Origin: Burkholderiales bacterium
GTDB lineage: Bacteria; Pseudomonadota; Gammaproteobacteria; Burkholderiales; SG8-41
Assembly: GCA_919902235.1 (NCBI GenBank)
Contig: CAKKQX010000190.1
Location: 1 to 39,261 of the forward strand
Reading direction: 5' to 3'
Length of the DNA stretch: 39,261 nucleotides
Shown here: positions 1 to 39,261 of the stretch, piece after piece
How the letters are laid out: each line of letters opens with the position of its first letter
Numbering within the stretch: the stretch's first letter is position 1
The notes under the pieces: generated by a model
What the model was told of the DNA's origin: nothing
Databases searched by the model: none
Seen by the model: only the letters and a program-made list of their open reading frames with translations
Program-made: the position numbers and the translations under genes

Positions 1-26
1 TTGTTAGGAGTTACAGTTACAGATAC

Positions 27-818
27 TCAGGTCGTTGCAAGCACGCTGCCGAACGCGCCAGCCTCAAGCAGGCTGGACATCAGTTGCGCGAGGTCAGCAT
101 CGGGCTGCGCTTCGAGCGCGGCCTGCGCCGCCGCGGCGAGCGTGCCGCCTGCCGCGCAGGCATCGAGAAGAGCGCAGCCCGCGGCGTCGAGCGCGATCCA
201 TTCGACAGCATCGCGCGCACGGGTGAGCAGTGCGCCCTCGGGCCGCCAGTCAATATCGCCGTCGGGCGTGCCTTCGCTGCGATTGCGCGACCAGATGGTG
301 TAAATCGGCGCATCGGCAAACCACGCCCAGCGCGCTGCCGGATGCGGCTGCAGCACGGCACCGCCGAGCGCTTCGGGTGCCAGCTGCGCGATGGTGTCGG
401 CGGCGAGTGCCGTTGCATCGGGCGCGGTGTGCGCCTCAGTCCACAGGTAGTCAAGTCGTGCGACGTCCGGCAGATAGGTCAGTTCGGCGGCGGGCTCGAA
501 GCGCGACAGAAAATCCGCGAATGCCGCGCCGTAGCGCAGCAGCGTCGGCTCGGCGGGAAGATGCTCGCGCACGTAGACCGCAGCGGCGGCACGAAACCAT
601 TCCTCGCCGACCAGCCGTTCCACCGCGGGGAAATTGGCTTGCAGCGCGTCGATGCAGCCCTTCATGACGGTGTTGCGGTATACGGCAAAGGCGGGTTGCG
701 CGCCGAGCGCGGCGATTTCCGTGGCAGGCGCGGTTTCAGTCGACCGCAGCGCCTGCGCAAACGCGTCCTGGAAGCGGGTGAGAGCGCCGGGCATGGACGT
801 ATTCAGCGTTGTATTCAT
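27..818 (-). CDS. bufC: DUF2063 / BufC (HvfC)-like partner protein of an MNIO enzyme
   Basis: 263 aa ORF; N-terminus 'LTRFQDAFAQAL...FAVYRNTVMKGCIDALQANFPAVERLVGEEWFRAAAAVYV' is typical DUF2063; start codon overlaps the stop of the DUF692 gene. Confidence 0.85.
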   Translation of the reverse strand: MNTTLNTSMPGALTRFQDAFAQALRSTETAPATEIAALGAQPAFAVYRNTVMKGCIDALQANFPAVERLVGEEWFRAAAAVYVREHLPAEPTLLRYGAAFADFLSRFEPAAELTYLPDVARLDYLWTEAHTAPDATALAADTIAQLAPEALGGAVLQPHPAARWAWFADAPIYTIWSRNRSEGTPDGDIDWRPEGALLTRARDAVEWIALDAAGCALLDACAAGGTLAAAAQAALEAQPDADLAQLMSSLLEAGAFGSVLATT

Positions 819-1657
819 TACGCGGCCTGGGCAAGTGGCGCGCGCAGCACGGCGTCGGCGCGCTGACGCTCGGCGAAGAGCGTGGCAAAGTCGGGCAGAT
901 TGTCGTCGCGCTCGATCAGCGCGGGGCGTGCGCCGATGCGCGCGATCAGCCGTTCATAGAGCGCCCACACTTCGGGCGCGACCGGCGCATCGTGCGAATC
1001 GACAAGCAGAGCCTCGCCCAGGCTTGGGTCCGGCGCGTGGCCGGCGAGATGAACTTCCATCACCGGTTCACCGGGAAAGGCATCGATATAAGCGGTGGCC
1101 GAAAAGCCGAGGTTGCGCGCGCTCACGTACACATTGTTGACGTCGAGCAATAGGCCGCAGCCGGTGTGGCGTGCGAGTTCAGCAAGAAAATCAATTTCGC
1201 CCCACGCGTGGTCGGCCATCTGCAAATAGTGCGAGGGGTTCTCGATTGCGATGCGCCGCTGCAGCACATCCTGCGTGCGCTGGATATTGCCGGCGATGCG
1301 CGCCAGCGCTTCATCGGTGCGCGGGAAGGGCAGCAGATCCGGGTGATAAGCGCCGCGCCAGGTAGACCACGCCAGATGCTCTGAAACCAGCGCCGGTTCG
1401 ATACGGCGCGCAAGATCGGCCAGGCGTTTGAGATGTGCCGCATCGGGCTCGGCATCGGCCGCGAGCGACATCGCCACGCCGTGCAGCGAAATTGCATGAC
1501 GCGCGCGGATCGCCTCCAGCCACGCCAGACGCGGTCCGCCGTCTATCATGTAATTTTCGGGGTGCACCTCGAACCACAGCCCGTCCGCCGGGCAGGCAAA
1601 CGCCGCATCGTAATGCTGCGGCTTCAGGCCGAGCCCGGCGGTGAGGGCTGTGGTCAT
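818..1657 (-). CDS. bufB: DUF692 / MNIO family multinuclear iron oxidase (BufB-like)
   Basis: 279 aa; 'AGLGLKPQHYDAAF...FEVHPENYM' and 'GCGLLLDVNNVYVSARNLGF...EVHLAGHAPD' are DUF692 hallmarks. Confidence 0.9.
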   Translation of the reverse strand: MTTALTAGLGLKPQHYDAAFACPADGLWFEVHPENYMIDGGPRLAWLEAIRARHAISLHGVAMSLAADAEPDAAHLKRLADLARRIEPALVSEHLAWSTWRGAYHPDLLPFPRTDEALARIAGNIQRTQDVLQRRIAIENPSHYLQMADHAWGEIDFLAELARHTGCGLLLDVNNVYVSARNLGFSATAYIDAFPGEPVMEVHLAGHAPDPSLGEALLVDSHDAPVAPEVWALYERLIARIGARPALIERDDNLPDFATLFAERQRADAVLRAPLAQAA

Positions 1658-1686
1658 GGTTCGAGGCGCTTTCCTGAAGGCGCATT

Positions 1687-1971
1687 CTAGCTCTTGATTT
1701 CCTTGAGCGAACCCATGCTGGTCGGTGTCTTCATCGTGGCGCAGGTGCCCTTGGCAACATACTTCCAGGCATTGCCCTGATAATCCACTTTCGAAGTGCC
1801 GGCGCAGGTGGTGCCGGGGCCGGCGGCGCAGTCGTTCTTGCCGGCGAGCGAAACGCCGTAGCAGCGCTCTTTGTCGCCCTTGATCGAGGCGCCCTTGTCC
1901 TGCGCAAGAGCGGCGCCCGAGACGAGCGCTGCGAGCGTGAGGGCGGTAACGGCGAGGGTGCGGGATTTCAT
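1687..1971 (-). CDS. bufA: DUF2282 / BufA1-type bufferin precursor peptide
   Basis: Start re-assigned to 1971 ([24 protein letters not shown] signal peptide, AAGGAG RBS); 94 aa with four Cys in '[44 protein letters not shown]'. Confidence 0.88.
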
Positions 1972-2057
1972 GGGGTCAGACTCCTTGTAATATGAGGGTT
2001 GGATAATTTCGCCGAGCGCCCGAACCGAAATGGGCCTGAAGCGCGCGGACTTAAGGT

Positions 2058-2085
2058 AATACGTAGCAAACTGGCGATTGGTTAC
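2058..2085 (-). promoter_or_regulatory. Predicted ECF (SigF-like) promoter of bufABC
   Basis: Minus strand GTAACC (2085-2080), 16-nt spacer, CGTATT (2063-2058). Confidence 0.7.
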
Positions 2086-2105
2086 AGAGTCGTGCACAAT
2101 TTGTT

Positions 2106-2128
2106 CCGGATGAAATTTTTTCATCCGG
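2106..2128. promoter_or_regulatory. Perfect palindrome between the divergent promoters, candidate operator
   Basis: CCGGATGAAA-TTT-TTTCATCCGG, 10-bp arms, 3-nt centre. Confidence 0.5.
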
Positions 2129-2130
2129 CT

Positions 2131-2158
2131 GTAACCGAATGCTCCCCCGCAACGAATA
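2131..2158 (+). promoter_or_regulatory. Predicted autoregulatory ECF (SigF-like) promoter of the sigma/anti-sigma operon
   Basis: GTAACC (2131-2136), 16-nt spacer, CGAATA (2153-2158). Confidence 0.72.
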
Positions 2159-2173
2159 AGGAAAGAAGGCTGC

Positions 2174-2728
2174 TTGAGCGTGAGTGAAGACCGATTGCGG
2201 GATCTGCTGGTGCGCGGGCTTGCCGGCGACAATGCGGCCTACCATGTATTCCTGAAGGAACTGAGTGCGCATTTGCGCGCTTTTCTCAGAGGACGGCTCA
2301 CCCGCTTGCCGGACGACGTGGAGGATCTGGTGCAGGAAACGCTGCTCGCCGTGCATAACCAGCGCCACACCTACGATGCCGGCCAGCCGCTGACCGCGTG
2401 GATACACGCGATTGCGCGTTACAAGCTGGTCGACCTGCTGCGCCGGCGCGCGGGACGCGATGCGCTCAACATTCCGCTGGACGACGAGCGCGAATTGTTC
2501 GCCCGCTCGGATACCGAGGCAGCCGACGCAAAACGCGATCTTGCGAAGCTGCTCGATCAGTTGCCCGACCGGCAGCGCCTGCCGATCGTGCACATGAAGC
2601 TCGCGGGCTTGTCGGTGATCGAGACTGCGCGCGCCACCGGCATGTCGGAGGCGGCAGTCAAAGTAGGCGTGCACCGCGGCCTCAAGGCACTCGCGGCGCT
2701 GATACGGAGAAGCGATGAAGACCGATGA
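2174..2728 (+). CDS. ECF RNA polymerase sigma factor, SigF-like
   Basis: 184 aa; '[49 protein letters not shown]' sigma2 and HTH sigma4 '[33 protein letters not shown]'; TTG start at 2174 or GTG at 2180. Confidence 0.88.
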
Positions 2729-3356
2729 ACTGATTTCCATGCTGGCGAACGGGGCGCAAGTCGTCGAACCGCACGCGCTGCGGCGCCGTTACGCGATCGC
2801 GCTGGGCTGGGGCGGATTCGGCGCGACGCTGTTGATGGCGATCATGCTCGGCGTGCGGCCGGATCTGGCCGAAGCTGCGTGGCTGCCGATGTTCTGGGTC
2901 AAGCTCGCGCTTCCGGTCGCGCTGCTCGCCACCGCGCTGCTCGCGGTGCTGCGGCTGTCGCGTCCGGGCGTGCGGCTGGGGCGCGTGCCTTCGGCGCTCG
3001 CTGCGCCGGTGCTGGCGATATGGCTGCTGGCGGGCGTCGCGCTGCTCGGCGCTGCGCCGGGCGCGCGCAGTCAATTGATCTTCGGCGAGACCTGGGCGTC
3101 GTGCCCGTTCAATATCGCGCTGCTGTCGATGCCGGTGTTCATTGCACTGATGTGGGCGATGCGCGGACTGGCGCCGACGCGGCCCGCGCTGTCCGGCGCC
3201 GCGGCAGGGCTGCTCTCCGGGGCCATGGGTGCGGCGGTGTATACCTTGCACTGTCCGGAAATGGATGCCCCCTTCCTCGCCATCTGGTATCTGCTCGGCA
3301 TGCTGATTCCGACCACACTCGGCGCGCTGCTCGGTCCGCGCCTGCTGCGCTGGTAG
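2715..3356 (+). CDS. DUF1109 / NrsF-like membrane anti-sigma factor
   Basis: 213 aa, about six hydrophobic segments; overlaps the sigma gene by 14 bp; exactly two Cys ('ASCPFN', 'LHCPEMDA'). Confidence 0.85.
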
Positions 3357-3544
3357 ACGGCTTGAGCTGCATTTAATCCTTCTGAAAGCCCGGGGAAATT
3401 ATGTAACATATTGTTTTTAAATTGAATTTTAAATTCCGTGCGCGCCGATCAGCCTGAGGGCTGAATCGTCGCGCCTACGCAGCGCCAGCGGCTATTGCCG
3501 GTGCCATCAAACCACCTGCCATCACGCGCGCCTGATATCGCAGT

Positions 3545-3590
3545 CTTATTGGGCGTTCCGACTGTCATCCATTATGAAACGCTCAATAAG
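3545..3590. repeat. Dispersed palindromic repeat, copy 1
   Basis: CTTATTGGGCGTT...AACGCTCAATAAG (13-bp arms, one mismatch); core recurs in inverse orientation at 33262-33302. Confidence 0.6.
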
Positions 3591-3653
3591 TCCTGGATGC
3601 AGGGCAGCGCCCTCTGCGGATTGTCGCGGCAAGCGGGACAAAGGCCGCGCTTT

Positions 3654-4124
3654 TTAATAGCGATAGATCCGGTTGCCGTCGACGCGCACCCTGTCACCGG
3701 TGCGCAAATCGGTAATGTCGTCCTGGTGCAAGGTGTGATACGAGCCGTTGTCGTAGCGGATGGTGACACGGAAAGTCTCGTCGGCGCGGCGCGTCCGATT
3801 TTCAATCTGGTTACCCGCGACCGCGCCGCCGGCAGCACCGATGACGGTTGCCGCGGTCCGACCGCTGCCGCCCCCGATCTGGCTGCCGATCAGTCCGCCG
3901 ACGATGCCGCCAATCACGGTGCCGGCGATATTGCTTCCCCCGTCTTTCCGGATGACCTCGATCTTCTCCACAACGCCGACGTTGTATCTTGCGGGCGCCG
4001 GCGACGGATAGGTCTGGGAGCGGGAAGGTTGCGACTCGTAGTAAGGCTGCGGCTCGGATGTCGCGCAGGCGGCTGACAGCGTAGCGGCGGCAGTGACTGC
4101 TGAAATCAAGCGGATGTTTTTCAT
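3654..4124 (-). CDS. Glycine-zipper 2TM domain lipoprotein (SlyB-like)
   Basis: Start re-assigned to 4124 (MKNIRLISAVTAAATLSAACATS lipobox); 'SNIAGTVIGGIVGGLIGSQIGGGSGRTAATVIGAAGGAVAGNQIE'. Confidence 0.8.
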   Translation of the reverse strand: MKNIRLISAVTAAATLSAACATSEPQPYYESQPSRSQTYPSPAPARYNVGVVEKIEVIRKDGGSNIAGTVIGGIVGGLIGSQIGGGSGRTAATVIGAAGGAVAGNQIENRTRRADETFRVTIRYDNGSYHTLHQDDITDLRTGDRVRVDGNRIYRY

Positions 4125-4260
4125 TTTAGTCCTCCTTGCAACAACGGAAAGGTTGATGCTTTCCCAACGATGGCGCCTGACCACGCTGTCCGTGGCGCTT
4201 CAGCAGCCCGCCCCACGGGCACGCGCAATCCTCCACCTGCGGTTGATATCGGCGCACTTA

Positions 4261-4602
4261 TCAGTTGGCCATGATTTGAATGTTGTTCTGGACGGAGACG
4301 ACACCGTCCACGCTGCGTGCAAGCGAAACGGCCTTGTCGGCTTCCGCCTGGCTCTTGGCTTTCCCGCTCAGCGTCACCATGCCCTTGTCGTCGGTATCGA
4401 CTTTGATGCGCAGCGCGCTGACCTGTTTATCCTTGGCCATCGCAGCCTTGATCCTGGTGGTGATGATCGAATCCTTGACGACCGTCTTCGGGGAAGCGCG
4501 TTCAGGACTGGAACTATTGGGGCTCATCTCGGCGGTATAGCCTGCGACGGGCAACGACAATGCACCGATCAATATTGCGCTGGTCGTAAGTTTGGTATGC
4601 AT
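4261..4602 (-). CDS. BON domain periplasmic protein
   Basis: 113 aa; signal peptide and 'DSIITTRIKAAMAKDKQVSALRIKVDTDDKGMVTLSGKAKSQAEADKAVSLARSVDGVVSVQNNI'. Confidence 0.9.
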   Translation of the reverse strand: MHTKLTTSAILIGALSLPVAGYTAEMSPNSSSPERASPKTVVKDSIITTRIKAAMAKDKQVSALRIKVDTDDKGMVTLSGKAKSQAEADKAVSLARSVDGVVSVQNNIQIMAN

Positions 4603-5036
4603 GGACTATCCTTTCTTCAAAGTATGAAAATGCAACAACAGGATTTGCTCATGCGCGGTTCCTGTTTCAGGAGACCTCGATGGGCAAACCTGTCCTGCAT
4701 CCGGGTAAGCGCACCAATCGTGCCAGGTAAAATATTCGTTTAATATCAATTAGTTAATTAAATTCAGGCGGTGCGTCTGGCATCGACACTGTCGCCGGCG
4801 CGCGACAGCGACCCGTGCCGGATCGGCAACTGTTTGATTTGCCGGGCATCTCGCTGTCGTCAGGCGGTGACGTTCGTCACAAACCAGCCCGCGCGCGCAG
4901 GGAAGAGCGCATGCAACTGCAGCGCGCGGCACGATGCCGGCCCAACATGCCGTCACTGAACGCATTGCAAGCCGCGCAATGGCAAATTGCTTACACTGAT
5001 ATTGTTATTTAACCTGCCCCGACCGGAGCGCACGCC

Positions 5037-5648
5037 ATGAAGCTGTATATTTCCGCCGCCAGTTCCTTTTCGCGCAAGATACGCGTGATGCTGATCGAGA
5101 AAGGCGTCAAACACGACGTCGAAACCGTGAATCTGTGGGAACCCAACGATCTCAAGCACACCAGCCCGATCGGCAAGGTGCCGGCGTTGAGACTGGATGA
5201 CGGCCGCGTGCTGATCAATTCACCGCTGATCGCGGATTACATCGACGGCCGGTTTCCCGATCCGCGCTACATACCCGCTGACGCCGAAGCGCGCATCGAG
5301 GTCAGGCGCTGGGAGGCGCTGGCCGACGGCGCAATGGAAGCGGTCAGCGCCAGCCTGTATGAAATGCGCTTCCACGACAAAACACAGCGCAGCGGGGAAT
5401 GGCTGGGACGCCAGCGCGGCAAGTTTGAAGCGGGTTTTGCCGCGCTCGAACAGATGCTGGGCAGGCGCGCGTGGTGCGTGGGCGAGGCGATGAGTCTCGC
5501 CGACATCACGCTCGCCTGCCACATCGGATTCATCACGCTGCGCCAGCCGCAGCTTTTCCCGCAGGAAAAATACCCGGGCCTGACCCGGCTGTGGAAGAAT
5601 CTGGAAACCCGCGAATCGTTCAGGCAGACGGCGCCGCCGCCGGCGTGA
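5037..5648 (+). CDS. Glutathione S-transferase family protein
   Basis: 203 aa; 'MKLYISAASSFSRKIRVMLIEKG...SPIGKVPALRLDDGRVLINSPLIADYID'. Confidence 0.9.
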   Translation: MKLYISAASSFSRKIRVMLIEKGVKHDVETVNLWEPNDLKHTSPIGKVPALRLDDGRVLINSPLIADYIDGRFPDPRYIPADAEARIEVRRWEALADGAMEAVSASLYEMRFHDKTQRSGEWLGRQRGKFEAGFAALEQMLGRRAWCVGEAMSLADITLACHIGFITLRQPQLFPQEKYPGLTRLWKNLETRESFRQTAPPPA

Positions 5649-5696
5649 TGCGACGATCGCCGGGTTAACGCCCGGACGCATAGTTGAGGAGCTTAT

Positions 5697-6701
5697 ATGG
5701 TGGCTGAATCGCTTACCTGCGGTATGCAGGCAGTGGACGCGCTCGATGTGCAGGTGCTGGTGGACAACGTCACCGACAGCCTGTCCACCGTGCCGGCCGG
5801 CGTGACCAACGAAGTGCCGGTGCTGCTGAAAAACGGCACCCTCAGGATGTCCGCGGGCGAATACCGCTGCTGCGCGCACCACGGCCTGTCGCTGATCATC
5901 ACCGCGCGCGTCGGCGACAGCAAACAGACGCTGGTGTTCGACGCCGGTCCTGAAGCCTATACCGTGACGCGCAACGGCGCGTTGCTCAAAGTGCCGTTCG
6001 GTGATGCCGGCGCGGTGGTGCTTTCACACGGTCACTGGGATCATGCTGGCGGACTGGTGGAAGCGGTGCGCCAGGTAGCGGCTGCCAACGGCGGCCGGCG
6101 CCTCGAATGCCACGTCAATCCGGGCATGTTCGTGCCGCGCGGCACGCTGCGCCACGGCGGAGAACCGCTGCCGCAGAAACCGGTGCCCAGCCCCGGCGAA
6201 CTGTCCGCCGCCGGCGCGATCGTCATCAACCGGCCCGAAGCGCGGCGCATCCTCGACAACTGTTTCTACCTGAGCGGCGAGATTCCGCGCGTGACGCCGT
6301 ATGAAAAGGGATTGCCCGGACATCTCAAGCGCGCGGCCGACGGCAAGGACTGGGAACCCGATCCGTGGATCATGGACGAGCGCTACGTCGCCGTGCACGT
6401 CAAAGGCAAGGGCGCGGTGGTGTTCACCGCGTGTTCACATGCCGGCGTGATCAATGTGCTGAAGGATGCGCGCAACGCGTTCGGCGACGTACCGCTGCAC
6501 GCGGTGATGGGCGGTTTTCATCTCTCCGGCCAGCAGATCGAGGAAATCATTCCCGACACCGTCAGCGACATGAAAGGTTTCGGCCTCAAGCGCATCGTGC
6601 CCGCGCATTGCACCGGCTGGCGCGCGGTGGGCGCGCTGGTGCAGGCGTTCGGCGAGGAAGTGATCGTGCCGTCCGCGGTGGGCAGGCAGTTCGTGTTCTG
6701 A
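5697..6701 (+). CDS. MBL-fold metallo-hydrolase
   Basis: 334 aa; 'VLSHGHWDHAGGL' (HxHxDH) and downstream 'FTACSHAGVINVL', 'VMGGFHLSG'. Confidence 0.85.
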   Translation: MVAESLTCGMQAVDALDVQVLVDNVTDSLSTVPAGVTNEVPVLLKNGTLRMSAGEYRCCAHHGLSLIITARVGDSKQTLVFDAGPEAYTVTRNGALLKVPFGDAGAVVLSHGHWDHAGGLVEAVRQVAAANGGRRLECHVNPGMFVPRGTLRHGGEPLPQKPVPSPGELSAAGAIVINRPEARRILDNCFYLSGEIPRVTPYEKGLPGHLKRAADGKDWEPDPWIMDERYVAVHVKGKGAVVFTACSHAGVINVLKDARNAFGDVPLHAVMGGFHLSGQQIEEIIPDTVSDMKGFGLKRIVPAHCTGWRAVGALVQAFGEEVIVPSAVGRQFVF

Positions 6702-6742
6702 GTCGCATTTGTTCGCTGTTTGACAACCACAGGGAGCGCAAT

Positions 6743-7729
6743 ATGAGCATCCGTTTGCGTATCGTCGGAGTTTTGTCGTTGTGCTGCATGTTGATATCCG
6801 TCGTCGCGGGCCCGGTCGTTTACGCTCAGTCAGCGGCCTACCCCGCCAAGCCGGTGCGCATCGTGGTGCCGTTCGCGCCCGGCGGCGGCGTGGACGTGAC
6901 CGCGCGCATACTCGCGCAGCGCCTCACCGAGCGCGTGGGGCAGTCGTTCTTCGTCGAGAATCGCACTGGCGCCAGCGGCATCATCGGCGTCGAGCACGTG
7001 GCGAAGTCGCCGCCCGACGGCTACACGCTGCTGGTCGGCTCGCAGACCACGCAGGCGGTGGTGCCGGCGATTTACAAAGTGAGCTATGACACCGCGCGCG
7101 ACTTCGCGCCGGTGACCGTGATCGCAACTTCGCCGCTGCTGATCGTGGTGCATCCGTCGCTGCCGGTGAAATCGGTCAGGGACCTGATCGCGCTCGCCAA
7201 AGCCCGTCCTGGCCAGCTCACTTTCGGCGCGGCTTCCGGCGGCACGCCGCACATGGCGGGCGAACTGTTCAAGCTGATGGCCAGGGTCGACATGCTGTTC
7301 GTGCCGTACAAGGGTGAAGGGCCGGCGGTCAACGATACGATGGGCGGGCAGATATCAATGGTGTTCTCCAACCTTCCGGTGGTGCTGCCGCATGCGCGCA
7401 GCGGGCGGCTGCGGCCGATCGCAGTCACCACCGCGCAGCGCGTGGCCACCGCATCCGACATCCCGACGGTGTCGGAATCAGGCCTGCCCGGGTTCGAAGC
7501 CGCGACCTGGTTCGGTCTGGTCGCGCCCGCCGCGGTGCCGCGCGACATCATCGCCAAGCTCAACGCCGAATCGGCCGCCGCGCTCAACGTGCCCGAGGTC
7601 AAGGAGCGCATGGCGGCGCAGGGCCTGTTCGTGGTGGCGAACACCCCGGAACAGTTTGCGGAACTGCTGAAGTCGGAAATTCCGCGCTGGGCGAAAGTCG
7701 TGAAGGACGCGGGCATCAAGCCGCAATGA
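6743..7729 (+). CDS. Bug/TctC family tripartite tricarboxylate transporter substrate-binding protein
   Basis: ORF 6365-7729, start re-assigned to ATG 6743 with signal peptide; 'YPAKPVRIVVPFAPGGGVDVTARILAQRL', 'VENRTGASGIIGVEHVAKSPPDGYTLL'. Confidence 0.9.
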   Translation: MSIRLRIVGVLSLCCMLISVVAGPVVYAQSAAYPAKPVRIVVPFAPGGGVDVTARILAQRLTERVGQSFFVENRTGASGIIGVEHVAKSPPDGYTLLVGSQTTQAVVPAIYKVSYDTARDFAPVTVIATSPLLIVVHPSLPVKSVRDLIALAKARPGQLTFGAASGGTPHMAGELFKLMARVDMLFVPYKGEGPAVNDTMGGQISMVFSNLPVVLPHARSGRLRPIAVTTAQRVATASDIPTVSESGLPGFEAATWFGLVAPAAVPRDIIAKLNAESAAALNVPEVKERMAAQGLFVVANTPEQFAELLKSEIPRWAKVVKDAGIKPQ

Positions 7730-7734
7730 GCAAG

Positions 7735-7767
7735 CGTAGGGTGGGCAAAGCGTAGCGTGCCCACGCG
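7735..7767 (+). repeat. REP element (left) flanking the RAYT gene
   Basis: CGTAGGGTGGGCAAAGCGTAGCGTGCCCACGCG; internal stem GTGGGCA/TGCCCAC; inverted copy at 8356-8388. Confidence 0.8.
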
Positions 7768-7796
7768 AACCACCGCATCCGTGCTACCGTTTCCGC

Positions 7797-8333
7797 ATGT
7801 CCCGTTATCGTCGCAGCCTTGTTCCCGGCGGCACGTATTTCTTCACGGTCAATTTGGCTGACCGGCGCAGCCGTCTTCTCGTCGAACACATTGACCGTCT
7901 GCGTGCGGCGTTTCAATCCGTTCGGGCGCGGCGTCCCTTTCAAACGATAGCGGTGTGCGTGTTGCCGGACCACCTGCACGCGATATTGCGGTTGCCGGAC
8001 GGTGATGCGGATTTTAGCGGGCGATGGAGTCTGGTCAAACGCCTGTTCTCCAGTGCATTGCCGGCGAGCGAAACTCTCGCGCCCAGCAAAGCTGCGAAGC
8101 GCGAGAAGGGAATCTGGCAACGGCGTTTCTGGGAGCACCAGATTCGCGATGATGTTGATCTGCAGCAGCACGTCGATTACGTGCATTTCAATCCGGTCAA
8201 GCATGGGCTGGTGCGGCAGGCGAAGGATTGGCCGCATTCTTCGTTTCATGCGCACGTCAGGCGCGGTGATCTGCAGGAAGATTGGGCTGGCGGGGCAGAC
8301 GATGGGGATGCTGCATTTGGAGAGCGCGGTTGA
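7797..8333 (+). mobile_element. REP-associated tyrosine transposase (RAYT, Y1_Tnp / IS200-like domain)
   Basis: 178 aa; HUH motif 'VLPDHLHAILRLP', 'WQRRFWEHQIRDDVDLQQHVDYVHFNPVKHGLV'. Confidence 0.92.
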
Positions 8334-8355
8334 TGCGTTGTGTGGTGCGCATGAC

Positions 8356-8388
8356 CGCGTGGGCACGCTGCGCTTTGCCCACCCTACG
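8356..8388 (-). repeat. REP element (right), inverted relative to the left copy
   Basis: CGCGTGGGCACGCTGCGCTTTGCCCACCCTACG, reverse complement of 7735-7767 with one mismatch. Confidence 0.8.
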
Positions 8389-8390
8389 TT

Positions 8391-9296
8391 TTATTGCGCG
8401 TCCGGAGAACTCTCGACCGCGTCCCCTGAATTGAGGATGACCGGTCTGACTTTGAAGGTAGACGGCGTCTCCAGACTCACGCGGCCGAGTGCGCCGCCGC
8501 GATAGTCGGTCATCAGGGTGATGGCCGCTTTGTCGAAATCGAGGCCCCCGCCTTTAAGACGGTAACCACGCTTCGCGGCAACGGTTTCGATCACGCTGAC
8601 GCCATCGATGGTTTTGTCATCGCCCGGCACGCCATAACGCGCGGCCAGCGCCTGTGGATAGCGCGCCAGTAAAATTTCCGCCAGAAACACCGCCACTTCG
8701 GATTCGATATAGGCCTTGGTGCCGATGATGTGGCTGGCGGCGAGCATCAGGCCATCGCTCGCGTGTTCGATGCGCGGCCACATCAGCCCCGGGGTGTCGG
8801 TGAGGCTCGCCGTGGAGGACAAATCGTAACGCGCGAGCGCCTTGGTCACCGCCGGCTCATCGCCCACCTTGGCCTTGCGTTGTTTGAGCAACGCGTTGAT
8901 CAGGGTTGATTTGCCGACGTTGGGCACGCCCATGATGAGCATGCGCAGCGGCTTGAAATTGTCGTTGCGGTGCGGCGCCAGTTTTTTGGCGGCAACCACT
9001 ATTTTCATGGCATCTCCCGGCTTCTTGGCCGAGAGCGCAATCGCCTGGACATTTTTTTGCGCGCTGAAAAACGTCAGCCAGGCCGACGTCGCATTGGGAT
9101 CGGCCAGATCCATCTTGTTGAGCACTTTGAGGCAGGGACGCTGGCGGTGGGTGCGTAACGTTGCAATCAGCGGATTCGCGCTCGCCATCGGGCAGCGCGC
9201 GTCGAGCACCTCGATCACCAGATCGTGATCCTTCATCGCCTTTTTGATCTTTTCGACCGCGACGGCCATGTGGCCGGGAAACCAGTTGATGGACAT
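8391..9296 (-). CDS. ylqF: Ribosome biogenesis GTPase YlqF/RbgA family
   Basis: 301 aa; 'INWFPGHMAVAVEKIKKAM...DLVIEVLDARCPMASANP', 'NKMDLAD', 'GVPNVGKSTLINAL', 'DTPGLMWP'. Confidence 0.93.
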   Translation of the reverse strand: MSINWFPGHMAVAVEKIKKAMKDHDLVIEVLDARCPMASANPLIATLRTHRQRPCLKVLNKMDLADPNATSAWLTFFSAQKNVQAIALSAKKPGDAMKIVVAAKKLAPHRNDNFKPLRMLIMGVPNVGKSTLINALLKQRKAKVGDEPAVTKALARYDLSSTASLTDTPGLMWPRIEHASDGLMLAASHIIGTKAYIESEVAVFLAEILLARYPQALAARYGVPGDDKTIDGVSVIETVAAKRGYRLKGGGLDFDKAAITLMTDYRGGALGRVSLETPSTFKVRPVILNSGDAVESSPDAQ

Positions 9297-9322
9297 GTCG
9301 TTAATCGCCGGAATTGATGGTT

Positions 9323-9943
9323 TCAGGATAGAGTGCCATTGCCGGCTTTCCTGCGAGTGATTTCATCTGCCTGCTTGCAGGCGATGTCGATGGAGTTTCT
9401 GATGCGTTCCAGGTTGTCGACGTACTCCGGCAGCGCCGCCTCCGCGCGTTTGCGCAATGCCGCGGCGGTGACCAGGCCGTGGCGGGCGAGGGCGCGGATG
9501 TCGTCCTGATCCTGCGCGCTGAACCGCGACAGTTTTGACACTGCCAGATCGACCGGCGTCAGCAGCCGGATGTCGAGGCGGCGCGCGGCTATGCCGTCGA
9601 TGCTGACGGGGCGTGCGTCGTCGTAGGCGGCGTGGTGCAGCAGCGCGAAGCTGTCGTTGTGCTGCGTGTCGAAATAAAGCAGGCGGGCACGGCCGTCATT
9701 GCCCTGGTAGGCCACCTGCAGTTGCTGCGGATCGATCATCACGCGCGCAAAAATTTTGGCGTCGACGTCACGCGAGTAACGCTCCCCCGTATAAAAATGC
9801 ATCGCGGCGCCGCCGGCAATGCAAACGACCACCGGCTTTTTCGGCCTGGCCGGTCCCAGCGCGGCATCAATGCGCGACATCAGGGTGGCGAAGGCCCGCA
9901 GCCACGCCGGATCGGGTTGCAGCGGCGGATGTCTGGCGGTCAC
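9323..9943 (-). CDS. DUF6036-like nucleotidyltransferase, putative toxin
   Basis: 206 aa, GTG start; 'IAGGAAMHFYTGERYSRDVDAKIF' fits the nucleotidyltransferase GG-x(n)-DxD motif; 4-bp overlap with upstream Phd-like gene. Confidence 0.65.
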   Translation of the reverse strand: MTARHPPLQPDPAWLRAFATLMSRIDAALGPARPKKPVVVCIAGGAAMHFYTGERYSRDVDAKIFARVMIDPQQLQVAYQGNDGRARLLYFDTQHNDSFALLHHAAYDDARPVSIDGIAARRLDIRLLTPVDLAVSKLSRFSAQDQDDIRALARHGLVTAAALRKRAEAALPEYVDNLERIRNSIDIACKQADEITRRKAGNGTLS

Positions 9944-10404
9944 TTTGCGGCGGGTTCAGGTGCGCGCAGGCGCGCTGCCAGCTGCGGCAGGAAGCGCGCG
10001 GCATGTACCGGCGTGCGCGCGAGCCAGCGGTTGAACGTGGCGGGCGTGGTCATGCCCGGGTGCAGGCGCTCCGCCAGCGCCAGCATGCGCGTGCGGTCAA
10101 AATCGTGTTCCGAGGCGAGCATGGTGGCGACGCCGGCCAGCGTCTGTGCGTCGCCCGCGCGCAGCCAGCGCGACGGCCGGAAATCGCCTTGTGCGCACAG
10201 TTCGACCACGCGCTCCTCGGCGCGCCGGTTCCAGCGCGGGGACTTCGCCGGGCGGGCGGCGGGCTTGCGGTTTTTTTCCGCGGGCGGCGGTACCAGCAAT
10301 GCGACGACGCGGCCGTGCCGCTGGATGGCCACGGGGCCGAGCGCAGCGCGCGCCAGCACCTCGCCGAGGCGGTTTTTCAGAGCGGTGGCATGAACGGTCT
10401 GCAT
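9940..10404 (-). CDS. Phd/YefM-like antitoxin with long C-terminal extension
   Basis: 154 aa; N-terminus 'MQTVHATALKNRLGEVLARAALGPVAIQRHGRVVALLVPP' is Phd/YefM-like. Confidence 0.7.
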   Translation of the reverse strand: MQTVHATALKNRLGEVLARAALGPVAIQRHGRVVALLVPPPAEKNRKPAARPAKSPRWNRRAEERVVELCAQGDFRPSRWLRAGDAQTLAGVATMLASEHDFDRTRMLALAERLHPGMTTPATFNRWLARTPVHAARFLPQLAARLRAPEPAAK

Positions 10405-10727
10405 GGTGCAAAGAATATGCCGAATTAGCTAAAACAGCAAGTAATGTGAGTGCAGGTATATATAACTAATTGTTTTTAAATATTAATTTTTCGTCAATAT
10501 CTGAGTGCGCATGGCGAGTGGGTATCGCCCGATCAGTTTTGCCTGGTTGGGGAGGCAATCCAGGGCAGAACCGGGTAATGATTTGACATCGCTTTTGCCC
10601 TGTATTGAAATGCCGGCGTATTATCCTCAGGCAATGTATCCGTAGATCCCCGTTACTTGGACGGGAACCGACGTTAGGGCCCGGGCCATTACGGGCATTG
10701 GTTTGATGTTCAACAAAGGAGAAGACC

Positions 10728-11264
10728 ATGAAACGACTCACTCTGTTTGTTGCTTTTGTAGCGTTGTTCCACGTAGTGGGCTACTCGTCCGCTCAGCAAT
10801 CAGTCGAACGGAAGGGCGTAGCAGCGACAGTCAAGCTTGGGGGAGAGAATTTCGGCTTTCTGAGTGAACTCAACGGCAAGTACAAGCTGGTCGCTACCCA
10901 GACAACCTTCGAACCGGGCGGATACGTAGGCGAGCACAACCACGTTGGCCCCGGGATTCGATATGTGGCTTCCGGTGAGATCACGCTCGTCGAGCAGGGC
11001 AAGGCAAGGATCTACAAGGCGGGCGACTATTTTTATGAAACAGGGGCCATCACCAATAGCGCCTCCAATAAAGGAGGTTCACCTACGGTCCTTATCACCT
11101 TTGAAATACTGCCTGCGGACTGGAAGGGAGGATCGGGGGTGCCCCCGAAATCTAAGTTAAAAGTCAGAATACTTTCGTCCCTTCCAGAACTCGGCCCTAA
11201 CCATCGCTTTCACACGCGCGCGCGAGCGGACTCTCGCGCGCCGGCAGTGAAGCGGGTCGTTTAA
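10728..11264 (+). CDS. Cupin-domain secreted protein
   Basis: 178 aa; signal peptide; 'TTFEPGGYVGEHNHVGPGIRYVASGEITLVEQGKARIYKAGDYFYE'. Confidence 0.8.
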   Translation: MKRLTLFVAFVALFHVVGYSSAQQSVERKGVAATVKLGGENFGFLSELNGKYKLVATQTTFEPGGYVGEHNHVGPGIRYVASGEITLVEQGKARIYKAGDYFYETGAITNSASNKGGSPTVLITFEILPADWKGGSGVPPKSKLKVRILSSLPELGPNHRFHTRARADSRAPAVKRVV

Positions 11265-11479
11265 GGCAATCTCAAAACTTCCAACCAGTGCCCGGATTTG
11301 CCCTGCCCGGGGAAGCAATCAGGGGTCGAACCCATGGTGAGGTTTTAAGATAAGGCCCGCACCCGCCTTCAGGCAAGAAGGATAAGCCGGCTCACTACAA
11401 CATTCTTGCGCCGGAAAAAATATGGCATTATCCATTCCCGATTTTTGTTCGCGTTTGCCTGACAAGGGAGATACTGGCC

Positions 11480-12271
11480 ATGCCTAAGCTTGCAATCGCC
11501 GGCGGCGAGATTCATTACGACGAAGCCGGCAAAGGCGAGCCGCTGATTTTCGTCAGCGGACTCAACGGCGTGGGGCGCTACTGGCAGCCGCAGGTGCCGG
11601 TGTTCAGTCCGCATTTCCGCGTCATCACCTACGACCAGCGCGGCACCGGGGCGAGTGACAAACTACAGCGCGAATTCTCGCTCGACCGGATGGCCGAAGA
11701 ACTGCTCGCGCTGATGGATGCGCTCAAGATAGAGCGTGCAAATATCGTCGGCCTGTCCACCGGCGGCGCCATCGGTCAGACGCTCGCCATCGAGCATCCC
11801 GGGCGCGTCGCGCGGCTGGTGATGTGCAGTACCTGGACGCATTGCGATCCATGGTTCCGGCGGCTGTTCGAGGCGCGGCGCCTGATGTATCAGCAGGCGG
11901 GCCCTGAATTGCACGCGATGTTCCACCCGCTGTGGCTGTTCCCGCCCGATTATGTCAACGCGCACGACGCCGAGATCGACGAGGAGCGCAGGCGCGCCGC
12001 AGCGGGCGCGCCGCCGGTGGAAGTGTCGGTGGGGCGCATCGACGCGCTGCTCAGATTCGACCGTCGCGCGGGGCTCTCGCGTATCCAGGCACCGACGCTG
12101 ATCATCGCTTCCGACAACGATTACATCACGCCCAGCTATTACGCCGAATCACTGGCGCGCGCGATTCCCGGTTCAAGGCTGGTGGTGATGCAGGGCGGCG
12201 GGCATTCGATTTCGAAGACGCGGCCCGGGGAATTCAACCGGCTGGTGCTGGATTTTTTGCGCGCAGCGTGA
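11480..12271 (+). CDS. Alpha/beta hydrolase (3-oxoadipate enol-lactonase-like)
   Basis: 263 aa; 'YDQRGTGASDK', nucleophile elbow 'GLSTGGAIGQ', terminal 'GGGHSISKTRPGEFN'. Confidence 0.88.
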   Translation: MPKLAIAGGEIHYDEAGKGEPLIFVSGLNGVGRYWQPQVPVFSPHFRVITYDQRGTGASDKLQREFSLDRMAEELLALMDALKIERANIVGLSTGGAIGQTLAIEHPGRVARLVMCSTWTHCDPWFRRLFEARRLMYQQAGPELHAMFHPLWLFPPDYVNAHDAEIDEERRRAAAGAPPVEVSVGRIDALLRFDRRAGLSRIQAPTLIIASDNDYITPSYYAESLARAIPGSRLVVMQGGGHSISKTRPGEFNRLVLDFLRAA

Positions 12272-12431
12272 GTTTGCGTTTTCGCATTTCTGCCGGATAG
12301 TCCCGCCCTCTCCCCGGCCCTCTCCCGCCGGGGCGGGAGAGGGGGTGTCACCAGCGGAGACTCGGCGGGCTGTTGCATCGGTGATGCCGCGGTCTTTGCT
12401 CCCGGTTGTATGTTTCATTGCGGGCGCCCGG

Positions 12432-12619
12432 CTAGTGTCACGAGTCTGAAATTCGAAGATTAAATAACGGCAAGAATGAAACGGTATCCGAATTCCATGA
12501 CCTGTATGTTGCGGCACGAAGCGCGACGGGACAGGGTTGGGCACCCAGCGAGGAGTGCAACAAAGCCGCGGCGAACAAACCATGGAATTCCGCAAGTAAT
12601 TTCAGACTCAGGACACTAG
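12432..12619. mobile_element. Possible non-autonomous inverted-repeat element (MITE-like)
   Basis: CTAGTGTCACGAGTCTGAAAT (12432-12452) vs ATTTCAGACTCAGGACACTAG (12599-12619): 21-bp inverted repeats, two mismatches. Confidence 0.5.
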
Positions 12620-13602
12620 TCGGCGTGAATGCCCGCTTTCTTGATGACTTTTGCCCACTTCGCAATTTCCGCGCGGATGTATGCGGCGAATTGCTGGGGC
12701 GTGTTGCCGACCGGTTCGAATCCCTGGTTCATCAGGGTCTGGCGCGTCTCCGGGAGATTGAGCGCGGCAGCGACGTCGCGCTGAAATTTTTCCGCGACCG
12801 CGGCCGGCGTTCCGGCCGGCGCCATCAGGCCGCTCCATTGATTGACCTCGAACCCCGGAATGCCCGCTTGCGCCACTGTCGGCAGATCGGGGAACAGCGG
12901 CGAGCGCTTCTCGGTCGTGACCGCGAGGGCGCGCAGTTTGCCGGCCTTGATTTGTCCAAGCGCGGAAGGGATGTTGGGAAACATCATCTGCACCTGCCCG
13001 CTGACCAGATCGGCGATTGCCGGCGGCTGCCCTTTGTAGGGAACGTGAACGATGTCGGTCTTGGTGCTCGACTTGAACAGTTCGGCCGCCATATGCGCTG
13101 AAGCGCCGATGCCGGACGAGGCGTAATTCAACTGGCGCGGCCTGGCTTTGGCCAGCGCCACCAGCTCGCGCACGTTTCTTGCCGGCACGGAAGGATGAAC
13201 CACGAGGATGATCGGCGAGGACGATACCAGCGTAATCGGCGTGAAATCCTTGATGGGATCAAACAGCGGTTTGCGGCTCAGGCTCGGATAGGTGGTGAAG
13301 GTTGCGGGAACGAGCACGACCGTGTAACCGTCCGGCGCGGCGCGCGCGACCAGCTCCGTGCCAATGTTGCCTCCCGCCCCCGGCCGGTTGTCTATGATGA
13401 CTTGCTGCCCCCACATTTCGCCGAGCTTCTGCCCGAGCAGGCGGGACACGATGTCCGCTGCGCCCCCAGGGGGGAATGGCACTATCCAGCGCACGGACTT
13501 GGCCGGAAAAACGCGGGCGCTGTCTGTTCCCTGCGCACCCGCCGCGCCGGCCTGGATGCCAAGTCCGGCCATGAGCGCTGCTGCCAGAAGTTTGTGTTTC
13601 AT
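12616..13602 (-). CDS. Bug/TctC family substrate-binding protein
   Basis: Start re-assigned to 13602 (MKHKLLAAALMAGLGIQAGAAGAQG); 'FPAKSVRWIVPFPPGGAADIVSRLLGQKL', 'DNRPGAGGNIGTELVARAAPDGYTV'. Confidence 0.9.
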   Translation of the reverse strand: MKHKLLAAALMAGLGIQAGAAGAQGTDSARVFPAKSVRWIVPFPPGGAADIVSRLLGQKLGEMWGQQVIIDNRPGAGGNIGTELVARAAPDGYTVVLVPATFTTYPSLSRKPLFDPIKDFTPITLVSSSPIILVVHPSVPARNVRELVALAKARPRQLNYASSGIGASAHMAAELFKSSTKTDIVHVPYKGQPPAIADLVSGQVQMMFPNIPSALGQIKAGKLRALAVTTEKRSPLFPDLPTVAQAGIPGFEVNQWSGLMAPAGTPAAVAEKFQRDVAAALNLPETRQTLMNQGFEPVGNTPQQFAAYIRAEIAKWAKVIKKAGIHAD

Positions 13603-13674
13603 GCAGAGATCCTCCCCGATTTGTTTATTGCGCGGCAATCCGGATTGCCGCCGCGCCGTGCCGCGCAGTGCCAA

Positions 13675-15414
13675 TTACACGGCCACCGCAGTTGTGGCGC
13701 CAGCCGGCGCCTCGGCTTCCTGAATGTCCGGGACGGGCCGTAGCGCATGCCTGACCGTTCCGTCTTCATTCCACAGGACAATGTTACCCAGAAACCGCGT
13801 GTCGTCGCGTTCCGGAAAATCCTGCCGGAAGTGTCCGCCGCGGCTTTCTTCGCGCTGCAGGGCCGCGGTTCCCAGCAAACGCGCCACCTGGATCAGGTTG
13901 CGGGTTTCAATCGACAGTCTCAGGCATTCGAATCGCTCGCGCGCCGTGTCGCCCAGCACGCCGATGCCGTCAAAGCGGGATTCGAGCGCATCGAGTTTTT
14001 CCAGTGCCTGATGCAGGCGCTCGGCATGCCGCACCTGCCCCGCTGATTCGACGACGAGTTGTTGCACCTCGTTGCGCCATTCCTCGGGAGATTGATCGGT
14101 CTCGCCGCGCTCAGACCATTCTTCAAGCATGTTCACCGCTGCGCGCCAGCCGCCCATCCCGGGCGCGAGCGGGGGGCGTTGGTCAGCCTCGCATGCTGCA
14201 GCCATGCCGGCGCGAAATCCGAAGACATAACTGTCGATAAGCGCCGCGCCGCCCAACCGGTTTGCGCCATGAATGCCGCCGGCCGCTTCTCCGCCCGCAT
14301 ACAGGCCCGCGAGTGTCGTGCGGCCCCATTCGTCGATGCGCAAGCCGCCGAGATAGGTGTGCGGGCAGCTCGTCACCTCCAGAAAGTCCTTGCTCATGTC
14401 GACGCCGCCGTTGCGGAAGGTCTTGATGACATCGGCGGAAGCGCCGTGATTAGCATCTTCGAATACGTGGCGGATGTCGATATAAACGGCATTGTTTTGC
14501 GTGCCGCGCCCCTCGAAGATTTCCATCGCCACCGCGCGGTTGATGCCCGACCGTGTCGAGCGTTCCATGCGTTCCGGGTCATAACGTTGCATGAAGCGTT
14601 CGCCGTGCTTGTTGAGCAGGTAACCACCCTCGTTGAGAAAGCCGCTGGAGTGCGGCGGATAGCCGGCGAGCTTCGCCGGCGCCGCGGTGATCAATTGGTA
14701 GTCTATGAATTCCATGTCGATCAGCTCCGCGCCGGCGCGCCATGCCATCGCATATCCATCCCCGGTAATGGTGGGCGGAGAGTCGTTGAGTGCATGAAGT
14801 TGCGGCGCGCCGCCCGTGGTAAGCACGGTCGAGCGTGCATGTACCACTACGGGAGTGCCTTCCCGGTAACGGAAGCCCCAGGCGCCGACGATGCGCCCAT
14901 GGTCGCGCAAGAGATCGACCAGCATGACGTGATCGATGGGGACAACGCCGGCCGCCCTGGTTTTTTTGGAGAGCGCGTTCATCAGCGGTTTGCCCATCAG
15001 TCGGCCGCAATGCACGAGCCGTGCGTAGCGGTGGGGGAAAGCGCCCATTTTCTGGTCATAGCGGCCGTCCGGCAGCTTTACCAGCCCGAGTCCCCAGGCA
15101 TCGAGTTCGATGGTGCGATCGATCGACTCTCTGCACATCAGGCTTGCAAGGCGTGGATTGCTCAGACCAAAACTGCCGCGAATCGTATCCTCGAAGAACA
15201 AATCGGGGTTGTCCAGCTCGTTGGAATGGCCGATGGCGATGGAATGGCCGCCACGCGCCATGGAGGAACTTCCGGATGCGTAAGTGCCTTTGGTCAGCAG
15301 CGCCGGCGTGACGCCCGAGCGCAGCGCGCCGATGGCTGCCATCATGCCGGCCACGCCGCCGCCGATAATCAGCACATCGGTGGTGATGTGCTGAACTTCA
15401 TTCGCTAACGCCAT
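13675..15414 (-). CDS. FAD-binding flavoprotein, fumarate reductase/succinate dehydrogenase A / L-aspartate oxidase-like
   Basis: 579 aa; 'TDVLIIGGGVAGMMAAIGALRSG', 'SMARGGHSIA', 'GLYAGGEAAGGIHGANRLGGAALIDSYVFG'. Confidence 0.88.
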   Translation of the reverse strand: MALANEVQHITTDVLIIGGGVAGMMAAIGALRSGVTPALLTKGTYASGSSSMARGGHSIAIGHSNELDNPDLFFEDTIRGSFGLSNPRLASLMCRESIDRTIELDAWGLGLVKLPDGRYDQKMGAFPHRYARLVHCGRLMGKPLMNALSKKTRAAGVVPIDHVMLVDLLRDHGRIVGAWGFRYREGTPVVVHARSTVLTTGGAPQLHALNDSPPTITGDGYAMAWRAGAELIDMEFIDYQLITAAPAKLAGYPPHSSGFLNEGGYLLNKHGERFMQRYDPERMERSTRSGINRAVAMEIFEGRGTQNNAVYIDIRHVFEDANHGASADVIKTFRNGGVDMSKDFLEVTSCPHTYLGGLRIDEWGRTTLAGLYAGGEAAGGIHGANRLGGAALIDSYVFGFRAGMAAACEADQRPPLAPGMGGWRAAVNMLEEWSERGETDQSPEEWRNEVQQLVVESAGQVRHAERLHQALEKLDALESRFDGIGVLGDTARERFECLRLSIETRNLIQVARLLGTAALQREESRGGHFRQDFPERDDTRFLGNIVLWNEDGTVRHALRPVPDIQEAEAPAGATTAVAV

Positions 15415-15475
15415 ATCAGATTTCTCTCGCCATCGTGCCAGCGCCCCGCGGAAAAGTACCGCAGCGTGACTTTGT

Positions 15476-16369
15476 TCAGAATGGTACCGAGCCTTTGATC
15501 GCCGTGCGATGCATCAGGCGCCGCTGTGGTAAGGCGTAATCCGTGATTGCGCAATGCTGTGTCGAGCAGTTATCCCACATGATCAAGTCACCGACCTGCC
15601 ATTGGTGCCGGTAAACATATTCAGGGCGGGTTACATGGTCACTGAGGGATTTTAACAACGGCTGTGCCTCGTCCTCGGGCATGCCGGAAATGCCAAAAGT
15701 GTAGGTTTCGTTTACATAGAGGCATTTACGCCCGGTATGGGGGTGGGTGCGGACTACCGGCTGCGTGATGTCGGGCGTCATGGCTTTTTGTTCTGCGGTC
15801 AGCTCCGGGCGTGCGTGATCCTTCATGCGTTCTTTACGCTTGATCTCCTGGCGGCGGTGATATTGCTGGATGCCCTGGAGCATGGCAATTTTCCGCTTCA
15901 TCTCTTCCGGCAAAGTGTCATAGGCGTACTGGGTACTGGCAAACTCCGTGCTACCCAGTACTTTTCCATCTTTGACCGGCACCTCCAGCGCGTAAAGCAG
16001 CGAACAACGGCTGGGCTGCTTCATGAAGCAAAGGTCGGTGTGCCACGCATCGCCCGCATACGCGCTGCCGATTGAACGCTCGCCCTCTTTGACGTTGGAT
16101 ATGAGATGGATTTCCGGATAACCCGGCAACGCATATTCCTGGCGCACGTGTTGCTCCAACTCACCGAAACGGCGGCTGAAGCGGATTTGCGCGTCCGGCG
16201 TCAGATTCTGGTTGCGGAAAAAGATCATGCCGTTTTCATTGAAGACGCGCTCGATTGTGGAGAACGTCGTCTCGTCAATGTTGCCGGATAAATCGACACC
16301 CAGGATTTCGGCACCCACCGGCTTGTCGCTATAGCGGATCGAGACTTTGCTGCGTTCCAGGATTTTCAT
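15476..16369 (-). CDS. TauD/TfdA family Fe(II)/2-oxoglutarate dioxygenase
   Basis: Start re-assigned to 16369 (GGAGGGGTC RBS); 'WHTDLCFMKQPSRCSLLYALEVP', 'WDNCSTQHCAITDYALPQRRLMHRTAIKG'. Confidence 0.92.
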   Translation of the reverse strand: MKILERSKVSIRYSDKPVGAEILGVDLSGNIDETTFSTIERVFNENGMIFFRNQNLTPDAQIRFSRRFGELEQHVRQEYALPGYPEIHLISNVKEGERSIGSAYAGDAWHTDLCFMKQPSRCSLLYALEVPVKDGKVLGSTEFASTQYAYDTLPEEMKRKIAMLQGIQQYHRRQEIKRKERMKDHARPELTAEQKAMTPDITQPVVRTHPHTGRKCLYVNETYTFGISGMPEDEAQPLLKSLSDHVTRPEYVYRHQWQVGDLIMWDNCSTQHCAITDYALPQRRLMHRTAIKGSVPF

Positions 16370-16814
16370 GACCCCTCCGATACGCTTTATAGTGGTATTG
16401 AATGCAAGCGCGTACATCAAGACTAAAAGCTGGGTGCGGGATTGTCAATGCTCAGAGATCGTATCGCGGGCCACTATTCTGCCGGCCAATTGCGACAGCC
16501 TGGCCGGTATCGGAAATGGCATCATTTTCAACACTGGCACAGGGCGCCTGTTGCGTCAGCGATGTCGCTGCTTGAGTGTTGTCCGAACCGCGGTTGTCAT
16601 GCGTGGCGACCGATTGGAGTGTAATACGCCAGATTTGAGAATTTGTTCGTTAACCAAAGGGCATTGTTACACGCGCGGCAACGCGCTACGCTAGCCGGTC
16701 ATCAGGCATGCGGGGTGCGCCCTGCAGGAATTGTTCGGCGCGCGCATGCGACGGTAGTGCCATGGCGGTCTGAAGGCATAAGCGGCACTTGTGCTGCATA
16801 TTGAGGGGCGGGTC

Positions 16815-17204
16815 ATGCGGTTTGCAGTGTTATGCGCGGTGATGCTTGCGGGTTGCGCGGGCATGGGCGGCGATTTCAGTGCGGCGCGCGATTCGTGGCG
16901 CGACGCGACCTATGACGAAGTCGTGGCGCGCTGGGGTGCGGCGACGCGCAGCACCACGCTGTCCGACGGTCGCGCGGTGCACACCTGGGTTTCCGAAGGC
17001 ACGGTTTCGCGCGGCAGCCTGTATCCGTCGATCGGCATCGGCGTCGGCAGCGGTGGTATTGGTATCGGCACCGGCGTAACTCTGGGTTCCGGTGGTTACG
17101 AGCAGGTGCGTTGCGAGCGCACGCTGGTTTTCAGGGGTGGGCGCGTGGTCGACCAGACCTGGCACGGCGAGGGGGGATTCTGCAGTGGTTTTCGCCGCGG
17201 TTGA
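16815..17204 (+). CDS. Small glycine-rich lipoprotein
   Basis: 'MRFAVLCAVMLAGCAGMGG' lipobox; 'WRDATYDEVVARWGAATRSTTLSDGRAVHTWVSE'. Confidence 0.7.
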   Translation: MRFAVLCAVMLAGCAGMGGDFSAARDSWRDATYDEVVARWGAATRSTTLSDGRAVHTWVSEGTVSRGSLYPSIGIGVGSGGIGIGTGVTLGSGGYEQVRCERTLVFRGGRVVDQTWHGEGGFCSGFRRG

Positions 17205-17323
17205 AGTTTGATGCAACCACCCAGTAATATTAAAAACATTAATAAAAACAATATGTTATAGTAGTTTTCTGGCTGCGTCACCGCTATTCAAGCTTGGTGC
17301 CGGCAGTCTCGATGACCTGTGCG

Positions 17324-17935
17324 TCAGCGCCACAGGCTGGGCAGGCTTTTCCACCAGCGGCCGAGGGCCTGCGGATCGAGTCGCGCCAGCATATCTTTTA
17401 AAAAACGTTCGTAGGCCCGCGGTTCGAACCATTCCCATACGCCGAGACCGATGGCGGCGAGGCCGCCGAGCAGAAAAATCAAACCCAGCACCGCTTTCGG
17501 TATCCGCACCAGCAGGGTCCACCACGCGCCGCGCCGGCCGCGCGGGTTGAGCATGAGCAGGGTGCCGACGCAGGCCGCGATCAGCCCGCCGCCCGCCAGC
17601 AGCGGTCCCGGCCGGCGCAGCAGCGCGTTGTACGTCGAGTGCCACGCGCCGTCCTGCAGCAGATAGGCCGAGAAAATCACGGTGCTGCCAATGACCAGCA
17701 ATACGATGCCCCACAGCAACGCGGGCATGCCCATATAGGTTTCGCGGTTCGCGGCTGACTGGAAAAACGCCGGCTGCCGGGTGAACACCGACTCCAGGCC
17801 GCCCAGCGCTATGCCCGCGCCGATCAGGAAAATGCCGAGATGGTAGCCGTTACGGAGGGCAAAAAACTGGCTGACGATCACCGCAATGATGCCGATGATG
17901 ACTGCGCTGTATTCGAGGAAAGTGAGGATGCGCAT
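17324..17935 (-). CDS. Multi-pass membrane protein of unknown function
   Basis: 203 aa with several hydrophobic helices; no family recognised. Confidence 0.65.
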   Translation of the reverse strand: MRILTFLEYSAVIIGIIAVIVSQFFALRNGYHLGIFLIGAGIALGGLESVFTRQPAFFQSAANRETYMGMPALLWGIVLLVIGSTVIFSAYLLQDGAWHSTYNALLRRPGPLLAGGGLIAACVGTLLMLNPRGRRGAWWTLLVRIPKAVLGLIFLLGGLAAIGLGVWEWFEPRAYERFLKDMLARLDPQALGRWWKSLPSLWR

Positions 17936-18045
17936 ATGCCGGTAGTTTATATGAAGGCGCCGCCGGGCCGAAACCGTGACTACGGCGGCATGGGATAATA
18001 CAGCGTAATGCTGACCCCGAATATTGCGCTGTTTCCCCTGCTTTC

Positions 18046-18879
18046 ATGAAAACCGTCACGCTGCCTGCGGGTGAACGCGTCCCGGCTTTCGGCCAGGGCA
18101 CGTGGCACATGGGCGACGACCGCGCCCGGCGCACGGAGGAAGTCGCCGCCCTGAGGTTGGGGCTGGACGCGGGCCTCACGCTGATCGATACCGCCGAGAT
18201 GTACGGCGACGGCCGCGCCGAAACGCTGGTCGGCGAAGCGATTGCCGGACGGCGCGACGAAGTTTTTCTGGTGAGCAAGGTGCTGCCACAGCATGCGACA
18301 CGGCGCGGCACGCTCGCCGCGTGCGAACAAAGTCTCAAGCGTCTCAACACCGATCGTATCGATCTTTATCTTCTGCACTGGCGCGGCAATGTGCCGTTTG
18401 CGGAAACGCTGGAAGCCCTGTCCGCGCTGGCGCGCGCCGGCAAGATCCGCCATTACGGCGTGAGTAACCTCGATCTTGCCGACATGGAGGAGTGGTCGGC
18501 GCTTGCCGGAGGGGAAGGCGTGGCCAGCAACCAGTTGCTCTACAACCTGACGCGCCGCGGCATCGAATGGGATTTGCTGCCGTGGTTGCGCGAGCGGCAC
18601 ATCCCGGTGATGGCGTACTCGCCGCTGGAGCAGGCGCGCTTGCTTGGGCATGCCGGCTTCACCGCATTTGCCGGGCGTCACGCCATGACGCCGGCGCAGG
18701 CGGCGCTCGCCTGGCTGCTGGACAAGGACGATGTGATCGTTATTCCGAAATGCGCGCACCGCGAACGGCTCAAAGAAAATCTCGGCGCGCTCGATATTCG
18801 CCTCACGCCGGCGCAGCGCACCGAACTCGACCGGCTGTTTCCGCCGCCGGCCGCTCCGCGTCCGCTGGAGATGCTCTAG
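18046..18879 (+). CDS. Aldo/keto reductase
   Basis: 277 aa; 'GLTLIDTAEMYGDGRAETLVGEAIAGRRDEVFLVSKVLP', 'RIDLYLLHWRG', 'HYGVSNLD'. Confidence 0.94.
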   Translation: MKTVTLPAGERVPAFGQGTWHMGDDRARRTEEVAALRLGLDAGLTLIDTAEMYGDGRAETLVGEAIAGRRDEVFLVSKVLPQHATRRGTLAACEQSLKRLNTDRIDLYLLHWRGNVPFAETLEALSALARAGKIRHYGVSNLDLADMEEWSALAGGEGVASNQLLYNLTRRGIEWDLLPWLRERHIPVMAYSPLEQARLLGHAGFTAFAGRHAMTPAQAALAWLLDKDDVIVIPKCAHRERLKENLGALDIRLTPAQRTELDRLFPPPAAPRPLEML

Positions 18880-18901
18880 GCAATATCCGGTCAAACATGG
18901 T

Positions 18902-19013
18902 GTTGTCATTCCCGCGCAGCCGGGTATTCCCTTCCCCCGCTTGCGGGAGGAAGGCAGGATGGGGGCATCCAGAAAGAGTTCTGGGTCCACGCCTGCGCGG
19001 GGACGACGTGACA
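18902..19013. repeat. Intergenic repeat of the 'GTCATTCCCGCG...GCGGGGACGAC' type
   Basis: Outer arms TGTCATTCCCGCGCAGCCGGG and GCCTGCGCGGGGACGACGTGA partly complementary. Confidence 0.45.
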
Positions 19014-19181
19014 GGGGGTTTTCCAGGTTTCTGATTTCTTTTGCGCCGGACGCACGGCGAACACCATGAAACGGGCGAAGTCAAGAAAACTTTTGCGAAC
19101 TCTTTCGTGAACTCTTTGTCATCCCGCGCATCCATCAACACGTTATGGGCTCTGCCATAAAAAAGGAAAGCAGGGATAAGC

Positions 19182-20195
19182 ATGAATACACGACGGGCGC
19201 GCTGGGTGTTGGTTCTCGCATTATTTGCGGGTGTGATTGCCGGATGCAGCCCACTGCGCGGCATTCTTGCGCCGTCGCCCGGCATGAGCGCCGAATGGGC
19301 GCCGCTGCTGGAAGACGTGCGCGTTTTTGTGCGCCGCATCGGTTTCGAGGACACCGAAAACTTTCTCGATCTTTCCGTAGATCAGGAATCTTTTCCCTTT
19401 TGCGGCTACGCTTCGTCCCTTCATCTGCCGTATTCCTACGAGGATCCGGCGATACGCTGGGTCGAATCGGTGACGGAACAGGAATGCCGCAAGTTCGGCC
19501 AGGGCGCGGATGTCTACTTCGGCGCGGTGGAAGCGCTGGGCGAAGTCGGGACCCCGGTCACGCCTTCCATGATTACCGGCAAGCTCGACCGCTTCGTCTA
19601 TCTGGTGATCCATGAAGACTGCCACGACCAGTTCGAACTGCCGTACGGCATCGAGGAAGCGCTGTGCAACCTCATCACCTACAAGGCGATGGCGGTGTTC
19701 GCCGAGGAAAAATTCAAGTGGTTCGCCGGCGAGGGCAGGGCGATCCGGCGCTATGCGGAAGAGCAGTCGCGGCTCACCCGCGAGACGATTACCCACTACG
19801 AGAAGCTCGCGGCACTCTATGCGCGTTTTCAGCGCGGGGAAATTGCGGCGGATGTGCTGATGCGGGATCGCGCCGTGCTGTTCAGCGAGGCGGAACGGCC
19901 GCTCGCCTGGACCAAAGGCGCACTCAATAATGTGAGCATCGCCAACGACATGACCTACAGCCGTCATTATCCTTTCCTCGAAAGCGTGTTCGACGCGCTG
20001 GGGCGCGATCTGGCGCGAACGGTCGCATTCTTCAGGCACGTCGATGAGATCAAGCCGTCGAAGGAAAGCGTGATGCAGCAGCAGCGCATCGCCGATGAAA
20101 GCAGCGTGCAATTCATCCGCGCCTACGAGGCGGCGGTAATGGAGACAATCAGCAGGGCGCTTCCCGAAAAATCCGGTTCCGCCGGCAGGCGCTGA
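19182..20195 (+). CDS. Lipoprotein with HExxH motif, putative metallopeptidase
   Basis: 337 aa; lipobox 'FAGVIAGCSPLRG'; 'FVYLVIHEDCHDQFELPYGIEEALCN'. Confidence 0.6.
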   Translation: MNTRRARWVLVLALFAGVIAGCSPLRGILAPSPGMSAEWAPLLEDVRVFVRRIGFEDTENFLDLSVDQESFPFCGYASSLHLPYSYEDPAIRWVESVTEQECRKFGQGADVYFGAVEALGEVGTPVTPSMITGKLDRFVYLVIHEDCHDQFELPYGIEEALCNLITYKAMAVFAEEKFKWFAGEGRAIRRYAEEQSRLTRETITHYEKLAALYARFQRGEIAADVLMRDRAVLFSEAERPLAWTKGALNNVSIANDMTYSRHYPFLESVFDALGRDLARTVAFFRHVDEIKPSKESVMQQQRIADESSVQFIRAYEAAVMETISRALPEKSGSAGRR

Positions 20196-20265
20196 TGATG
20201 GTATCGGCGCGCGTGCCCTGCAATGTGTCTCACGGCGCCGGAATGAACGGCGCCGCCCGGTTCGG

Positions 20266-21240
20266 TTACTGCGCCTGGATTTTCGCGATGCGCGTGATTT
20301 CCGCGTAGCGCTTGAGATCCTCGCGGAACAGCTTGGCCCACTCGGCGGGCGGCAGGCCCTGCGGTTCATAACCTCCATTCAGGAAGTGATCGCGCACCTG
20401 TGGTATCTGCAGCGCCTTGTGGACTGCCTGCTGTACGCGGCTCACGATCGCGGCCGGGGTTTTCGCCGGTGCGAACATGCCGTGCCAGCCTGCATCGGCG
20501 ACATATCCGGGCAGGCCGGCTTCGGCGATGGTCGGCACGTCAGGCAGGGAGGACAGCCGTTTTTCACCGGTGAAACCGAGCGCCCGCAAGCGTCCCGCCT
20601 TGACGTGCGGCACGCCGACCGATCCCGCCGGGAAATGGAGTTCAACCTCGCCGCCGAGTACAGCCGTCGCCGCCGGTCCGCCGCCTTTGTACGGAACATG
20701 CAGCATTTCAATGCCTGCTTTTTCGGCAAACAGCGCTCCCGCCAGATGCTGGCCGTTGCCTATGCCTGCAGTGCTGTAGCGTACCGGCTGTTTTTTTGCC
20801 AGCACGATCAGTTCCTTCACCGTTTTAGCCGGGAAGTTATTGTTGGCCACCAGCAGGTAACCCGTGCCTAGCGCAACATTCGTGACTGGCACGAAGTCCT
20901 TGATCACGTCGAAGGGCATTTTCTTCATGATGGCCGGATTGACTGCGAAACCGAACGAGGTGTTGAGCAGCGTATAGCCGTCGGGCGCTGCTTTCGCGAC
21001 GATATCCGAGCCGACGATGCTGTTCGCGCCGCCCCGGTTGTCGATCACGATAGTCTGTCCGAGATCCTGCTCCACGTATCTGAACAGTACTCTCGAAAAT
21101 ACGTCCACGTTGCCGCCGGCCGGGAAAGGCACGACGACCCGTACGGGCCGCGTGGGGTAGTTCTTCTGCGCGAGCGCATTCCCCGCCATGATCAATGCCA
21201 GCGAGCCGATCGTTACGGCGATAAATCGTTGCATGGTCAC
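20266..21240 (-). CDS. Bug/TctC family substrate-binding protein
   Basis: 324 aa; 'YPTRPVRVVVPFPAGGNVDVFSRVLFRYV', 'DNRGGANSIVGSDIVAKAAPDGYTLL'. Confidence 0.9.
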   Translation of the reverse strand: MTMQRFIAVTIGSLALIMAGNALAQKNYPTRPVRVVVPFPAGGNVDVFSRVLFRYVEQDLGQTIVIDNRGGANSIVGSDIVAKAAPDGYTLLNTSFGFAVNPAIMKKMPFDVIKDFVPVTNVALGTGYLLVANNNFPAKTVKELIVLAKKQPVRYSTAGIGNGQHLAGALFAEKAGIEMLHVPYKGGGPAATAVLGGEVELHFPAGSVGVPHVKAGRLRALGFTGEKRLSSLPDVPTIAEAGLPGYVADAGWHGMFAPAKTPAAIVSRVQQAVHKALQIPQVRDHFLNGGYEPQGLPPAEWAKLFREDLKRYAEITRIAKIQAQ

Positions 21241-21345
21241 TCCTCCTGTTGTGAGTTGCTGCCGGTTCCTGGTCGGTCCGGATTATCGGCTGCTTTTGAC
21301 TACGTCACTTCACCGTGTCCTGCTGGGTCCGCCGTTTTCCGCTCG

Positions 21346-22248
21346 TCAGCGTACCAGGCCGATTTCCGCCATGTAGCGCAGCACACCGGGGTGAATCAGG
21401 TCGCGGCGCGGCGCGGCGGCCAGCGTGTTGGCCAGCGTGGACTCGCGCGCCTGATCTATGCGCTTGCCGAGCGCCGCTTCGCCGCGATGCAAGGCGCGTG
21501 CGAGGCGGTAGGCGACGTCGTCCGGCAGCGAGGCGCGCGCCAGCACGAAGGGCCACGAACCCACCGAGTTGATCGGCTGGCTCTGCCCGGGATAGCTGCC
21601 GGCGGGCATGGTGGTGCCCTTGAGGAAAGCATATCTGCCCTGAATCTGTCCGATTTCGTCGGCGCTGGGCGCGACGAAGCGCGCGCCAGCCGGATTTTTC
21701 GCGATTGCCATGAAAGGCGGCCAGCCCACGCCGCCACCCCACATCGCTGCCGCGCGCCCGTCGATCACCATGGGCGGACCATCGCCTGCTTTTTCCAGCA
21801 GGATGGCTTCGAAGTCCTTCTTGAGGTCCAGACCGAGGCCGTCCATCACGTAGCGTGCGAGTACCACGAAGCCCGAACTGGCGGCGCCCCATACCACGGG
21901 CTTGCCTTTCAGATCGGAAATGCTGCGGTACGGGCTGTCGGCGCGCACCATGAACATTCCCGCCTGCGAATAAGTGGCGTTGATGATGCGCAGGTTGGTC
22001 GCCGGTGGCCGGCCCATGCCGGTAATCGCTTCGTACGTCACCTCACCGGTGGCAAGACCGAGGTCGAGCTTGCCCTGTTCCAGCAGCGGCACGTTTTCGG
22101 TGCTGCCCTTGGTGTTACGCGTCTGCAGCGAAAGCGTGGGCTCGATCTCGTTCAGGGTTTCGGCATAGGGATCGCCGTATGCGGGAAATCCGCCGCCAGG
22201 AGTGGCCGTACCGAGAATAACGACTGTTTTTTCCTCCATCAAAACCAT
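21346..22248 (-). CDS. TAXI family TRAP transporter solute-binding subunit, no evident signal peptide
   Basis: 300 aa; 'VILGTATPGGGFPAYGDPYAETLN', 'TRNTKGSTENVPLLEQGKLDLGLATGEVTYEAI', 'KGKPVVWGAASSGFVVLARYVMDGLGL'. Confidence 0.8.
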   Translation of the reverse strand: MVLMEEKTVVILGTATPGGGFPAYGDPYAETLNEIEPTLSLQTRNTKGSTENVPLLEQGKLDLGLATGEVTYEAITGMGRPPATNLRIINATYSQAGMFMVRADSPYRSISDLKGKPVVWGAASSGFVVLARYVMDGLGLDLKKDFEAILLEKAGDGPPMVIDGRAAAMWGGGVGWPPFMAIAKNPAGARFVAPSADEIGQIQGRYAFLKGTTMPAGSYPGQSQPINSVGSWPFVLARASLPDDVAYRLARALHRGEAALGKRIDQARESTLANTLAAAPRRDLIHPGVLRYMAEIGLVR

Positions 22249-22724
22249 CCTTTTTATTTGATTGTTGAGTAAACGGTCATGTTGCGAAGCGCGGCACGGA
22301 ATCCGTATTTTGGCGGATGGATATGCCCGCCGGCTTCACCCGGAATTCCCGGCTCTTGAACTGATGTTACCCTTGAAACGATAATACATCTACCCGGGAT
22401 CCGGGCGCGCGCGTGTACCAGATGCGCGGGTGCGCAGGGGCGGTCTGGGTTATCCTGGGCCTCTCCGATAAATTCGTCAGGCACCCGCGGAAATTCCCGC
22501 GGCCTCATTCAGGCCTCATTTTCCATTGCTGATCGAAGGCTACGACGCGGCGGCGGTGTCTCAAACGCTGGTCTTTTTTTATTTTTTTATATTCCTGGCG
22601 TTCAAGCCGTTGTGATATGTTTTTTTGAGTTTGACCCCGCTTCCCTGCGGGCGTAGCATCGGGTGTAGCATCATCTCCAGGTCTTGATCTGTCATTTTTC
22701 CAGACGTTGGTGAAGGAGGCTGAT

Positions 22725-23159
22725 ATGTCGGAACGAACCATCAGAACGATCATCGAGGGCCAGCAAATCCTTACCGCTTCGTCGAGCATTACCGTGAGCG
22801 AGGCTGCTCGCCTGATGAGGCAGCGCCGCGTCGGTGCGATAATGGTAGTGGAAGAGGGCAAGCTGGTCGGCGTGTTTACCGAACGCGATGCGTTGTTTCG
22901 CGTCGTTGCCGAGGGGCGCGACAGCACCGCCGCCACGCTTGCCGAAGTCATGACGCCAAATCCCCAAACCGTGCAGCCCGCCGACTCCTTTAACCGCGCA
23001 CTGGAAATGATGCACGAGGGCAGGTTCCGTCACGTGCCGGTGGTGGAAGACGGCCGGCCTGTCGGGATGGTGTCCGCGCGTGATGCCCTGGGACCGGAAC
23101 TCGAAGCCTTCGTCTATGAACTGCTGCGCCAGGAGCAGATCGCGGAAGTGCTGGCTTAA
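22725..23159 (+). CDS. CBS-domain pair protein
   Basis: 'SSSITVSEAARLMRQRRVGAIMVVEEGKLVGVFTERDALFRVV', 'AEVMTPNPQTVQPADSFNRALEMMHEGRFRHVPVVEDGRPVGMVSARDAL'; AAGGAGG upstream of ATG 22725. Confidence 0.93.
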   Translation: MSERTIRTIIEGQQILTASSSITVSEAARLMRQRRVGAIMVVEEGKLVGVFTERDALFRVVAEGRDSTAATLAEVMTPNPQTVQPADSFNRALEMMHEGRFRHVPVVEDGRPVGMVSARDALGPELEAFVYELLRQEQIAEVLA

Positions 23160-23355
23160 AACCCTTTCGAAAGCAGATTCCAGCTTCCGGCGCATCTTGC
23201 GTCCGCTGATAATCATCGGGAGCAGTCCTGTTTTTTGGCGCATCGGCAGGACTGCGCGTCCCGCCCGCATGGCCTGGCGTGGACAGGGCGCCGCGATGGC
23301 AAAGGCATATCCGCGTAACACCATTGGCGGTCATAATTGTCCACTGGAGGAGAAG

Positions 23356-24363
23356 ATGGAAAAATCCACAGGCTGGCGCTGTTTTCTCGATATTCTGATA
23401 GCGCTGGGTGCGCTCGTTGCGCTGCCCTTCGCCGCGCAGGCCGTGGCGGCCGATTCGGCGCAAGCCTGGCCGGCCAAGCCGGTGCGCTTCATCGTGCCGT
23501 TCCCGCCAGGCGGCACCGTCGATCCGCTGGCGCGCCTGCTGGGCGCGCGGCTCAACGCCGCGCTCGGCCAGCAGTTCATCGTCGACAACCGCACCGGCGG
23601 CTCGGGCGCGATCGGCACCGCCATCGCCGCCAAGGCCAACCCTGACGGCTATACCTACGTTTTCGTATTCGACACCCACGCCGTCAACCCGTCGCTGATC
23701 CCGAACCTGCCGTTCGACACGGTGAAAGACTTGGCGCCGGTGATGCTGGTCGGCACCGCACCGATGGCCTACGTGACCCATCCCGCCAAGCCATACAAGA
23801 GTTTCGGCGATGTGGTCAAGGCGGCGAAGGCGAAGCCGGATACGGTGACCTATGGCACGGTCGGCAGCGGCAGCCTTGGGCACCTGACGACGACGCTGCT
23901 GCAGCACAGCGGCGGCTTCAAGCTGGTGCACGTGCCGTTCAAGGGCGGCGGGCCGATGTCGACGAATGTGCTGGGCGGCCAGATCGAAATCGGCATCGGC
24001 ACGGTGGCGCTGCTCGCGCCGTATGTGAGCAGCGGCAGGCTGCGCGCCGTCGCCGTTACCGGCGACAAGCGCTCGCAGGCCATGCCCGATGTGCCGGCGC
24101 TCGCGGAGCAGGGCTTTCCTGGTTTCTCGGCGCTGGCCTGGTGGGGCATTTTCACGCCGGCCGGAACGCCCAAGCCCATTCTCGACAGGTTTCATGCCGA
24201 GCTCGTCAAGGTGTTCAACCAGCCCGACCTGCACAAGCAGTTGACCGAGCAGCTTGGCATGGACCTCGCCGTGAGCAGCCCGCAGGCGCTGCAAAAATGG
24301 ACCGTCGGCGAAATCGCGCGCTGGAGCAAGGTGGTGCGCGACAACAGTATCCGCGCCGATTGA
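23356..24363 (+). CDS. Bug/TctC family substrate-binding protein
   Basis: Start re-assigned to 23356 (GGAGGAGAAG-ATG); 'WPAKPVRFIVPFPPGGTVDPLARLLGARL', 'DNRTGGSGAIGTAIAAKANPDGYTY'. Confidence 0.9.
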   Translation: MEKSTGWRCFLDILIALGALVALPFAAQAVAADSAQAWPAKPVRFIVPFPPGGTVDPLARLLGARLNAALGQQFIVDNRTGGSGAIGTAIAAKANPDGYTYVFVFDTHAVNPSLIPNLPFDTVKDLAPVMLVGTAPMAYVTHPAKPYKSFGDVVKAAKAKPDTVTYGTVGSGSLGHLTTTLLQHSGGFKLVHVPFKGGGPMSTNVLGGQIEIGIGTVALLAPYVSSGRLRAVAVTGDKRSQAMPDVPALAEQGFPGFSALAWWGIFTPAGTPKPILDRFHAELVKVFNQPDLHKQLTEQLGMDLAVSSPQALQKWTVGEIARWSKVVRDNSIRAD

Positions 24364-24597
24364 ATGCAGGCAGACAATCGTCGGCACAGGATCCCCGACC
24401 TACGGCGTGAAGGTCCGCCAGTTGCGAGGCTGCGCGCCTGACTGCCGTTCCCGCAAGCGGGCGGCATGCGCTGAATTACGGCTCGATACCTTTTCTCCTG
24501 CTCGCCGCAGCGAGCCACGCCATGGCTGAAGTGGCAAGGGCGCGGGGCTTGATTTCCGATTTTTCGGACTGATATCCGGGACTGCAGGCGGGGAAAC

Positions 24598-25638
24598 ATG
24601 ATCATTGATTGCCATGGACACTACACTACCGCGCCCGGGTCGCTGGAGGAATACCGCAAGCGCCAGATTGCGGGGCTCAAGGGCACGGCAGCCGTTTTAA
24701 CCGCGGCGCGCCCGGCTATTAGCGACGACCAGATCCGCGATAGCCTGCAGAACGCGCAACTGAAGATGCAGCGTGAGCGCGGCACCGATCTGACGATTTT
24801 TTCACCGCGCGCGGGCGGCATGGGGCATCACATAGGTGACGCGACCACCAGCAGACACTGGTCGGAAACCTGTAACGAGCTGATCCACCGCGTGTGCACG
24901 CTCTATCCCGACAACTTTGCCGGCGTGTGTCAGTTGCCGCAGACCCCCGGCGTGTGCCCGGACAACTGCATCACGGAGCTGGAGCGCTGCGTGAAGGAGC
25001 TCGGTTTCATCGGCTGCAACCTGAACCCCGATCCGTCGGGCGGCTACTGGACCGATCCGCCGCTCACCGACAGGTGGTGGTATCCGTTGTACGAGAAAAT
25101 GGCGGAGCTCGATGTTCCCGCCATGGTCCACGTCAGCGCCTCCTGCAACCCGAATTTTCATTTTACCGGCGCCCACTACATCAATGCCGATACCACCGCG
25201 TTCATGCAGTTCCTCACCTCGGATCTGTTCAGGGATTTTCCCACGCTGAAATTTGTCATTCCGCACGGCGGCGGCGCGGTGCCGTACCACTGGGGGCGCT
25301 ATCGTGGCATTGCCCAGGATATGGGCCGCCCGCCGCTGAAAGAGCTGCTGCTCAACAACGTTTTTTTCGATACCTGCGTGTATCACCGGCCCGGGATTGA
25401 GCTTCTGCTCAAGGTGATTCCGGCCGACAACATCCTGTTTGCGTCCGAGATGGTGGGCGCGGTTCGTGGAGTCGATCCCGAAACGGGACATCATTACGAC
25501 GACACCAGGCGTTACATCGATGCCGTCGATTGGCTCGGCGCGGAAGACAGGCAAAAAATTTTCCAGGGCAATGCGCGCATGGTATACAGCCGTCTCGGAG
25601 CGCGCCGCGCCGCCGGCACAACCAGCGCCAAAACATGA
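24598..25638 (+). CDS. ligJ: Amidohydrolase-superfamily protein, 4-oxalomesaconate hydratase (LigJ)-like
   Basis: 346 aa; 'MIIDCHGHYTTAPGSLEEYRKRQIAGLK', 'NLNPDPSGGYWTDPPLTDRWWYPLYEKM', 'FVIPHGGGAVPYHWGRYRG', 'FFDTCVYHRPGIELL', 'NILFASEMVGAVRGVDPETGHHYDDTRRYID'. Confidence 0.85.
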   Translation: MIIDCHGHYTTAPGSLEEYRKRQIAGLKGTAAVLTAARPAISDDQIRDSLQNAQLKMQRERGTDLTIFSPRAGGMGHHIGDATTSRHWSETCNELIHRVCTLYPDNFAGVCQLPQTPGVCPDNCITELERCVKELGFIGCNLNPDPSGGYWTDPPLTDRWWYPLYEKMAELDVPAMVHVSASCNPNFHFTGAHYINADTTAFMQFLTSDLFRDFPTLKFVIPHGGGAVPYHWGRYRGIAQDMGRPPLKELLLNNVFFDTCVYHRPGIELLLKVIPADNILFASEMVGAVRGVDPETGHHYDDTRRYIDAVDWLGAEDRQKIFQGNARMVYSRLGARRAAGTTSAKT

Positions 25639-25869
25639 TTGCACCCGGCCCGGCTGCTGTTGCAAAGTGGCGCTAAAAGCCTGTCCTGCATGCCGCAGAC
25701 ATGCGCTTTCCAGTAACCATACAGGCCGCTCCATCCGCCAATGAGGGCGGAGTCCGACAAAAGGGTTTTTTCCCGCGATGAAAGGCGCTCCGGCGCGTCG
25801 GAACAATGGTAAATTAGGCGCAATTTGGAGAAGATGCCGATTTGCCGTGCGGCCCAGTCCCTTGCGCTT

Positions 25870-26643
25870 ATGAAAACATTCAAAATCATCCAGTTCAACA
25901 TGCAGTTCGGGCAGACATGGGACGAGACTGATCCCGACCATGCGCCCATCGATTTGGATCGGACAATTGCCGAAATCCGCAGTCACGATGCGGATATTGT
26001 GCTGTTGCAGGAAGTCGAGCGGGCACAGCCGGGCGGAGTGCAGGCCGAACCGCCGCCCAACTGCACCCGACTGCGTGCGGCGCTTGCCGGCTATGACTGT
26101 TTTTTTTCATATCCCAAACCTGATTCACGCGAGCTGCCCTTCGGTATCGGGCTTGCCGTCTTTTCCCGGACGCCTCTGCGCGACGGCCTGAAAAACGATC
26201 TGCCTTCGCCGCGGGTCGAGTTTGAATTCAACGGCGAAACGAAAACGCCCACCGATCGCCTGCTGATCGGGGCAAAAACCACGGTATGCGGGCGCGAACT
26301 GCAGATTTTCAATACGCATTTGCTCGCGCTTTTCATGCTTCATGCGCATACGCAGGATCACCCCATACAGCGGAGGCTGGTCCTCGAGGCGCTGCGCGGG
26401 GTCGAGGGACCTCTGGTACTGGGCGGTGATTTCAACGTCGTGAGCCATGAGGCGCTGGCGCGACAATTCGCTGCCGCCGGATTCCAGACCGTGCAGACGG
26501 CGGAAGTTACCTGGCGCCGCGGACCCTGCGTGCTCGACCATATTTTCCACAGCCGTCATCTGCGGCCGGTACGCCACTACGTGAAGCCGACCATGGCTTC
26601 CGACCATCATGTGGTCGCCGCCGAGTTCGAGTTTGCGGAGTAA
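25870..26643 (+). CDS. Endonuclease/exonuclease/phosphatase family protein
   Basis: 'MKTFKIIQFNMQFGQ', 'HDADIVLLQEVER', 'VLGGDFNVVSHE', 'VLDHIFHSRHL', 'MASDHHVVAAEFEF'. Confidence 0.9.
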   Translation: MKTFKIIQFNMQFGQTWDETDPDHAPIDLDRTIAEIRSHDADIVLLQEVERAQPGGVQAEPPPNCTRLRAALAGYDCFFSYPKPDSRELPFGIGLAVFSRTPLRDGLKNDLPSPRVEFEFNGETKTPTDRLLIGAKTTVCGRELQIFNTHLLALFMLHAHTQDHPIQRRLVLEALRGVEGPLVLGGDFNVVSHEALARQFAAAGFQTVQTAEVTWRRGPCVLDHIFHSRHLRPVRHYVKPTMASDHHVVAAEFEFAE

Positions 26644-26699
26644 GGCGCTACCCGACGTGCTCCGGATGTGTGAACCATCCGGTTCTTAAGATCCGCGGC

Positions 26700-27443
26700 A
26701 TGTATTCACTATCGGCATACGAATTCTTCTACTGCGGCCTGGTGCTGTTGCTCGCTTACGGCTTGCGCGGCAGCACCGGTTTCGGGGGCGCGCTGGGCAT
26801 GCCTTTTCTCGCCCTGGTGATTCCGCTCAAGGTCCTGGTGCCGGTATGGACGCTGCTCGGCGCCGCGTCCTCGATCACGATACTCGGGCGCGACCGCAGA
26901 CAGGTCGCCGTGCGTGATCTCCTCGCTTTCATTCCATGGTGCATACTTGGGATCGCGATCGGACTTTATTTTTTCAAGACGCTCGATGCTCAAACGCTCG
27001 CGCGCGGTCTCGGCATCATGGTGCTGGCCTACGGCGCTTATTCATTTTGGAAGACACTGCGGCCCGCGCCGCCGCTGCGCGCGCCGCCGCGCGTCGCCGG
27101 CCCGCTGGCCAGCACGCTTTCGGGCATCGTGGGCGCACTGTTCGGAACGATGGCAACGGTATTTTTTGCCATGTATCTTGATGCGCGGGCGCTGGCCAAG
27201 GATGCGTTCCGCGCCACCATTTCCGCAATGCTGCTCACATTGAGCGTGGTGCGCGGCATCGGCTATTACGCGGTGGGCGAATTTACCGGGGAGGTATGGG
27301 CGACGTTCGCGGCAGCATTTCCGCTGATGCTGGCCGGCATTTACCTGGGCGATCGCATTCACGTCGGCCTGAGTGATAGCGCATTCAGGCGGCTGGTGAG
27401 CATCCTGCTCATGCTGTGCGGGGTGCCACTGCTGCTGAAATAG
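26700..27443 (+). CDS. Sulfite exporter TauE/SafE (TSUP) family membrane protein
   Basis: 'YGLRGSTGFGGALGMPFLALVIPLKVLVPVWTLLGAASS'; repeated TM segments. Confidence 0.8.
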   Translation: MYSLSAYEFFYCGLVLLLAYGLRGSTGFGGALGMPFLALVIPLKVLVPVWTLLGAASSITILGRDRRQVAVRDLLAFIPWCILGIAIGLYFFKTLDAQTLARGLGIMVLAYGAYSFWKTLRPAPPLRAPPRVAGPLASTLSGIVGALFGTMATVFFAMYLDARALAKDAFRATISAMLLTLSVVRGIGYYAVGEFTGEVWATFAAAFPLMLAGIYLGDRIHVGLSDSAFRRLVSILLMLCGVPLLLK

Positions 27444-27499
27444 TGCAGTGCGGCGGGTCGTGCAGCCGATTCCCCGCCTATCCATTAGAATGCACATCC

Positions 27500-27883
27500 A
27501 TGGGCGAAGAAATTACCGGTGAGAAGAACGTCCTCGGCAGGCCGCTGCTGCCGTGCAGCTATGCGCCGCTGACCGGCTATTTCCGCGATGGCTGCTGCGC
27601 GACGCATGGCACCGAGGGTGTCGCGCATCTGGTCTGCATCAAGGCGACGGCCGAATTTCTCGAATTTTCCCGGTCCCGCGGCAACGATCTGAGCACGCCC
27701 CGTCCCGAGATGCGCTTCAAGGGCCTGCAACCGGGTGATCGTTGGTGCCTGCACGTGCTGCGCTGGGTCGAGGCGTGGGAGGCAGGCATGGCGCCGCAGG
27801 TCGTGCTTGAAGCGACCCATGAAAGTGTGCTCGGGTTTGTGCCGCTGAAGGCGCTCAAGCGCTACGCGCTCGACGTGCATTGA
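27500..27883 (+). CDS. DUF2237 family protein
   Basis: 'KNVLGRPLLPCSYAPLTGYFRDGCCATHGTEGVAHLVCIKATAEFLEFSRSRGNDLSTPRPEMRFKGLQPGDRWCLHVLRW'. Confidence 0.88.
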   Translation: MGEEITGEKNVLGRPLLPCSYAPLTGYFRDGCCATHGTEGVAHLVCIKATAEFLEFSRSRGNDLSTPRPEMRFKGLQPGDRWCLHVLRWVEAWEAGMAPQVVLEATHESVLGFVPLKALKRYALDVH

Positions 27884-27893
27884 GCTGACCCGC

Positions 27894-28016
27894 ATGAAAA
27901 TCACCGCAATCGAAACATTCGCCGTGCGCGACGGGCGCATCGCCATTCCGCAAGGCGCCGGGCTGGGCATGGATCCCGACCCCGCAGTGCTCCGACGCCT
28001 GGCAATCGACGAGTAG
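27894..28016 (+). pseudogene. Internally deleted mandelate racemase/muconate lactonizing enzyme (enolase superfamily) remnant
   Basis: 40-aa ORF MKITAIETFAVRDGRIAIPQGAGLGMDPDPAVLRRLAIDE*: family-like N-terminus joined in frame to a family-like C-terminus. Confidence 0.65.
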
Positions 28017-28047
28017 CGCATCCGGTTTCCTTTGACCAAGGCCCGCC

Positions 28048-28557
28048 ATGATCACCACCCGTACCGCCCGCATGCTTACCCGCTACAACGCCTGGGCGGA
28101 CAGAATGATTTTCGATGCCGTCGCCGCGCTGCCCGAGGGCGAGGCCGGCAGGGAACGCAAGTCCCTGTTCAAAAACATGATCCATACGCTTAACCACAAC
28201 TGTGTCATTGATCTCATCTGGCAGGGACACCTGGAGGGGCGTGAGCACGGTTTTAGCGCGCGCAATACGCCGGGGCATCCGCCGCTGGATGAACTGTGGC
28301 GCCAGCAGCAGGCGATCGATGACTGGTACATCGCCTGGAGCGATACGCTGTCGGACGCCGCGCTCGACGAGAAGGTGAGCTTCACGCTGATCGGCGGCAA
28401 CCCGGGGGTGATGACGCGCGGCGAAATCCTGCTGCATATCGTCAACCACACCACGTATCACCGCGGTTTTGTCGCCGACCTGTTCTATCAGGTGCCGGCG
28501 CGTCCACCGACGACCGATCTGCCGGTATTTCTCAGGGAAGTGCCCCAGGATTGGTGA
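28048..28557 (+). CDS. DinB family protein
   Basis: 169 aa; 'LTRYNAWADRMIFDAVAALPEGE', 'LHIVNHTTYHRGFVADLFYQVP'. Confidence 0.9.
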   Translation: MITTRTARMLTRYNAWADRMIFDAVAALPEGEAGRERKSLFKNMIHTLNHNCVIDLIWQGHLEGREHGFSARNTPGHPPLDELWRQQQAIDDWYIAWSDTLSDAALDEKVSFTLIGGNPGVMTRGEILLHIVNHTTYHRGFVADLFYQVPARPPTTDLPVFLREVPQDW

Positions 28558-28642
28558 CGTCAGAACGCGTTCTGGCAGAAGCGAAACATTGTCAAGCGGT
28601 GCTTTGTAGTTTGTCTGTATCACCCTGATCGGGAGCATGTGT

Positions 28643-29020
28643 ATGGCTATCGGCTGGATTACCGCGTTCAAGGCGATACCGTGGGGCGATGTAATTGCCG
28701 CCGCGCCGACGGTTGCCCAAGGCGCTAAAAAGCTGTGGACCGCCGTCAGCAAAGGCAATCCCGGGACCGGGGTTGGCGTAGACGCAGGCCCGCAGCCTGG
28801 AGATGCGGAGAGCCGCCTGCGGGAGCTTGAGGCGGGGATATCGGAACTCAAGCGCGAGAGCGCTGCCGCCTCCGAACTCATCAAATCTCTGGCCGGGCAG
28901 AACAGCCGGCTGGTGGACGCCGTCGAAATCCTGCGGCTGCGCACCCGGGCACTGCTGACGATATGCTTTTTTCTGGTGATGTTCTCGTCGGGACTCGCGA
29001 TATGGCTGCTATGGCGCTGA
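28643..29020 (+). CDS. Small protein with predicted coiled coil and C-terminal TM helix
   Basis: 'ESRLRELEAGISELKRESAAASELIKSLAGQNSRLVDAVEILRLR' then hydrophobic 'ALLTICFFLVMFSSGLAIWLLWR'. Confidence 0.65.
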   Translation: MAIGWITAFKAIPWGDVIAAAPTVAQGAKKLWTAVSKGNPGTGVGVDAGPQPGDAESRLRELEAGISELKRESAAASELIKSLAGQNSRLVDAVEILRLRTRALLTICFFLVMFSSGLAIWLLWR

Positions 29021-29042
29021 TTTCCTGCGCTGCACGCGCCGT

Positions 29043-30251
29043 TCATGTCCTGCGGCGATGCGCGACAACCAGGCAGTAAAGTGCGATGGCGGACGGGATG
29101 GCGAGCGATGCGAATGCCAGGCCGTAATCGCGGGTGAGCGCATAGACGTTGGCAAGCACAATCGGTCCGGTGAACTTGCCGACGTTGGTGATGACCAGCG
29201 ATCCGCTGATGGCGAGGCTTACCTGGCCCTGCGGCGCGAGCCGGCCGACTTCGGCGAGAATGGCGCCGGGCCAGCAGCCGGAGACGCCGCCCAGAACGGC
29301 GAACAACACATAGACTGCGGGCAGCGGCAGCGCCGGCGACAATGCCAGCGCTGCAAGCGAAGCGAGCATCATCACGGCCGCCGTCCACGCCAGCACGCAC
29401 GCAGTCTCATGCACGCGGTCGACCAGCCATCCCACGAACACCCGCGCCACTGCGCTGCTCACCTGCACCACGGTGAGCACGGTACCGGCGAGCAGCAGGC
29501 TCATGCCGAGCGCTTCCACGCATGCCACCACCGCGAAAGCCGCCGTGCAGAATTGCACCCAGGAGAAACAGCAGCCGGCGATGGCCACCAGCCGCAGGGA
29601 ATGATGTCCCCAGATTGCGCTGGCGCCGGCGAGCGGATTGGCGGTGATGGCAGGGCTGGCGGGATCGCGGTCGTCGTCCCATTTGCGGCGGCCGCGCTGC
29701 ATCAGCACGATGACGCCGAAAATCAGGACGGCACTCAGCATGACCGCCCAGCGCCACCCGGCAAGCACCGTTATCGCGGGCGCGGCGAGCGCTGCGACGA
29801 CGCCGCCCAGCGGAATGCCAACCTGGTGCAGGGAAAACACGAAGTTGCGCCTGGCTGCGGGCGTGAAGCGCACCAGCAGGTATGAGGCCGAGGGCGTGAG
29901 CGCGCCGTAACCCACGCCGACCACCAGCGAACCCATGATCAGGAACGGCGTCCACGGCACCAGCATGATCAGCATGCCGATGCCGACCATGCCGTGGCCG
30001 AACTGGTTGGTGCGGCATGCGCCCAGCCTGCGGCTGGTGTTGCCGAGCAGGGTCAGCGATACCACCATGCCCAGGCTGACCAGGCTGATCTGGTAGCCGA
30101 TGAGCGAAGGGTCGAAGCCGTAGTCGCGTGCCACGGCGGGCGCTACTGCGGGCAGCACCAGCGTCGACATGGAAGCCATGGTGTGGCCTGCCAGCAGCGC
30201 CAGCACCAGGAATGTCGGTGAGACGCCCAGGTTACCGTCGTTGTGTGGCAT
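29043..30251 (-). CDS. MFS transporter
   Basis: About 12 TM segments; start re-assigned to 30251, overlapping the upstream SDR stop. Confidence 0.88.
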   Translation of the reverse strand: MPHNDGNLGVSPTFLVLALLAGHTMASMSTLVLPAVAPAVARDYGFDPSLIGYQISLVSLGMVVSLTLLGNTSRRLGACRTNQFGHGMVGIGMLIMLVPWTPFLIMGSLVVGVGYGALTPSASYLLVRFTPAARRNFVFSLHQVGIPLGGVVAALAAPAITVLAGWRWAVMLSAVLIFGVIVLMQRGRRKWDDDRDPASPAITANPLAGASAIWGHHSLRLVAIAGCCFSWVQFCTAAFAVVACVEALGMSLLLAGTVLTVVQVSSAVARVFVGWLVDRVHETACVLAWTAAVMMLASLAALALSPALPLPAVYVLFAVLGGVSGCWPGAILAEVGRLAPQGQVSLAISGSLVITNVGKFTGPIVLANVYALTRDYGLAFASLAIPSAIALYCLVVAHRRRT

Positions 30252-31000
30252 CAGAACATCATCTGCCCGCCGTTCACCTGTATGGTCTGTCCATTGAGGA
30301 AGCTGGCGCCCGGACCGCACAGAAAGCGCACCGCGGTGGCGATTTCCTCCGGCTCGCCGCGGCGTCCCAGCGGGATAAGATCTTCCGAAGGGCGCACCGT
30401 GCGGCCGGCAGCACGCGCGGTGTTCATCTGCCCCGGCGCGATGCAGTTCGCGCGTATGCCGTGCTCGCCGAACTCGCGCGCGAGTCCGCGCGTCATGCCG
30501 ATGAGACCATGCTTCGCCACCGATCCGTGAATGCGTTTTTTGGCGCCGGCAAGCGACATCATGCCGCCGAGCGTGACGATGCTGCCGCCGCCGGCCTTGA
30601 TCATGTGCGGCAGGCAGGCCTGGGCCAGGTGGAACGCGCCATCAAGGGTGATCGTGAGCGGCACCCGCCATTCCTCATAGGTCAGCTCGAGGAAAGGTTT
30701 TTCGGTGCGCACCGAGGCGTTGAGCACCAGCATGTCGATGCGGCCGAAGCGCTCGATGATGCCATCGATCATCGACTTGACCTGCGCTGCACTGGCGATA
30801 TCCGCGATGCAGGCTTCGGCCTGTCCGCCCGCGGCGCGGATTTCCTGCGCGACTTTTTCGGCGTCTTCCCGGGACGAGCGTGTGTTGACGGCAACCGCTG
30901 CGCCGCCCGCTGCGAGTTCGAGCGCAGTGGCGCGTCCGATGTTCTTTGCTGCGCCGGTGATCAGCGCCACCTTGCCCGCGAGTTCATTTGCAGTCGTCAT
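30251..31000 (-). CDS. SDR family oxidoreductase
   Basis: 249 aa; 'GKVALITGAAKNIGRATALELAAGG', 'LNGQTIQVNGGQMMF' C-terminus. Confidence 0.93.
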   Translation of the reverse strand: MTTANELAGKVALITGAAKNIGRATALELAAGGAAVAVNTRSSREDAEKVAQEIRAAGGQAEACIADIASAAQVKSMIDGIIERFGRIDMLVLNASVRTEKPFLELTYEEWRVPLTITLDGAFHLAQACLPHMIKAGGGSIVTLGGMMSLAGAKKRIHGSVAKHGLIGMTRGLAREFGEHGIRANCIAPGQMNTARAAGRTVRPSEDLIPLGRRGEPEEIATAVRFLCGPGASFLNGQTIQVNGGQMMF

Positions 31001-31206
31001 ATAGTATGTCCCCTCTGGGTAAAACAGTATGGTAATGCATTAGGGTTATGCGTAATGAAGGGGTATTGAAAAGAATGATCGGAAGGGGGAAGTAAATTCC
31101 GGAAACAGCGGCGCGAGCTCGAGCGCCGCGGCAAACCGTCACGCGCCGCCCGTTTTGGGTTACGATGCTCGCGTAAATCGGCCTGCAGACGAATCGGAGG
31201 AGCTCC

Positions 31207-32175
31207 ATGAGCATTTCGCATAAATTTGCCATTGCGTTCACGCTTGCATTACTGCCGGCGCTGGCAGCCGCGCAAGCCTATCCCGAAAGGCCGATCCGGG
31301 TGATCCTTTCGGTGCCCGCCGGTGCAACCCCGGACGTAACGGCGCGCCTGGTGACGCCGGGGCTCTCGCGGCTACTCGGCCAGCAGCTGGTTGTCGATAA
31401 TCGTCCCGGAGCGGGTGGACTGATCGGCGCGGAGATCACATCCAAGGCGGCTCCCGACGGTTATACGCTGTTCATCAGCAGCCCCGGTGCACTGACGATC
31501 CTGCCGCATCTGCGAAAAAGCATCCCCTACGACACGCTCAGGGATTTCGCGCCCATCAGCCTGATATCGATCGGACCGTTCGTGCTGATCACGCATCCGT
31601 CGGTCCCCGCAAAAAACATTAAAGAGCTGATCGATCTCGCCAAAGCGCAACCCGGCAAGCTCAACTACGCCTCGGCCGGCAACGGCGTGGCGAATCATCT
31701 CGCAATGGAGTTATTCAAGCAGATGGCGGGTGTCGATATCGTTCACGTGCCATACAAAGGCGCACCGCAGGCGGTGAGCGATGTGCTGGCGGGACATATG
31801 AATATGATGTTCAACTCGGTCGCGCCCATCGTTTCCCACATCAAGGCAGGGCGGGTGCGGGTGCTCGGCATTGCCAGCGCAAAGCGCTCGCAGCAGCTGC
31901 CGGACACGCCGACGATCAGCGAGTCCGGCGTGCCGGGATTTGAAGCGGAGAACTGGTTCGGGATGTTTGCGCCGGCGAAGACGCCAAAGCGAATCATCAC
32001 GCGCCTCAACGAGGCTTTGGTGAGGGTCGTGCGCGCGCCCGAGACCCAGGCGCAGTTCGCGGCTCTTGGCGCCGATGTCGTGGGCAGCAGCCCCGAGGAA
32101 TTCGCCGCCTACGTTCGCCGCGACATGGAGAAATACGCGAAGATCGTAAAATTCTCCGGCGCAAAAATCGATTGA
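31207..32175 (+). CDS. Bug/TctC family substrate-binding protein
   Basis: 322 aa; 'YPERPIRVILSVPAGATPDVTARLVTPGL', 'DNRPGAGGLIGAEITSKAAPDGYTLF'. Confidence 0.9.
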   Translation: MSISHKFAIAFTLALLPALAAAQAYPERPIRVILSVPAGATPDVTARLVTPGLSRLLGQQLVVDNRPGAGGLIGAEITSKAAPDGYTLFISSPGALTILPHLRKSIPYDTLRDFAPISLISIGPFVLITHPSVPAKNIKELIDLAKAQPGKLNYASAGNGVANHLAMELFKQMAGVDIVHVPYKGAPQAVSDVLAGHMNMMFNSVAPIVSHIKAGRVRVLGIASAKRSQQLPDTPTISESGVPGFEAENWFGMFAPAKTPKRIITRLNEALVRVVRAPETQAQFAALGADVVGSSPEEFAAYVRRDMEKYAKIVKFSGAKID

Positions 32176-32270
32176 GCAAGCGGGCGGATCCGGTTTCCCG
32201 GCACGGCGACCCGGACTGGATCAACCGCTGTGTTTCGCGGCAAGCGGGATATGCGAGGAGAAAAGAGCTG

Positions 32271-33245
32271 ATGCGATTCAAAAAGGCTTTTTATAACGCC
32301 GCTTTTCTTGCGATCGTTGTTGCGGGCTTTCCCGCGGCAGCGCAGAACTATCCTGCGGGTCCTATCCGCTGGGTCGTGCCCTTTCCGCCTGGTGGTGGCA
32401 CCGACATTCTGGCGCGCACGGTAGCGCAGAAGCTCAGCGAGGCCTGGGGCGTGGCCGTCGTTGTGGATAATCGCGGTGGTGCCAATGGCACGATGGGCGC
32501 CGCAATCGTGGCGAAAGCGCCGCCCGACGGACAGACGCTGCTGATCGTTCCCAGCGGTTTCGCGGTCAATCCGAGCATCTACAAGAATCTGCCGTTCGAC
32601 AGCGTGAAAGATCTGGCGCCCGTCAGCCAGCTTGCCGCGAGTCCGCTGATACTGGTGGTCCATCCGTCGTTCCCGCCGAAAACGGTAAAAGAAATCATAG
32701 CGTTCATCAAGGCACGTCCGAACGACATCAACTACGGCAGTTCCGGCAACGGCTCGCCGCCGCATCTGGCAACGGAGCTGTTCCAGTACATGACGCAGGC
32801 CAGGATGACGCATATCCCCTACAAAGGCGCGGGTCCGGCGGCGGTCGATGTGATCGCGGGGCAGATTCCCATCTATTTCATGAATGCGCTGCAGGCGGTT
32901 CCCCACATCAAGTCGGGACGATTGCGTGGCCTCGGCGTCACCAGTGACACGCGCTTTTCGGCGCTGCCCGAATTGCCGACGATCGCGGAAGCCGGCGTAC
33001 CCGGCTATGCGATGACCAACTGGTACGGCCTGCTGGTACCGGGTGGAACGCCCAGGGCAACGGTATCCAGGCTGCACGGCGAGGTCGCGCGCATCCTCAA
33101 TCTGCCTGAAATCAGGGATCGTCTCACCAAAGAAGGCGCCGACGTCATTGCCAGCACGCCCGACCGGTTCGCCGCTTTTCTGGGGAGTGAGATGGAAAAA
33201 TTTGCCCGGATCGTCAAGGTGTCCGGGATGACGGCAAGCAACTGA
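32271..33245 (+). CDS. Bug/TctC family substrate-binding protein (tandem with previous)
   Basis: Start re-assigned to ATG 32271 (GAGGAGAAAAGAGCTG-ATG); 'YPAGPIRWVVPFPPGGGTDILARTVAQKL', 'DNRGGANGTMGAAIVAKAPPDGQTLL'. Confidence 0.9.
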   Translation: MRFKKAFYNAAFLAIVVAGFPAAAQNYPAGPIRWVVPFPPGGGTDILARTVAQKLSEAWGVAVVVDNRGGANGTMGAAIVAKAPPDGQTLLIVPSGFAVNPSIYKNLPFDSVKDLAPVSQLAASPLILVVHPSFPPKTVKEIIAFIKARPNDINYGSSGNGSPPHLATELFQYMTQARMTHIPYKGAGPAAVDVIAGQIPIYFMNALQAVPHIKSGRLRGLGVTSDTRFSALPELPTIAEAGVPGYAMTNWYGLLVPGGTPRATVSRLHGEVARILNLPEIRDRLTKEGADVIASTPDRFAAFLGSEMEKFARIVKVSGMTASN

Positions 33246-33261
33246 GGCGCAAGCCTGGCAC

Positions 33262-33302
33262 TATTGAGCGTTTCATAATGGAAGACAGTCGGAACGCTCA
33301 AT
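33262..33302. repeat. Dispersed palindromic repeat, copy 2
   Basis: TATTGAGCGTTTCATAATGGAAGACAGTCGGAACGCTCAAT, near-identical reverse complement of the core at 3545-3590. Confidence 0.6.
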
Positions 33303-33370
33303 CCCCCTCTGCCCGACCCTCTGCTTCGCTTCAAGTGTTCCCTTGTCCCGGAAGGAGAGGGTGAGAATGG

Positions 33371-33396
33371 CACTAATTCTCTGTCGCGAATTAGTG
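33371..33396. promoter_or_regulatory. Perfect inverted repeat upstream of the first UGSC gene, candidate operator
   Basis: CACTAATTC-TCTGTCGC-GAATTAGTG, 9-bp arms. Confidence 0.4.
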
Positions 33397-33480
33397 AAAG
33401 ATCAATAGGAAGAACAGCGCCTGGCCGGTGCCACTGCGATGCGATATTCTTCAGCCTCGAAAATGCAAGGAGAAGTGCGC

Positions 33481-35235
33481 ATGACGGATACGGGTAACAC
33501 GCAGTACGAGGCGCTGTGGCCGCGCAGCCCGCGCCAGGCCAAGGTCAGGCCGCTCGCAAAACGGCTGGACACGCTCGACGGCAAAACCGTGGCGTGGATC
33601 TGGGACTACGTTTTTCGCGGTGATGAAGTGTTCGCGCAGCTGGAGGAAAGTTTCAGGCAGCGCTATCCCGGCAGCAAGTTCGTCAACTGGAGCGAGTTCG
33701 GCAGCACGCACGGCGGCGACGAGCGCAAAGTCATCGCCGACCTGCCCGGCAAGTTGAAAACTCTCGGCGTGGACGCGCTGGTCTCGGGCATGGGTTGTTG
33801 AGGCAGTTGCACGCCCGCCGTGTTGCGGGCGAGTGCGGCAGCCGAAGCGGCCGGCGTGGCCTCTTCCACGCTGGTGTGTGAAAGCTTCATGACCCTGGCG
33901 AAAGCGGCCTCGGTCGGACTCGGCATGCCCAATCTGCCGGTGGCGCCGGTGCCCGGCCACCCCGGTCTGCAGAGCAAGGAAGTTCTGCAACGCAATATCC
34001 GCGAGGTCACGCTCGAGCGGGTGGTGGACAATCTGCTCAAGCCGCCGGCGGTGGCGGCCATGGGCGGCGAGCCCGGCGCGCGCGATGTCGTGTGCCGCGG
34101 CACGTTTGAAGAAGTCAACGAATACTTCCTCGCGCATGAACTGTCCGACGGGCTGCCCATCGTGCCGCCCACGGCCGGCAAGGTCGGGGCGTTTCTACGG
34201 CATACGGAGCGCCATCCCGACGAGGTGCTCGGTGTGCTGCTGCCCGACAGCCGCGCGGCGACGGTGTGGAGCGTCGCCGTCAACGGGGTGATGGCGGGGT
34301 GCCGGCCGGAATACATGCCGGTATTGATCGCGCTCATCGAGGCCATGGCCGATCACGACTATGGCGTCGAGCACAGCGGCAATACGCCCGGCGGCGAGAC
34401 GCTGATCGTGCTCAACGGACCCATAATCAGGGAACTCGGCTTCAACTACACGCAGGGCGTGATGCGCGACGGCTTCCAGGCAAACACTTCCGTCGGCCGC
34501 TTCTGGCGGCTTTATCTGCGTAACGTCGCCGGTTTTCTGCCGCACCGAAATGACAAGGCAACCTTTGGCAATACCTGGCGCGTGGTGGTGGCGGAAAACG
34601 AGGAGGTGCTGGCGAACATCGGCTGGCCCACGATGAGTGTCGATATGGGCTTCCAGCCCGGATCGAACACGGTCACTATCGGTCGCTACACCGGCGGCAA
34701 CCACATCTCGTCGGTGTCAGGCGCGACGCCCGAAGCGGTGCTGCCGTACATCGCCGACGCGGTCATCAAGCAGTATTCGTGGCAGATCATGTTCACGGTG
34801 GGGCAGGGCATGGGCACGCTGCGGCCGCTGATCCTGCTCTCGCCCATCCTGGCCGAGACCATCGCCGGCGGCGGCTGGTCCAAGCAGGATCTCAAACAGA
34901 AACTGTTCGACCATGCGCGCATGCCGGCGCGGGTGTTCGAGCGCTATCTGCGCGACTGGACGCAGAAGCCTGTCTGGAATCTTGCCGATGAGCACAATGC
35001 GGGACGCATACCCAAAGTGTTCCACGAATCCGACAACCCCGAACGCATGGTGCCCATCGTGTGGAAGCCGGACGACTATATGATCGCCGTGACCGGTGAC
35101 CTCGGCCGCAACAGCTGTTATGTATTCGCGCACAACGGGGTGTTGGGTTATCCCGTCGGCAAGCAGATCAGGCTGCCGGACGACTGGGATTCCTTGCTGG
35201 AGGGCGCGAAGACCAAACACGGCCCTGCGGCATAG
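33481..35235 (+). CDS. Candidate selenoprotein: UGSC domain fused to a large C-terminal domain (in-frame TGA 33799-33801 read as Sec)
   Basis: ORFs 33439-33801 and 33820-35235 share one frame separated only by TGA; translates as ...GVDALVSGMGC-U-GSCTPAVLRASAAAEAAGVASSTLVCESF...; RBS AAGGAG before ATG 33481; 584 aa with Sec at residue 107. Confidence 0.85.
33809..33836 (+). promoter_or_regulatory. Candidate bacterial SECIS hairpin for the Sec codon at 33799
   Basis: GCAC-GCCCGC-CGTGTT-GCGGGC-(GA)-GTGC; apical loop begins 17 nt after TGA and has G at position 2. Confidence 0.65.
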
Positions 35236-35260
35236 GCAACCGCGTTATAAGCACAGTACG

Positions 35261-35292
35261 CAGCGAAGGGCGGCCGCGGCCGCCCTTCGCTG
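35261..35292. terminator. 32-bp perfect palindrome, likely bidirectional terminator between convergent genes
   Basis: CAGCGAAGGGCGGCCG/CGGCCGCCCTTCGCTG, 25 bp after the UGSC-fusion stop codon; no strong T-tract. Confidence 0.5.
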
Positions 35293-35315
35293 TTGATACC
35301 GCCGGCATCCGGCTA

Positions 35316-35783
35316 TTACCAGCCGCCGCTGCCTATCGTGCCGCCGACAACCGCGCCGATTGCAGTCGCGGCGGTCCTGCCGTTGCCGTCACCGATATGG
35401 CTGCCGATCGCCGCACCTATGATGGCGCCGCCCAGCGTGCCCAGCACGTTAGTGCCGACCGGCGCGTAGTAAACAGGTGGCGCGCTGTAGTAAGCGGTCG
35501 GCTCATGATAATAAGCGGGCCGCTCATAATAGTAAGCCGGCTGCTCATAGACCACGACCGGGCGCCGCTGGACGTACGCCGGCCGGTCGAAGTAAACCTG
35601 CCGCTCGGCGAATACTTGCCGGCGTGGCGCGGGACGATAGTGCCGTTCCACCACGACGTTCCGCTCCTGCTGCTGGCGGTAACCGTGCGCCGGCGCCCAT
35701 TGCGGCGGGCTGGCGAAGGCGGGCGCGGCTGCGGCCAGTAGGGTTGCGGCTGACAGCAGGCTGATGGTGCTGATCGTTTTCAT
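35316..35783 (-). CDS. Glycine-zipper secreted protein, Tyr/Pro-rich
   Basis: Start re-assigned to 35783; signal peptide 'MKTISTISLLSAATLLAAAAPAFA'; 'GTLGGAIIGAAIGSHIGDGNGRTAATAIGAVVGGTIGSGGW'. Confidence 0.75.
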   Translation of the reverse strand: MKTISTISLLSAATLLAAAAPAFASPPQWAPAHGYRQQQERNVVVERHYRPAPRRQVFAERQVYFDRPAYVQRRPVVVYEQPAYYYERPAYYHEPTAYYSAPPVYYAPVGTNVLGTLGGAIIGAAIGSHIGDGNGRTAATAIGAVVGGTIGSGGW

Positions 35784-35959
35784 GGCATTCTCCTTTACTG
35801 GTTGCTGGTAGTAATTAGAACGCAGTCCCTGCAACAAGCGTTAGCTTTAAAGTGCAACAGAGTGTTAACGCTGTAACGGCGTGGATACATTTGCCGTCGC
35901 CGCGAGCCGGGTTTTTCAGAGCGCAGAAACCGGACTCGCGGCGAACCGGCCGTTGCGTG

Positions 35960-36481
35960 TTACGCGCTGTGGTGTCTGCCGCGGCCGCGAAACTTGCCGT
36001 GGCCGCGCGGCGCGAGAAGCTCATCAGCAATTTTTTGCTGCTCGGGCGACAGCGCCGCATACAGCGGTTTCCCGGCGCTGATCAGTTCGCCCAGACGCTG
36101 CGATTGCACGGCGAGCATTTTCTGCCGGAACTCCATGCGCTCGACCGCGTTCGGACGCGCGTTCTTTGCGCGCTGCTCCATTTGCGCGCGCCGCTCCTGC
36201 ATGCGCTGATCGGATTCCCTGGCGTGCTTGCGCTGTACATCGGCAAAGGCATTCCATTGAGCCTGCTGCGCATCGGTAATCTTCAGCGCCGTCTTGAGGT
36301 AGGCCAGGCGCGCCTCAGCCCGTTCGCCGGGAAGGCGGAATGCGCGTTCCCCATGGGGGTGGCGCTGCGCGTGCTGGCCCTGCGGGGCTTCGGCTGCGGG
36401 ATTCGCCGTCTGGGCCGTCACCAGCGGTGCTGCAACGGCAATGCCGATGGACACCAGAGTACCTGCAATCAGTTTCTTCAT
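35960..36481 (-). CDS. Spy/CpxP-like LTXXQ-type periplasmic protein
   Basis: Start re-assigned to 36481; signal peptide; 'RLAYLKTALKITDAQQAQWNAFADVQRKHARESDQRMQERRAQMEQRAKN', 'ALSPEQQKIADELL'. Confidence 0.75.
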   Translation of the reverse strand: MKKLIAGTLVSIGIAVAAPLVTAQTANPAAEAPQGQHAQRHPHGERAFRLPGERAEARLAYLKTALKITDAQQAQWNAFADVQRKHARESDQRMQERRAQMEQRAKNARPNAVERMEFRQKMLAVQSQRLGELISAGKPLYAALSPEQQKIADELLAPRGHGKFRGRGRHHSA

Positions 36482-36707
36482 GTTCATCTCCTGGGTTATT
36501 GACGAAGTCCTCCGGTTGTGGAGGCGCTGTAAGTCGGACTGGCGCGCACCCGGCGCCGTTCGATGCGGAGATGTAACATTTTGTGTTAAATGTAACGGCG
36601 AATGTTGAGTCTGCCGGCGCTGCAAATCAAACTTCGCATTATCAGGAAACGCGATAGAATTTGGCGGTCAGAACACGCAGCGCACGACAGGCGCGAAAGG
36701 AAATTCG

Positions 36708-37250
36708 ATGGCGGGCACCGTCACTTTATTTGACCCGACTGCCCCAGGGCGGGTGGAGAGCGCGCAGACCAGCCGCAGCATGAGTGGTCTCGCGGGCGGG
36801 GTCGTGGGTTTCATCGACAACGCGAAACCCAATTTCAATCATCTCGTCGATGATCTCGCCGAATTGCTGATGAGCCGCTACGGTGTCGTCCGGGTCATCA
36901 AGCGCAGGAAAAAAGCCGCTTCGGTGCCGGCGCCGGAACCGATGCTGCGCGAAATCGCGGACGAATGCGATCTGGTGATTACCGGGTCGGGCGACTGAGG
37001 GTCCTGCACGTCGTGGAGTGTCCACGACAGCATAGAGGCCGCAAAGCGCGGCACAGCGACGGTGACGATCTGCTCAACGGCATTCCTGACGCTGGGCACG
37101 GCGCAGGCGCGCGCGCTGGGCTATCCCGCTCTGCCGATCGCGGTCATGCCGCATCCGTTCGGCAACCGCACCCGGCAGGAAGTGAGGCAGATCGCCGAGC
37201 AGTGCGTCGATGACATCGTAAACCTGGTGAGCGGGGCGCCGGCACTATGA
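36708..37250 (+). CDS. Candidate selenoprotein: stand-alone UGSC-family protein (in-frame TGA 36996-36998 read as Sec)
   Basis: ORFs 36708-36998 and 37062-37250 share one frame; translates as ...DECDLVITGSGD-U-GSCTSWSVHDSIEAAKRGTATVTICSTAFLTLGTAQARALGYPALPIAVMPHPFGNRT...; 180 aa, Sec at residue 97. Confidence 0.9.
37010..37028 (+). promoter_or_regulatory. Candidate bacterial SECIS hairpin for the Sec codon at 36996
   Basis: GTCGTGGA-GTG-TCCACGAC, perfect 8-bp stem; loop starts 20 nt after TGA with G at position 1. Confidence 0.7.
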
Positions 37251-38311
37251 ACGCGATTCCAGCGGCGCCGGGTGCGGCGCGTTTCGAGGCGCCGGACGAC
37301 TTCGACGCCATCAACCGGATTTACCGCGAGCGCCGCTGGGGCGACGGGCTGCCCATTGTGCCGCCGACCGTCGAGCGCGTGGAGCGCATGCTGGCGCAGA
37401 CGCGCCGCGCGCGCGGCGACCTCGTCGCGCGCATCGCACCGGGTTATGGCGCGGCGAGCGTCGAGCACATTGCGGTCAATGCCGTGCTCGCCGGCTGCGA
37501 TCCGGAGTATCTGCCGCTGCTGATTGCCGCGACCGAAGCGGTGGCGGATCCGCGATTCAATCTCCAGGCCATACAGGCGACCACCAATCCGGTGGCGGCA
37601 TGGATCATCGTCAACGGTCCGGCCGCGCAGCGCCTCGACATCAACAGCACGTTCAACTGCCTGGGCCAGGGGGCGTGGGCCAATGCCACCGTGGGGCGCG
37701 CGCTGCGGCTTATCCTGCAGAACATCGGCGGCGCGCTGCCCGGCGAAATGGACCGCGCCACCCAGGGGCAGCCGGGCAAGTTCACCTTCTGCTGCGCGGA
37801 GAACGAAGCGGAAAATCCGTGGCAGCCGCTGCATGTCGAACGCGGATTCGCGGCCGATTGCAGCACCGTGACCGTGGTCGGCGCCGAAGGCACGATGAAC
37901 ATGAACACGCATTCCAAGGACGCCGAAGAACTGCTGCGGGTGATCGCGGAAACCATGATGCATCCGCCCAGTAATGAGTACTGTCACAGCGGCGAGCCGT
38001 GGCTGATTCTCGGACCCGAGCATGCGGAAATACTCAGTGGCGGCGGTTTTACAAAGGGCGAGGTCAAGCAGCGGCTGTGGCAGCTGTCGAAAATGCCGGC
38101 GCAGCGGATGAGCGTGAAAGACCTGCTGCGGGTGAAGGAGTCACGCACCGAAGAACTCGGCGAGATATTGCCGGACACGCTGCTGCCGATCGCGCTGCGG
38201 CCGGAGGACATCCAGATCATCGTTGCCGGCGGACCCGGCACGCATTCCGTTTATGTGCCTTCGTTCGGCAACACTTATGCCGTGACCCGCGAAGTGGAAT
38301 TTCAGGCGTAA
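37247..38311 (+). CDS. UGSC-associated protein, homologous to the C-terminal domain of the 33481-35235 product
   Basis: 354 aa; ATGA overlap with the UGSC gene; 'GDGLPIVPPTVERVERMLAQT', 'VNAVLAGCDPEYLPLLIAATEAVAD', 'FTFCCAENEAENPWQPLHVERGF'. Confidence 0.85.
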   Translation: MNAIPAAPGAARFEAPDDFDAINRIYRERRWGDGLPIVPPTVERVERMLAQTRRARGDLVARIAPGYGAASVEHIAVNAVLAGCDPEYLPLLIAATEAVADPRFNLQAIQATTNPVAAWIIVNGPAAQRLDINSTFNCLGQGAWANATVGRALRLILQNIGGALPGEMDRATQGQPGKFTFCCAENEAENPWQPLHVERGFAADCSTVTVVGAEGTMNMNTHSKDAEELLRVIAETMMHPPSNEYCHSGEPWLILGPEHAEILSGGGFTKGEVKQRLWQLSKMPAQRMSVKDLLRVKESRTEELGEILPDTLLPIALRPEDIQIIVAGGPGTHSVYVPSFGNTYAVTREVEFQA

Positions 38312-39261
38312 CCGGGGATCTCGCAACTCACCGCGCGAGTCGCGCCGCCCCATGTGGGCACGTATGCCGCCTTGCGTCCGACGCCGCCGGCGACGACGAT
38401 CAATATGTCGTCCGGCTGCTGTGCGATGGTTACGGGACCATGCGGCTCGGCCGCATTCCAGGCGGTTCTGTGGGCAATCAGCCGTTCCCTGACCGTGGCG
38501 GGCAGTTGCGCGAGAGGCAGGCGCGCCTTGGCGTGGAGCAGTGTCTTCACCGCGAATTTCGAATAGCCGCCGGCGCTGAAGACCATGGCGTGTTCCGGCG
38601 GCAGGATGAGCAACGGCTGGCCACTGCCGAGAAAGCCGCGCGTGCCGCCGAGACTGCCGGCGATCAGCATCGATTGCGCAAACATCTGCGCCAGTTCATC
38701 GCCGGTCGGGCTGTCGCCATCGACGACTTCGACGATGCCCGCGGCGGCAATCGCGGTAACCACGCTGGAAGTAGCAGGGAATCCGCGTTCAACATGCAGC
38801 GGCTGCCACGGATTTTCCGCCTCGTTCTCGGCGCAGCAAAACGTATATTTTGCAGGCTGGCCCAGCGTCGCCATGTCGACAACGCCGGGCTGGGCGCCGC
38901 CGATGTTCTGTATCGCGAGGTGCACGGCGCGACCTATGGTGGCGTTCGCGCGATTGCCGGCGCCCAGCGCATTGGCGCCGGCATTCATGCCGATTTTTTG
39001 TGCGATAGGCCCGTTGACGACGATCAGCGGCGTTGCCGAGCCGGTGGTCGTTGCCACGCCCAGCAGGTTGAACTCGTCTGTGGCGAGCGCGGCGAGGGCG
39101 GCGCCGACCACCGGCAGGTATTCCGGCAGACAGCCCGCCATGACCGCGTTGACGGCGATTGCGCGCCAGGTGGCGGCACCCATCAGCGGCGGCAGCACGG
39201 CGACCACGTCGTCGCCGTTGAATCCGTTTGCCACCAACATGCGTTCCACGCGTTGGGGCGT
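38302..39261 (-). CDS. Third paralogue of the UGSC-associated C-terminal domain (5' end beyond window)
   Basis: 'VNAVMAGCLPEYLPVVGAALAALA', 'YTFCCAENEAENPWQPLHVERGFPA'; frame stays open upstream of ATG 39249 (TPQRVERM..., matching VERVERM of the paralogue) to the window edge. Confidence 0.85.
   Translation of the reverse strand, partial: TPQRVERMLVANGFNGDDVVAVLPPLMGAATWRAIAVNAVMAGCLPEYLPVVGAALAALATDEFNLLGVATTTGSATPLIVVNGPIAQKIGMNAGANALGAGNRANATIGRAVHLAIQNIGGAQPGVVDMATLGQPAKYTFCCAENEAENPWQPLHVERGFPATSSVVTAIAAAGIVEVVDGDSPTGDELAQMFAQSMLIAGSLGGTRGFLGSGQPLLILPPEHAMVFSAGGYSKFAVKTLLHAKARLPLAQLPATVRERLIAHRTAWNAAEPHGPVTIAQQPDDILIVVAGGVGRKAAYVPTWGGATRAVSCEIPGYA

Follow-up and report, generated by a model that had tools for sequence, protein, structure and literature searches.

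The DNA between a predicted bufferin operon and an ECF sigma factor gene raises the question of whether both transcription units are read from divergent promoters of one type, so that the operon and its neighboring sigma factor would be regulated together. The window analyzed here is a whole contig of 39,261 nucleotides; since it starts just past bufC, it may leave out a DoxX gene. The genes that flank the region of interest are as follows.

27 to 818, minus strand: bufC, DUF2063 RiPP maturation partner (PF09836, 4.6e-25)
818 to 1657, minus strand: bufB, MNIO bufferin maturase (PF05114, 1.3e-95; NF050167 MNIO_BufB, over the NCBIfam cut-off)
1687 to 1971, minus strand: bufA, secreted DUF2282 (Buf1 bufferin) precursor of 94 aa (PF10048, E = 3.5e-25)
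2174 to 2728, plus strand: ECF sigma factor, SigF/ECF16-like, with a TTG start (PF04542 and PF08281)
2715 to 3356, plus strand: NrsF anti-sigma factor (PF06532, 1.1e-73)

A secreted DUF2282 precursor adjoined by MNIO and DUF2063 genes is the arrangement of a Buf1 cluster, and NrsF and sigma genes are regular companions of such clusters (PMC12452194). The bufA product carries cysteines at positions 37, 48, 56, and 77 behind a signal peptide that was judged by eye. On the other side, the sigma factor is made up of region 2 and region 4 only and is followed by a DUF1109/NrsF anti-sigma gene, as in ECF16. The only cysteines of NrsF, C130 and C180, fall where the two conserved residues of the family are found (about 129/131 and 179/181) and correspond to C131 and C181 of the Caulobacter crescentus protein. 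Downstream of the anti-sigma gene, on the minus strand, lie genes for a glycine-zipper outer-membrane-type protein (3654 to 4184) and a BON-domain protein (4261 to 4602); no exact ECF16 motif was found near either of them.

A probable divergent promoter pair between bufA and the sigma factor gene

A preliminary description of this DNA had proposed matched divergent promoters between positions 2058 and 2158, and a motif search of the window recovered the pair exactly there, on both strands. It sits between bufA, of the operon bufA-MNIO-DUF2063, and the ECF sigma gene, with the NrsF anti-sigma gene next in line. The minus strand reads GTAACC-AATCGCCAGTTTGCTA-CGTA from 2085 to 2060, the plus strand reads GTAACC-GAATGCTCCCCCGCAA-CGAA from 2131 to 2156, and 45 nt separate the two -35 boxes.

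2080 to 2085, minus strand: bufABC promoter, -35 GTAACC with CT before it; the opposite-strand motif in relatives
2060 to 2063, minus strand: -10 CGTA of the bufABC promoter, after a 16-nt spacer; then TT
2057 to 2059, minus strand: n-TA extension (TTA), the mark of target-type promoters (31/33 vs 3/33, see below)
2113 to 2122, plus strand: A/T tract AAATTTTTTC, a T run 10 to 15 nt upstream of the sigma-side -35
2131 to 2136, plus strand: sigma operon's own promoter, -35 GTAACC with GCT before it; conserved in relatives
2153 to 2156, plus strand: sigma operon's own promoter, -10 CGAA after a 16-nt spacer; TA next, not nTA

Across the 39,261 nt, GTAACC-N15..17-CGWA matches three times where shuffles give 0.19; the third match, at 29907 with a spacer of 15, was taken as chance. 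The ECF16 promoter, (T/C)GTAACC-N16-CGAA before the sigma gene and its targets, is present on both sides, except that the -10 of the target is CGTA. This is a minority form, as CGAA is found in about 89% of a nonredundant set of relatives and CGTA in a few. In the same set a T-rich tract lies 10 to 15 nt upstream of both -35s at a similar distance, which is where UP elements are found, and we infer that these tracts may have an UP-element-like function. An Rfam scan of positions 1600 to 3000 found no RNA family, and a search for a terminator between the bufABC and sigma operons returned none.

Relation to known SigF and ECF16 systems

The SigF-type consensus named in the preliminary description is the correct one, since C. 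crescentus sigma-F recognizes GTAACC-N16-CGAA (PMC3511200). There, both sigF and the divergent DUF2282/DUF692 operon need this sequence, as shown by 5'RACE together with lacZ fusions and a mutant in sigF (PMC3511200); the entire sigF regulon is copper-induced, and a sigF mutant is copper-sensitive (PMC8224329). The ECF16 promoters of both bcrS and bcrXQP in Brucella have been mapped by 5'RACE, with autoregulation (PMC8315932), and ecfF of Bradyrhizobium behaves alike, including autoregulation (PMC3420878). The window resembles the SigF-NrsF locus of C. crescentus (CC3253-CC3252 with CC3254-CC3257) in its adjacent gene families, in the GTAACC-N16-CGAA-type promoter before both operons, and in the two conserved NrsF cysteines. 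It differs in being betaproteobacterial, in the CGTA of its bufA promoter, and in showing no DoxX gene before the contig ends after bufC. Brucella BcrS/AbcS (ECF16) is alike in having such promoters in front of both its sigma and its target operon; the target there, however, is bcrXQP, for HOCl resistance, and not a bufferin operon.

Taken together, gene content and promoter motifs make it very probable that the window holds a SigF/NrsF (ECF16) divergon in which the buf operon and the sigma gene are co-regulated. As judged from the homologues, the ECF sigma factor would be kept at the membrane by NrsF until NrsF receives a periplasmic signal (copper or another thiol-reactive metal, or else reactive chlorine or oxygen) and lets the sigma factor go. 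RNA polymerase bearing the sigma factor would then transcribe from both promoters of the divergent pair, which are of one type. GTAACC-N16-CGTA-TTA would drive bufABC leftwards, giving a copper-buffering, MNIO-modified peptide (both thiooxazole modification and copper binding are predicted), and GTAACC-N16-CGAA-TAA would drive sigma-nrsF rightwards, forming an autoregulatory loop. Before stress, basal sigma factor and NrsF would probably come from a third, housekeeping promoter (-10 at 2095 to 2100, -35 near 2071 to 2076) that overlaps the buf promoter. The co-regulation and autoregulation that the preliminary description predicted are well supported by this comparison, while the positive autoregulation may be modest, because that of sigF in C. 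crescentus is reported as not strong (PMC3511200). The same divergon system has already been worked out in Caulobacter and Brucella and is met here in a new organism, so that a proven alphaproteobacterial circuit is extended, on strong comparative evidence, to betaproteobacterial bufferin operons. What the sequence comparisons would add is a difference between target and self promoters, a possible third promoter, and a prediction for Cupriavidus.

Conservation of the pair and its spacer

Eighty loci with close relatives of the sigma factor were fetched, and 80 more from NrsF hits in the order and the phylum. The 250-nt stretches upstream of the first 80 related sigma genes contain, in all, 77 copies of GTAACC-N16-CGAA on the strand of the sigma gene and 60 on the other. 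A spacer of 17 occurs once and spacers of 12 to 15 and 18 to 21 never, so that 137 of the 138 motif occurrences have 16 nt. Of 84 sigma loci, 65 have a divergent pair no more than 100 nt apart, and a search blind to genes found the strict divergent pattern in 6 of 754 genomes, with 0 for the reversed control. Because spacer, pairing, and gene-blind search agree, we regard it as settled, at the level of comparative sequence analysis, that the half-motifs are kept together as one conserved unit; a chance origin of the pair is refuted by this conservation. Among the relatives the -35 is better described as CTGTAACC, and a weaker GC(C) follows four bases beyond it.

The divergent partner is not always bufA. 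In L033, L034, L035, and L040 (and L053, L055, L057, and L060) its place is taken by a small secreted protein in which FPSA(A) motifs recur, and bufA stands under its own CGAAnTA promoter further on; L039/L056 is likely a relative of this group. Among loci that lack bufA, partners read by eye are a cytochrome b-type membrane protein (L065, L068, L072, L073, and L078), MsrB-like (methionine sulfoxide reductase) and DUF1223-like proteins (L069 and L082), and a repeat EGKCG/oxazolin-like protein (L081). All of these stand behind the same promoter and, on this reading by eye, would form a thiol/methionine-oxidation and metal regulon. On the conjugative plasmid pMR68 of Pseudomonas sp. K-62 (L229), an ECF sigma/DUF1109 pair adjoins mercury-transport-type genes; GTAACC-N15..19-CGWA was not found in the stretch examined there.

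Target and self promoters differ after the -10

After the -10, target-side promoters continue with n-TA (CGAA-n-TA), whereas most promoters of the sigma gene itself continue with T (CGAA-T). In a nonredundant, mainly betaproteobacterial set, nTA follows the -10 in 31 of 33 target promoters vs 3 of 33 sigma-type promoters (Fisher p = 8e-13). The window obeys this rule, with CGTA-TTA on the buf side and CGAA-TAA on the sigma side, and the extension recurs at targets away from the sigma gene, such as a second bufA promoter and one before a DUF1223-like gene. Regulon members can be sought more sharply with the target motif CTGTAACC-N16-CGAAnTA.

The preliminary description had also suggested defining the whole regulon by a genome search, and this did not succeed. 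In the 3.35-Mb, 87%-complete assembly, the loose GTAACC-N15..17-CGWA is found at chance level (34 matches vs 37 for the reversed control), and because its matches occur genome-wide at chance, GTAACC-N16-CGWA alone cannot define the regulon. TGTAAC-N17-CGWA occurs at five places in the 3.35 Mb, two of which are the window pair; the other three, which overlap long ORFs or lie at their edges, resemble chance matches. Searches of the assembly with the loose pattern, with the T extension, and with the nTA extension brought up nothing above the reversed control besides the window pair, and the further target candidates that were inspected overlap ORFs. Unlike in C. crescentus, a second convincing target site was thus not found in this 87%-complete assembly, which, like the less common CGTA of the buf-side -10, weighs against the divergon reading.

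A possible third promoter

Many of the relatives carry a further element, GGCANAAT, between the two -35s.

2095 to 2100, plus strand: conserved element GTGCACAAT, possible housekeeping -10 CACAAT; [GT]GCANAAT in relatives
2071 to 2076, plus strand: possible housekeeping -35 CTGGCG, a candidate assignment; TGGC is linked to loci with CANAAT

The CTGGCG element overlaps the spacer of the buf promoter. In 56 nonredundant gaps, [GT]GCANAAT is present on the plus strand in 21 and on the minus strand in 1 (0.8 expected from shuffles), and its third base is variable, as in a -10 box. GGCANAAT also precedes sigma genes whose usual site for the divergent motif is empty (L097, L112, L114, and L116), which suggests that it is part of the sigma operon; L114 and L116 read TCGACA-N17-CACAAT by eye. 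TGGC stands about 18 nt upstream in 12 of 20 loci with the element vs 3 of 35 (p = 7e-5, in lineages that are not independent). A strict sigma-70 scan (TTGACA/TATAAT-like hexamers, 16- to 18-nt spacer) calls no promoter here, as CTGGCG-N18-CACAAT fails it. Because the CACAAT element is not called, we put forward as a working hypothesis that GGCANAAT is probably a housekeeping promoter for the basal supply of sigma factor and NrsF. This agrees with the reported RpoD dependence of rpoQ-rsqA in Cupriavidus metallidurans (PMC10304878) and with the basal expression of bcrS that occurs in Brucella without BcrS (PMC8315932).

Alternatively, GGCANAAT may be a UP element or an activator site for the buf promoter and no housekeeping -10 for the sigma gene, a reading that is possible but the less likely of the two. 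It would account for the distance of 8 to 10 nt to the buf-side -35, which is kept in nearly all loci whatever the length of the gap, and for the silence of the strict sigma-70 scan. It sits poorly with the strand bias of 21 to 1, with the retention of the element in the four loci that lack the usual divergent target motif, with the hexamers and spacing of L114 and L116, and with a variable third base. The G/C flank of GGCANAAT is conserved, unlike in UP elements, and the RpoD dependence of rpoQ-rsqA (PMC10304878) again points to a housekeeping promoter.

If GGCANAAT is a housekeeping promoter, the region could hold three interlocking promoters, a view that we offer tentatively and consider doubtful as a whole. 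The housekeeping promoter would lie over the -35 and spacer of the buf promoter, making the two polymerases mutually exclusive, and target and self promoters would be built to differ in strength. In resting cells, occupation of the basal promoter would keep buf silent; sigma factor freed by stress would open the buf promoter and displace the basal one, and expression of the sigma gene would pass to its own promoter. CGAAnTA at the target and CGAATA at the sigma gene would be tuned to unequal strength.

Operator and phasing readings

The gap between the two -35s also contains an inverted repeat.

2106 to 2128, no strand: inverted repeat CCGGATGAAA/TTTCATCCGG, perfect 10-3-10; lineage-specific and without conservation

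An operator at this palindrome, CCGGATGAAATTTTTTCATCCGG (2106 to 2128), that controls both promoters is improbable. The repeat is perfect and lies midway between the two -35s, but stems elsewhere are no longer than those of shuffles (combined p ~0.6, window left out) and the A/T core alone is conserved; as the repeat is not conserved across loci, the palindromic operator was rejected. We give next to no credence to the idea that the matching hexamers are chance or the shared operator of an unrelated regulator, for which the chance-level count of GTAACC-N15..17-CGWA genome-wide and the inverted repeat made by the two -35s (CTGTAACC / GGTTACAG) might speak, since among spacers of 12 to 21 the only exception to 16 is a single 17, the motif also stands singly before other targets and before sigma genes without a divergent partner, and experiments have mapped it as a promoter in C. 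crescentus and Brucella, while Bradyrhizobium has a close variant of it.

Gaps between the -35s of the fetched loci, mostly from Betaproteobacteria, cluster near 33, 44, 56, and 65 nt, with none at 38 to 39 or 47 to 51, and nonredundant sets of 15 to 26 give a Rayleigh p of ~0.003 to 0.006 near a period of 10.5 to 11. Helical phasing was discarded, as six genomes from the blind search disobey it with gaps of 32, 36, 46, 48, 55, and 59 (the genome with the gap of 32 was already in the first set). The clustering is possibly a clade effect.

A prediction for the gig operon of Cupriavidus metallidurans

The gigPABT/rpoQ-rsqA locus of C. metallidurans has the same layout, with a bufferin-type operon and the genes of an ECF sigma/anti-sigma pair pointing away from each other. 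In strain CH34 (L224, 1180 to 1300, NC_007974.2) this divergon carries GTAACC-N16-CGAA on both strands with a 34-nt gap. The 2023 paper on this system identified no gig promoter and found no evidence of control by RpoQ, though such control was called likely; rpoQ-rsqA was reported as RpoD-dependent (PMC10304878). Against such control, deletion of rpoQ was reported to raise gig expression and not to abolish it (PMC10304878), so other sigma factors may conceal the dependence in some hosts. If true, the arrangement of three interlocking promoters could explain both why rpoQ seems RpoD-driven and why gig seems independent of RpoQ. The promoter pair offers a testable answer to the question of RpoQ control of the gold/copper-induced gig operon.
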